Part shown: positions 1 through 33,699 of the stretch, one piece after another
How positions within the stretch are numbered: the stretch's first letter is position 1
Layout of the letters: each line of letters opens with the position of its first letter
IMG/VR virus record: IMGVR_UViG_3300046170_000028
Span: 1-33,699 of that record
Length of the DNA stretch: 33,699 bases
Source: a virus
Reading direction: 5' to 3' (one strand)
Notes under the pieces: generated by a model
Database searches by the model: none
Seen by the model: the letters and a program-made list of their open reading frames with translations, nothing else
What the model was told of the DNA's origin: nothing
Position numbers and translations under genes: made by a program

Positions 1-5
1 TATAA

Positions 6-206
6 ATGGATGACTACAAAGAACCAGACTTGTCACAGGAACAGATGATACAGGATATTTCAGAGTACGAGCTAGGTTTCATAGGCTTTGCTGAGACACT
101 AAACATAGCACGTACTGTGTTACGTCAGAAGTACAGGGACATGAGCTACAACCAGCTAGTCAAGGCATACAACCAAGTATTCGGAGGATATCCAGATGAG
201 ATGTAA
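6..206 (+). CDS. hypothetical small acidic phage protein
   Basis: A 66-residue ORF that I do not recognise. An in-frame TAA sits directly before the ATG (positions 3-5), so this ATG is the first possible start and the TAA may end a gene lying outside the window. The protein is mostly charged and predicted helical, with an acidic N-terminal third, an aromatic/Leu-rich middle and a QLVKAYNQVFGG segment near the end. Its stop overlaps the start of the next gene (ATGAGATGTAA), which indicates translational coupling and supports both genes being real. It opens the rightward replication operon. No ribosome binding site can be judged because the window begins 5 bases upstream. Confidence 0.65.
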   Translation: MDDYKEPDLSQEQMIQDISEYELGFIGFAETLNIARTVLRQKYRDMSYNQLVKAYNQVFGGYPDEM

Positions 207-429
207 GGCGTGTGATGTTATCCTAGATGACATAGAGACACTAAAGAAGGACGCTAACGGGGTACACTACGACATGTGTACAGAATGTTTGACAGCATCT
301 ATTGCCGCACACTGGGAACTAGAGAACATGGAGTCAATAGATAATGACGGTAATATTTCACAGGATGATATCTTGACATTACAGGAAAACTATGATAATA
401 TATACTTAAGTATCACTAAAGATTACTAA
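196..429 (+). CDS. small putative zinc-ribbon protein
   Basis: A 77-residue protein beginning MRCKACDVIL, with a second Cys pair in DMCTECL about 25 residues later. The two CxxC knuckles suggest a zinc ribbon. The C-terminal half is acidic (DNDGNISQDDI) with a Tyr-rich tail. The start overlaps the preceding gene by 11 bases, so translation is probably coupled. The metal site is an inference from Cys spacing and no partner or function can be assigned. Similar tiny Cys-pair proteins are common in phage early operons. The 3' end of the gene carries a candidate promoter for the next genes. Confidence 0.7.
   Translation: MRCKACDVILDDIETLKKDANGVHYDMCTECLTASIAAHWELENMESIDNDGNISQDDILTLQENYDNIYLSITKDY
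373..401 (+). promoter_or_regulatory. candidate sigma-70 promoter for the SSB/replication operon
   Basis: A perfect TTGACA (373-378) is followed after 17 bases by TAATAT (396-401, 4 of 6 to the -10 consensus) in a very AT-rich stretch. It lies at the 3' end of the preceding gene and would start transcription near 408, ahead of the small basic protein at 470. The weak -10 keeps confidence moderate. Confidence 0.35.
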
Positions 430-469
430 AGTGTATAAACTAAAGAATTAAACTAAAGGATATATACTA

Positions 470-640
470 ATGAATACTACTACAGGAGGACATAAGACTA
501 CTAAAGTTAGGCGCTGGAATCCTGTAGCCAAACACGATCACAACAAAGGAGGTGCACACAAGGATAGGAAGAAAGATGCCAAAAAGTACCAATCACGTAA
601 AAAGGGTTTGACTCAAGGCCCTGAACGTGAGATACTATAG
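470..640 (+). CDS. small basic protein, NPVAK/DRKK type
   Basis: A 56-residue, strongly basic protein, MNTTTGG...PEREIL. AAAGGA lies about 9 bases before the ATG. The core NPVAKHDHNKGGAHKDRKK resembles a short family in bacteria and phages with an NPVAK-x-xHKxNKA-xxH-x-DRKK pattern (I believe DUF7230-like), recalled from memory and not searched. The high Lys/Arg/His content suggests nucleic-acid or ribosome binding, but no function is established here. It sits between a candidate promoter and a small hairpin-T-tract, so it may be transcribed separately from, or more strongly than, the SSB gene downstream. Confidence 0.7.
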   Translation: MNTTTGGHKTTKVRRWNPVAKHDHNKGGAHKDRKKDAKKYQSRKKGLTQGPEREIL

Positions 641-642
641 GT

Positions 643-664
643 GTTCCTCTGGGAACTCTTTTTC
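643..664 (+). terminator. weak intrinsic terminator or attenuator before SSB
   Basis: GTTCC (643-647) and GGAAC (652-656) form a 5-bp stem with a 4-base loop, followed by TCTTTTT. The stem is short, so leaky termination is more likely than a full stop. It sits in the 44-base gap between the small basic gene and the SSB gene. Confidence 0.4.
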
Positions 665-684
665 AACAACGAGGATTATCTCAT

Positions 685-1059
685 ATGTCAAGTCAAGTAA
701 TTGAAGGAACGGTGAACTTCTCAAACGTCACCAAACATGACGTATACAACGGGCAGGACACTGGCACGTTCAGTCTGACCATTACCATGTCAGAGGATGA
801 TGCGGCTACACTGTCTGCACAGGGTGTAAAGATCAAAGAGTACGAGGGCAACAAGCAACGCAAGTTTAAATCCAAGTACGACATCGGTATGTACACTGCT
901 GAAGGTGATCGTTACGAGGGTGAAGTACCGTACAACTCTCGTGTGCGCTTGAAGTACAAGACAGGCCCAGCACACCCAGTACACGGTACTCCGGTGTATC
1001 TGGAAGCTGTCAAGGTACTGGAGTTAGCAGAGGTGTCAGAAGAAGCTGTTGATTTCTGA
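685..1059 (+). CDS. single-stranded DNA-binding protein (T7 gp2.5-like)
   Basis: A 124-residue protein of the length and composition of short podoviral SSBs. It has a beta-rich N-terminal body (IEGTVNFSNVTKHDVYNG, GTFSLTITMSEDD), basic stretches (KIKEYEGNKQRKFKSKYD), and an acidic C-terminal tail ending EEAVDF. An acidic tail with a terminal Phe is the hallmark through which T7 gp2.5 contacts polymerase and helicase. The role would be coating ssDNA and coordinating the replisome. GAGG lies 10 bases before the ATG. The stop overlaps the ATG of the primase-helicase (TGATGG). The assignment rests on the tail, size and position. Fold-level confirmation of an OB domain would settle it. Confidence 0.72.
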   Translation: MSSQVIEGTVNFSNVTKHDVYNGQDTGTFSLTITMSEDDAATLSAQGVKIKEYEGNKQRKFKSKYDIGMYTAEGDRYEGEVPYNSRVRLKYKTGPAHPVHGTPVYLEAVKVLELAEVSEEAVDF

Positions 1060-2669
1060 TGGAGTCTAAATTCCTACACCACGAGGAATGTCCCAAGTGC
1101 GGCAGTAGGAACAATGTGGCGGTCTACTCTAACGGTGGTCGCCACTGTTTTTCTACCGGCTGTGACTATCACGTAAACGGTGAAACAGGAGATGAAACGG
1201 AAGTGTCAACACCTAGTAACCTACACATGGGCGGTGTGGTAGCTGAGATTACCGACAGGCGTTTGTCTGCCAAGACCACTAGGCACTATCAGGTCACGGT
1301 GGAGTACGACGCTAACGGTAAGATAGCTAGGCACTACTACCCGTACTACGACGTAGATACTGGTGAGCTAATCGCCGCTAAGTCTCGTGTAGTCAAGACC
1401 AAAGACTTCCTGTCGTCAGGTACGATGACTAACGCAGGTCTGTTTGGTCAGAAGCAGTGCCGTGGCAGAGGTAAGTACGTCACGATCACTGAAGGTGAAC
1501 TGGACGCTATGGCTGTCTACGAGATGTTCGGACAGAAGTACGACGTAGTGTCCCTCAGGTCTGGTGCGTCTAGCGCATCAAAGGAGATCAAGTCACAGCT
1601 AGAGTGGCTTGAAGGGTACGACAACGTGGTCATCTGCTTTGACCAAGACAAGGCAGGAGAGTTAGCAGTAGAACAGATTAAGGATCTGTTTAGCCCTAAC
1701 AAGCTGAAGATATGCAACCTACCTCTGAAGGACGCCAGTGAAATGCTCATGGCTAACAGAGTGCAGGAGTTTACACAGTCTTGGTGGGACGCAAAGGTGT
1801 ACAGGCCAGACGGTATTATCGCTGGTGCTGACACATGGGAAGCGTTAGTAAATAAGCGACAGGTACAGAGTATACCGTACCCGTGGGATGGACTAAATGA
1901 AATCACGAGAGGCCACAGACCATACGAACTGGTCACTATCACCAGCGGTAGTGGTATGGGAAAGTCCCAGTTTATCAGAGAACTTGAGTACGATCTGCTC
2001 CAGAGAACAGACGCCAACATCGGTGTACTTGCACTGGAGGAGGATGTCGCAACAACATCTCTGGGAATTATGTCGGTGGCAGCATCTAGGCGATTGCACT
2101 TGGAGGAAGACACGCCTGTTGATGACCTTAGACCTCACTGGGAAGCAACGATGGGCTCTGGACGTTACTACCTGTTTGACCACTGGGGATCAACGTCTGC
2201 CGACGAGCTTCTTTCAAGAGTACGGCACATGGCAAAGGCCTGTGACTGCCGCTATATCATCCTTGACCACTTGTCCATCGTGGTTTCTTCTCAAGAGAAC
2301 GGGGACGAACGGAAAGCTATAGATGAGATCATGACAAAGCTACGCACACTGGTGGCAGAGACAGGAATCACTTTGTTCCTAGTGTCGCACCTACGTCGTA
2401 GCTCTGGTACAGCACACGAGGACGGTGGACGCATCAGTCTACAGGATCTCAGGGGATCTCAGTCTATCGCACAGCTATCCGATATTGTCATAGGCATGGA
2501 ACGTAACCAGCAACACGAAGACGAAGACACACGTAATACAACCACTGTGCGTATACTGAAGAACCGGTACTCCGGTGAAACTGGACCCGCATGTTGGCTA
2601 CGGTACGACAAGTTTACCGGACGTATACACGAGTGTGCTAACCCTACGCCACCGGAGACTGAGTTTTGA
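1059..2669 (+). CDS. DNA primase-helicase (T7 gp4-like)
   Basis: A 536-residue bifunctional replication enzyme. The N-terminus has a zinc-binding primase motif (C11, C14, C30, C35 in CPKC...CFSTGC). A TOPRIM domain follows, with TEGELDA (E145) and FDQDKAG (D195/D197). The C-terminal half is a DnaB-family helicase: Walker A TSGSGMGKS (K302, S303), Walker B YIILDHLS (D403), and the motif RGSQSIAQLSDIVIGMERN near 465-483. The tail is short and acidic (PPETEF), as expected for contact with the polymerase. The length matches the T7 gp4 class (about 566). It would unwind the fork and prime the lagging strand. The gene overlaps SSB by 1 base and the polymerase by 4. All catalytic motifs are intact. 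Confidence 0.95.
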   Translation: MESKFLHHEECPKCGSRNNVAVYSNGGRHCFSTGCDYHVNGETGDETEVSTPSNLHMGGVVAEITDRRLSAKTTRHYQVTVEYDANGKIARHYYPYYDVDTGELIAAKSRVVKTKDFLSSGTMTNAGLFGQKQCRGRGKYVTITEGELDAMAVYEMFGQKYDVVSLRSGASSASKEIKSQLEWLEGYDNVVICFDQDKAGELAVEQIKDLFSPNKLKICNLPLKDASEMLMANRVQEFTQSWWDAKVYRPDGIIAGADTWEALVNKRQVQSIPYPWDGLNEITRGHRPYELVTITSGSGMGKSQFIRELEYDLLQRTDANIGVLALEEDVATTSLGIMSVAASRRLHLEEDTPVDDLRPHWEATMGSGRYYLFDHWGSTSADELLSRVRHMAKACDCRYIILDHLSIVVSSQENGDERKAIDEIMTKLRTLVAETGITLFLVSHLRRSSGTAHEDGGRISLQDLRGSQSIAQLSDIVIGMERNQQHEDEDTRNTTTVRILKNRYSGETGPACWLRYDKFTGRIHECANPTPPETEF

Positions 2670-4312
2670 ACATCGTCTACTGTGACATAGAAACTGACGG
2701 ACTAGACCCTAGTGTAATCTGGTGTGCTGTCTGTCTACACAACGGAGAAAGCGAGGTAATATGCAATGAGCAAGATTTCAAGGATTACGTGGCTCGCAAA
2801 GCGCCGGTTAACTTTATATTCCACAACGGAATTGGCTTTGATGTTCCTGTGGTTGAGCGTCTTTGGAACTTTACTTTTGACAGGAGTATGGTCACTGACA
2901 CTCTAGTCCTCTCTAGGCTTGCTGACCCTAGCAGGTCTGGTGGACACTCTCTACGTAACTGGGGAAACATCTTAGGCTACGCCAAGGGAGACTACGAGGA
3001 CTGGACTAGGTTGACGCCTGCCATGATCGACTACTGCATACGTGACGTAGAGTTGACTGAGGCGGTGTACAAGAGACTACGTGTGGAACTCGACGGTTTC
3101 TCAAGGGCTTCACAAGACCTAGAGCACGAGGTGCAGTGGATCATACAGGGACAGGTGAACAACGGGTGGCTGCTGGATCAACGCTTGTGCCACACGCTGT
3201 GCGCTAGGTTCAAGGAGAGTATGTATGCTATTGAGGAAGAACTCCAGAGGGTGTTCCCACCTATTGTTGAGGAAAGGTGGTCTGAGAAGACAGGCAAGCG
3301 CCTTAAGGATAAGGTTACGGTCTTCAATCCCGGTTCGCGTCAACAAGTGGCTGAACGACTTGAAGCTAAGGGTGCGATATGGTCGGAACTCACGCCGTCC
3401 GGTAGGCCGCAGGTGGACGAGAAGACACTTGAGGAGAACAAACATATACCGGAGGCTGTGCAGGTCTTAGAGTACCTGTTGTTACAGAAGCGCTACGCTC
3501 AAGTCTCCTCTTGGATAGAGCACGTTAAGGACGACGGCAGAGTACACGGTAGGGTTACAACAAACGGTGCAGTTACCGGACGCATGACGCACCAGACCCC
3601 AAACATGGCACAGGTTCCTTCAGTTAACTCACAGTTTGGCAAGGAGTGCCGTGACTGCTGGATTGTACCAGAAGGACGCAGGCTAGTGGGTGTTGACGCT
3701 AGTGGACTAGAGCTACGTATGTTGGCTCACTACATGGGAGACGAGGAGTTTACTAATGTCCTACTTAGAGAAGACATTCACACCAGAAATCAAGTTGCTG
3801 CAGGACTTGCAACTAGACCTCAGGCAAAGACTTTCATCTATGCTTTCCTCTACGGAGCGGGAGACGCAAAGATTGGAAGCATCGTCGGAGGAACTGCAGG
3901 AGATGGCAGTAAACTTAGGAGGCGCTTTCTACGAAACACACCTTCTCTTGAAGCTCTACGAGAACGAGTTGGAGAAGCGTCTAGGAAAGGTCACCTCGTT
4001 GGGCTCGACGGACGAAAACTCTGGGTCAGGTCAGAACATAGTGCACTGAATACCTTACTACAGGCAGCAGGTGCTATCGTTATGAAGAAGGCTCTCGTAC
4101 ACTTAGATCACTACGCAACGCAACACAAGATTGACTACAAATTCATAGGGAACGTGCATGACGAGATACAATCGGAGGTGGTTACAGAACAAGCAGAGAA
4201 GTACGGGTGGCTTGCAGTCGAGTGCATCAAGGCGGCTGGTCTTTCATTTGACCTCAGGTGTCCTCTCGACGGAGAATACAAGGTCGGACAAACGTGGTCG
4301 GAGACACACTGA
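2666..4312 (+). CDS. family A DNA polymerase with 3'-5' exonuclease
   Basis: A 548-residue T7-type replicative polymerase. Exonuclease motifs are CDIETDG (D7, E9), HNGIGFD (D59) and YCIRD (Y123, D127). Polymerase motif A is VGVDASGLELRMLAHYM (D344). Motif B is RPQAKTFIYAFLYG (R384, K388, Y392). Motif C is VHDE (H498-E500). Y392 corresponds to E. coli Pol I position 762, the Tyr variant also found in T7. T7 Pol has 704 residues, so this is a compact form. I see no obvious room for the thioredoxin-binding insertion, but this needs alignment. The start is TTG, whose TTGA overlaps the helicase stop. A downstream ATG would remove exonuclease motif I, so TTG is well supported. Confidence 0.95.
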   Translation: MNIVYCDIETDGLDPSVIWCAVCLHNGESEVICNEQDFKDYVARKAPVNFIFHNGIGFDVPVVERLWNFTFDRSMVTDTLVLSRLADPSRSGGHSLRNWGNILGYAKGDYEDWTRLTPAMIDYCIRDVELTEAVYKRLRVELDGFSRASQDLEHEVQWIIQGQVNNGWLLDQRLCHTLCARFKESMYAIEEELQRVFPPIVEERWSEKTGKRLKDKVTVFNPGSRQQVAERLEAKGAIWSELTPSGRPQVDEKTLEENKHIPEAVQVLEYLLLQKRYAQVSSWIEHVKDDGRVHGRVTTNGAVTGRMTHQTPNMAQVPSVNSQFGKECRDCWIVPEGRRLVGVDASGLELRMLAHYMGDEEFTNVLLREDIHTRNQVAAGLATRPQAKTFIYAFLYGAGDAKIGSIVGGTAGDGSKLRRRFLRNTPSLEALRERVGEASRKGHLVGLDGRKLWVRSEHSALNTLLQAAGAIVMKKALVHLDHYATQHKIDYKFIGNVHDEIQSEVVTEQAEKYGWLAVECIKAAGLSFDLRCPLDGEYKVGQTWSETH

Positions 4313-4791
4313 TGGAGATAGCAATGAATTACAAAAGAGGTGAGGGTAAGTACTACAAAGACAATCCTGAGTCTGTTTGGAAGCGTGACCAGACTAAAAT
4401 GTTTGTAAACGGGAAGTACATATCTAAGGCTCACCCGCTACACAAACCCGGACGCTACAAGACGTTTACTGACGCAGCTTTTGACAGCCTAGCGAAGTAC
4501 GAACTGAGTCGTGAGGGACAGGTGTACATCATAACCAACCCTAACTTCCCTGAGTGGGTCAAGGTAGGCATGGCTGTGGACTCAGAGGACAGACTCAACG
4601 GATACCAAACGTCGTCACCGTTCAGAGATTACTCGCTGTTCACTAACTGGCCTGTGGCTGACCGACGATCTGCTGAGTCAGAGGCACACAGTCTGCTAGA
4701 GAAAACGTATGGTCGTAAGGGTGAGTGGTTCAATTGCACACCAGAGCAAGCCAGAGACTCTATCTCTGAACTAATGGAGCAACATAAATGA
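4312..4791 (+). CDS. GIY-YIG nuclease, T5orf172/MUG113-like
   Basis: A 159-residue protein with a GIY-YIG-type core in the C-terminal two thirds. VYIITNP and WVKVGMA are the equivalents of the GIY and YIG strands, followed by DRLNGYQTSSPFRDYSLF and an acidic helix AESEAHSLLEKTYG with a candidate catalytic Glu. GEWFNC closes the domain. This is the pattern of the T5orf172 family. The ATG used overlaps the polymerase stop (TGATG). An ATG at 4324 has a better GGAG spacing and is an alternative start. Position between polymerase and exonuclease suggests either a DNA-processing enzyme or a free-standing homing endonuclease. Its basic N-terminus (KYYKDNPESVWKRDQTK) could bind DNA. Confidence 0.82.
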   Translation: MEIAMNYKRGEGKYYKDNPESVWKRDQTKMFVNGKYISKAHPLHKPGRYKTFTDAAFDSLAKYELSREGQVYIITNPNFPEWVKVGMAVDSEDRLNGYQTSSPFRDYSLFTNWPVADRRSAESEAHSLLEKTYGRKGEWFNCTPEQARDSISELMEQHK

Positions 4792-5657
4792 AAAGTATTT
4801 ATTCACTGGTAGACGACATCTACGCCGTGGTTGCTTCCAAGGAAGTGCCAGAGGATGTAGACCTCTACGAAGAGATAGAAAACTTTGGAGAAGGCTGCAA
4901 ACGCCTGATGACCAAGCTGTTCACAGAGCAACGTGACGGGCGCAAGCTACGAATGTCTAACATCGGGCGCGACGACAGGTATCTTTGGAACGTGGTGAAT
5001 AACTCTGATGTGCAAGAGGAGATGACACCTAACACGCATGTCAAGTTTATGTACGGGCATCTGATTGAAGAGATGCTTTTATTCTTAACCAAAATATCAG
5101 GACACGAGGTGACTGATGAACAAAAACAGTGTGAAGTTTCGGGCATTATCGGTCATATGGACTGCAAAATTGATGGTGTTGTCACTGATGTTAAAAGCAC
5201 TTCCACTTTTGGGTTTAAAAAATTCAAAGACGGAAGTTTGGCTTATGATGACCCGTTTGGGTACGTTGCTCAAATTAAAGGGTACGCACACGCCGAAGGT
5301 GAAACATCGTTTGGTTGGTTAGCGATGGACAAACAGAACGGACACCTAACGTACCTCATGTACGACTCTGCAGATACGCAGGCTCCGGTGTACGACAAGA
5401 TAAGCTACGACATAGAGGAGCGCATAGAGCACATAAAAAAGCTCGTAGAGCAACCAGAGTGGCCTCAGGTTTGTCACGAGACCGTACCAGACGGCAAAAG
5501 TGGAAATCAAAAGCTCGCCGTTGGTTGTTCTTACTGTCCCTACAAGTTTACATGCTGGCCCGAAGTAAGAACATTCCTGTACTCAAGTGGTCCAAGATAT
5601 TTAACAGAGGTGTTCAATGAGCCGAAGGTCACGGAAATCCAAGCACAGCAACTTTAG
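4788..5657 (+). CDS. PD-(D/E)XK exonuclease, Cas4/RecB-like
   Basis: A 289-residue nuclease. Motifs in order are YGHLIEE (H91, E94), GHMDCKIDG (D125), VTDVKSTS (D134, K136) and YVAQIKGYA (Q162). This is the RecB/Cas4/lambda-exonuclease type of PD-(D/E)XK core. A C-terminal CSYCPYKFTC (C247, C250, C256) plus an upstream Cys (C37) matches the four-Cys arrangement that holds a 4Fe-4S cluster in Cas4 and AddB, so an iron-sulfur cluster is inferred. It occupies the place of the T7 gp6 exonuclease and could degrade host DNA or process recombination ends. The start is coupled (ATGA) to the preceding stop. Codons 100-180 look more A/T-rich than the flanks. Confidence 0.87.
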   Translation: MKSIYSLVDDIYAVVASKEVPEDVDLYEEIENFGEGCKRLMTKLFTEQRDGRKLRMSNIGRDDRYLWNVVNNSDVQEEMTPNTHVKFMYGHLIEEMLLFLTKISGHEVTDEQKQCEVSGIIGHMDCKIDGVVTDVKSTSTFGFKKFKDGSLAYDDPFGYVAQIKGYAHAEGETSFGWLAMDKQNGHLTYLMYDSADTQAPVYDKISYDIEERIEHIKKLVEQPEWPQVCHETVPDGKSGNQKLAVGCSYCPYKFTCWPEVRTFLYSSGPRYLTEVFNEPKVTEIQAQQL

Positions 5658-6027
5658 ATCGGGGTTTGAAGAAGATGTTGCAAAGCAGTTACAACCATTT
5701 GGTTTTAGTTACGAACCGTTCCAAGTCCCGTACATTATCCCACGAAAGTACACGCCAGACTTTGTGTACGAAAGAGGAGACAAAACCTACCTCATTGAGT
5801 GCAAAGGATACTTTCGTGCAGGAGACACGCAGAAGTATAAAGCGATCTCTAAGTCACTACCGTGGACGCAAGAACTCATATTTGTGTTAATGAAGCCTAA
5901 TCAGAAAGTGAGTAAAAGTACCAAACTTACTATGGCTGAATGGTGTGACAAACACAATATTCTATGGTATAATATAGATACACTTAAGGAGTTGGTTGAT
6001 TATGTCTCTGACACTAGAAGAAATTAA
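5617..6027 (+). CDS. endonuclease I, Holliday junction resolvase (T7 gp3-like)
   Basis: A 136-residue protein that follows T7 endonuclease I closely through its core: FRSGFEEDVAKQL, VPYIIPRKYTPDF, LIECKGYF, and WCDKHNILW. The catalytic set E18, D48, E61 and K63 is complete, corresponding to T7 E20, D55, E65 and K67. It should cut branched DNA, resolving replication and recombination intermediates before packaging and helping to break down host DNA. The basic N-terminus (MSRRSRKSKHS) matches the family. It overlaps the exonuclease gene by 41 bases. The ATG at 5617 is the only good start ahead of the catalytic Glu. A strong promoter for the following genes is buried in its 3' part. Confidence 0.93.
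   Translation: MSRRSRKSKHSNFRSGFEEDVAKQLQPFGFSYEPFQVPYIIPRKYTPDFVYERGDKTYLIECKGYFRAGDTQKYKAISKSLPWTQELIFVLMKPNQKVSKSTKLTMAEWCDKHNILWYNIDTLKELVDYVSDTRRN
5945..5973 (+). promoter_or_regulatory. sigma-70 promoter inside the endonuclease I gene
   Basis: GTGACA (5945-5950, 5 of 6 to TTGACA), a 17-base spacer, then TATAAT (5968-5973) preceded by an extended-10 TGG. The core TATGGTATAATATAG is identical to the core of both late promoters on the other strand. It would start near 5980 and drive the 57-residue ORF, the DUF3310 gene, the 85-residue ORF and the reductase. Confidence 0.7.
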
Positions 6028-6175
6028 GGAGCGTCTGTTGCGGTTGTACGACCCTGACGATCTTCTGGAAGCACTACAAATCTCTTCTGAGGAACTACTG
6101 GATAGATTTGAGGATAAACTCATACGCAAACTCGACGAATTTCAAGAGGAGCTAGAGGAAGAATATGCCGAATGA
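6002..6175 (+). CDS. small acidic helical protein
   Basis: A 57-residue ORF, MSLTLEEIKERLLRLYDPDD...EEEYAE. It is almost entirely predicted helix, rich in Leu and Glu, with a DPDDLLEALQISSEELLDRFED segment that reads like a small conserved domain rather than random sequence. It overlaps the 3' end of endonuclease I by 26 bases and the start of the next gene by 11. AAGGAG lies about 12 bases before the ATG. Function unknown. The amphipathic helix suggests a dimerising or partner-binding protein, which is inference only. Its transcription could start at the promoter at 5945-5973, which would leave a very short leader. Confidence 0.7.
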   Translation: MSLTLEEIKERLLRLYDPDDLLEALQISSEELLDRFEDKLIRKLDEFQEELEEEYAE

Positions 6176-6527
6176 ATGGAACATGACTGAAGACGACTGT
6201 GAGAAGCTACGTAAGAACTGTCAGGAAAGCAGGTCCATAGACGACATTACTACAGAGGAGTGGGACAGGATGTCTAAGACATTCACAGGAAAACTGTACC
6301 ACCCTCAGGACAAGCACGATCCTGTGGCACAACCAGATCACTACAACAAGGGAGCTATTGAGGCCATTGAAGCAATCAAGGCGTCTATGCACCCACAAGA
6401 GTACAAGGGATATCTCAAGGGTAACTGTCTGAAGTACCTATGGCGTTACGAGTACAAGAACGGCGTAGAGGATCTACGGAAGGCTCGTGTCTACCTAGAG
6501 TGGTTAATCAAGGAGGTTGCCTTGTGA
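6165..6527 (+). CDS. DUF3310 protein, related to T7 gp1.7 nucleotide kinase
   Basis: A 120-residue protein whose C-terminal half is a clear DUF3310 domain: QPDHYNKGAIEAIEAI (about 56-71), YKGYLKGNCLKYLWRYEYKNG (80-100) and EDLRKARVYLEWL (102-114). T7 gp1.7, in the same family, phosphorylates dGMP and dTMP, so a role in nucleotide supply is plausible next to the reductase. That activity is known for T7 and is inference here. The first 50 residues are variable and acidic. The start overlaps the preceding ORF and the stop overlaps a GTG start, consistent with a coupled operon. Confidence 0.85.
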   Translation: MPNEWNMTEDDCEKLRKNCQESRSIDDITTEEWDRMSKTFTGKLYHPQDKHDPVAQPDHYNKGAIEAIEAIKASMHPQEYKGYLKGNCLKYLWRYEYKNGVEDLRKARVYLEWLIKEVAL

Positions 6528-6781
6528 AGATCATAGAAGGTAAGTTTGGGACAAAGACAGAAGAAAAGGAGATAACAACGGCTGAGTTTCTGACTGCGTT
6601 TGCAGCTAAGGCTCAGATACAGGAGACTGAAGGTAACAAACCTAAGGTGGTAGTGGTAATGTACGAGGACGGTCAGATGTTTGAAGTAGCGTCCAACGAA
6701 CAGTACCCTGATGGGGTGTACATGCTACTACAGTTAGCAGCACAAGCAATCATTAACGAAACGCTAGGAGTAACAGAATAG
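6524..6781 (+). CDS. hypothetical 85-residue protein
   Basis: I do not recognise this protein. The best start is GTG at 6524, because AAGGAGG lies 8 bases upstream (6510-6516) and the GTGA overlaps the previous stop. The longer reading frame back to 6440 runs inside the DUF3310 gene. The protein is a small alpha/beta candidate: KIIEGKFGTKTEEKEIT, a hydrophobic strand VVVVMYEDGQMFEVAS, and a helix VYMLLQLAAQAIINETLG. It lies directly before the reductase gene (stop TAG touches ATG), so it may act in nucleotide metabolism or simply share the operon. Confidence 0.7.
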   Translation: MKIIEGKFGTKTEEKEITTAEFLTAFAAKAQIQETEGNKPKVVVVMYEDGQMFEVASNEQYPDGVYMLLQLAAQAIINETLGVTE

Positions 6782-8653
6782 ATGGACGCATATCAACAGT
6801 ACATACACAAGTCACGGTACGCTAGGTACTTGCCAGAGGAGCAACGCCGGGAGACTTGGGAAGAAACAGTAAACAGGTACATCAACTTTTGGGTAGACCG
6901 TGGACACCTCAACGACTTTGACGTATCAGAGATATTCAAGGCAGTCCATGACCTAGACGTAATGCCCAGCATGAGGGCGCTGATGACTGCAGGAGACGCA
7001 CTGGAGCGTGACAACGTAGCAGGGTTCAACTGTAGCTACCTACCCATAGACCACCCTAAGGCGTTTGATGAACTCATGTACGTACTCCTGTGTGGTACAG
7101 GCGTGGGCTTCAGTGTCGAGCGGCAGTACATACAGAAGTTACCGGAAGTTGCGGAGGAGTTTCATGCAACCGATACAGTTATTAATGTTGCGGATTCAAA
7201 GATCGGATGGGCGAAATCGTTTAGGGAACTGGTATCACTGTTGTATACAGGTCAAGTTCCCCAGTGGGACATTAGTAGAGTACGACCTGCAGGTGCCGCA
7301 CTCAAGACTTTCGGAGGTCGTGCAAGTGGTCCAGAACCTCTCGTTGATCTCTTCAAGTTTACAGTTGAACTCTTTAAGACAGCATCTGGACGAAAACTTA
7401 GCTCCATTGAATGCCACGATCTTTGCTGCAAGATTGCTCAAATCGTCGTCGTCGGAGGAGTCAGGAGAAGCGCCCTGATCTCACTGTCCAACCTAACGGA
7501 CGACAGGCTCCGGAGATGCAAGCATGGACAGTGGTACATAGATGAACCCCAGCGTGGTCTGGCGAATAACTCAGCGTGTTACACAGAGAAGCCAGACTTT
7601 GAAGCCTTTCTCAACGAGTGGACTAGCTTATATGAATCTAAATCTGGCGAACGAGGTGTCTTTAGCAGAGTGGCAAGTCAAAAGCAAGCTGCAAAAAATG
7701 AACGTAGAGATGCTACCTACGATTTTGGAACTAATCCATGCAGCGAAATCATCCTCAGACCCTACCAGTTCTGCAATCTTTCAGAGGTTGTTGTTAGGCC
7801 ACAGGATACACTCGCAAGTCTCAAACGAAAAGTTAGGGTTGCAACTATCCTTGGGACTCTTCAGGCCACCCTCACTAACTTCCGATATCTCAGAAATATT
7901 TGGAAACTAAACACACAGGAAGAGGCACTGCTAGGTGTATCCTTGACAGGCATCATGGATCATCCAATGCTGTCAGGTAGAGGAGACAAGGCCAAGCTGA
8001 AGAAGTGGCTTACGGAGATGAGGGAGGAAGCAATTGAAGTTAACAAGCAGTGGGCAGAGAAACTGGGTATCAACGCTTCTACCGCTATTACTGCGGTCAA
8101 GCCTAGCGGCACTGTTAGTCAGTTGGTCGATAGCGCTAGTGGTATCCATCCTCGTTATAGTGCACAATACATACGCAGAGTACGTGCAGATGCTAGAGAT
8201 CCACTTTGTAGCGTCCTAGAGGCCGCAGGAGTGCCTGTGGAGGACGATGCGATGTCACCCAGTACTAGGGTATTCTCCTTCCCTATTGCGTCTCCTGAGG
8301 GCGCTGTGACAGCCTCAGACATGGGTGCTATGGAACAGTTGGATCTGTGGGAGATATATCAGGACTACTGGTGTGAGCACAAGCCGTCCATGACTTGCTA
8401 CTACAGGGACAACGAGTTTCTGGAGGTGGGACAGTGGCTGTACAACAAGTTTGATAAGGTCAGTGGTATCTCTTTTCTACCTTACTCAGACCACACGTAC
8501 CAACAGGCACCTTATGAGCCTGTGGACAAGGCCACCCTCAAGTCGCTACAGAAGGGTTTCCCCACTGAGATCAACTGGGACATCAATGAAGCCTCTGATA
8601 TGACTGAGGGTAGCCAGCAGTTAGCCTGCACAGGGAACAACTGTGAACTATGA
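6782..8653 (+). CDS. nrdJ: class II (B12-dependent) ribonucleoside triphosphate reductase
   Basis: A 623-residue monomeric class II reductase like Lactobacillus leichmannii RTPR. Visible catalytic parts are GFNCSY (C84, one half of the redox pair), LLCGTGVGFSV, NPCSEIIL (N318, thiyl-radical C320, E322), FCNLSE (C331, the other half of the pair) and KPSGTVSQLVDSASGIHPR. The C-terminal swinging pair is ACTGNNC (C616, C621). These match RTPR C119, C408, E410, C419, C731 and C736. It converts NTPs to dNTPs using adenosylcobalamin, without oxygen or a second subunit. RTPR has about 739 residues, so this is a shortened phage form. The phage depends on host cobalamin. The last 6 bases overlap a convergent small gene. 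Confidence 0.95.
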   Translation: MDAYQQYIHKSRYARYLPEEQRRETWEETVNRYINFWVDRGHLNDFDVSEIFKAVHDLDVMPSMRALMTAGDALERDNVAGFNCSYLPIDHPKAFDELMYVLLCGTGVGFSVERQYIQKLPEVAEEFHATDTVINVADSKIGWAKSFRELVSLLYTGQVPQWDISRVRPAGAALKTFGGRASGPEPLVDLFKFTVELFKTASGRKLSSIECHDLCCKIAQIVVVGGVRRSALISLSNLTDDRLRRCKHGQWYIDEPQRGLANNSACYTEKPDFEAFLNEWTSLYESKSGERGVFSRVASQKQAAKNERRDATYDFGTNPCSEIILRPYQFCNLSEVVVRPQDTLASLKRKVRVATILGTLQATLTNFRYLRNIWKLNTQEEALLGVSLTGIMDHPMLSGRGDKAKLKKWLTEMREEAIEVNKQWAEKLGINASTAITAVKPSGTVSQLVDSASGIHPRYSAQYIRRVRADARDPLCSVLEAAGVPVEDDAMSPSTRVFSFPIASPEGAVTASDMGAMEQLDLWEIYQDYWCEHKPSMTCYYRDNEFLEVGQWLYNKFDKVSGISFLPYSDHTYQQAPYEPVDKATLKSLQKGFPTEINWDINEASDMTEGSQQLACTGNNCEL

Positions 8654-8824
8654 CATGAAGAATATGGAGTAACCGTTAGACTTACCTACGTCCTCTGGCT
8701 TATCTTTAGAGTCATGGGGCGTAGGTATTCCTTCAGCTTGCATCTTCTTGATGCGTTCCTTTGACTTCTCGCACATACTGTGGTAGTCAATGGATGTGTA
8801 ACTTACTGTGTGCTTATCTTTCAT
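8648..8824 (-). CDS. small C-terminal late-operon protein
   Basis: A 58-residue ORF, MKDKHTVSYTSIDYH...SIFFMS, filling the gap between the convergent blocks. Its ATG overlaps the end of the 602-residue gene. The upstream sequence GGAG-N8-ATG is a good ribosome binding site. It is basic and polar with a short hydrophobic end. I do not recognise it. It would be the last gene of the leftward late operon, and its stop lies inside the reductase stop region, so the two operons overlap by 6 bases with no spacer. Confidence 0.6.
   Translation of the reverse strand: MKDKHTVSYTSIDYHSMCEKSKERIKKMQAEGIPTPHDSKDKPEDVGKSNGYSIFFMS
8684..8726. terminator. candidate hairpin at the operon convergence
   Basis: ACCTACGTCC (8684-8693) and GGGCGTAGGT (8717-8726) can pair over 10 positions with one G-T wobble. 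The 23-base loop holds a smaller CTCT/AGAG pairing. It is 30 bases after the reductase stop but lacks a clear T-tract, so a weak or factor-dependent terminator is the most that can be said. Confidence 0.3.
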
Positions 8825-10622
8825 TGTCCGTCTCCGTTGCTGCCGTAATAGCCCAAGATCCTCTGTACAGAGACTCTAGGTAATCTTTGGCTTCTGGTGT
8901 AAATTTAGAGTCGCGTAAGACACGCTTGCTGTACTCTGTGGCGCTTTCTTTTTTGTTTCTCTTAATCCCTGTCAACTCTTCTGTTTTGGTTACAGCCTCT
9001 TGCTCTCTTTTTTGTACTCTATCCTGACGCTGCTCTTTCTTGAGCGCGTTTATCGTAGGATCGTACCCGCCACCCACGCGTACCTTTTCCATTGTGCCTA
9101 ACGTTATCAGCCCGCGGCCGCCAACAGGGTCAAGACCAAACATATCGTGCCTGTCAGAGATTAGAGTATATATCTCTTTGTTTTTTGTGTCGATGGCGAT
9201 AAACTGATTCACACCTCCTAAGTCTTTCATCTCACTATGGTATCCTTGAGACAGGTATATAAAGTCACCATCTTTGCTTACCTTACCGCCAAACTCTTCA
9301 AACGAGTTGTCTAAAAAGTTAATCAGTTTTTTTTCCGCAGAATTGGCGGGAAACTTTGCACCGGTTTTTTGTCTGTTTCTCCCTTTCAGATACCGTTCAA
9401 TTAGCTTCTGCTGTCCTACACCGGGAAACTCTTTTTCTAACTGACGTAACAATCGCTTGTTATTTACCATAAAACTAGCTTTTGCAATTTCTCCTATATC
9501 GTCAGCAGAAAGCTCGTCTATAGTTTTGCCTAAATGTTTTGCATAAGAGTTGACAGTGTTTTTAGAGGTTAGTGCTCGTATAGCTGCTGGTCCCCTACCA
9601 GATGAGCCTTTACCCTCTTTTGTAAATCCTTGAGTCTGAGGCTCACGTACTACTATGTTTGTGTTATCTCCTGCGCCGTGAACAACTCTAACGTGGTTAA
9701 TCGCCCTATCCTGAACTTCCAGAGGCACTTCATCTAGTGGTTCAAAGATTTCTCTACGGACGTTAGCCTCGTTCCACTCTGAATCTACTAATCTTGTATT
9801 TTTAGCAGTCATGGGAACAGTAGCTATTAAAGTTTCGTCTACGTTTCGACCCATCTGCCTATAAATGTTCTCACCTGCGTAGGCGCTTCCAATGTCTAAG
9901 TCACCTTCTGAAGAAGACGGTCCTGTGACCTCTTCAACTCTACGCTGAGAAACACCTTTAGCTCTTTCATTAGCTCGCGCCGTTGGGCTAAACACTTCTC
10001 TTATGGTTCCCGGAACTGCTTGAAGAGCCTCACCAGCAAAACTCAACGGAGGCATAGACCCATAAAAGCTAAACATATTCTCCGACGGAACACCCATTTT
10101 TTGAAGAGGTGCTTCTAAACGCTTCAAAGGACCGCCTTCCACCATTGTGTCCACATTACGCATCACTTTGTTAAGCGCCTGTCCAGTAACTCTAGGAGCC
10201 TGCATACCGGGAACTATGTTAAGCGCACCAAAGAGGTTTCCGACGTTCTCAGCCGCTCTAGGGTACTGCTGTTGCACCTCTTGTACTTTATGCATAGCCG
10301 CCTGTCCAGTAGGCGTTGCTAGTGCCGCCTCTGTAGCTTGACCCACAAGCTCATTGACACCCAGAGCCTCCAGTGGCATATTGAGTACGTCACCAACCAT
10401 TGACCCAGTTTCGCCCAATCCTGCCAGAGCAACCTCAGGTACTGTCCTTCCTCTTTCAGCAGTCTCAGCAACCTTTAGTTGCGACCCAGAGAGCCTGCGG
10501 TGTGCGTCGTTGACAGCCTGTTCAACCTCAAGAGGTATCCGCTGCAGACTGTCTTGTGCATTTGCTTTGGCTGTCTCAAAACGAGCTTCAGCTAGTTTAA
10601 GATAGGTAGTTACCCAACTCAT
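8814..10622 (-). CDS. large probable internal virion/ejection protein
   Basis: A 602-residue protein with no family I can name. The N-terminal 150 residues are helical and Ala-rich (AEARFETAKANAQDSLQRI) with a membrane-compatible stretch rich in Gly, Leu and Val (VALAGLGETGSMVGDVLNM). The middle contains a beta-rich unit with VVREPQTQGFTKEGKG. The C-terminal part has GDFIYLSQGYHSEMKDLGG and LISDRHDMFGLDP, followed by a basic helical tail. Position after the tail-tube genes and beside three other large Ala/Gln-rich proteins matches where podoviruses encode the proteins ejected with DNA. The folded C-terminal part could be an enzyme. This is not shown. Confidence 0.75.
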   Translation of the reverse strand: MSWVTTYLKLAEARFETAKANAQDSLQRIPLEVEQAVNDAHRRLSGSQLKVAETAERGRTVPEVALAGLGETGSMVGDVLNMPLEALGVNELVGQATEAALATPTGQAAMHKVQEVQQQYPRAAENVGNLFGALNIVPGMQAPRVTGQALNKVMRNVDTMVEGGPLKRLEAPLQKMGVPSENMFSFYGSMPPLSFAGEALQAVPGTIREVFSPTARANERAKGVSQRRVEEVTGPSSSEGDLDIGSAYAGENIYRQMGRNVDETLIATVPMTAKNTRLVDSEWNEANVRREIFEPLDEVPLEVQDRAINHVRVVHGAGDNTNIVVREPQTQGFTKEGKGSSGRGPAAIRALTSKNTVNSYAKHLGKTIDELSADDIGEIAKASFMVNNKRLLRQLEKEFPGVGQQKLIERYLKGRNRQKTGAKFPANSAEKKLINFLDNSFEEFGGKVSKDGDFIYLSQGYHSEMKDLGGVNQFIAIDTKNKEIYTLISDRHDMFGLDPVGGRGLITLGTMEKVRVGGGYDPTINALKKEQRQDRVQKREQEAVTKTEELTGIKRNKKESATEYSKRVLRDSKFTPEAKDYLESLYRGSWAITAATETDNER

Positions 10623-12367
10623 TCTTCTTTCGCCTCTTCTTCAGCGTCTTCCATGTACCCTTTGTATACTTCAATGACAGCAGCCCTGTCAGCCCTAAGC
10701 TGCTTAACCATCTCAGGATTAGTGGCTACTTTTATACCGTCGTTAAGACTCTCCAAAATAAGCCGCAGTTCTTTTTGATAGTACGCTTTAGAAAACAGCC
10801 TTTTAGTCAGACCTAATCCCGTGTAAGTTGTAATCAGTCCTGCAAAAAATGGAAGCATTTTAGAGTTCATAGCTGCTGTGGCAGTCGCTGCCTGACCCAG
10901 AGGAGTTGTTGGCATATTAATGTTTAAAGCGCCTAGATTATCTTTAATACGCGCCATTACCGTATCTCCTTGAGGTATACGTCCGTTGATTGCTCCTAAA
11001 GCTGACAACAAATCTGACTCGTCTCTAAGCAAGCGGTTTGCTATGTTAGAATCTCCTGTGTCTAACATACTATTCATTTCTCTACGAATTAAAGTATAAA
11101 GATCGTCCCTAACTTTCGGCCCTTTTTTGCCTTCTTTTTTCTTAAGCGTATCTTTTCCAAGATTGTCTTGTACCCATTTGTCGAGATCACGACGCGCCTC
11201 TAGCATTCCTAACGAATTTTGCTCGTGTGATTTTAATGTGTAAGTAAGCTGTGCCAACGCATCTTTAGCATTTCTGTTTATTCGTTCAACGCCTGAACCC
11301 TTATTACCAGCCGCATACTCCGCTATTTTTGACTGTACGTTACTGATTAAATCATCGTGAGATACCAAATTTGTTCTCTTTGACAAAAGTTTCTTTAGCT
11401 TCTCATCTATTTTAGTAATAGCGTTTGAAATGCTTTTAGCATTAGATCTATCGGTTCTCGACGGATCAACACGAGCGTATCGTTTTACCGTGTCTACTCT
11501 ACGGCGTTCCTCTGCAGTTAAGATTGTCTCTTGTCTCCGTAACGGGCCTCTAGGTTCTGTAGTCTGTTTGTTAATTTGTTCAGCGGTTTTAGGTGGATTT
11601 ATTGCTTTCCAGATACCTTGTTCCAGCGTCGTTAGTTTACTAACAGTTCTGTTCTTAGCATCATAAAAAGACACGTTAGGTACATAACCAGATTCACGAT
11701 CTACGTTTATCGGCTTTGCGTCTGGCCCTCTGCGTAACCAACCTCCTACATTAAAGGCGCTTTCAACTACAAGAGCCATTTCAGGGTTGTTTTTCTTGAA
11801 CTCAACCCACGTTTCTTGACCTGCTTGCAGCGCTTTTTGTGCCTCTTTACCCAAAGGATGTTCTACAAACGCCTGCACAGCCTCCCTGTACTGGTTTTTT
11901 GCAGCGTCCTCCATTTCGTCAGGTATAACTAGGCTATAACCATCAGTGGATAAGGTGTACACTTCACCAAACAAATCCCAACCCAATCCAGCCATTGAAC
12001 CCGCAAGTCCTAAAAATTGACTTGTTGTACTAAGCCCTTGGTTTTCTGTATCAAACATATCAGTTGGTCCTTGATACGGACCCTCTTCACGTAAAATATC
12101 AGAGGCTTGTTGTACACGGGTTCTAACAGACTCACCCATACGTTGCGTAAAGTTTTCAAGGTTTTCTTCTGCTTCAATCGCCATTGAAGATCTAGCATTT
12201 CCGGGTTCAGCTAATTTTTTCTGCTGTTTCTGTAGGCCTCTCTTTTCAGCTTCAAACTCCTCACGAGAAATTTTTACAACCTTAAACCCACCAGTGACAG
12301 GACGGGCGTTAGCTCTTTCTTGCTCAAATTCTTCTTTGGATATTTTAACAACAGTTGAGTATTCCAT
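10619..12367 (-). CDS. probable internal virion protein with repeated N-terminal motif
   Basis: A 582-residue protein. The N-terminus carries the same short motif twice: VVKISKEEFEQER (6-18) and VVKISREEFEAEK (30-42). The body is predicted helical with many charged coiled-coil stretches (ITKIDEKLKKLLSKRTNL). A hydrophobic segment near 507-530 (MLPFFAGLITTYTGLGL) could cross a membrane. The C-terminus is acidic (EDAEEEAKEE). It overlaps the next gene by 4 bases (ATGA). Its place among the last late genes and its composition suggest a DNA-ejection or core protein. No catalytic motif is evident. Confidence 0.72.
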   Translation of the reverse strand: MEYSTVVKISKEEFEQERANARPVTGGFKVVKISREEFEAEKRGLQKQQKKLAEPGNARSSMAIEAEENLENFTQRMGESVRTRVQQASDILREEGPYQGPTDMFDTENQGLSTTSQFLGLAGSMAGLGWDLFGEVYTLSTDGYSLVIPDEMEDAAKNQYREAVQAFVEHPLGKEAQKALQAGQETWVEFKKNNPEMALVVESAFNVGGWLRRGPDAKPINVDRESGYVPNVSFYDAKNRTVSKLTTLEQGIWKAINPPKTAEQINKQTTEPRGPLRRQETILTAEERRRVDTVKRYARVDPSRTDRSNAKSISNAITKIDEKLKKLLSKRTNLVSHDDLISNVQSKIAEYAAGNKGSGVERINRNAKDALAQLTYTLKSHEQNSLGMLEARRDLDKWVQDNLGKDTLKKKEGKKGPKVRDDLYTLIRREMNSMLDTGDSNIANRLLRDESDLLSALGAINGRIPQGDTVMARIKDNLGALNINMPTTPLGQAATATAAMNSKMLPFFAGLITTYTGLGLTKRLFSKAYYQKELRLILESLNDGIKVATNPEMVKQLRADRAAVIEVYKGYMEDAEEEAKEE

Positions 12368-12369
12368 GT

Positions 12370-13605
12370 TTACCTCATGAGCTTGATACTTTCACCATTA
12401 GGTGAAATAACCGAAATAGTGCCTTCGTTCTCGTTAACAAGAATTTCACCGCCCTGTTGTTCGTACATACGAGCAAACTCAGGTTGCATCCAATCTACAC
12501 TACCGGCCCACTGTTCTAACGCCGCATCAGGACCAAACTTAGCTTTTGTAATTAGAGACGTATAGTACGCATCTATTTTATTCAATGCCTGCTTCAAGTC
12601 CTCTTTTGACATGAGGCCATCTAAACTGTCAATAGTTGACTGAAGCAACAGGTTTTCAATGTTGGACACCTGACCCAGTGTTGATCCTGCGTCTTTGATT
12701 GTTAACAACTGGTCAAAACCCACGTTGGCTCTAATGCTGTTTAAGTATCCTTCAAAACGTCTTGCCTCAGTATCAGGCAAAACACGCAGAAGTTGCTTCC
12801 ACCCGCCTACGTCTTCATTTCTGTCTATCATTGCTGTAGCATCAGAAATACTTAGTTTTACTCTCTGTGCCTTTAAGATAGCTTCGTTTGCTCTGTTTTG
12901 CTCTTTAGCAGCAGCATTCGCAGCGGCTCTGCTTTCGTATTCACCTTTTGGCTGACCGTCCTCAAAAGTATAAAATATACCGTCTTTTTCTTTTACAGTA
13001 ATTGTGGGTTTTTCTGGGCCTGCTGAAGCGCCTAGAACCTGTTGATTAACTACACGGCCTGATTGATCCGTCAAGAAATTAACCTGTTGCATTGTACCAG
13101 AAGCAGGGTCAAAAATTTCTTGTCTAAACGATGATCCACCACTTTTATTTTTTTGTGCATCGTATGCAATTTTCATGGCATCATTAAGAGGAACTCCAAA
13201 AGCCTCAGCCATGCCTAAATAACCGGATTGCTGTTTTGGATCATTTATGTTGAACTGAGGATTATTAGCAAGAGCCATTAATCTACCCTGTCCTCTACCA
13301 GAAATAGCAGTAGTTCTTTTTTCCTGTGTAGCAGTAGCCTGCGTAGCTGCATTAAAAAACACTTTAGACAACGCATCGTTACCTTCCGTGGCGTACTTCT
13401 GACCTAGAGCGTTTAACTGAGCAGGGTCGTTAGCGTACTGCTGTAAAAGCTGTTGCGCCTCTTTAGCAGACCTGCGCTCAGAAAACCCTCTACCAACATC
13501 AGTCAACATGCCGCCGACGTTTTGACCAAACTGCTCTGTGGCTCTTCCTATTTGTTGCCCTACGTTTATTCCTGCTGAAGCTAGGACTCGTCCATCTATA
13601 GCCAT
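12370..13605 (-). CDS. probable internal virion protein
   Basis: A 411-residue protein, mostly helical, starting MAIDGRVLASAGINVGQQIG with a Gly/Ala/Gln-rich N-terminus followed by KEAQQLLQQYANDPAQLNAL. The middle contains a small strand-rich patch (TITVKEKDGIFYTFEDGQP), then helices with KAQRVKLSISDATAMIDRN and WKQLLRVLPDTEARRFEGYL. The end returns to strands (ISVISPNGESIKLMR). It is separated by 2 bases from the 582-residue gene. I infer a core or ejection protein from position and composition. No homologous family can be named with confidence. Confidence 0.72.
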   Translation of the reverse strand: MAIDGRVLASAGINVGQQIGRATEQFGQNVGGMLTDVGRGFSERRSAKEAQQLLQQYANDPAQLNALGQKYATEGNDALSKVFFNAATQATATQEKRTTAISGRGQGRLMALANNPQFNINDPKQQSGYLGMAEAFGVPLNDAMKIAYDAQKNKSGGSSFRQEIFDPASGTMQQVNFLTDQSGRVVNQQVLGASAGPEKPTITVKEKDGIFYTFEDGQPKGEYESRAAANAAAKEQNRANEAILKAQRVKLSISDATAMIDRNEDVGGWKQLLRVLPDTEARRFEGYLNSIRANVGFDQLLTIKDAGSTLGQVSNIENLLLQSTIDSLDGLMSKEDLKQALNKIDAYYTSLITKAKFGPDAALEQWAGSVDWMQPEFARMYEQQGGEILVNENEGTISVISPNGESIKLMR

Positions 13606-13620
13606 TTTCGTTGTCCTCTG

Positions 13621-15342
13621 TTAATCAAACCAACTAGTAATAAGGTCAGTAGCGCCGCCCAACAGCGAACCACCTAGACCCATAGCACCACTAAACATGC
13701 CGCCGTACAAACCAGCAAGTCCTGATCTTCTAGCAAGCTCTGCGTTAATATTAGCCATCTGAGTTTCTAATCCAAACTCACCTTGCTGTCTACGTGCTAC
13801 ATCAGACATAGATGCAATGTTCAACGCAGGAGACAGGGCTGACAAAAGTGCTGCTTGAGGTGCGTACCCTGCTTGCAACGCCTGTATTCCAAGCTGTTGT
13901 TCTGCACCAGCCAGCCCTTGACCACCAGCGAGAAGTCCTTGGCCTCCCGTCAGCGCCTGTAGCATCTGCTGTTGTCTAGCAGCATCAAGCGCCTGTCTTT
14001 GTGCCGCTAAACCAGAACCTAAGCTGGCGTACTGCTGCCCTAAGCCAGCCTGTTGTGCCTGTAAACCACCAGCAAGCTGTGCCAACTGACCTGCCTGTTG
14101 TGCTGATGTAGTTGCTCTGCCTAGACCCTCAGACTGCAACTGAGATTCAATCTGCTGTGCGCTGAGTCCAAGCTGTGACAACTGTGCTGCACGTTGTTGT
14201 GCTGCTGACTGAAGCTGACTAGAGAGTCCTGCCTGTTGACCAAACATGCCACCTAGAGTCTGTGCTGTGCCTAGAGCCTGCTGACGCTCTGCCTGTGCTT
14301 GCTGCATAGCCACTAATGAGGCTCTATCTTGTGCCTCTTCTTGTGCCTTAGACATCGCAAGCTGTTCTGGCGTACCACCAAACATCGCCGTACGCACACC
14401 TAAGCGTCCCTGTTGAGCCAAACGCTCTTCCAACTGTAACCGCTGTCGCTCTTCTTCAGGACGCTGTGTAGCCCTTATACGCTCAAATACGTCAGCCTCA
14501 CGAGCAGCCGTAGGAGTCAGTACGTCTTGTGCGGCTTGTCCTGCAAGACCTGCGTACTGGCTTCTGAGAGCTTCAATATCAGACGGAGCCTGTGTACCTA
14601 ATCCAGCAGCACCCATGCCTAATGCTTGTTGTCCAAACTGACCTATAGTTGGAGCCTGTAAAGCCTGTGGAGCGGGAACTTTAGGTTGTCCACCAAAAAA
14701 ACCCGCATCGTCTGAGATAAGGCCAGATAGGTCAAGCATTGGTTGGTCGTTAACGCCCCGAATCCCTCCTGTACCTGCTAATCCTGTGCCAGCAAAAGGA
14801 TCACCAACAGGTTTTTGTCCTGTAGGAACCGGAGTAGGTATTCCCACCTGCCCGCCGCCTAAAGCACCCGCAGCTTGTTGAGCAAACATTCCACGCAAAA
14901 GATTAAGGTCTGCCGGTTGTGTGCCAGCAGCGCCCATAAACTGACCACCTAAGCCAAACGCTTGCTGTGCTGCCTGTTGCTGCTGAGCTAGACCAAAAGG
15001 AGATGTGCCTATCATTTGTTGGCCTAAGTTCATAACGTCTAAGCCAGCAAACTGAGACTCTAGCGTACCTCTAGGATCTCCACCTAAGCGAAACTGCGCC
15101 TCATTCATTAGAATATTACTAATTTCTTGCTGTTGAGGGCTGAGGTTGTACGTGGTTCCGGTAGGACCACCTGTTACTGAACCTATGCCTCCAGACGTAA
15201 CCGTAAAGGGCTGAAACGTGACATCAGGTGCTGTTGCTTGGGGAACATCTGCAAAAGCGCCTGTTACTTCTGTTGGAAGCTCGCTATATAAACCACTAGC
15301 AATATCGCTAATGAATCCACCAAAAAGATCGCCAAGAGCCAT
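13621..15342 (-). CDS. Gln/Ala/Gly-rich structural or ejection protein
   Basis: A 573-residue low-complexity protein dominated by Gln, Ala, Gly and Leu, for example LAQQQQAAQQAFGLGGQF and LAGGLQAQQAGLGQQYASLG. The ends are hydrophobic and amphipathic: MALGDLFGGFISDIASGLY at the N-terminus and LYGGMFSGAMGLGGSLLGG at the C-terminus. Such long Gln-rich helices with membrane-active ends fit a podoviral ejection protein that forms a channel across the host envelope, which is inference. The ATG overlaps the stop of the 77-residue mini-fibre gene by one base (TGATGG). The repetitive DNA may be recombination-prone. Confidence 0.75.
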   Translation of the reverse strand: MALGDLFGGFISDIASGLYSELPTEVTGAFADVPQATAPDVTFQPFTVTSGGIGSVTGGPTGTTYNLSPQQQEISNILMNEAQFRLGGDPRGTLESQFAGLDVMNLGQQMIGTSPFGLAQQQQAAQQAFGLGGQFMGAAGTQPADLNLLRGMFAQQAAGALGGGQVGIPTPVPTGQKPVGDPFAGTGLAGTGGIRGVNDQPMLDLSGLISDDAGFFGGQPKVPAPQALQAPTIGQFGQQALGMGAAGLGTQAPSDIEALRSQYAGLAGQAAQDVLTPTAAREADVFERIRATQRPEEERQRLQLEERLAQQGRLGVRTAMFGGTPEQLAMSKAQEEAQDRASLVAMQQAQAERQQALGTAQTLGGMFGQQAGLSSQLQSAAQQRAAQLSQLGLSAQQIESQLQSEGLGRATTSAQQAGQLAQLAGGLQAQQAGLGQQYASLGSGLAAQRQALDAARQQQMLQALTGGQGLLAGGQGLAGAEQQLGIQALQAGYAPQAALLSALSPALNIASMSDVARRQQGEFGLETQMANINAELARRSGLAGLYGGMFSGAMGLGGSLLGGATDLITSWFD

Positions 15343-15575
15343 CAGTAAGTCCCTCCGTCAATCGTGCCTGTAGACAGAGTACCCGTAAACGTCAACGCAG
15401 GTATTGTTACAGTGCCTGTGAATGTAGGAGAAGCTAAGTTAGCCTTAGTTGCAATCGCTGTAGATATAGCGGTGAACTCAGTGTCAAACTCGCTACCACG
15501 AATAACTTTACCACTATCCCCAGAAGGTAAACTGTCCTTAGCAGTAAAGTTTGTTGTCTTTGTATAGTCGCTCAT
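15342..15575 (-). CDS. mini tail-fibre-like protein ending DGGTY
   Basis: A 77-residue protein, MSDYTKTTNFTAKDSLPSGD... . It has a short helix (FDTEFTAISTAIATKANLAS) of the kind that trimerises at phage fibre bases, then Thr-rich beta repeats PTFTGTVTIPALTFTGTLS. It ends TGTIDGGTY. The 314-residue fibre at 23859 ends STVDGGTY, so both share a C-terminal motif, and in both cases the stop overlaps the next start. It is probably a short fibre or fibre adaptor attached near the tail tube, since it follows the tail-tube B gene with a 4-base overlap. Confidence 0.75.
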   Translation of the reverse strand: MSDYTKTTNFTAKDSLPSGDSGKVIRGSEFDTEFTAISTAIATKANLASPTFTGTVTIPALTFTGTLSTGTIDGGTY

Positions 15576-17089
15576 ACTGTTTTACCCATTAGTGCTAATA
15601 CGTTAATTTCTTGGAGGGATAAAGCAGACCCGTTAATGTCAGCTTCTAGTCCTATCGTAATAATACTTCCGTTACCTGTTGCTTGAACAGCGTTTCTAGT
15701 CGTAAGCTCACCACCAGTAAACTCACCGATAGCAAACTCATCAACACCAAAGTACGCAGGTACTTGGTTGCCTACAGTAAACTCGTAAGTTCTAAAGTCC
15801 GTAGCTAGATCATAAGCCCACTTCATAAACACTGTTGCACCAGCAGCACCAACCAGAGTTGGCCTGAGTTTCTTTAGCAACTTTGTTTTAGCAGGATCAC
15901 CAAACGTCAGACCCGGACTGTAATACCTAAAACGATATGCTGTTGTGTTGTCAGAGTAACTTGAGTACGTCCCTAGTCCATCAGACGTTCCTATGTACAA
16001 CGTACCATCAGTTGTAACTTCAAATGATTTGTGTGGAATAGAAGTCCACCGTGTAACTCTGTACGCTCCGTTCTCAAGTCTACCTTTAAGATCAAAGCAG
16101 TACGCTGTAAGTTGATCTGGGAACGTAATGATGTAAAAAGAATTTTCAGGACTGTACACAGACGCCGTAGGTAACGTCCTGTTGTTAATCAAACTAATAA
16201 TCTCAGTCTTTACATTCAGGCTTAGGTCAGATATAGGCAGTGACTTTTCTTGTATAGTACGGCCTAAGCTCCTGAGTCCTGTGTTAGACATAAACAAAAC
16301 ATCTGTGCCAATGTGCTGTACAGAGTTTCTACAGATGCACCCAACACCCGCTACTGTGTCAACAAGAGCCATACTAGCTGGACTAGAGGCACCTCCATAC
16401 ACAAGTATGCTGTGCTTGCCAAAGATAATAAGAGTGTTGTTGTGTGCTGCTAACGCCCTAACTTCATCGTACCCATCAGGCCAAGCCTTAGATACATCTA
16501 TAGAACCACTGGAACCACCAGTAAAGTCTGCTCCAATTAAGAGATCAGACCAGTAAATTGTTTGTGTGTCTGTTGCGTTATCTACAACCCACAGTCTGCC
16601 GTAAGCTGCCAGAGCTTCGTGACACTTTAAAGTTGCTGCCGTAGCACCGCCGTTAGCCACAGTAAACGTACGTAATCCCGTAGCGTTGTCGTACACCAGA
16701 GGATCGTAACCACGTTGGAAAAAGTAAGCCTTGTCGTTAAAGTTTACAATCTTCCAGTTGTTAGCTGTGATAGTGTATGAGCCGGGAGTTACGTCAGTTA
16801 ACGTAGTTGTCCCTGTCATAATTTTGTTGTTACCAGCAGTAAATACTACTTCGTTACCCGCATCATCGTAGAAGTAATGAATCTTGTGTACGTAGTCAGT
16901 ACCTAGTGCAGTCTTGTTAGTAGTAACAACATCAATACCCTTACGTGCAGCAATACGTCCACGCTTGTCAATCACAGCGTTGTCAGCAACGTCAGCGTAA
17001 GAAGGATCCTGTGCAATAGGAGAGTCTTCTGTGTTGACTCCTTTAAATGCAGGAGCAACTAAGTTGATGCTTTGTAGTGGCTGTGCCAT
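15572..17089 (-). CDS. tail tube B / tail nozzle-like protein
   Basis: A 505-residue beta-rich protein with repeated strand patterns throughout, for example NWKIVNFNDKAYFFQRGYDP, YGRLWVVDNATDTQTIYWSD and NTLIIFGKHSILVYGG. These look like propeller blades. The N-terminus SINLVAPAFKGVNTEDSPIA and the DKRGRIAARKGIDVV segment resemble podoviral nozzle proteins (T7 gp12 or P22 gp10 class), from general recollection. It lies directly after the tail tube A gene in transcription order, the conserved podoviral order. It would close the tail tip and hold fibres. The exact subfamily cannot be told by eye. Confidence 0.75.
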   Translation of the reverse strand: MAQPLQSINLVAPAFKGVNTEDSPIAQDPSYADVADNAVIDKRGRIAARKGIDVVTTNKTALGTDYVHKIHYFYDDAGNEVVFTAGNNKIMTGTTTLTDVTPGSYTITANNWKIVNFNDKAYFFQRGYDPLVYDNATGLRTFTVANGGATAATLKCHEALAAYGRLWVVDNATDTQTIYWSDLLIGADFTGGSSGSIDVSKAWPDGYDEVRALAAHNNTLIIFGKHSILVYGGASSPASMALVDTVAGVGCICRNSVQHIGTDVLFMSNTGLRSLGRTIQEKSLPISDLSLNVKTEIISLINNRTLPTASVYSPENSFYIITFPDQLTAYCFDLKGRLENGAYRVTRWTSIPHKSFEVTTDGTLYIGTSDGLGTYSSYSDNTTAYRFRYYSPGLTFGDPAKTKLLKKLRPTLVGAAGATVFMKWAYDLATDFRTYEFTVGNQVPAYFGVDEFAIGEFTGGELTTRNAVQATGNGSIITIGLEADINGSALSLQEINVLALMGKTV

Positions 17090-17100
17090 ACGTCAGGCTC

Positions 17101-17748
17101 CTACGGAGTGTACCAAATGGTTTCTTCAGGGTGCTTCTGTGCGTCCAGAGCAATCGCGTCAGACAAAAACTTATCAGCAATACCAAAGTACTCAGGTGCT
17201 GATGTACCGCCTGTCTCGCCACGTTCACGAGCTAATAGAGCTACCGCCATGTGTATCACGGGTTGACTAGGTATACTCAGTACATCTGTATCAGCACTCA
17301 ACTCAGCGTTCCTAAGAGTACAGTTAAATCTCAAGCTGTACACACCATCAGGCTTAGGGTAAACGTCTACTTGAGTGTCACCACTAGCATCAACGCCGTT
17401 GTACGTGTAGTACTCAGGTGAGCCACTGGGTGGTGATTGGTTCAAGTACTTATCGTTAAACCAGTGTTGAGTGTTGTACTGCATAAAAAGGTTTGAGGTG
17501 TCGTTAATTACGTCTAATACCTTAATTTTATTTTGTGATCCAGTGAGTACGTAGTTAAAAATATCAGCAGACGTAGTTACCGTAAGGGTAGTCCTGAGTG
17601 CTGACCAATCCCAAGCATCCTCTACCATCTTCTTAGAGTCATTTACAAAGTCACCCACCATTTTGCTGTAGGTGTTGTCATTGACACTAGATACCTCGTC
17701 TTCACGTAAGCGTCTCAGCACGTTGTTTACTAAGTTTAAATATGTCAT
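17101..17748 (-). CDS. head-tail adaptor / tail tube A (T7 gp11-like)
   Basis: A 215-residue protein with the features of the podoviral adaptor family. The N-terminal helix LNLVNNVLRRLREDEVSSV is followed by VGDFVNDSKKMVEDAWDWSALR, where the WDWSALR helix-turn is typical. A beta-rich middle (FNYVLTGSQNKIKVLDVIND) precedes a C-terminal helical part (HMAVALLARERGETGG). Length is near T7 gp11 (196). It would connect the portal to the nozzle protein. It overlaps the Cys-rich 899-residue gene by 4 bases and precedes the nozzle gene by 11 bases. Confidence 0.82.
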   Translation of the reverse strand: MTYLNLVNNVLRRLREDEVSSVNDNTYSKMVGDFVNDSKKMVEDAWDWSALRTTLTVTTSADIFNYVLTGSQNKIKVLDVINDTSNLFMQYNTQHWFNDKYLNQSPPSGSPEYYTYNGVDASGDTQVDVYPKPDGVYSLRFNCTLRNAELSADTDVLSIPSQPVIHMAVALLARERGETGGTSAPEYFGIADKFLSDAIALDAQKHPEETIWYTP

Positions 17749-20444
17749 GCTCTACCGCCTCCAGTGCCAGTAAAGAGTCCTGCTAAGTAGTCTGTAATAG
17801 GAAACTGTCTACCTGCTAAAAGCTCAGGATCACCTTCTATTCCCATAGAAATTTCTGGTGCTTCTGCGGTAAAGCCGCCTCCACCGCCGCCTCCGCCTCC
17901 ACCGCCTCCGGGTGTAGTAACAGGAGGATCAACAGGAGGCACAATAGGAGGCACAACAGGTGGTGGGCATTTCCCGTCTTCGTAGCTGTCTACTGGTGTG
18001 CCATCTTCACAGGTTTCACACCCGCTTTCAACTGTAGCGCCGTTGTCACAAACCTCAGTACCTCCACCGCCACCACACTTTAAATCCCACGCTCGTTGTT
18101 GGTCTATCAAGTCAAAAGTAACTGTTCCTGTAGGTCTTGGTTTGTTACAGTCTACAACAAAGCTGCCATCAGTACCACATTCGTCCTCATTCTCTGAGGC
18201 GTATACTGGGTCGTCACACGGGTTTGTTACTGATCCGCAAGCTGCTTCTTTGTCTACAAAAGTACCATCAGGGCACTTCTTTTTACCACATAAATCTGCG
18301 TTTTCGTCTGTTATCTCTGAACACTCTAAAGGATCACCGCCATTACCATCGTCGGTGTCACTAGTTACTAATGTTGGTCCTTGAGATGGATTACAAGGGT
18401 CGTAAGTGTACTGATTGCCACCAAAAGTGTAGCTTCCGTTTTTCTCTAAGTCGTTAAAGTCGTACTCAGGTGGTTGTCCGTCTAACTCAGTACCTTCGCC
18501 GCACAAGTCTCCTTGGGGTGGCGTAACCTCTTCTTTACACTCTGGTAGATCTTTGTTTTCTTCCTTAGCACAGAAGGCTGCACTACCCGGACACAGTTCA
18601 CTTTCTGGGTCTTCGTCACAAGGGTCTATCTCAACTATTTTTTCTCCACATCCATCAATAGGATCTTCTTCACCTTCAACTTCGTATCCTTCTGGACACA
18701 CACAGGCCTGAGCAGCTTCGCTCCACTCAGCAACTTCACTTACGCATCTAGGGTCTACTACGCCTTCACAGTCTTTTAACAGCCTGTATCCACCACTTAA
18801 CTGTTGGCCTGTTTCGGGGTCTACTGTAGCATTACAGTCTACGTATCCTTCTTCAAAACACTGGTCTGCATTTTTTTCGTAGTATTCAGCCTGTTCACAG
18901 CTTACGGGTGTAAAAGGTAAAAACGGGTTGTCTGAGTCTACTACAATCTCGTCTTTTATTCTGTCGCCTAAGATTCCTACGATAGCACCAAAGCCAGCGT
19001 CTGTAAGTATCCTTATTAAGTTGCCCCAAGTTTTGTCTTCTGCTGAGTTCCAGATGTCCTTAATTTTTTCCCAGACGTTACCAAATACATCCTTTATTGT
19101 TCCTACTGGATCCTCAAGAAAATCCTCAAAAGACTTACCAGCGTCCTTAAGAGCGTCTTCAATTTCACCTATTGTAGCGTTTGCGCCCATGCCACCCGGA
19201 AGAGGAAAGTCTATGCCGGGGATGGGTATAATCATACCAACGGTTACACAGTCCCTGTACCACTCTTCTCCGGGACCGCCTGCTGCTTTACAGTCTTCGC
19301 TTAGGCCCGGAAGAATAGTCCTTACTAGCTCACCAACGCACTCAACAGCGTTATCTGGGTTAGTACACCTATCCCACTTGTTCTTGATCTTATCGTAGAG
19401 TCCTTTAAACTTGTCTACGATGTCCTTACCAAATTCGTCGTAGAGTCCTTGGAACTCGTCAGGTGCGTCCTGTTGACACTCTGGTTTATCTTTGTTTTCT
19501 TCCAGATTACAGTCTGTAACACCGCCAACGTCAGGACACTCGTCTCTACTGTTAGCAAAAATTCCTCCACCACAGTTAAACAGCGTGTTAGTATTATTAT
19601 CGCAGTCTTCTTGTGATCTCGCGTAAACAGGGCGTTCTACTGTATTTCCGTCTCCATCATCAAAAGTAACTAGATTATCAGCACATTCAACTAAGTTGTC
19701 TAAATCTGTTTCACACTCTTCTGCGTTTTCTTGAGTAATAACTGTGCAGTCTGGGGCATTAGGATCTACTAGAGGGACACACCCACCATCAGCGTCTCTT
19801 TTGCCTTCTACTCTAGTACCATCAATAGTTTCATAGCATGTTGTGTTTTCTGTTGTGGTTGTAACACACTCTCCATTAGAGTAAGTTCCGGGTCCGTCGT
19901 CGTTAACACACTCAGTTCCATTTTCTTTCTTAGGGTTAACACCCCAGTTACTACAGTTGCTGTATCCTGCTTCACAGAGAGCATTGGATAACACGTTGTT
20001 ACCAGAAAAGTTGTCGTTGTCTACCCCAGCCGCTAGAATCTCATCTATAGCTTCATCTGAGTATCCGTTGCTTTTTAAAATTGCTCGTATTTTTTCGTCA
20101 GTTATGTTTTCGTCTAAGACAGACTCTTTTGTAATAAAGTCGTTGTAGTAATCTGACCAGCCTTCAATACCAGATAAAAGTCCAGAGTCAAAGTCTCTAA
20201 GCTCTAATAAAGATGCTTCGCCGCGACCATAGGCGTCTAGGAGTCTTTGCCACTCTTGAAGCGCCTTTAGTTGTCCCGGAGATACAGATCCTTCGGGTGC
20301 TTGTGATGGCGGTAAAACTGCACCAACACCAGTAGGACCAGACTCAGAAAAGGTTGGGACGTTGCTCTCATCGTTACAGTACTTCTGGGAGACATTTTCA
20401 CAGAGCCAGTTTCTATAGGGCATCCCTTCTACTGTGTCATCCAT
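17745..20444 (-). CDS. very large Cys-rich, Gly-linker protein of unknown function
   Basis: An 899-residue protein that I do not recognise. There is a short helical N-terminal region, then a Cys-rich acidic zone (about 130-335) with degenerate units such as CNLEENKDKPECQQ. A central part without many Cys follows (about 335-510), with amphipathic helices (FKGLYDKIKNKWDRC) and a hydrophobic stretch (NLIRILTDAGFGAIVGILG). A second Cys-rich zone comes next (about 515-815), with CAKEENKDLPECKEE echoing the first. A Pro-rich stalk (PPIVPPVDPPV) and a run of 12 Gly lead to a short hydrophobic C-terminus (PITDYLAGLFTG). Dozens of Cys imply disulfides or metal sites, so action outside the cytoplasm (virion surface or envelope) is likely. 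It sits between the holin-type genes and tail tube A. Confidence 0.8.
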   Translation of the reverse strand: MDDTVEGMPYRNWLCENVSQKYCNDESNVPTFSESGPTGVGAVLPPSQAPEGSVSPGQLKALQEWQRLLDAYGRGEASLLELRDFDSGLLSGIEGWSDYYNDFITKESVLDENITDEKIRAILKSNGYSDEAIDEILAAGVDNDNFSGNNVLSNALCEAGYSNCSNWGVNPKKENGTECVNDDGPGTYSNGECVTTTTENTTCYETIDGTRVEGKRDADGGCVPLVDPNAPDCTVITQENAEECETDLDNLVECADNLVTFDDGDGNTVERPVYARSQEDCDNNTNTLFNCGGGIFANSRDECPDVGGVTDCNLEENKDKPECQQDAPDEFQGLYDEFGKDIVDKFKGLYDKIKNKWDRCTNPDNAVECVGELVRTILPGLSEDCKAAGGPGEEWYRDCVTVGMIIPIPGIDFPLPGGMGANATIGEIEDALKDAGKSFEDFLEDPVGTIKDVFGNVWEKIKDIWNSAEDKTWGNLIRILTDAGFGAIVGILGDRIKDEIVVDSDNPFLPFTPVSCEQAEYYEKNADQCFEEGYVDCNATVDPETGQQLSGGYRLLKDCEGVVDPRCVSEVAEWSEAAQACVCPEGYEVEGEEDPIDGCGEKIVEIDPCDEDPESELCPGSAAFCAKEENKDLPECKEEVTPPQGDLCGEGTELDGQPPEYDFNDLEKNGSYTFGGNQYTYDPCNPSQGPTLVTSDTDDGNGGDPLECSEITDENADLCGKKKCPDGTFVDKEAACGSVTNPCDDPVYASENEDECGTDGSFVVDCNKPRPTGTVTFDLIDQQRAWDLKCGGGGGTEVCDNGATVESGCETCEDGTPVDSYEDGKCPPPVVPPIVPPVDPPVTTPGGGGGGGGGGGGFTAEAPEISMGIEGDPELLAGRQFPITDYLAGLFTGTGGGRA

Positions 20445-20447
20445 AGC

Positions 20448-20825
20448 TTACTTACCACCCTTTAGCTGCATCAGCTTGTCAGCACCACGTATGCCAAAGC
20501 TGGCTGTGACTGCAACGTACAAAAGATATTGATACCACTCAGGTAGCTTCCCTAGCTCTGCAAAGGCAATGCCTACGCGACCAATGATATCAAGATCGTT
20601 CATACCTACGCCCCACATAATAGCTATCACAGGTGCACTCAGGACTACTGTGAACCACTCGTCTTTCCACGAGGATGCACTAGCCTGTGCCATGTGCTGT
20701 TCCCAAGATGCTGTGTTTTGTATTACTTGCATCTTAGCTACGTGTTTAGCTTGTGACTGCTCGTGACGATTGCTCATCCAAGTCTTAGCGAGTCCAGCAA
20801 TAGGACTAATGAGTGCTTGCCACAC
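20448..20825 (-). CDS. holin, GTA 3TM type
   Basis: A 125-residue membrane protein. After a basic amphipathic N-terminal helix (NRHEQSQAKHVAKMQVIQ), it has SASSWKDEWFTVVLSAPVIAI, then LGKLPEWYQYLLYVAVTASFGIRG. The SWKDEW and LPxWYQ...ASFGIRG patterns match the family of 3TM holins described from gene-transfer agents (recalled as PF11351). It would permit endolysin release at lysis. The start is GTG, directly after the stop of the 57-residue membrane gene. The endolysin itself lies 12 kb away at 32.3 kb, so the lysis genes are split. Confidence 0.75.
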   Translation of the reverse strand: MWQALISPIAGLAKTWMSNRHEQSQAKHVAKMQVIQNTASWEQHMAQASASSWKDEWFTVVLSAPVIAIMWGVGMNDLDIIGRVGIAFAELGKLPEWYQYLLYVAVTASFGIRGADKLMQLKGGK

Positions 20826-20999
20826 TTACGACTTACCTCTGTTACGCCAGCCTTGCACCGTGTCTGTTTCCCAGATGCGTATACCTGTCCACACGAGTGT
20901 CAACAACGCAGCTAAGGAAGGCAGTACGCCAGCCAAAGCACCAACACCAGTTGCTACAGAAACTGTATCCATTACCTCTTTCATACCTTGATCTGCCAT
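20826..20999 (-). CDS. small membrane protein, possible holin partner
   Basis: A 57-residue ORF, MADQGMKEVMDTVSVATG... . A hydrophobic stretch of about 24 residues (GALAGVLPSLAALLTLVWTG) is followed by RIWETDTVQGWRNRGKS, a charged cytoplasmic-type tail. It fits one membrane helix with the positive end inside. The stop is directly followed by the GTG of the 3TM holin, and the start lies 2 bases from the previous gene, so it is tightly packed in a membrane-protein trio. A second holin, antiholin or spanin-like role is possible but unproven. Confidence 0.72.
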   Translation of the reverse strand: MADQGMKEVMDTVSVATGVGALAGVLPSLAALLTLVWTGIRIWETDTVQGWRNRGKS

Positions 21000-21001
21000 C
21001 C

Positions 21002-21469
21002 TTATGCACCTTTGATAATTACTGTCGTGCCGTAAATAATACTGGCTGTTACGACAGCGGCTATAGATACAAGAAAAGTGTCTAGTAGCATACGTTGTCT
21101 CTTGCGTTGCTTGTAGATAACTTCTTCTCTTTGTGCTTTAATCTTACGCCTCAGCATTATCATTTCTTGATAAGTCTCGACACCGTAAGACCACACAATA
21201 AGTTCTCGTATCTGTTTCTCTTGCTCCTCTAGCTTTTTCTTAGCTATGACGCTGTTGAGTGCTTGTTGCTCTACGGTGTTACCATCAAATAACTTTTTGA
21301 ATACACCGGGATTCTCAGCTTCTTTTTCTGCTTGTTTTATGTCAGACGCAAAGCTGTACCACTGCCCTAACTTCTGAGCAACGTGCTCAATCTCAGCACC
21401 TCTGTTTACAAGCGTCTGTACACCCTTGAAGGTTGTAGACGCCATAGCAATTAAAGAAAGAGGATCCAT
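21002..21469 (-). CDS. membrane-anchored coiled-coil protein
   Basis: A 155-residue protein. The N-terminus MDPLSLIAMASTTFKGVQTL is mildly hydrophobic. A long charged helical middle follows (KKKLEEQEKQIRELIVW and LRRKIKAQREEVIYKQRKRQ). It ends with one clear transmembrane segment (LLDTFLVSIAAVVTASIIYG, about 129-148). It lies directly upstream of two further membrane genes, suggesting a lysis or envelope-interaction module. An Rz-like spanin is one possibility, but the anchor is C-terminal instead of N-terminal, so I do not assign it. Confidence 0.72.
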   Translation of the reverse strand: MDPLSLIAMASTTFKGVQTLVNRGAEIEHVAQKLGQWYSFASDIKQAEKEAENPGVFKKLFDGNTVEQQALNSVIAKKKLEEQEKQIRELIVWSYGVETYQEMIMLRRKIKAQREEVIYKQRKRQRMLLDTFLVSIAAVVTASIIYGTTVIIKGA

Positions 21470-21477
21470 TCATTAGC

Positions 21478-21789
21478 TTACCAAGAAACACCAGTGCCGG
21501 TTGAAGGTGTAGCAAGTTCAGCAATCTGTGCGTCAATAGCGGCTTCAACAGCGGCTACTTCATCGTCACCCAAAGCCGCTTTAGCCCAACCAACAGCCGT
21601 AGCTTCAGTGATATCGTCCCATGCAACAAACGACTCACCCGGAGCCTCAAGCCCTACAGTGCCGTAGGATGAGCCAGAGTTTTCTCCGACAGTCTTTGAG
21701 CAACTCCAGTGTACGGTGTTGACTACGTTAGTGTGTCCGTCTTGTGATACGGCGTAGTCCATTGCTGATACAGTCCATATGTGTGCCAT
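21478..21789 (-). CDS. DUF7936-like phage protein
   Basis: A 103-residue protein: MAHIWTVSAMDYAVSQDG, VVNTVHWSCSKTVGENSG, then ITEATAVGWAKAALGDDEV and a C-terminal IAELATPSTGTGVSW. It reads as a two-part fold, a beta-rich first half and a helical end. I recall a conserved family of aquatic phages with the same IWxVxxMDxxV...VVxxVHWxC pattern, named DUF7936. The name is from memory. It lies between the S74 fibre and the membrane genes, so it may be a tail-associated or fibre-assembly protein. Confidence 0.75.
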   Translation of the reverse strand: MAHIWTVSAMDYAVSQDGHTNVVNTVHWSCSKTVGENSGSSYGTVGLEAPGESFVAWDDITEATAVGWAKAALGDDEVAAVEAAIDAQIAELATPSTGTGVSW

Positions 21790-21792
21790 TGT

Positions 21793-23859
21793 TTATTCTC
21801 CTTTTAGTGCCGCTACTTCGGCTTTTAAGTCTTGAATTTCTTTAATCATCATTGGGACTAGCTTGCTGTAATCAACAGCCCACATATCGTCTTCAGTTTC
21901 ACCTTGTGTTACTGCTTCAGGTGCAACGTCAACGAGTTCTTGTGCAACCATGCCGTAGGTCTGGTGTGATCCGTCAGCCTTCCAATCAAAAGAACGTACA
22001 CGGATATCATCAATGTTACCTGCTGGTGCGTCTACAATGTTTTCTTTGAGGCGCTGGTCTGAGGATGTGTTGTAAGTTGTGGTTGTTGTGCCAACGCTAA
22101 TGTACCCAGCCAAAGTAGCCCCTGTATGAAATCTAATAGCAGTCCAACCAGTACCGCCGCTATTGTGCATTTCTAATCCAGTGCCTGTGCTTTGTATACC
22201 TATCGCAACTTTTGGAGATGTGCTATATGTAGATGTTGTACCAACCAGCAAGTTACCAGAGCTATCAATACGCATACGCTCTGAGCCGTTGTAGTTACTG
22301 TTTGCTGATTGCGTCCTAAATATAATTTTGTTTTTACTGGCAGTACTGGAGCCTACACAATCAAGATAAAGGCCGTCTACTGCACCAACTGCGGCTTGTT
22401 GAGACTCTGTACCATCAAGAATAAGAGCGTTAGTGTCTGTTCCTCCTATGTTTATAAACTTAGCCCAACCAGAAGAACTTGTAGGAGTCGCAGTGCCAAT
22501 ACCTACGTTTCCAGAGCCATCAATACGCATACGCTCTGTGTTGCTGGTAAAAAACGTAACAGGGTTTGCTGTGAGGTTAGCCACTCTAAACTGGCTAGAG
22601 CTTGCGTAGAGGTAGCCGTAAGTTGACCCTCCAGCTTTAAGCTCAATCGCGCTATCTGATGTGCCATCTACATCAATAAGCCCCCTACCTGAAGAAGCCA
22701 ATGCGCCAGCACTTGTAGAGTTCACCAACAAGTTACCAGAGCTATCAATACGCATAGCTTCAGAATTAAAAGAGAAGTCCGTATTAAGAATGTCCCAAGT
22801 CAATGCAGAGGCAGCGGCGCGGTTTCTGTAGTATTTAGCTGCTGCAGTTTCGCTCATTACAACACCGGGAGCAGAGCCACTTAAATGTAGCTGAAACTGA
22901 GGACTCGTAGTGCCAATACCTACGTTGCCGCCGCCAGCATTAAGAATTAGTGGATCAGCACCCGTGTTACCAGACGACAAGTACGCATTAGTGGTATCAC
23001 ACCAAAGTTTTGCTGATTGTGCGGCTGTAGAATCTACAATCGCTAAACCGCCAGTGCTTGCGTTTGTTGTCTGGACTAATGCAGTCTTTCCGTAAACGCT
23101 TGGGTTAGTAGTACCAATACCAACTTGACCAGAGCTATTAATACGGACAGCTTCGTTTGTATTAGTAATAAAACGCATTGCGTTAATATTGTGATCGTAA
23201 CGGATGTTTCCAATGTTGGCGTCGTTACTATCGCCAAAGTTAATAAGGCACTCCCCAGTTGTGCTCGCAATCATTTCAAAAATAGCATCAGCGGATGAGC
23301 CTGTTCCGTTTGTTTTTATTCTAAAAGATACATCTTCACCTGAAGCCGTAGATGGGTTTTCTACTAAAAAGTTTTTGGTGGTGCTTGTGGCTCCTATAGA
23401 TACGCGACCAGAGCTATCTATACGCATACGCTCTGTGTTGTTAGTGCCAAACAAAACGGTGCTGTTTGCTCTGTTCCATACATAAGCATCGCTTCCAGAA
23501 CCCTGACCGTAGAAAGCAGAGGTAGAGCCAACGGTGTTGCCGTTACCTGCAAACTCCACTCCAGCACCTGTACTTGATCCAGCCGCTATATTTAAAAGCT
23601 CTGTGGCTGATGTTGTGCCTATAGATACTCTGCCAGAGCTATCAATCGTAATCGCAGTGCTTGTGGCGTTATCGTCGATACCTGTGGAGGTGAATGTACC
23701 CGTAGTCAAACTAGTAGGGTTTGTCCCAACCTCAATAACAGTACCGCTTGCGTTTTCTGTGTAGAGGCGCTTATTAGTTAAGTCCAGCGCAGGTTCACCC
23801 TGAACAAGATCACTTGCCGCTGGTGCGCCTGAACCGTTCTTTAGCTTAATTGTAGTCAT
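21793..23859 (-). CDS. tail fibre with S74 self-cleaving chaperone domain
   Basis: A 688-residue tail fibre. The shaft is built from repeats of the type RMRIDSSGNLLVGT and VGIGTTSP, seen at least six times, interleaved with variable modules. The C-terminal 89 residues form a peptidase S74 intramolecular chaperone: SDQRLKENI with catalytic S600 and K605, then RSFDWKADGSHQTYGMVAQEL, and a final coiled coil (LVPMMIKEIQDLKAEVAAL). Known S74 domains trimerise the fibre and then cut themselves off at that Ser. The start ATG overlaps the stop of the 314-residue fibre (TAATG). It probably determines host recognition. Confidence 0.92.
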   Translation of the reverse strand: MTTIKLKNGSGAPAASDLVQGEPALDLTNKRLYTENASGTVIEVGTNPTSLTTGTFTSTGIDDNATSTAITIDSSGRVSIGTTSATELLNIAAGSSTGAGVEFAGNGNTVGSTSAFYGQGSGSDAYVWNRANSTVLFGTNNTERMRIDSSGRVSIGATSTTKNFLVENPSTASGEDVSFRIKTNGTGSSADAIFEMIASTTGECLINFGDSNDANIGNIRYDHNINAMRFITNTNEAVRINSSGQVGIGTTNPSVYGKTALVQTTNASTGGLAIVDSTAAQSAKLWCDTTNAYLSSGNTGADPLILNAGGGNVGIGTTSPQFQLHLSGSAPGVVMSETAAAKYYRNRAAASALTWDILNTDFSFNSEAMRIDSSGNLLVNSTSAGALASSGRGLIDVDGTSDSAIELKAGGSTYGYLYASSSQFRVANLTANPVTFFTSNTERMRIDGSGNVGIGTATPTSSSGWAKFINIGGTDTNALILDGTESQQAAVGAVDGLYLDCVGSSTASKNKIIFRTQSANSNYNGSERMRIDSSGNLLVGTTSTYSTSPKVAIGIQSTGTGLEMHNSGGTGWTAIRFHTGATLAGYISVGTTTTTYNTSSDQRLKENIVDAPAGNIDDIRVRSFDWKADGSHQTYGMVAQELVDVAPEAVTQGETEDDMWAVDYSKLVPMMIKEIQDLKAEVAALKGE
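22253..23645 (-). repeat. dispersed DNA repeats encoding RIDSSG units
   Basis: A CCAGAGCTATCAATACGCAT-like unit (plus-strand reading) recurs near 22255, 22511, 22736, 23109, 23408 and 23632 within the S74 fibre gene. Each encodes a MRIDSSG-type shaft repeat. Nearly identical spaced units would allow recombination that lengthens, shortens or swaps fibre modules. Confidence 0.75.
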
Positions 23860-24803
23860 TAATAAGTTCCTCCGTCAACAGTTGACAGTGTTGTAGAAAT
23901 AGAAGTTGTACCAGAGCCAGTGACTGCACCGGACAGTGTGATCGTTTGGTTGCCTGTGAGATACCCAGCACTAGCGTGATTACCCCAGCCGTAAGCAGTG
24001 TCCCATTGACCTACTTTAGTATCAGTAATATTGTTAGTACCCATGTCGATAGTGTTGCCGTTAGCATCTAACGTACCGCCTAACTGTGGTGTTGTGTCGC
24101 CTACTAGGTTTGGATTAATAGTATCCCAAGCACTTCCTGTGTAAATCCTAGTGCTGTTATCTGACGTATTAAAGTACCAATCACCTGTTGTTACTGCGTT
24201 ACCGTTACCGTCTACAGTTGGGTTACTTGATTGTGCGCCTAAGTAAAGCCCGTCAATAGCGTCCTTAGCGGATTCTGCGGCTGTTGCAGACGTAGCTGCT
24301 GCTGTAGCACTAGAGGCTGCTGCCGTTGCGCTGGAGGCCGCTGCAGTGGCGCTAGAGGCTGCATTGGTAGCCTGTGTAGTAGCTGTTGTTGCTTGTGTTG
24401 TTGCTGTGGTTGCGCTAGTAGCTGCATTAGTAGCACTTGTGCTGGCTTCACTGGCTTTAGTAGTAGCTGTAGTAGCCTGTGTTGTTGCTGTAGTAGCAGA
24501 TGTAGCAGCAGACGTAGCAGATGTTGACGCAGCAGATGCTTGTGTTGTTGCTGTAGTAGCACTACCAGAAGCACTGGTTGCACTGGATGCTGCTGCAGTT
24601 GCACTAGAAGCCGCTGCTGTTGCGTTAGAAGCTACACCAGACTCACTAGCCGCAGCGTTGGTTGCACTGGTTGCTGCAGCAGTAGCCGATGCAGAAGCTT
24701 CGTTTGCTTTTGTAGTAGCAGTCTGGGCGTTCTGTGCTACCTGTGACGCATACGCATCCGTAGAGGCATCACCTGAACCACCGTCACCCCGAAAGATAGG
24801 CAT
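23859..24803 (-). CDS. Ala/Ser/Thr-rich tail fibre or fibre adaptor
   Basis: A 314-residue protein. Residues about 20-190 are nearly all Ala, Ser and Thr with a 7-residue period (ATAAASS and TTATTQA type units), a pattern that forms a long trimeric coiled rod in phage fibres. After ESAKDAIDGLYLGA comes a folded region with WYFNTSDNSTRIYTGSAWD, a common fibre module, and then repeats with LGGTLDANGNTIDMGTNNI. It ends STVDGGTY, matching the 77-residue mini-fibre. It lies between the capsid terminator and the S74 fibre, and is probably the stalk that carries it. Confidence 0.85.
   Translation of the reverse strand: MPIFRGDGGSGDASTDAYASQVAQNAQTATTKANEASASATAAATSATNAAASESGVASNATAAASSATAAASSATSASGSATTATTQASAASTSATSAATSATTATTQATTATTKASEASTSATNAATSATTATTQATTATTQATNAASSATAAASSATAAASSATAAATSATAAESAKDAIDGLYLGAQSSNPTVDGNGNAVTTGDWYFNTSDNSTRIYTGSAWDTINPNLVGDTTPQLGGTLDANGNTIDMGTNNITDTKVGQWDTAYGWGNHASAGYLTGNQTITLSGAVTGSGTTSISTTLSTVDGGTY
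24279..24720 (-). repeat. imperfect 21-bp tandem repeats (7-residue units)
   Basis: Plus-strand units such as GCTAGAGGCTGCTGCCGTTGC and close variants repeat in register, encoding 7-residue Ala/Ser/Thr heptads of the fibre rod. Third-position changes between copies show the protein period is under selection. Copy number is likely to vary between relatives. Confidence 0.75.
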
Positions 24804-24830
24804 AGACTACTCCTAAGAAAACAAACAAGG

Positions 24831-24859
24831 AAAGAAAAAGGGGCCATTGCTGACCCCCT
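24831..24859 (-). terminator. intrinsic terminator after the major capsid gene
   Basis: In the minus-strand transcript, AGGGGGTCA and TGGCCCCTT pair over 9 positions around a GCAA tetraloop (GNRA type), followed by TTTCTTT. It begins 7 bases after the capsid stop codon and lies in the gap before the fibre gene. It would let the capsid gene be expressed more than the tail genes, as the T7 terminator after gene 10 does. Confidence 0.85.
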
Positions 24860-24865
24860 AGAGTT

Positions 24866-25858
24866 TTACTCGTCAGCAACAGCGAGGATAAATCCTGCTT
24901 CGGGACGGTAAGTCTCAACACCGTACAGAGTGTCAGCCGTGTACAGAGTAGAGAGGTACTCTTGCTTGTACTGGGTCTGAGAACGTACAGCCATTTGCTC
25001 TGCCATTACGAGAGCGTCTTTGTGGAAGAACAAGCAACCACGGGTATCAAGAGATGAAGCACCGTTCTCACCGCCTGTCTCAATTACGGGACAGTTGCTA
25101 GAAACGTATACGTCAACACCGTACAAGTTACCGATGAGTCCTGACTCAACACCACGACCACCTACAAAGTCAGAAGACACGTAGCGCTCAATGCCCATGA
25201 TTGACTTACGCGACGCAGGAGGAATAACGAGAACTCGTCCATCCATAGGTACGTCAGCGTCATCCATCAGCTTGATAGCTTCGCGGAATCCAAGATCCGT
25301 AAAGTTGTCGCCTGTAGCTACAGTATCCACTGCATAGGTAGAAATACCAGTAGCAGCGTTAAAGTAGTAGCTGTTAGTGTTAACCCAGTTAGCACCAGTA
25401 GCAGCAGGAGACTGAGTACGAGTACCGTTACCAAAGCCAGTAGCAGCGTTGATAAGGTCAGTGTCTACCTTGAGAGCAAGTTGGTAGCCAGCGTCTTCGG
25501 TGTAGAACTGTCGCAGAGAAGACAGAGCCTGTACTTCTACGATGTCCTCAATCAAACGTGAGTACTCAAAGTGACGGTCAACAGTTACTTGCAACTCAGT
25601 TTCTAGGTTAGCCTGAATCGTAACTGCTACAGCTTCTGCCTTAGCAGATGCAGCACCACGAATGGGCTTAGGGATGTGAATAACATCGCCTTTCTTGCCG
25701 GTCATTTGCAGACGCTTGACAAGAGGAGCCATCTTCAGGTTCTTTTGGTAAGCAGCGATTACTTCATCGCTCCAGATTTCTGGGATAAAAGTCCCAGCAG
25801 CAGTTTTGTCTACTACAGCATTAGCTGTAAAGTAAGTACCAGAGGTTTCACCAGCCAT
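24866..25858 (-). CDS. major capsid protein
   Basis: A 330-residue protein with the hallmarks of podoviral capsid subunits. The start is MAGETSGTYFTANAVVDKTA, then FIPEIWSDEVIAAYQKNLKM. The extended GDVIHIPKPIRGAASAKAEA region and HFEYSRLIEDIVEVQA follow. VDTDLINAATGFGNGT, VLVIPPASRKSIMGIERYVS and VYVSSNCPVIETGG form the later domain. Size is near T7 gp10A (345). AAAGGAGA lies 7 bases upstream of the ATG, the strongest ribosome binding site in the late region. It follows scaffold directly and is followed at once by a strong terminator, both expected for the most abundant virion protein. Confidence 0.93.
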   Translation of the reverse strand: MAGETSGTYFTANAVVDKTAAGTFIPEIWSDEVIAAYQKNLKMAPLVKRLQMTGKKGDVIHIPKPIRGAASAKAEAVAVTIQANLETELQVTVDRHFEYSRLIEDIVEVQALSSLRQFYTEDAGYQLALKVDTDLINAATGFGNGTRTQSPAATGANWVNTNSYYFNAATGISTYAVDTVATGDNFTDLGFREAIKLMDDADVPMDGRVLVIPPASRKSIMGIERYVSSDFVGGRGVESGLIGNLYGVDVYVSSNCPVIETGGENGASSLDTRGCLFFHKDALVMAEQMAVRSQTQYKQEYLSTLYTADTLYGVETYRPEAGFILAVADE

Positions 25859-25875
25859 TGTAATTCTCCTTTAGG

Positions 25876-26679
25876 CTATCGGACCCGACCCTCTGAATAC
25901 GCTTTGAGTAGTTCGTCCGACATGGACTGATAGCGCTCTGGGTCGGTTCTCATAAGTTTAATAATGTCAGCACGACGATAAACCTTACGACGAGATCCTT
26001 CTGCTGTTCCGCGAGCGTTGCCTGTGTTAGCTGACTTTACCTGACTCTTACGGGCTGCTTTTTCTGCTTGTGCAGTTTGTTGAACTACTTGGTTCCTGTC
26101 TTTCCAGAGACTAAAGAGTTCGTGTGCAGCGTCGTAATCGTATGCTTGGTCAGCCTGAACAAACAACTGTGTTCGGACTTTTGACCCTTTGATCCACTCA
26201 GCAAACTTGGGGTCTTGCAGTATCTGTTCCATCTCAGGATGAGAGGACTTAAGTTGTGCAAGAGTAGCCTGTTGTTTGTATTGTTGTGTGTAAGCCTGTG
26301 CTTCCTTGATCTTAGGGTGGTTGTCTATAGCTCTACTAACAGCGGTCTTAGGATCGACAAAGAAATCTACATCGTCATCGTTATCATCTTGTTGTTGCTG
26401 TTGTTGAGGTGCTTGTTGGGTTGAGAGTTGTGTCTGGATGTAATCATCAACAACTTTACGTAACTCGCCAACTTCCGTACTCTGTTTACCTGAAAACTTC
26501 TCAAGCTCTTGGTGCATCTGTACGAGGTCTTCAACAGATTTACCGTGGTACTTTTCTGGAACTTCGGGCTGCTGAGGTTGTTCCTCTTCAGGAGTCTCTA
26601 CAGTATCTTGTGTGTCGAGTTGGTCTGTTGCTTCTAATTCTTCTTCCTTACGCTCATCAATTAGTGTTGCTCGTGACAT
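25876..26679 (-). CDS. scaffolding protein
   Basis: A 267-residue, acidic, mostly helical protein directly upstream of the capsid gene, where scaffold is encoded in podoviruses. The N-terminus is Glu/Asp/Gln-rich (TVETPEEEQPQQPEVPEKYH), then GKSVEDLVQMHQELEKFSGK, a Gln run and a poly-Asp stretch (QQQQQQDDNDDDVDFF). The C-terminus is basic and helical (KSQVKSANTGNARGTAEGSR), fitting the capsid-binding end. The composition and position support assembly-core function. No protease motif is visible, so the scaffold probably leaves intact. Confidence 0.85.
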   Translation of the reverse strand: MSRATLIDERKEEELEATDQLDTQDTVETPEEEQPQQPEVPEKYHGKSVEDLVQMHQELEKFSGKQSTEVGELRKVVDDYIQTQLSTQQAPQQQQQQDDNDDDVDFFVDPKTAVSRAIDNHPKIKEAQAYTQQYKQQATLAQLKSSHPEMEQILQDPKFAEWIKGSKVRTQLFVQADQAYDYDAAHELFSLWKDRNQVVQQTAQAEKAARKSQVKSANTGNARGTAEGSRRKVYRRADIIKLMRTDPERYQSMSDELLKAYSEGRVR

Positions 26680-26738
26680 TCTAAACTTACCCCGCCTATT
26701 ATTTTTATTAGGTTATGGAGGATTAAATGGGAGTTAGC

Positions 26739-26963
26739 CTATGAGGTTTCCCGCGTGGTTTGCCCAGCCTTCTCGTGTTCACGTACCCACTTCATGTGCC
26801 TGCCAGGGAAATCCCCAGAGGAACCGTCGAGTATGTGCTGAGTTGCTGATACAATCTTTGTAGCGTTAGCACCACATCCGCACCTACTGGATGTAGTACC
26901 TGCTTCTACAAATTCTTCAAAGGTATGTCCGTTAGTACAACGAAAGTCAAATACTTTAATCAT
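26739..26963 (-). CDS. zinc-ribbon protein, FmdB-like
   Basis: A 74-residue protein: KVFDFRCTNGHTFEEFV, then SSRCGCGANATKIV. The Cys-x3-His and Cys-Gly-Cys pairs form a small zinc ribbon of FmdB type, with one position changed (C and H in place of CxxC). The C-terminal part, DGSSGDFPGRHMKWVREHEK, is conserved in similar phage proteins as far as I recall. It lies in the operon opened by the second late promoter, ahead of scaffold, and overlaps the preceding gene by 8 bases. It may regulate or help capsid assembly. Unproven. Confidence 0.75.
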   Translation of the reverse strand: MIKVFDFRCTNGHTFEEFVEAGTTSSRCGCGANATKIVSATQHILDGSSGDFPGRHMKWVREHEKAGQTTRETS

Positions 26964-27204
26964 CTTCTTCTGGAGGCTTAGATGCCTCTTCGTAGTTAGT
27001 TTTAACGATAGTCTCCATGTTAATTAAGTGGGCTAATATGTTTAGTTGTCCCTTACGGAAGAACATATCGTCAGCATCTTTAGCTGCTTCTATACTGTTA
27101 ATCTGTAAAGCATTGTTGCCAAAGTCTTGCACAAGTTGCTTCCAGCCATCAGTAATAAAAAGACTAAAGTATGCGTCGTAGTACTGCTGTGTTTCTTGAT
27201 CCAT
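26956..27204 (-). CDS. conserved small phage protein, unknown function
   Basis: An 82-residue protein: MDQETQQYYDAYFSLFITDG, WKQLVQDFGNNALQINSIEA, then FFRKGQLNILAHLINMETIV and an acidic tail (SKPPEEDD). It is helical, and the YYDxYFxLFxTDGWKQ opening is a pattern I recall from other aquatic podoviruses next to capsid genes. It is the first gene after the strong promoter at 27259-27287, with a leader of about 47 bases. It could be an early capsid or packaging factor. Function unknown. Confidence 0.78.
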   Translation of the reverse strand: MDQETQQYYDAYFSLFITDGWKQLVQDFGNNALQINSIEAAKDADDMFFRKGQLNILAHLINMETIVKTNYEEASKPPEEDD

Positions 27205-27238
27205 CTTGAGGCCTCTTGGGTTGTCTCTGTTGTATTAA

Positions 27239-27254
27239 GTGTACCTAAGTACAC
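27239..27254. promoter_or_regulatory. perfect palindrome at the start site of the second late promoter
   Basis: GTGTAC-CTAA-GTACAC, a 6-bp perfect inverted repeat. The predicted start lies at about 27252, so the palindrome covers roughly +1 to +14. It could be an operator or a stem at the 5' end of the mRNA. The other copy of the promoter lacks it. Confidence 0.5.
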
Positions 27255-27255
27255 C

Positions 27256-27305
27256 TATATTATACCATACTTTTGACTAAAAGTCAAGCATTATTTTATG
27301 TAAAT
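27256..27305. repeat. 50-bp promoter repeat, copy 1
   Basis: It matches 33262-33311 at 45 of 50 positions, in the same orientation. The differences cluster just inside the -35 (four changes) plus one upstream. The identity extends about 18 bases upstream of the -35, beyond promoter elements alone, suggesting duplication or a shared upstream activating sequence. Confidence 0.9.
27259..27287 (-). promoter_or_regulatory. late promoter 2 (sigma-70, extended -10)
   Basis: On the minus strand TTGACT (27282-27287), a 17-base spacer and a perfect TATAAT (27259-27264) preceded by TGG. It drives the capsid operon. The -35 is half of a TTGACT-TTT-AGTCAA palindrome, which may be an operator. Confidence 0.9.
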
Positions 27306-27337
27306 TTTACCGTTTCTTGGCTGTTTTCTTAGCTTTC

Positions 27338-27454
27338 TTAGAAGGCAGAAGCCTTAGGAGCGCCTTTTGATCCCGGTTTACGCATAGTTTCACCTGATCC
27401 AGCCTTGATACGCTTACGTTTGGCGTGTATGTTGCTGTATAGTCCCCTAGGCAT
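27338..27454 (-). CDS. small basic protein, probably frame-disrupted at its end
   Basis: A 38-residue basic ORF: MPRGLYSNIHAKRKRIKAGS, GETMRKPGSKGAPKASAF, then TAA. It resembles small basic phage proteins beginning MPxGLYxNIxAKRKRI. Its frame ends at TAA, but the next frame continues SKKAKKTAKKR to a stop at 27307, a Lys-rich tail as expected for this type. One extra T in TTCTAAG would explain this: without it the protein reads ...ASAFKKAKKTAKKR (48 residues). The ATG overlaps the preceding stop (TAATG). A mutation, an assembly error or a +1 frameshift are the options. Confidence 0.65.
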   Translation of the reverse strand: MPRGLYSNIHAKRKRIKAGSGETMRKPGSKGAPKASAF

Positions 27455-27531
27455 TATTTCTTAACCTTCTTCTTTTTCTTTTTAGGTGGTCTTCCTACTG
27501 TACTTCCGTATGTTCCTTTTCCTTGTGGCAT
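27454..27531 (-). CDS. tiny basic protein, Lys-rich tail
   Basis: A 25-residue ORF, MPQGKGTYGSTVGRPPKKKK followed by KKVKK. AAGGAG lies 6 bases before the ATG, a good ribosome binding site. Similar MPxGKGTYGxxVGRPPKKKK peptides occur in other phages, from memory. It is too short for an enzyme. It could bind nucleic acid or be a virion-incorporated peptide. Its stop and the next gene's ATG overlap. Confidence 0.65.
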   Translation of the reverse strand: MPQGKGTYGSTVGRPPKKKKKKVKK

Positions 27532-27541
27532 AGCTATCTCC

Positions 27542-27829
27542 TTACCATTTTACCTTGTTTGCCCAATAAGCCGCAGAACACTTTCCTTTGGCTATGTTTT
27601 TAGCGTGACGAGCCTTAAAGGACTTACGCCTCGCTTTCTCCTTATCAGTCTTAGGACTCTTCCCAGCACCTGATACTCCTTGTTGTCCAAACCGGATAGT
27701 CTTAACTTTACCGTCGTCACATTTAGCCACAACTACGTGTGACTTAGTGGGGTGGTTAGGCGTCCTCTTTGGCTTGTTGTAACCCGACACGCCCGCTCTT
27801 GCTAGTCTTGGGTCTTTTTCCTTTGGCAT
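27542..27829 (-). CDS. DUF6321-like small basic phage protein
   Basis: A 95-residue basic protein: MPKEKDPRLARAGVSGYNKP, KRTPNHPTKSHVVVAK, VKTIRFGQQGVSGAGKS, SFKARHAKNIAKGK and a final SAAYWANKVKW. I recognise this pattern as a small conserved family of aquatic phages that I believe is DUF6321. Function unknown. AGGAGG lies 9 bases before the ATG at 27829, so this is the true start. The frame continues open upstream to 28147, but that stretch is a frame-shadow of the coiled-coil gene (27832-27981) plus a portal fragment. Confidence 0.87.
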   Translation of the reverse strand: MPKEKDPRLARAGVSGYNKPKRTPNHPTKSHVVVAKCDDGKVKTIRFGQQGVSGAGKSPKTDKEKARRKSFKARHAKNIAKGKCSAAYWANKVKW

Positions 27830-27831
27830 TA

Positions 27832-27981
27832 TTAGAGTCCTCCTTCTGGCGCAGGGACCGACATTTGGTCCTCTAGGGCCACCACCTTGGCTTCTAGCTT
27901 CTCCAATTTGTTGAACTGGTCTTGGAACGCTTCGTTGATTTGGCTGAGAAATTGGTTCATTTCTGTTTGTGTCATTATCAT
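27832..27981 (-). CDS. small coiled-coil protein
   Basis: A 49-residue ORF: MIMTQTEMNQFLSQINEAFQ, DQFNKLEKLEAKVVALEDQM, SVPAPEGGL. The heptad pattern FNKLEKLEAKVVALEDQM is a clear short coiled coil, so it probably oligomerises. GAGGAG lies 11 bases before the first ATG. It ends two bases before the DUF6321-like start. It sits in the frame unused by its flanking fragments. Its function is unknown. An assembly or head-completion role is plausible from context only. Confidence 0.68.
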   Translation of the reverse strand: MIMTQTEMNQFLSQINEAFQDQFNKLEKLEAKVVALEDQMSVPAPEGGL

Positions 27982-28147
27982 TTCGGGAAGCTGCTCCTCT
28001 GTTTTCTTGGTTGTTCATGGACTTTTCTTTTAGTGCTACTTCAGCAATCTTAAGACGTTTTTCAAACTCTTTGTCGTCTGCGTCTCCTTCCTTAATATTT
28101 CTGGTGATTGCTTCAATTTTCTCAATCTGTAGCTCTTCTGGTAGCAA
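27960..28147 (-). pseudogene. displaced C-terminal part of the portal protein
   Basis: In the -1 frame from 28147 the sequence reads LLPEELQIEKIEAITRNIKE, GDADDKEFEKRLKIAEVALK, EKSMNNQENRG. This is a sensible charged helical portal C-terminus. The annotated portal frame at the same DNA reads YGNTACYQKSYRLRKLKQSP, which does not look like protein. A single-base loss between about 28145 and 28168 would displace it. The boundary at 27960 is approximate because this frame has no stop until 27542. Confidence 0.6.
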
Positions 28148-29904
28148 GCTGTGTTTCCATAGCTGTACTTAGATGCTCTAGCTTGAGATTCAGCCGCCTG
28201 ACCTTGCAACGCCTGAGTTTGACTCTTTTGGAACTCAAGCTGTGCCTGTTGAGCCATCTGAGCCATTTGCTGTGCTTGAGGATCTGGCTGTTGAGCCTGT
28301 TGCATAGACGCAATCAACTCATCACGGTTACTCAGGTTCATGTTGTCAATGATGCTCTGGATCAACACAGGGTAAATTGGACTGTCTTGCTTCATAGTTT
28401 GCAGAAGCTGCACCAACTGTGTTACCTCGTATTCCCTAGCAATAATGCCCAGAGTAGACGTAGCGTTGAACTTGTAGTCAGCTACCGGATAGTTCTCAGG
28501 GTCAAACTGCATGTACCTGTGTGCAGCTTTGGTTACAAACGGCAACAGGAACGACTGCTGAAAGTTAATCAAGGTGCGCTTATGACGTTTAATAATAGCA
28601 CCAAGAGACATACTAATGCCAGCGGCAGTAGCTTCGCCATTAACAGCGCCAGAAACTCCGGCTGAATCAACCGCTCCTGTAGCCTGCTGAACCATTCCCT
28701 GCAACGCTTGTGCTTGTGCGAAAGTGATTTGACCAACTTGCCCAAAGTTAAACGGCTGTAGTACTTCACGAGGATCTCCGTTAGTTAGAATCATCTTGCC
28801 CGGACGCACTTCTGGTTTAGCGCCACGAGGAAGCCTAGTTGCGTCAATAGCGAGCATTGGGTGGATTGTGAGACTCAAGGCGTCAATACGTGCGCGTAGC
28901 TCTGTGTCTAGCGCCTTCTGACTGTTGTAGCCCTTTTCGCATACGCCACGACCCCAGAATCTTCCGGGAACTACGTCCCAAGGAAAAGCAACTACAGGCC
29001 TATCACCCATCATGTACGGATTAGCTTCAGCCTTTAGTAGTGTGCCACCGTTAGCTATAACTACGATAGCCTCAACGTACATAGACTCATCTTCTACTTC
29101 TACGTCCTCAGCCTCAAGCAACTCACGAGGTACGAGTCCGTAGTACTTCGTCAGGCGTACCTTGTCGTCGTTGTAGATCGTGAGGTCTTGGTCAGGCTCT
29201 AGGTCTGTGTCAGGCGCTGCAGATTCAATGTAAGCGTCTTTGTATACGCCCTGCTCCTGTAGCATTTCTATGCTGTGCTTAGACACAAACTCATCAATAG
29301 CCACACCCATAGCGTCTTCTACAGTTGTTGCTACAGGGTCTATGAGGAAGTTCTGAGGTAACACGGGCTTCAGCTTAACTACCACTCTGTCAGTAATGTT
29401 AACGCCTACAGCCTGCAACTGTCCGTCCATGATAGGCTGAGTAGCGGGCGCCATCTCCTTGATCTCCTCAAGAACTACCTCTCCCATTCCTGTACCAAAC
29501 ACAGCGGAGTTAATCAAGCACTCTGCAACAGCCTTACGTACCTTACACTTTTCAAAGTCTTCTGTTAGCTTGTTACGTAGGTACTGTACGTCCTGTCGGT
29601 CTTTGTCGTTAGTGTCATCAGCAATGTCAAACCACTTACCTCTGCCAAACGTGGCTTCTTCTAGTTCTGCTACGTTAGACTCTACGGCCTGCTGCAACGC
29701 AGGAGATATAATCCTAGAACGCTCTGATCCTCTCTGAGAATCCGCAGGATCCCACTGTCCTCTCCAGAGCCTGTAGTACTCTTCAAACTTTGCTTCGTAG
29801 TTTGACTCGTAGTGGTCACGCCAGTTTTCACACTTGGTCATCACCCACTCTTCCAGAGACTCTTCAATCATCAGAGGGTCTGGGCTATAGATATCTTCTG
29901 CCAT
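28036..29904 (-). CDS. portal (head-tail connector) protein
   Basis: A 622-residue podoviral portal. The N-terminal part has CENWRDHYESNYEAKFEEYY, RLWRGQWDPADSQRGSERSR and IISPALQQAVESNVAELEEA. The clip/wing region has CLINSAVFGTGMGEVVLEEI and RFWGRGVCEKGYNSQKALDT. Then QQATGAVDSAGVSGAVNGEA and the crown helices with TSTLGIIAREYEVTQLVQLL. The last ~45 residues (from ASKYSYGNTACYQKS) look out of frame, and the expected end is in the -1 frame. It forms the 12-mer ring through which DNA is packaged. The start is ATG. Confidence 0.92.
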   Translation of the reverse strand: MAEDIYSPDPLMIEESLEEWVMTKCENWRDHYESNYEAKFEEYYRLWRGQWDPADSQRGSERSRIISPALQQAVESNVAELEEATFGRGKWFDIADDTNDKDRQDVQYLRNKLTEDFEKCKVRKAVAECLINSAVFGTGMGEVVLEEIKEMAPATQPIMDGQLQAVGVNITDRVVVKLKPVLPQNFLIDPVATTVEDAMGVAIDEFVSKHSIEMLQEQGVYKDAYIESAAPDTDLEPDQDLTIYNDDKVRLTKYYGLVPRELLEAEDVEVEDESMYVEAIVVIANGGTLLKAEANPYMMGDRPVVAFPWDVVPGRFWGRGVCEKGYNSQKALDTELRARIDALSLTIHPMLAIDATRLPRGAKPEVRPGKMILTNGDPREVLQPFNFGQVGQITFAQAQALQGMVQQATGAVDSAGVSGAVNGEATAAGISMSLGAIIKRHKRTLINFQQSFLLPFVTKAAHRYMQFDPENYPVADYKFNATSTLGIIAREYEVTQLVQLLQTMKQDSPIYPVLIQSIIDNMNLSNRDELIASMQQAQQPDPQAQQMAQMAQQAQLEFQKSQTQALQGQAAESQARASKYSYGNTACYQKSYRLRKLKQSPEILRKETQTTKSLKNVLRLLK

Positions 29905-29914
29905 AGTACTTTCC

Positions 29915-30013
29915 TTAAAGTATTGCTACGCTGTAACCAAGTGTAAAAAACACTACGGCAGAAATAGCGTAGATGCCATAGGTGTTAAACGGTCTAAAAA
30001 CTCTGTGATTCAC
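29915..30013 (-). CDS. tiny transmembrane peptide
   Basis: A 32-residue ORF with GTG start: MNHRVFRPFNTYGIYAISAV, VFFTLGYSVAIL. A basic N-terminus is followed by one hydrophobic helix of about 20 residues. AGGA lies 7 bases before the GTG, which follows the large terminase stop by one base. It fills the gap before the portal gene. A pinholin-like or assembly role is possible. Its small size makes it easy to miss in automated annotation. Confidence 0.5.
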   Translation of the reverse strand: MNHRVFRPFNTYGIYAISAVVFFTLGYSVAIL

Positions 30014-30014
30014 T

Positions 30015-31265
30015 TTAGTATCCTGCTACTACATCTAGTAGTTCGTGGTCGTCTATTTCAAAATCGTAGTGGTACGCTACTTGTGCTAACTGATCTACGT
30101 AAGCCAAAGCGTCAATTAAGTCATCGTGGGTCAGAGGATCTGGAAACTGGAACAGTTGGTCCAAGAACCTAGAGTTCCACTCGCCTTTACTCAGTGTTAC
30201 GTAGCCGTTCTCAAAGCGTCCCTGCAGCGCCCACATTACCCTGTCAGTCTTCTTCTTGTTACCGTGGGTTAACTCCTCGACTCTAAAGAACGTCCCGTAG
30301 CGCTTCTGTAGATCCATCAGAGGCGACATTACAGCCTGCTTTGCGATGCCTCGTTCAATACCAACGCTGATAGGACGGTAATCTCTGACGGCCTGAAATA
30401 TCTTGGTGGCAGTCTCGTCAAGGCTCCACCGCCCATATATAATGTTATCAACGTACCAACCATCAGGACTAACTTTAACAACAGCGATTGCGGTTTCATC
30501 TAGTTTAGCGTTCTTTGTCCGTTTCTTGTTTACTTCCTCAAAGCCAGCTAGGTCAACAGCTATATAGTAATCTCCAACCTCTGGCTCTTCTCCAAAATGC
30601 ACCCAGTCTTCTCTGAACATCTCTGAGCCTCTGGCTTCAAATGAGGCCATGAACTCTTGTCTAAAGGCGTAACTCGACATTGATTTCTTTGCCATGTCGA
30701 TTTCAGACGGGTCCAACAGAGGGTTGTCGTAGCTGGTGAAATGCCAGCCCCGGTAAGTTTCATCGTCACCTAACTCCGCGTACTTGTACAACTCGTAGAA
30801 GTGATTACGTCCCATAGGCGTACCTATAAACATCGCAGAACCCTTTTGGTCTGCCAGTGCTGGACGGAGTATCTGTTCCCATACGTCAGGCTTCATGTCT
30901 GCGTATTCGTCCATCACGAGAAACTTCAAGGACACACCACGCATTGTCTCAGGCCTGTCGGCTCCCTTGAGACTAATCATGGCCCCGTTGACCAGCTTGA
31001 TCTGCAGGTTGTTTATGTGCGAACCTGAGATAACAGGGTGTCCTAGCTCTAGCAGGGTTTGCCACATGATGTCTCTTGCTTGGCCCTGCGTAGGCGCAAC
31101 GTAAAAAACTTGACCTCTATCGGTCTGTAGTGCATTAATGATTAACATCCAAGCAGCAAGACGGGACTTCCCTGTTCTCCGTCCTGCGGCTACTACCTTG
31201 AACCTAGTAGGATCAGAGTAGACTTCCTGCTGCCACGGCAACAGTTGTACGTTTAAGTCTGTCAC
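30015..31265 (-). CDS. large terminase subunit (TerL)
   Basis: A 416-residue packaging ATPase-nuclease. Walker A is VVAAGRRTGKSRLAAWM, Walker B LKFLVMDEYADMKPDVWEQ, and the coupling motif MFIGTPMGRNHFYELY. The RNase-H-like nuclease has VGDYYIAVDLAGFE (catalytic Asp), SVGIERGIAKQAV and THDDLIDALAYVDQ. It cuts concatemeric DNA and pumps it into the head. The length is shorter than T7 gp19 (586). The start is GTG at 31265 with the N-terminus close to LLPWQQEVYSDPTRFKVVAA. It is separated from the small-terminase candidate by five genes, an unusual gap. Confidence 0.93.
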   Translation of the reverse strand: MTDLNVQLLPWQQEVYSDPTRFKVVAAGRRTGKSRLAAWMLIINALQTDRGQVFYVAPTQGQARDIMWQTLLELGHPVISGSHINNLQIKLVNGAMISLKGADRPETMRGVSLKFLVMDEYADMKPDVWEQILRPALADQKGSAMFIGTPMGRNHFYELYKYAELGDDETYRGWHFTSYDNPLLDPSEIDMAKKSMSSYAFRQEFMASFEARGSEMFREDWVHFGEEPEVGDYYIAVDLAGFEEVNKKRTKNAKLDETAIAVVKVSPDGWYVDNIIYGRWSLDETATKIFQAVRDYRPISVGIERGIAKQAVMSPLMDLQKRYGTFFRVEELTHGNKKKTDRVMWALQGRFENGYVTLSKGEWNSRFLDQLFQFPDPLTHDDLIDALAYVDQLAQVAYHYDFEIDDHELLDVVAGY

Positions 31266-31270
31266 TTGGT

Positions 31271-31699
31271 CTAGTTACAAACTCCAGCGTCTTCTGAGTT
31301 ATCAAACTGATTGTCACCACAGCCGTACTTACCGTCGTTATCGGTGTCACAGAAACGGCTCCAAGCCTGCATATCAAATGTATAACCTTCGCTCCACGGC
31401 ACGTAAGTCTTACACCACTGATGTGATCCTACAGCAAAAGGATCTTGTGGTTGTTCTACGTAGTCACGCTTAGTCCACGGCTTTTGTACACGAAAGAACG
31501 TGTCTTTGTTTTTCATTAGCTGTCGCTTGAACAGAGAGCTACTAGGCGTACTGATGTAGATTTCTTGGTTGTCCTCTAGGGTGTACGTAGATCCGTCGTC
31601 ATAGTTGATAACAGTTTCTGCTTTGGCTCCGATAGAAACTAGAGAAAAAAGGAATACTGCTGCAAAACCTAGTACCATTTCGTTTACTTTGTTAGTCAT
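31271..31699 (-). CDS. exported protein with a Ca-binding-like Asp loop
   Basis: A 142-residue protein. MTNKVNEMVLGFAAVFLFSL VSIGAKA is a signal peptide (cleavage likely after AKA at about residue 27). The mature part has YDDGSTYTLEDNQEIYIS and PWSEGYTFDMQAWSRFC. The end carries DTDNDGKYGCGD, a D-x-D-x-D-G loop like calcium sites in EF-hand or dockerin-type repeats, and paired Cys. It would act in the periplasm or at the cell surface, for instance in superinfection exclusion or lysis, which is inference. The start overlaps the redoxin stop (ATGA). Confidence 0.75.
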   Translation of the reverse strand: MTNKVNEMVLGFAAVFLFSLVSIGAKAETVINYDDGSTYTLEDNQEIYISTPSSSLFKRQLMKNKDTFFRVQKPWTKRDYVEQPQDPFAVGSHQWCKTYVPWSEGYTFDMQAWSRFCDTDNDGKYGCGDNQFDNSEDAGVCN

Positions 31700-31926
31700 T
31701 GTGAAAGTTCTCCTACGTTGTTTAGGGCTTCTCTAAAGTCTTTTGAACCACCAAAGTGGTAAAAGATTTGTGGTATAGATCGTTTTCCTGTCAGTTGTTC
31801 TACTAAGTCCCAACCGGCTTGACCCGGAGGTATGTGTACGTACTTGTAGTCTAAGTTGTGCTCTTTTGCAATTTTGGTTGCTCTTTTGCAAGCAGGACAC
31901 CAATCAGCACCAACAATGGTAATCAC
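31696..31926 (-). CDS. glutaredoxin/thioredoxin-like protein
   Basis: A 76-residue redox protein: ITIVGADWCPACKRATKIAK with the active-site pair C10-P-A-C13, and RSIPQIFYHFGG with the cis-Pro (P52). Length fits small phage glutaredoxins/NrdH. A logical substrate is the C-terminal Cys pair of the class II reductase. It is encoded in the late operon, far from the reductase, so this link is inference. The start is GTG, weakly preceded by GGAAA. The gene is flanked by a small beta protein and an exported protein. Confidence 0.87.
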   Translation of the reverse strand: MITIVGADWCPACKRATKIAKEHNLDYKYVHIPPGQAGWDLVEQLTGKRSIPQIFYHFGGSKDFREALNNVGELSQ

Positions 31927-31929
31927 GAG

Positions 31930-32283
31930 TTAGTTTCCGTTAAAGTTTACAAATGTTGCTGGTTGTTCTAGTAAGTCAAAGGTGACAACTACTTCTACGT
32001 TACCTGATCCTCCTGCTGCTGCTTTAATTATATCTCCTGCTTGTAGTACAAAGATAGCGTTTCCGTCAATTAACAAATTGTTTTTAGCTGATATGTTGGT
32101 TCCATTGTAGATGTATACATCAGCAGTAGGAGAAGGTTTGTCTACAAACACAGTAACGTCGTTAGTTGCGTTATGTAGGTTAGCCACAAACAACATGTTC
32201 CAGTGAGCTACAAACCCACTAGGTATCGTCACAACAGTTTGTGTAGAGGTGTCTGTTAGGTTTACGTTTTTAGTGTATAACAT
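31930..32283 (-). CDS. small beta-rich structural-type protein
   Basis: A 117-residue protein of repeated strands: MLYTKNVNLTDTSTQTVVTI, PSGFVAHWNMLFVANLHNAT, DVTVFVDKPSP, NNLLIDGNAIFVLQAGD and NVEVVVTFDLLEQP. It reads like a jelly-roll or Ig-like domain such as a capsid decoration, head fibre or tail accessory protein. No catalytic motif is present. Position in the terminase/lysis part of the late operon gives no clear role. I cannot name its family. Confidence 0.75.
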   Translation of the reverse strand: MLYTKNVNLTDTSTQTVVTIPSGFVAHWNMLFVANLHNATNDVTVFVDKPSPTADVYIYNGTNISAKNNLLIDGNAIFVLQAGDIIKAAAGGSGNVEVVVTFDLLEQPATFVNFNGN

Positions 32284-32304
32284 GTTTAGCGTCCCTTAAG
32301 ATGC

Positions 32305-32646
32305 CTAGTAAACCCAGATTACAGGGACAGTTCCCCGTGTATCAACGTGAATAAAGTCACCAGCGACCCCTATGCCAGTAAATCCCATAGATAGAGCTTC
32401 TCTTATTAACGTGTACCGGTGTGCAGCGTTTGTTATTTTTATGTCTGCTGCTATGCCTTGCGCGTGGGTTCCCGGTACGTCCTTTTTAGCTTCTATAGGG
32501 TGGCTAGGGCTTCTGTAGCCGCTGGTGATAACAAAAGGGAAACCGCAGTTGTCCCTGAGTTGGTCTAACTTGAGTAAAAACTCGTCTTCCATACGGTTCT
32601 CACCGGTATGTTGACAGTTAAACTCTTCTTTAGTGAAGTTTTTCAA
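32305..32646 (-). CDS. M15-type endolysin (D-Ala peptidase)
   Basis: A zinc peptidase of about 113 residues: NFTKEEFNCQHTGENRM, FVITSGYRSPSHPIEA, THAQGIAADIKI and GDFIHVDTRG. The H...D...H arrangement is the M15 metal site (SxHxxG/AxAxDI and HxD types). It would cut peptidoglycan cross-links at lysis. I start it at TTG 32646, where AGAGGAA is 5-7 bases upstream and TTGA overlaps the stop of the micro-ORF. A TTG at 32664 extends it by 6 residues (MSRGRF) and is the alternative. No signal peptide is visible, so it needs the holin encoded at 20.4-20.8 kb. Confidence 0.88.
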   Translation of the reverse strand: MKNFTKEEFNCQHTGENRMEDEFLLKLDQLRDNCGFPFVITSGYRSPSHPIEAKKDVPGTHAQGIAADIKITNAAHRYTLIREALSMGFTGIGVAGDFIHVDTRGTVPVIWVY

Positions 32647-32705
32647 GAATCTTCCTCTTGACAACCGCAGTCACAGCCACAGATGCTACTCTTGAGAGTA
32701 CTCAC
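32643..32705 (-). CDS. Cys-rich micro-ORF
   Basis: A possible 20-residue peptide starting at GTG 32705: MSTLKSSICGCDCGCQEEDS. Four Cys alternate with single residues (CGCDCGC), a metal-chelating look. It overlaps the end of the small-terminase gene in another frame, and its TGA overlaps the TTG start of the endolysin, as in coupled genes elsewhere in this genome. The ribosome binding site (GAAGG) is adjacent and poor. Real coding is uncertain. Confidence 0.4.
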   Translation of the reverse strand: MSTLKSSICGCDCGCQEEDS

Positions 32706-33120
32706 CTTCAATTGTGCTTCCGTCTTCAGTGCCTCCAAGAATTTCCGTGCTTCCGACACCAGTGATGTTAATCTGTATTGCACTTCTTCCATTGTCTTTT
32801 ACCACCTCTTTTTCAAATGCACCTACTGGGAGTATTCTGTCCATCACTAGCTTCCATGCTGCTGCCTGATTCTTGTGATCGTGGTCTAAAGCAGCCTCAA
32901 AGATAGTCTCTAGTACCTTAACGGACTTAGGACTAGCTAACATCCTAGCCTTGTACTCATTAATTATAGTAGCATCACCCTTAGGCCTGCCTACTTTACC
33001 TCTAGACCCTGCAGTTTTAGCCTTAATTTCCTTTTGCTTAGGCCTACCTCTGGGTCTTTTTTTAATATTAATCTCTTTTCTAGCTGCTGCTTGGGCTTCT
33101 AGGGTGTCTTCTGTTGACAT
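32686..33120 (-). CDS. AT-hook protein, putative small terminase
   Basis: A 144-residue protein. The N-terminal third is very basic with two AT-hook motifs, KKRPRGRPKQK (about 20-30) and GKVGRPKGD (about 41-49). A helical middle follows (EYKARMLASPKSVKVLETIF, AAWKLVMDRILPVGAFEK), and an acidic end (TEDGSTIEGEYSQE). The size, first place in the late operon beside the repeat region, and DNA-binding N-terminus suggest the small terminase that recognises the packaging site. This is inference: large terminase is five genes away. The start ATG has AGGAGA 3 bases upstream. Confidence 0.72.
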   Translation of the reverse strand: MSTEDTLEAQAAARKEINIKKRPRGRPKQKEIKAKTAGSRGKVGRPKGDATIINEYKARMLASPKSVKVLETIFEAALDHDHKNQAAAWKLVMDRILPVGAFEKEVVKDNGRSAIQINITGVGSTEILGGTEDGSTIEGEYSQE

Positions 33121-33147
33121 TCTCCTGTATCCTTGTGTTTAACGCTA

Positions 33148-33200
33148 GTTCGCATGAGTCCCCTGCTTAGGTTGCAACAGATGAGGGGATCTATACGAAC
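33148..33200 (-). promoter_or_regulatory. 53-base leader hairpin of the small-terminase operon
   Basis: In the minus-strand RNA, GTTCGTATAGATCCCCT pairs with AGGGGACTCATGCGAAC: 15 of 17 positions pair, two as G-U, leaving two A-C mismatches and a 19-base loop. The mismatches are all transitions. It lies between the promoter and the first gene, 28 bases before the ATG. It may be an RNase III site, a stabiliser or a protein-binding element. Confidence 0.7.
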
Positions 33201-33261
33201 TATACAACACTCAATCTTTAGTCCCGCACCTGCTTCACTAAATACATCCTAATATCTACCT

Positions 33262-33311
33262 TATATTATACCATACTTTTACTCAAAAGTCAAGCTTTAT
33301 TTTATGTAAAT
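33262..33311. repeat. 50-bp promoter repeat, copy 2
   Basis: The partner of 27256-27305, same orientation, 45 of 50 identical. It carries late promoter 1. The -35 proximal inverted repeat that is perfect in copy 1 is imperfect here. Confidence 0.9.
33265..33293 (-). promoter_or_regulatory. late promoter 1 (sigma-70, extended -10)
   Basis: On the minus strand TTGACT (33288-33293), a 17-base spacer, TGG and a perfect TATAAT (33265-33270). It starts transcription near 33258, about 138 bases before the small-terminase gene, so the mRNA carries the leader hairpin. Confidence 0.9.
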
Positions 33312-33355
33312 AGTACACAAGCTATACTATAGGCGCACCTATTTAGTGCATTTGT

Positions 33356-33672
33356 GTCAACACAGGGTAAACACGAGGTAAAACAAGGCGCTAGGTAGGG
33401 CATAAGTAACATGAATAGTCCCTATTTTTTCTAAATTCACCTTCTGGTGTGCTGAGGTGGCTACAACTATAATTAACACAAGTCAATCCCCTCCCCCGGT
33501 GTCAACACGAGGCCCACCCTTCAGTCTAACACAAGGCAGACACGAGCGCAAGGATAAACTTTGGTACTATTCACGTTGACACGAGGCGTACACTGTGGTA
33601 GTCACGAGGCCCAAAGGCCTACCACAGATGACACGAGATGTCAAGCGTAACACGATGGGAATATTCACAGGT
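33356..33672 (+). repeat. directional ACACGAGG repeat array (iteron-like)
   Basis: About 11 copies fit GTNRACACGAGG with 0-3 changes in the 8-base core. Cores start at 33360, 33371, 33476, 33505, 33529, 33540, 33579, 33602, 33631, 33650 and 33665, all on the plus strand. Exact ACACGAGG occurs at 33371, 33505 and 33579. Two gaps are 11 bases (about one helical turn). This looks like an iteron array for an initiator, or the short repeats flanking T7-type genome ends. Confidence 0.75.
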
Positions 33673-33699
33673 AAACATGTGTTGACAAAGTGTGTGAAC

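Follow-up and report, generated by a model that had tools for sequence, protein, structure and literature searches.

A modular cysteine-rich protein family with even cysteine numbers, probably disulfide-stapled, encoded in the tail gene block of uncultured podoviruses

The gene at positions 17745..20444 of the window, i.e., the whole 33,699-base IMG/VR virus record analyzed here, encodes an 899-aa protein with 46 cysteines and belongs to a previously uncatalogued family. Comparison of this protein with its relatives strongly supports the view that the cysteines sit in locally closed disulfide cassettes within the chain and not in metal sites. As for its role, the reading that we favor, and to which we give about an even chance, is that of a modular virion protein that its tail would dock on the particle and whose disulfide-stapled body would project outward and take part in host contact.

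Results

The window derives from an uncultured podovirus. Searches retrieved a short-tailed-phage gene set (terminase, capsid, S74 spike, adaptor, nozzle, and class II RNR), and the portal, scaffold, primase, and DNA polymerase were assigned by reading the sequence. The Cys-rich gene starts a few bases past the end of a conserved upstream neighbor, the gene for a 125-aa protein of PHROG 2524 (20448..20825, minus strand; assigned by PHROG match and from relatives). It is followed by a head-tail adaptor gene of the SU10_adaptor family (17101..17748, minus strand; PF24175, E = 1.6e-12), then by the gene for a nozzle-like tail protein (15572..17089, minus strand), and then by four more genes of internal or virion type; the third gene downstream encodes the virion protein int1 (13621..15342, minus strand). 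The nozzle-like protein was assigned from PHROG structural matches and from the gene immediately behind the adaptor gene in HMO-2011 and A-4L, which it matches by profile, and the adaptor and nozzle profiles match adjacent genes in HMO-2011, A-4L, CHP58, and HTVC115P. A preliminary description of this DNA, made from the letters alone, had placed the Cys-rich gene where a tail spike or lysis factor could be, and the adaptor and nozzle-like genes downstream bear out a location in the tail gene block. PHROG 5107 labels the nozzle-like protein as 'amidase', and its CHOED homolog is labeled 'amidase' or 'nonribosomal peptide synthetase'; these labels look like misannotations.

The Cys-rich gene and all of its parts are on the minus strand (20444 to 17745). 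The product begins with a mostly helical N-terminal module (residues 1-165, 19950..20444; AF2) that is exchangeable among relatives, followed by a first Cys zone (residues 157-323, 19476..19976; Cys positions and AF2), predicted to be mainly beta. Next comes a central helical, partly hydrophobic domain (residues 330-541, 18822..19457), delimited by iterated HMM and alignment, and then a second Cys zone (residues 516-826, 17967..18899; Cys positions). The protein ends with a Pro-rich stalk (residues 827-845, 17910..17966), a linker of 12 consecutive Gly (residues 846-857, 17874..17909), and a conserved 42-aa putative docking tail (residues 858-899, 17748..17873) of type a, GDPxLLxxxxFPITDYLxGLFTG. 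The Gly run is 2 to 16 long in relatives and thus not a fixed element. Cysteine makes up 5.1% of residues, 95 Asp and 91 Glu stand against 59 Lys/Arg, and the pI is 4.05; across the family, the median pI is 4.05 and the maximum 5.18. The cysteines fall at residues 15-23, 157-399, and 516-826, leaving residues 23-157 and 399-516 as the largest Cys-free spans, the second of them within the helical, partly hydrophobic center. The preliminary description of two Cys-rich, acidic zones around such a center, along with its coordinates, length, and Gly12 run, was thus confirmed. So were the two echoing units that it took as a sign of internal duplication, EENKDKPEC, ending at Cys323, and EENKDLPEC, ending at Cys636; the duplication also holds up, and the echo belongs to a set of short Cys motifs repeated across the family. 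One such repeat of four cysteines, C-x(6-13)-C-G-x(3)-C-x-[DNGE]-[GN]-x(5-11)-C, occurs once in the window protein, in its second Cys zone, and six times in the largest member, a 1677-aa protein with 118 Cys (7.0%; L017 67-5100).

The same description had named a lack of translation as something that would count against it. We consider the ORF to be translated, because the gene is under purifying selection (dN/dS 0.12-0.42 in seven pairs), its homologs at the same locus are open along their entire length, and it overlaps the adaptor gene by a 4-bp ATGA.

Structure prediction was poor over most of the protein (AF2 mean pLDDT 63 and pTM 0.28 at full length), with residues 51-170 reaching a pLDDT of 73-95 and the central domain modeled alone giving a pLDDT of 64 and a pTM of 0.51. 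Foldseek searches of these low-confidence models against PDB and BFVD returned nothing at E<=0.001, which is not evidence of a new fold, and the best VIA-align hit (Z 4.3) covered only a 49-residue helical stretch. Sequence searches of PDB gave weak matches restricted to the Pro/Gly-rich end, and neither Pfam nor PHROG revealed a carbohydrate-binding, lectin, or known receptor-binding domain. The central helical core weakly matches the tape measure family phrog_1535 (E = 1.1e-5, 159 residues). We rejected a tape measure identity, given that the match covers only 129 of 1152 profile positions, that the rest of the protein is unlike this family, and that the adaptor-then-nozzle order is that of a short-tailed phage.

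Relatives were sought in IMG/VR using the Cys-rich protein, the adaptor, and the nozzle as baits and keeping the best 80 loci per scan of more than 550, which gave about 140 contigs, all metagenomic, with relatives at the same locus. Cataloging the gene directly before the adaptor among these best loci yielded 84 distinct complete ORFs, 44 of them Cys-rich, with bodies holding 18-118 Cys, and 40 Cys-poor. The latter class is nearly Cys-free (32 ORFs with no Cys, six with two, and two with four), and in at least two of its entries, L047 and L056, the ORF is apparently another small gene that was inserted ahead of the adaptor; these two contain no Cys and leave the parity test described below unaffected. 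An extra gene of 220-250 aa (MASINYVPGVG...) lies between the modular gene and the adaptor in some relatives (L007 2704-3375 and L047 2645-3397). Both classes have a C-terminal tail of about 40 aa in common, and the iterated HMM detected the central domain in 43 of the 125 proteins at this locus, including nine that have 0-4 Cys. Since Cys-free proteins carry the same central domain and tail, the Cys cassettes are optional additions to a common scaffold, and in Cys-free members long low-complexity stalks stand in for the Cys zones. The preliminary description had named homologs lacking the cysteines as grounds for dropping its proposals. Such homologs do exist, with the same domain, tail, and locus, and they make the cassettes optional; they do not prove them unimportant where present. 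One Cys-free protein of 602 aa at this locus (L267 1648-3456) comes from a contig that binning assigned to a Sphingobacteriales MAG, which is not proof of host.

Beyond IMG/VR, no relatives of the Cys-rich protein were found among 50,697 named phages, and tblastn of named phages with the Cys-rich protein, two distant homologs, a Cys-free sibling, the adaptor, and int1 likewise gave none. A literature search for a described Cys-rich marine phage protein also found none.

The cysteines of the family follow a parity rule. The number of Cys is even in 50/50 intact members that have any, a count over related and not independent sequences to which we attach no single p value. Two members judged to be broken were left out, namely, the frameshifted L005 (32 Cys) and L040 (33 Cys, the only odd count), whose ORF stops about 360 nt before the adaptor and lacks the tail; the exclusion of L040 was decided after its count had been seen. 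Three further Cys-bearing members added later have 4, 6, and 2 Cys, all even. Among the edges of a similarity-based minimum spanning tree, 41 involve a change in Cys number and none of these is an odd step, and the counts of W, H, M, F, Y, K, R, and P in the same proteins are about 50:50 odd and even. The rule also holds within chains: every Cys-free gap of at least 40 aa in the Cys-rich members has an even Cys count on each side (81/81). At gaps of 15-24 aa, the count to the left is more often odd (243 vs 110), as would be expected if such gaps sit inside a bonded pair. In homologous modules of six close pairs, no Cys site was lost or gained out of 180, with other positions changing. Paired and conserved cysteines, as looked for in a disulfide-stabilized protein, were found in all three comparisons, and the even-Cys rule places the earlier suggestion of a protein rich in disulfides that works away from the reducing cytoplasm on a far stronger basis than it had before.

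The high Cys content could also be read as the mark of a metal-loaded (Zn or Fe-S) structure, which the preliminary description had offered as another option. We find this scarcely credible, as 86 of 125 Cys clusters are sized 2 mod 4, so that most are not multiples of four, CxxC is rare (143 occurrences among 2032 Cys), and the window protein has no match to a metal-binding family over the Pfam cut-off.

The C-terminal tail offers a link to the rest of the particle. Tails are of type a (FPITDYL-like) or of others, mostly type b (GISYxxP...DYMxxLNxII), and int1 has two N-terminal types. Both were typed by regular expressions, with three int1 assignments corrected by eye before the final count; profile-based typing was abandoned, as each profile took in both types, which are mutually homologous. 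Tail type agrees with the int1 N-terminal type in 98/99 genomes. The sole disagreement (L114 177-7479) is a recombinant or a chimeric assembly. Mapped on the nozzle tree, tail and int1 types show 17 switches apiece but only 18 when the two are combined, with about 17 parallel switches; about 10.5 independent pairs changed in the same direction and none in the opposite one (p ~0.001). Support from the adaptor tree, which has few supported branches, is weaker (p ~0.06). A relative such as L029, with a nozzle 99% and an adaptor 96% identical to those of the window, has both tail and int1 of the other kind. An FxP[FY] motif occurs in 98/103 int1 N-termini and in 42/132 tails, vs 0.13 per 1000 aa elsewhere. 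From these patterns, we infer that the tail and int1 either make contact or use a common docking site. The Peptidase_S74 domain is common in fibers, and 8 of 30 int1 homologs have one at their C-terminus; a DNA ejection PHROG matches these homologs as well, so the S74 domain does not settle the question of location.

Because int1 occupies the usual ejection-protein position of podoviruses and the hydrophobic core is weakly tape-measure-like, an ejected internal protein would fit as well. Such a protein would wait in reduced form in the head or tail, be extruded together with int1 and the remaining internal proteins, and become oxidized in the host periplasm, where it would help to build a trans-envelope channel. 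The covariation of tail type with int1 is in keeping with this rather unlikely alternative, as is the finding that int1 to int3, too, diverge between close relatives. On the other hand, a protein with a pI of 4.05 would be awkward cargo beside packaged DNA, local disulfides that had formed after lysis would impede passage through a narrow lumen, and the long low-complexity stalks of the Cys-free versions suit an exterior tether better. An exterior, host-facing body is the reading we prefer because of the acidity of the family, the lack of a signal-peptide-like start in the window protein, these stalks, and the hypervariability of the gene.

This hypervariability is plain among close relatives: identity is mostly 93-100% for the flanking 125-aa, 155-aa, capsid, and adaptor proteins and 26-65% for the Cys-rich protein. 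The gene is thus hypervariable relative to its neighbors, in the manner looked for in receptor-binding and tail-fiber genes, and it is one of several fast genes, with variation in the S74 spike and in int1 to int3 too. Part of the variation consists of whole blocks. A 237-nt cassette in the first Cys zone (19518..19754, minus strand; 79 aa, 6 Cys) is 99.2% identical between the window and an otherwise divergent phage, L011, the adaptors of the two being 64% identical; further near-identical blocks join the divergent pairs L128 with L030 and L128 with L008; and the N-terminal module is swapped for a different one in L001, L011, and L020. These comparisons show a cassette structure and module exchange, and the locus is a cassette-shuffled gene. 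In contig L001 (1-4095), the left half is 99.8% identical to L011 and the right half 100% identical to the window, with the joint at the shared 237-nt cassette; it may be a real recombinant or an assembly chimera, and this DNA mosaic was kept out of the evidence.

Variability and architecture together suggest a putative adhesin role. A virion location and host contact are each deduced with moderate confidence. Against the reading that we favor stand the poor AF2 models with no fold match, the negative searches for a binding domain, and the dedicated fiber and S74 spike genes elsewhere in the window (21793-24803). The Cys-free L114 protein matches tail-fiber PHROGs, possibly via low complexity.

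A lysis or envelope-acting factor, as the preliminary description had also proposed, would accord with the small genes with holin-like features (20826-21469) directly before the Cys-rich gene. We regard this as highly improbable, however: the window encodes an M15 peptidase elsewhere (32305-32664), likely the phage endolysin, which is present in 6/9 related contigs, Cys-free ones among them. The window protein has no hydrophobic or signal-peptide-like start (maximum 19-aa hydropathy 1.38) and no muralytic Pfam match, and its tail is common to the Cys-free versions.

The late operon of the window includes, between the terminase and M15 peptidase genes, a gene for a 76-aa glutaredoxin-like protein with a WCPAC motif (31696..31926, minus strand; PF00462 over the cut-off). 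Glutaredoxin is present in 5/5 Cys-rich genomes with the region covered, vs 3/14 genomes with 0-6 Cys (hypergeometric 56/11628, ~0.005, calculated by hand and ignoring phylogeny). It is possible that it acts as a thiol helper for the Cys-rich protein. As a strict partner it was rejected, since it occurs with Cys-poor proteins too. It could also simply serve the phage ribonucleotide reductase, an explanation weakened by the Cys-free phages that keep the RNR without glutaredoxin. A thioredoxin was looked for and none was found. Beside the glutaredoxin gene, 31271-31699 (minus strand) encodes a 142-aa protein with a signal-peptide-like start, 4 Cys, and no Pfam match.

Discussion

Disulfides are rare in phages because phage parts are made in the reducing cytoplasm. 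A close comparison is with Agrobacterium phage Milano, in which an extensive disulfide network stabilizes the virion and the structural proteins contain 2.1% Cys, above normal phage levels (PMC10491603, PMC10811340). Our search of the phage collection gave no match to the Cys-rich protein. Both cases involve phage virion proteins with raised Cys content and many disulfides, predicted ones in ours. Milano, however, is a myophage whose key bonds run between chains of many proteins, whereas here a single protein has 5-7% Cys, even per chain and per cluster. By analogy with Milano, the Cys-rich protein might be a protective or stabilizing virion part, collar- or whisker-like, with disulfides that harden the particle and no part in receptor binding. 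This we hold to be quite improbable, because even counts per chain and cluster argue for bonds within the chain, and because cassette shuffling and Cys-free alternatives misfit a pure stabilizer.

In having one gene sharply divergent between phages with nearly identical flanks, the locus resembles metaviromic islands, the hypervariable host-recognition genes of marine phages, which encode tail fibers, lectins, and C1q-like proteins and are described in the main text of that work without reference to cysteine (PMC3909814). Unlike these, the Cys-rich family matches no tail fiber, lectin, or C1q-like domain. Short-tailed phages of the HMO-2011, HTVC115P, and A-4L types have homologs of the adaptor, nozzle, and capsid genes, arranged much as here, and, in the stretches read, no Cys-rich protein of this kind. 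The short Cys-rich repeats with conserved spacing are reminiscent of EGF-like and other small disulfide-rich repeats, but no EGF-like six-Cys profile matched over the Pfam cut-off (cEGF reached E = 0.11 in L019). Neither the Cys-rich family nor a parity rule is described in the Milano and metaviromic-island papers that we searched; what is new here is the even-Cys rule, the absence of Cys loss in 180 sites, and the matching of tail and int1 types.

In the arrangement that we favor, the C-terminal tail would dock the protein on the tail complex, most likely beside or through the int1 protein, and the flexible Pro/Gly linker would connect this dock with the body, in which Cys cassettes surround the helical core. 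Each cassette, having an even number of Cys, would close on itself by local disulfides. Given the lack of a signal peptide, these would arise following lysis, in oxygenated water, or, with lower probability, in the host periplasm. Thus stapled, the body would project outward, probably in host contact, and would have been diversified through recombination of whole closed cassettes. A more tentative suggestion, which we think somewhat doubtful as a whole, is that self-closing, even-Cys cassettes are swapped as units so that any recombinant folds, that either of two allele-matched tails anchors the product in the virion, and that the phage glutaredoxin aids thiol folding.

The matching of tail and int1 types predicts concretely which proteins of the virion are in contact, and checking for even Cys counts offers an easy way to find more such proteins in any metagenome. 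If our reading is true, a widespread group of uncultured phages would be able to recombine a variable virion protein freely without losing its fold.
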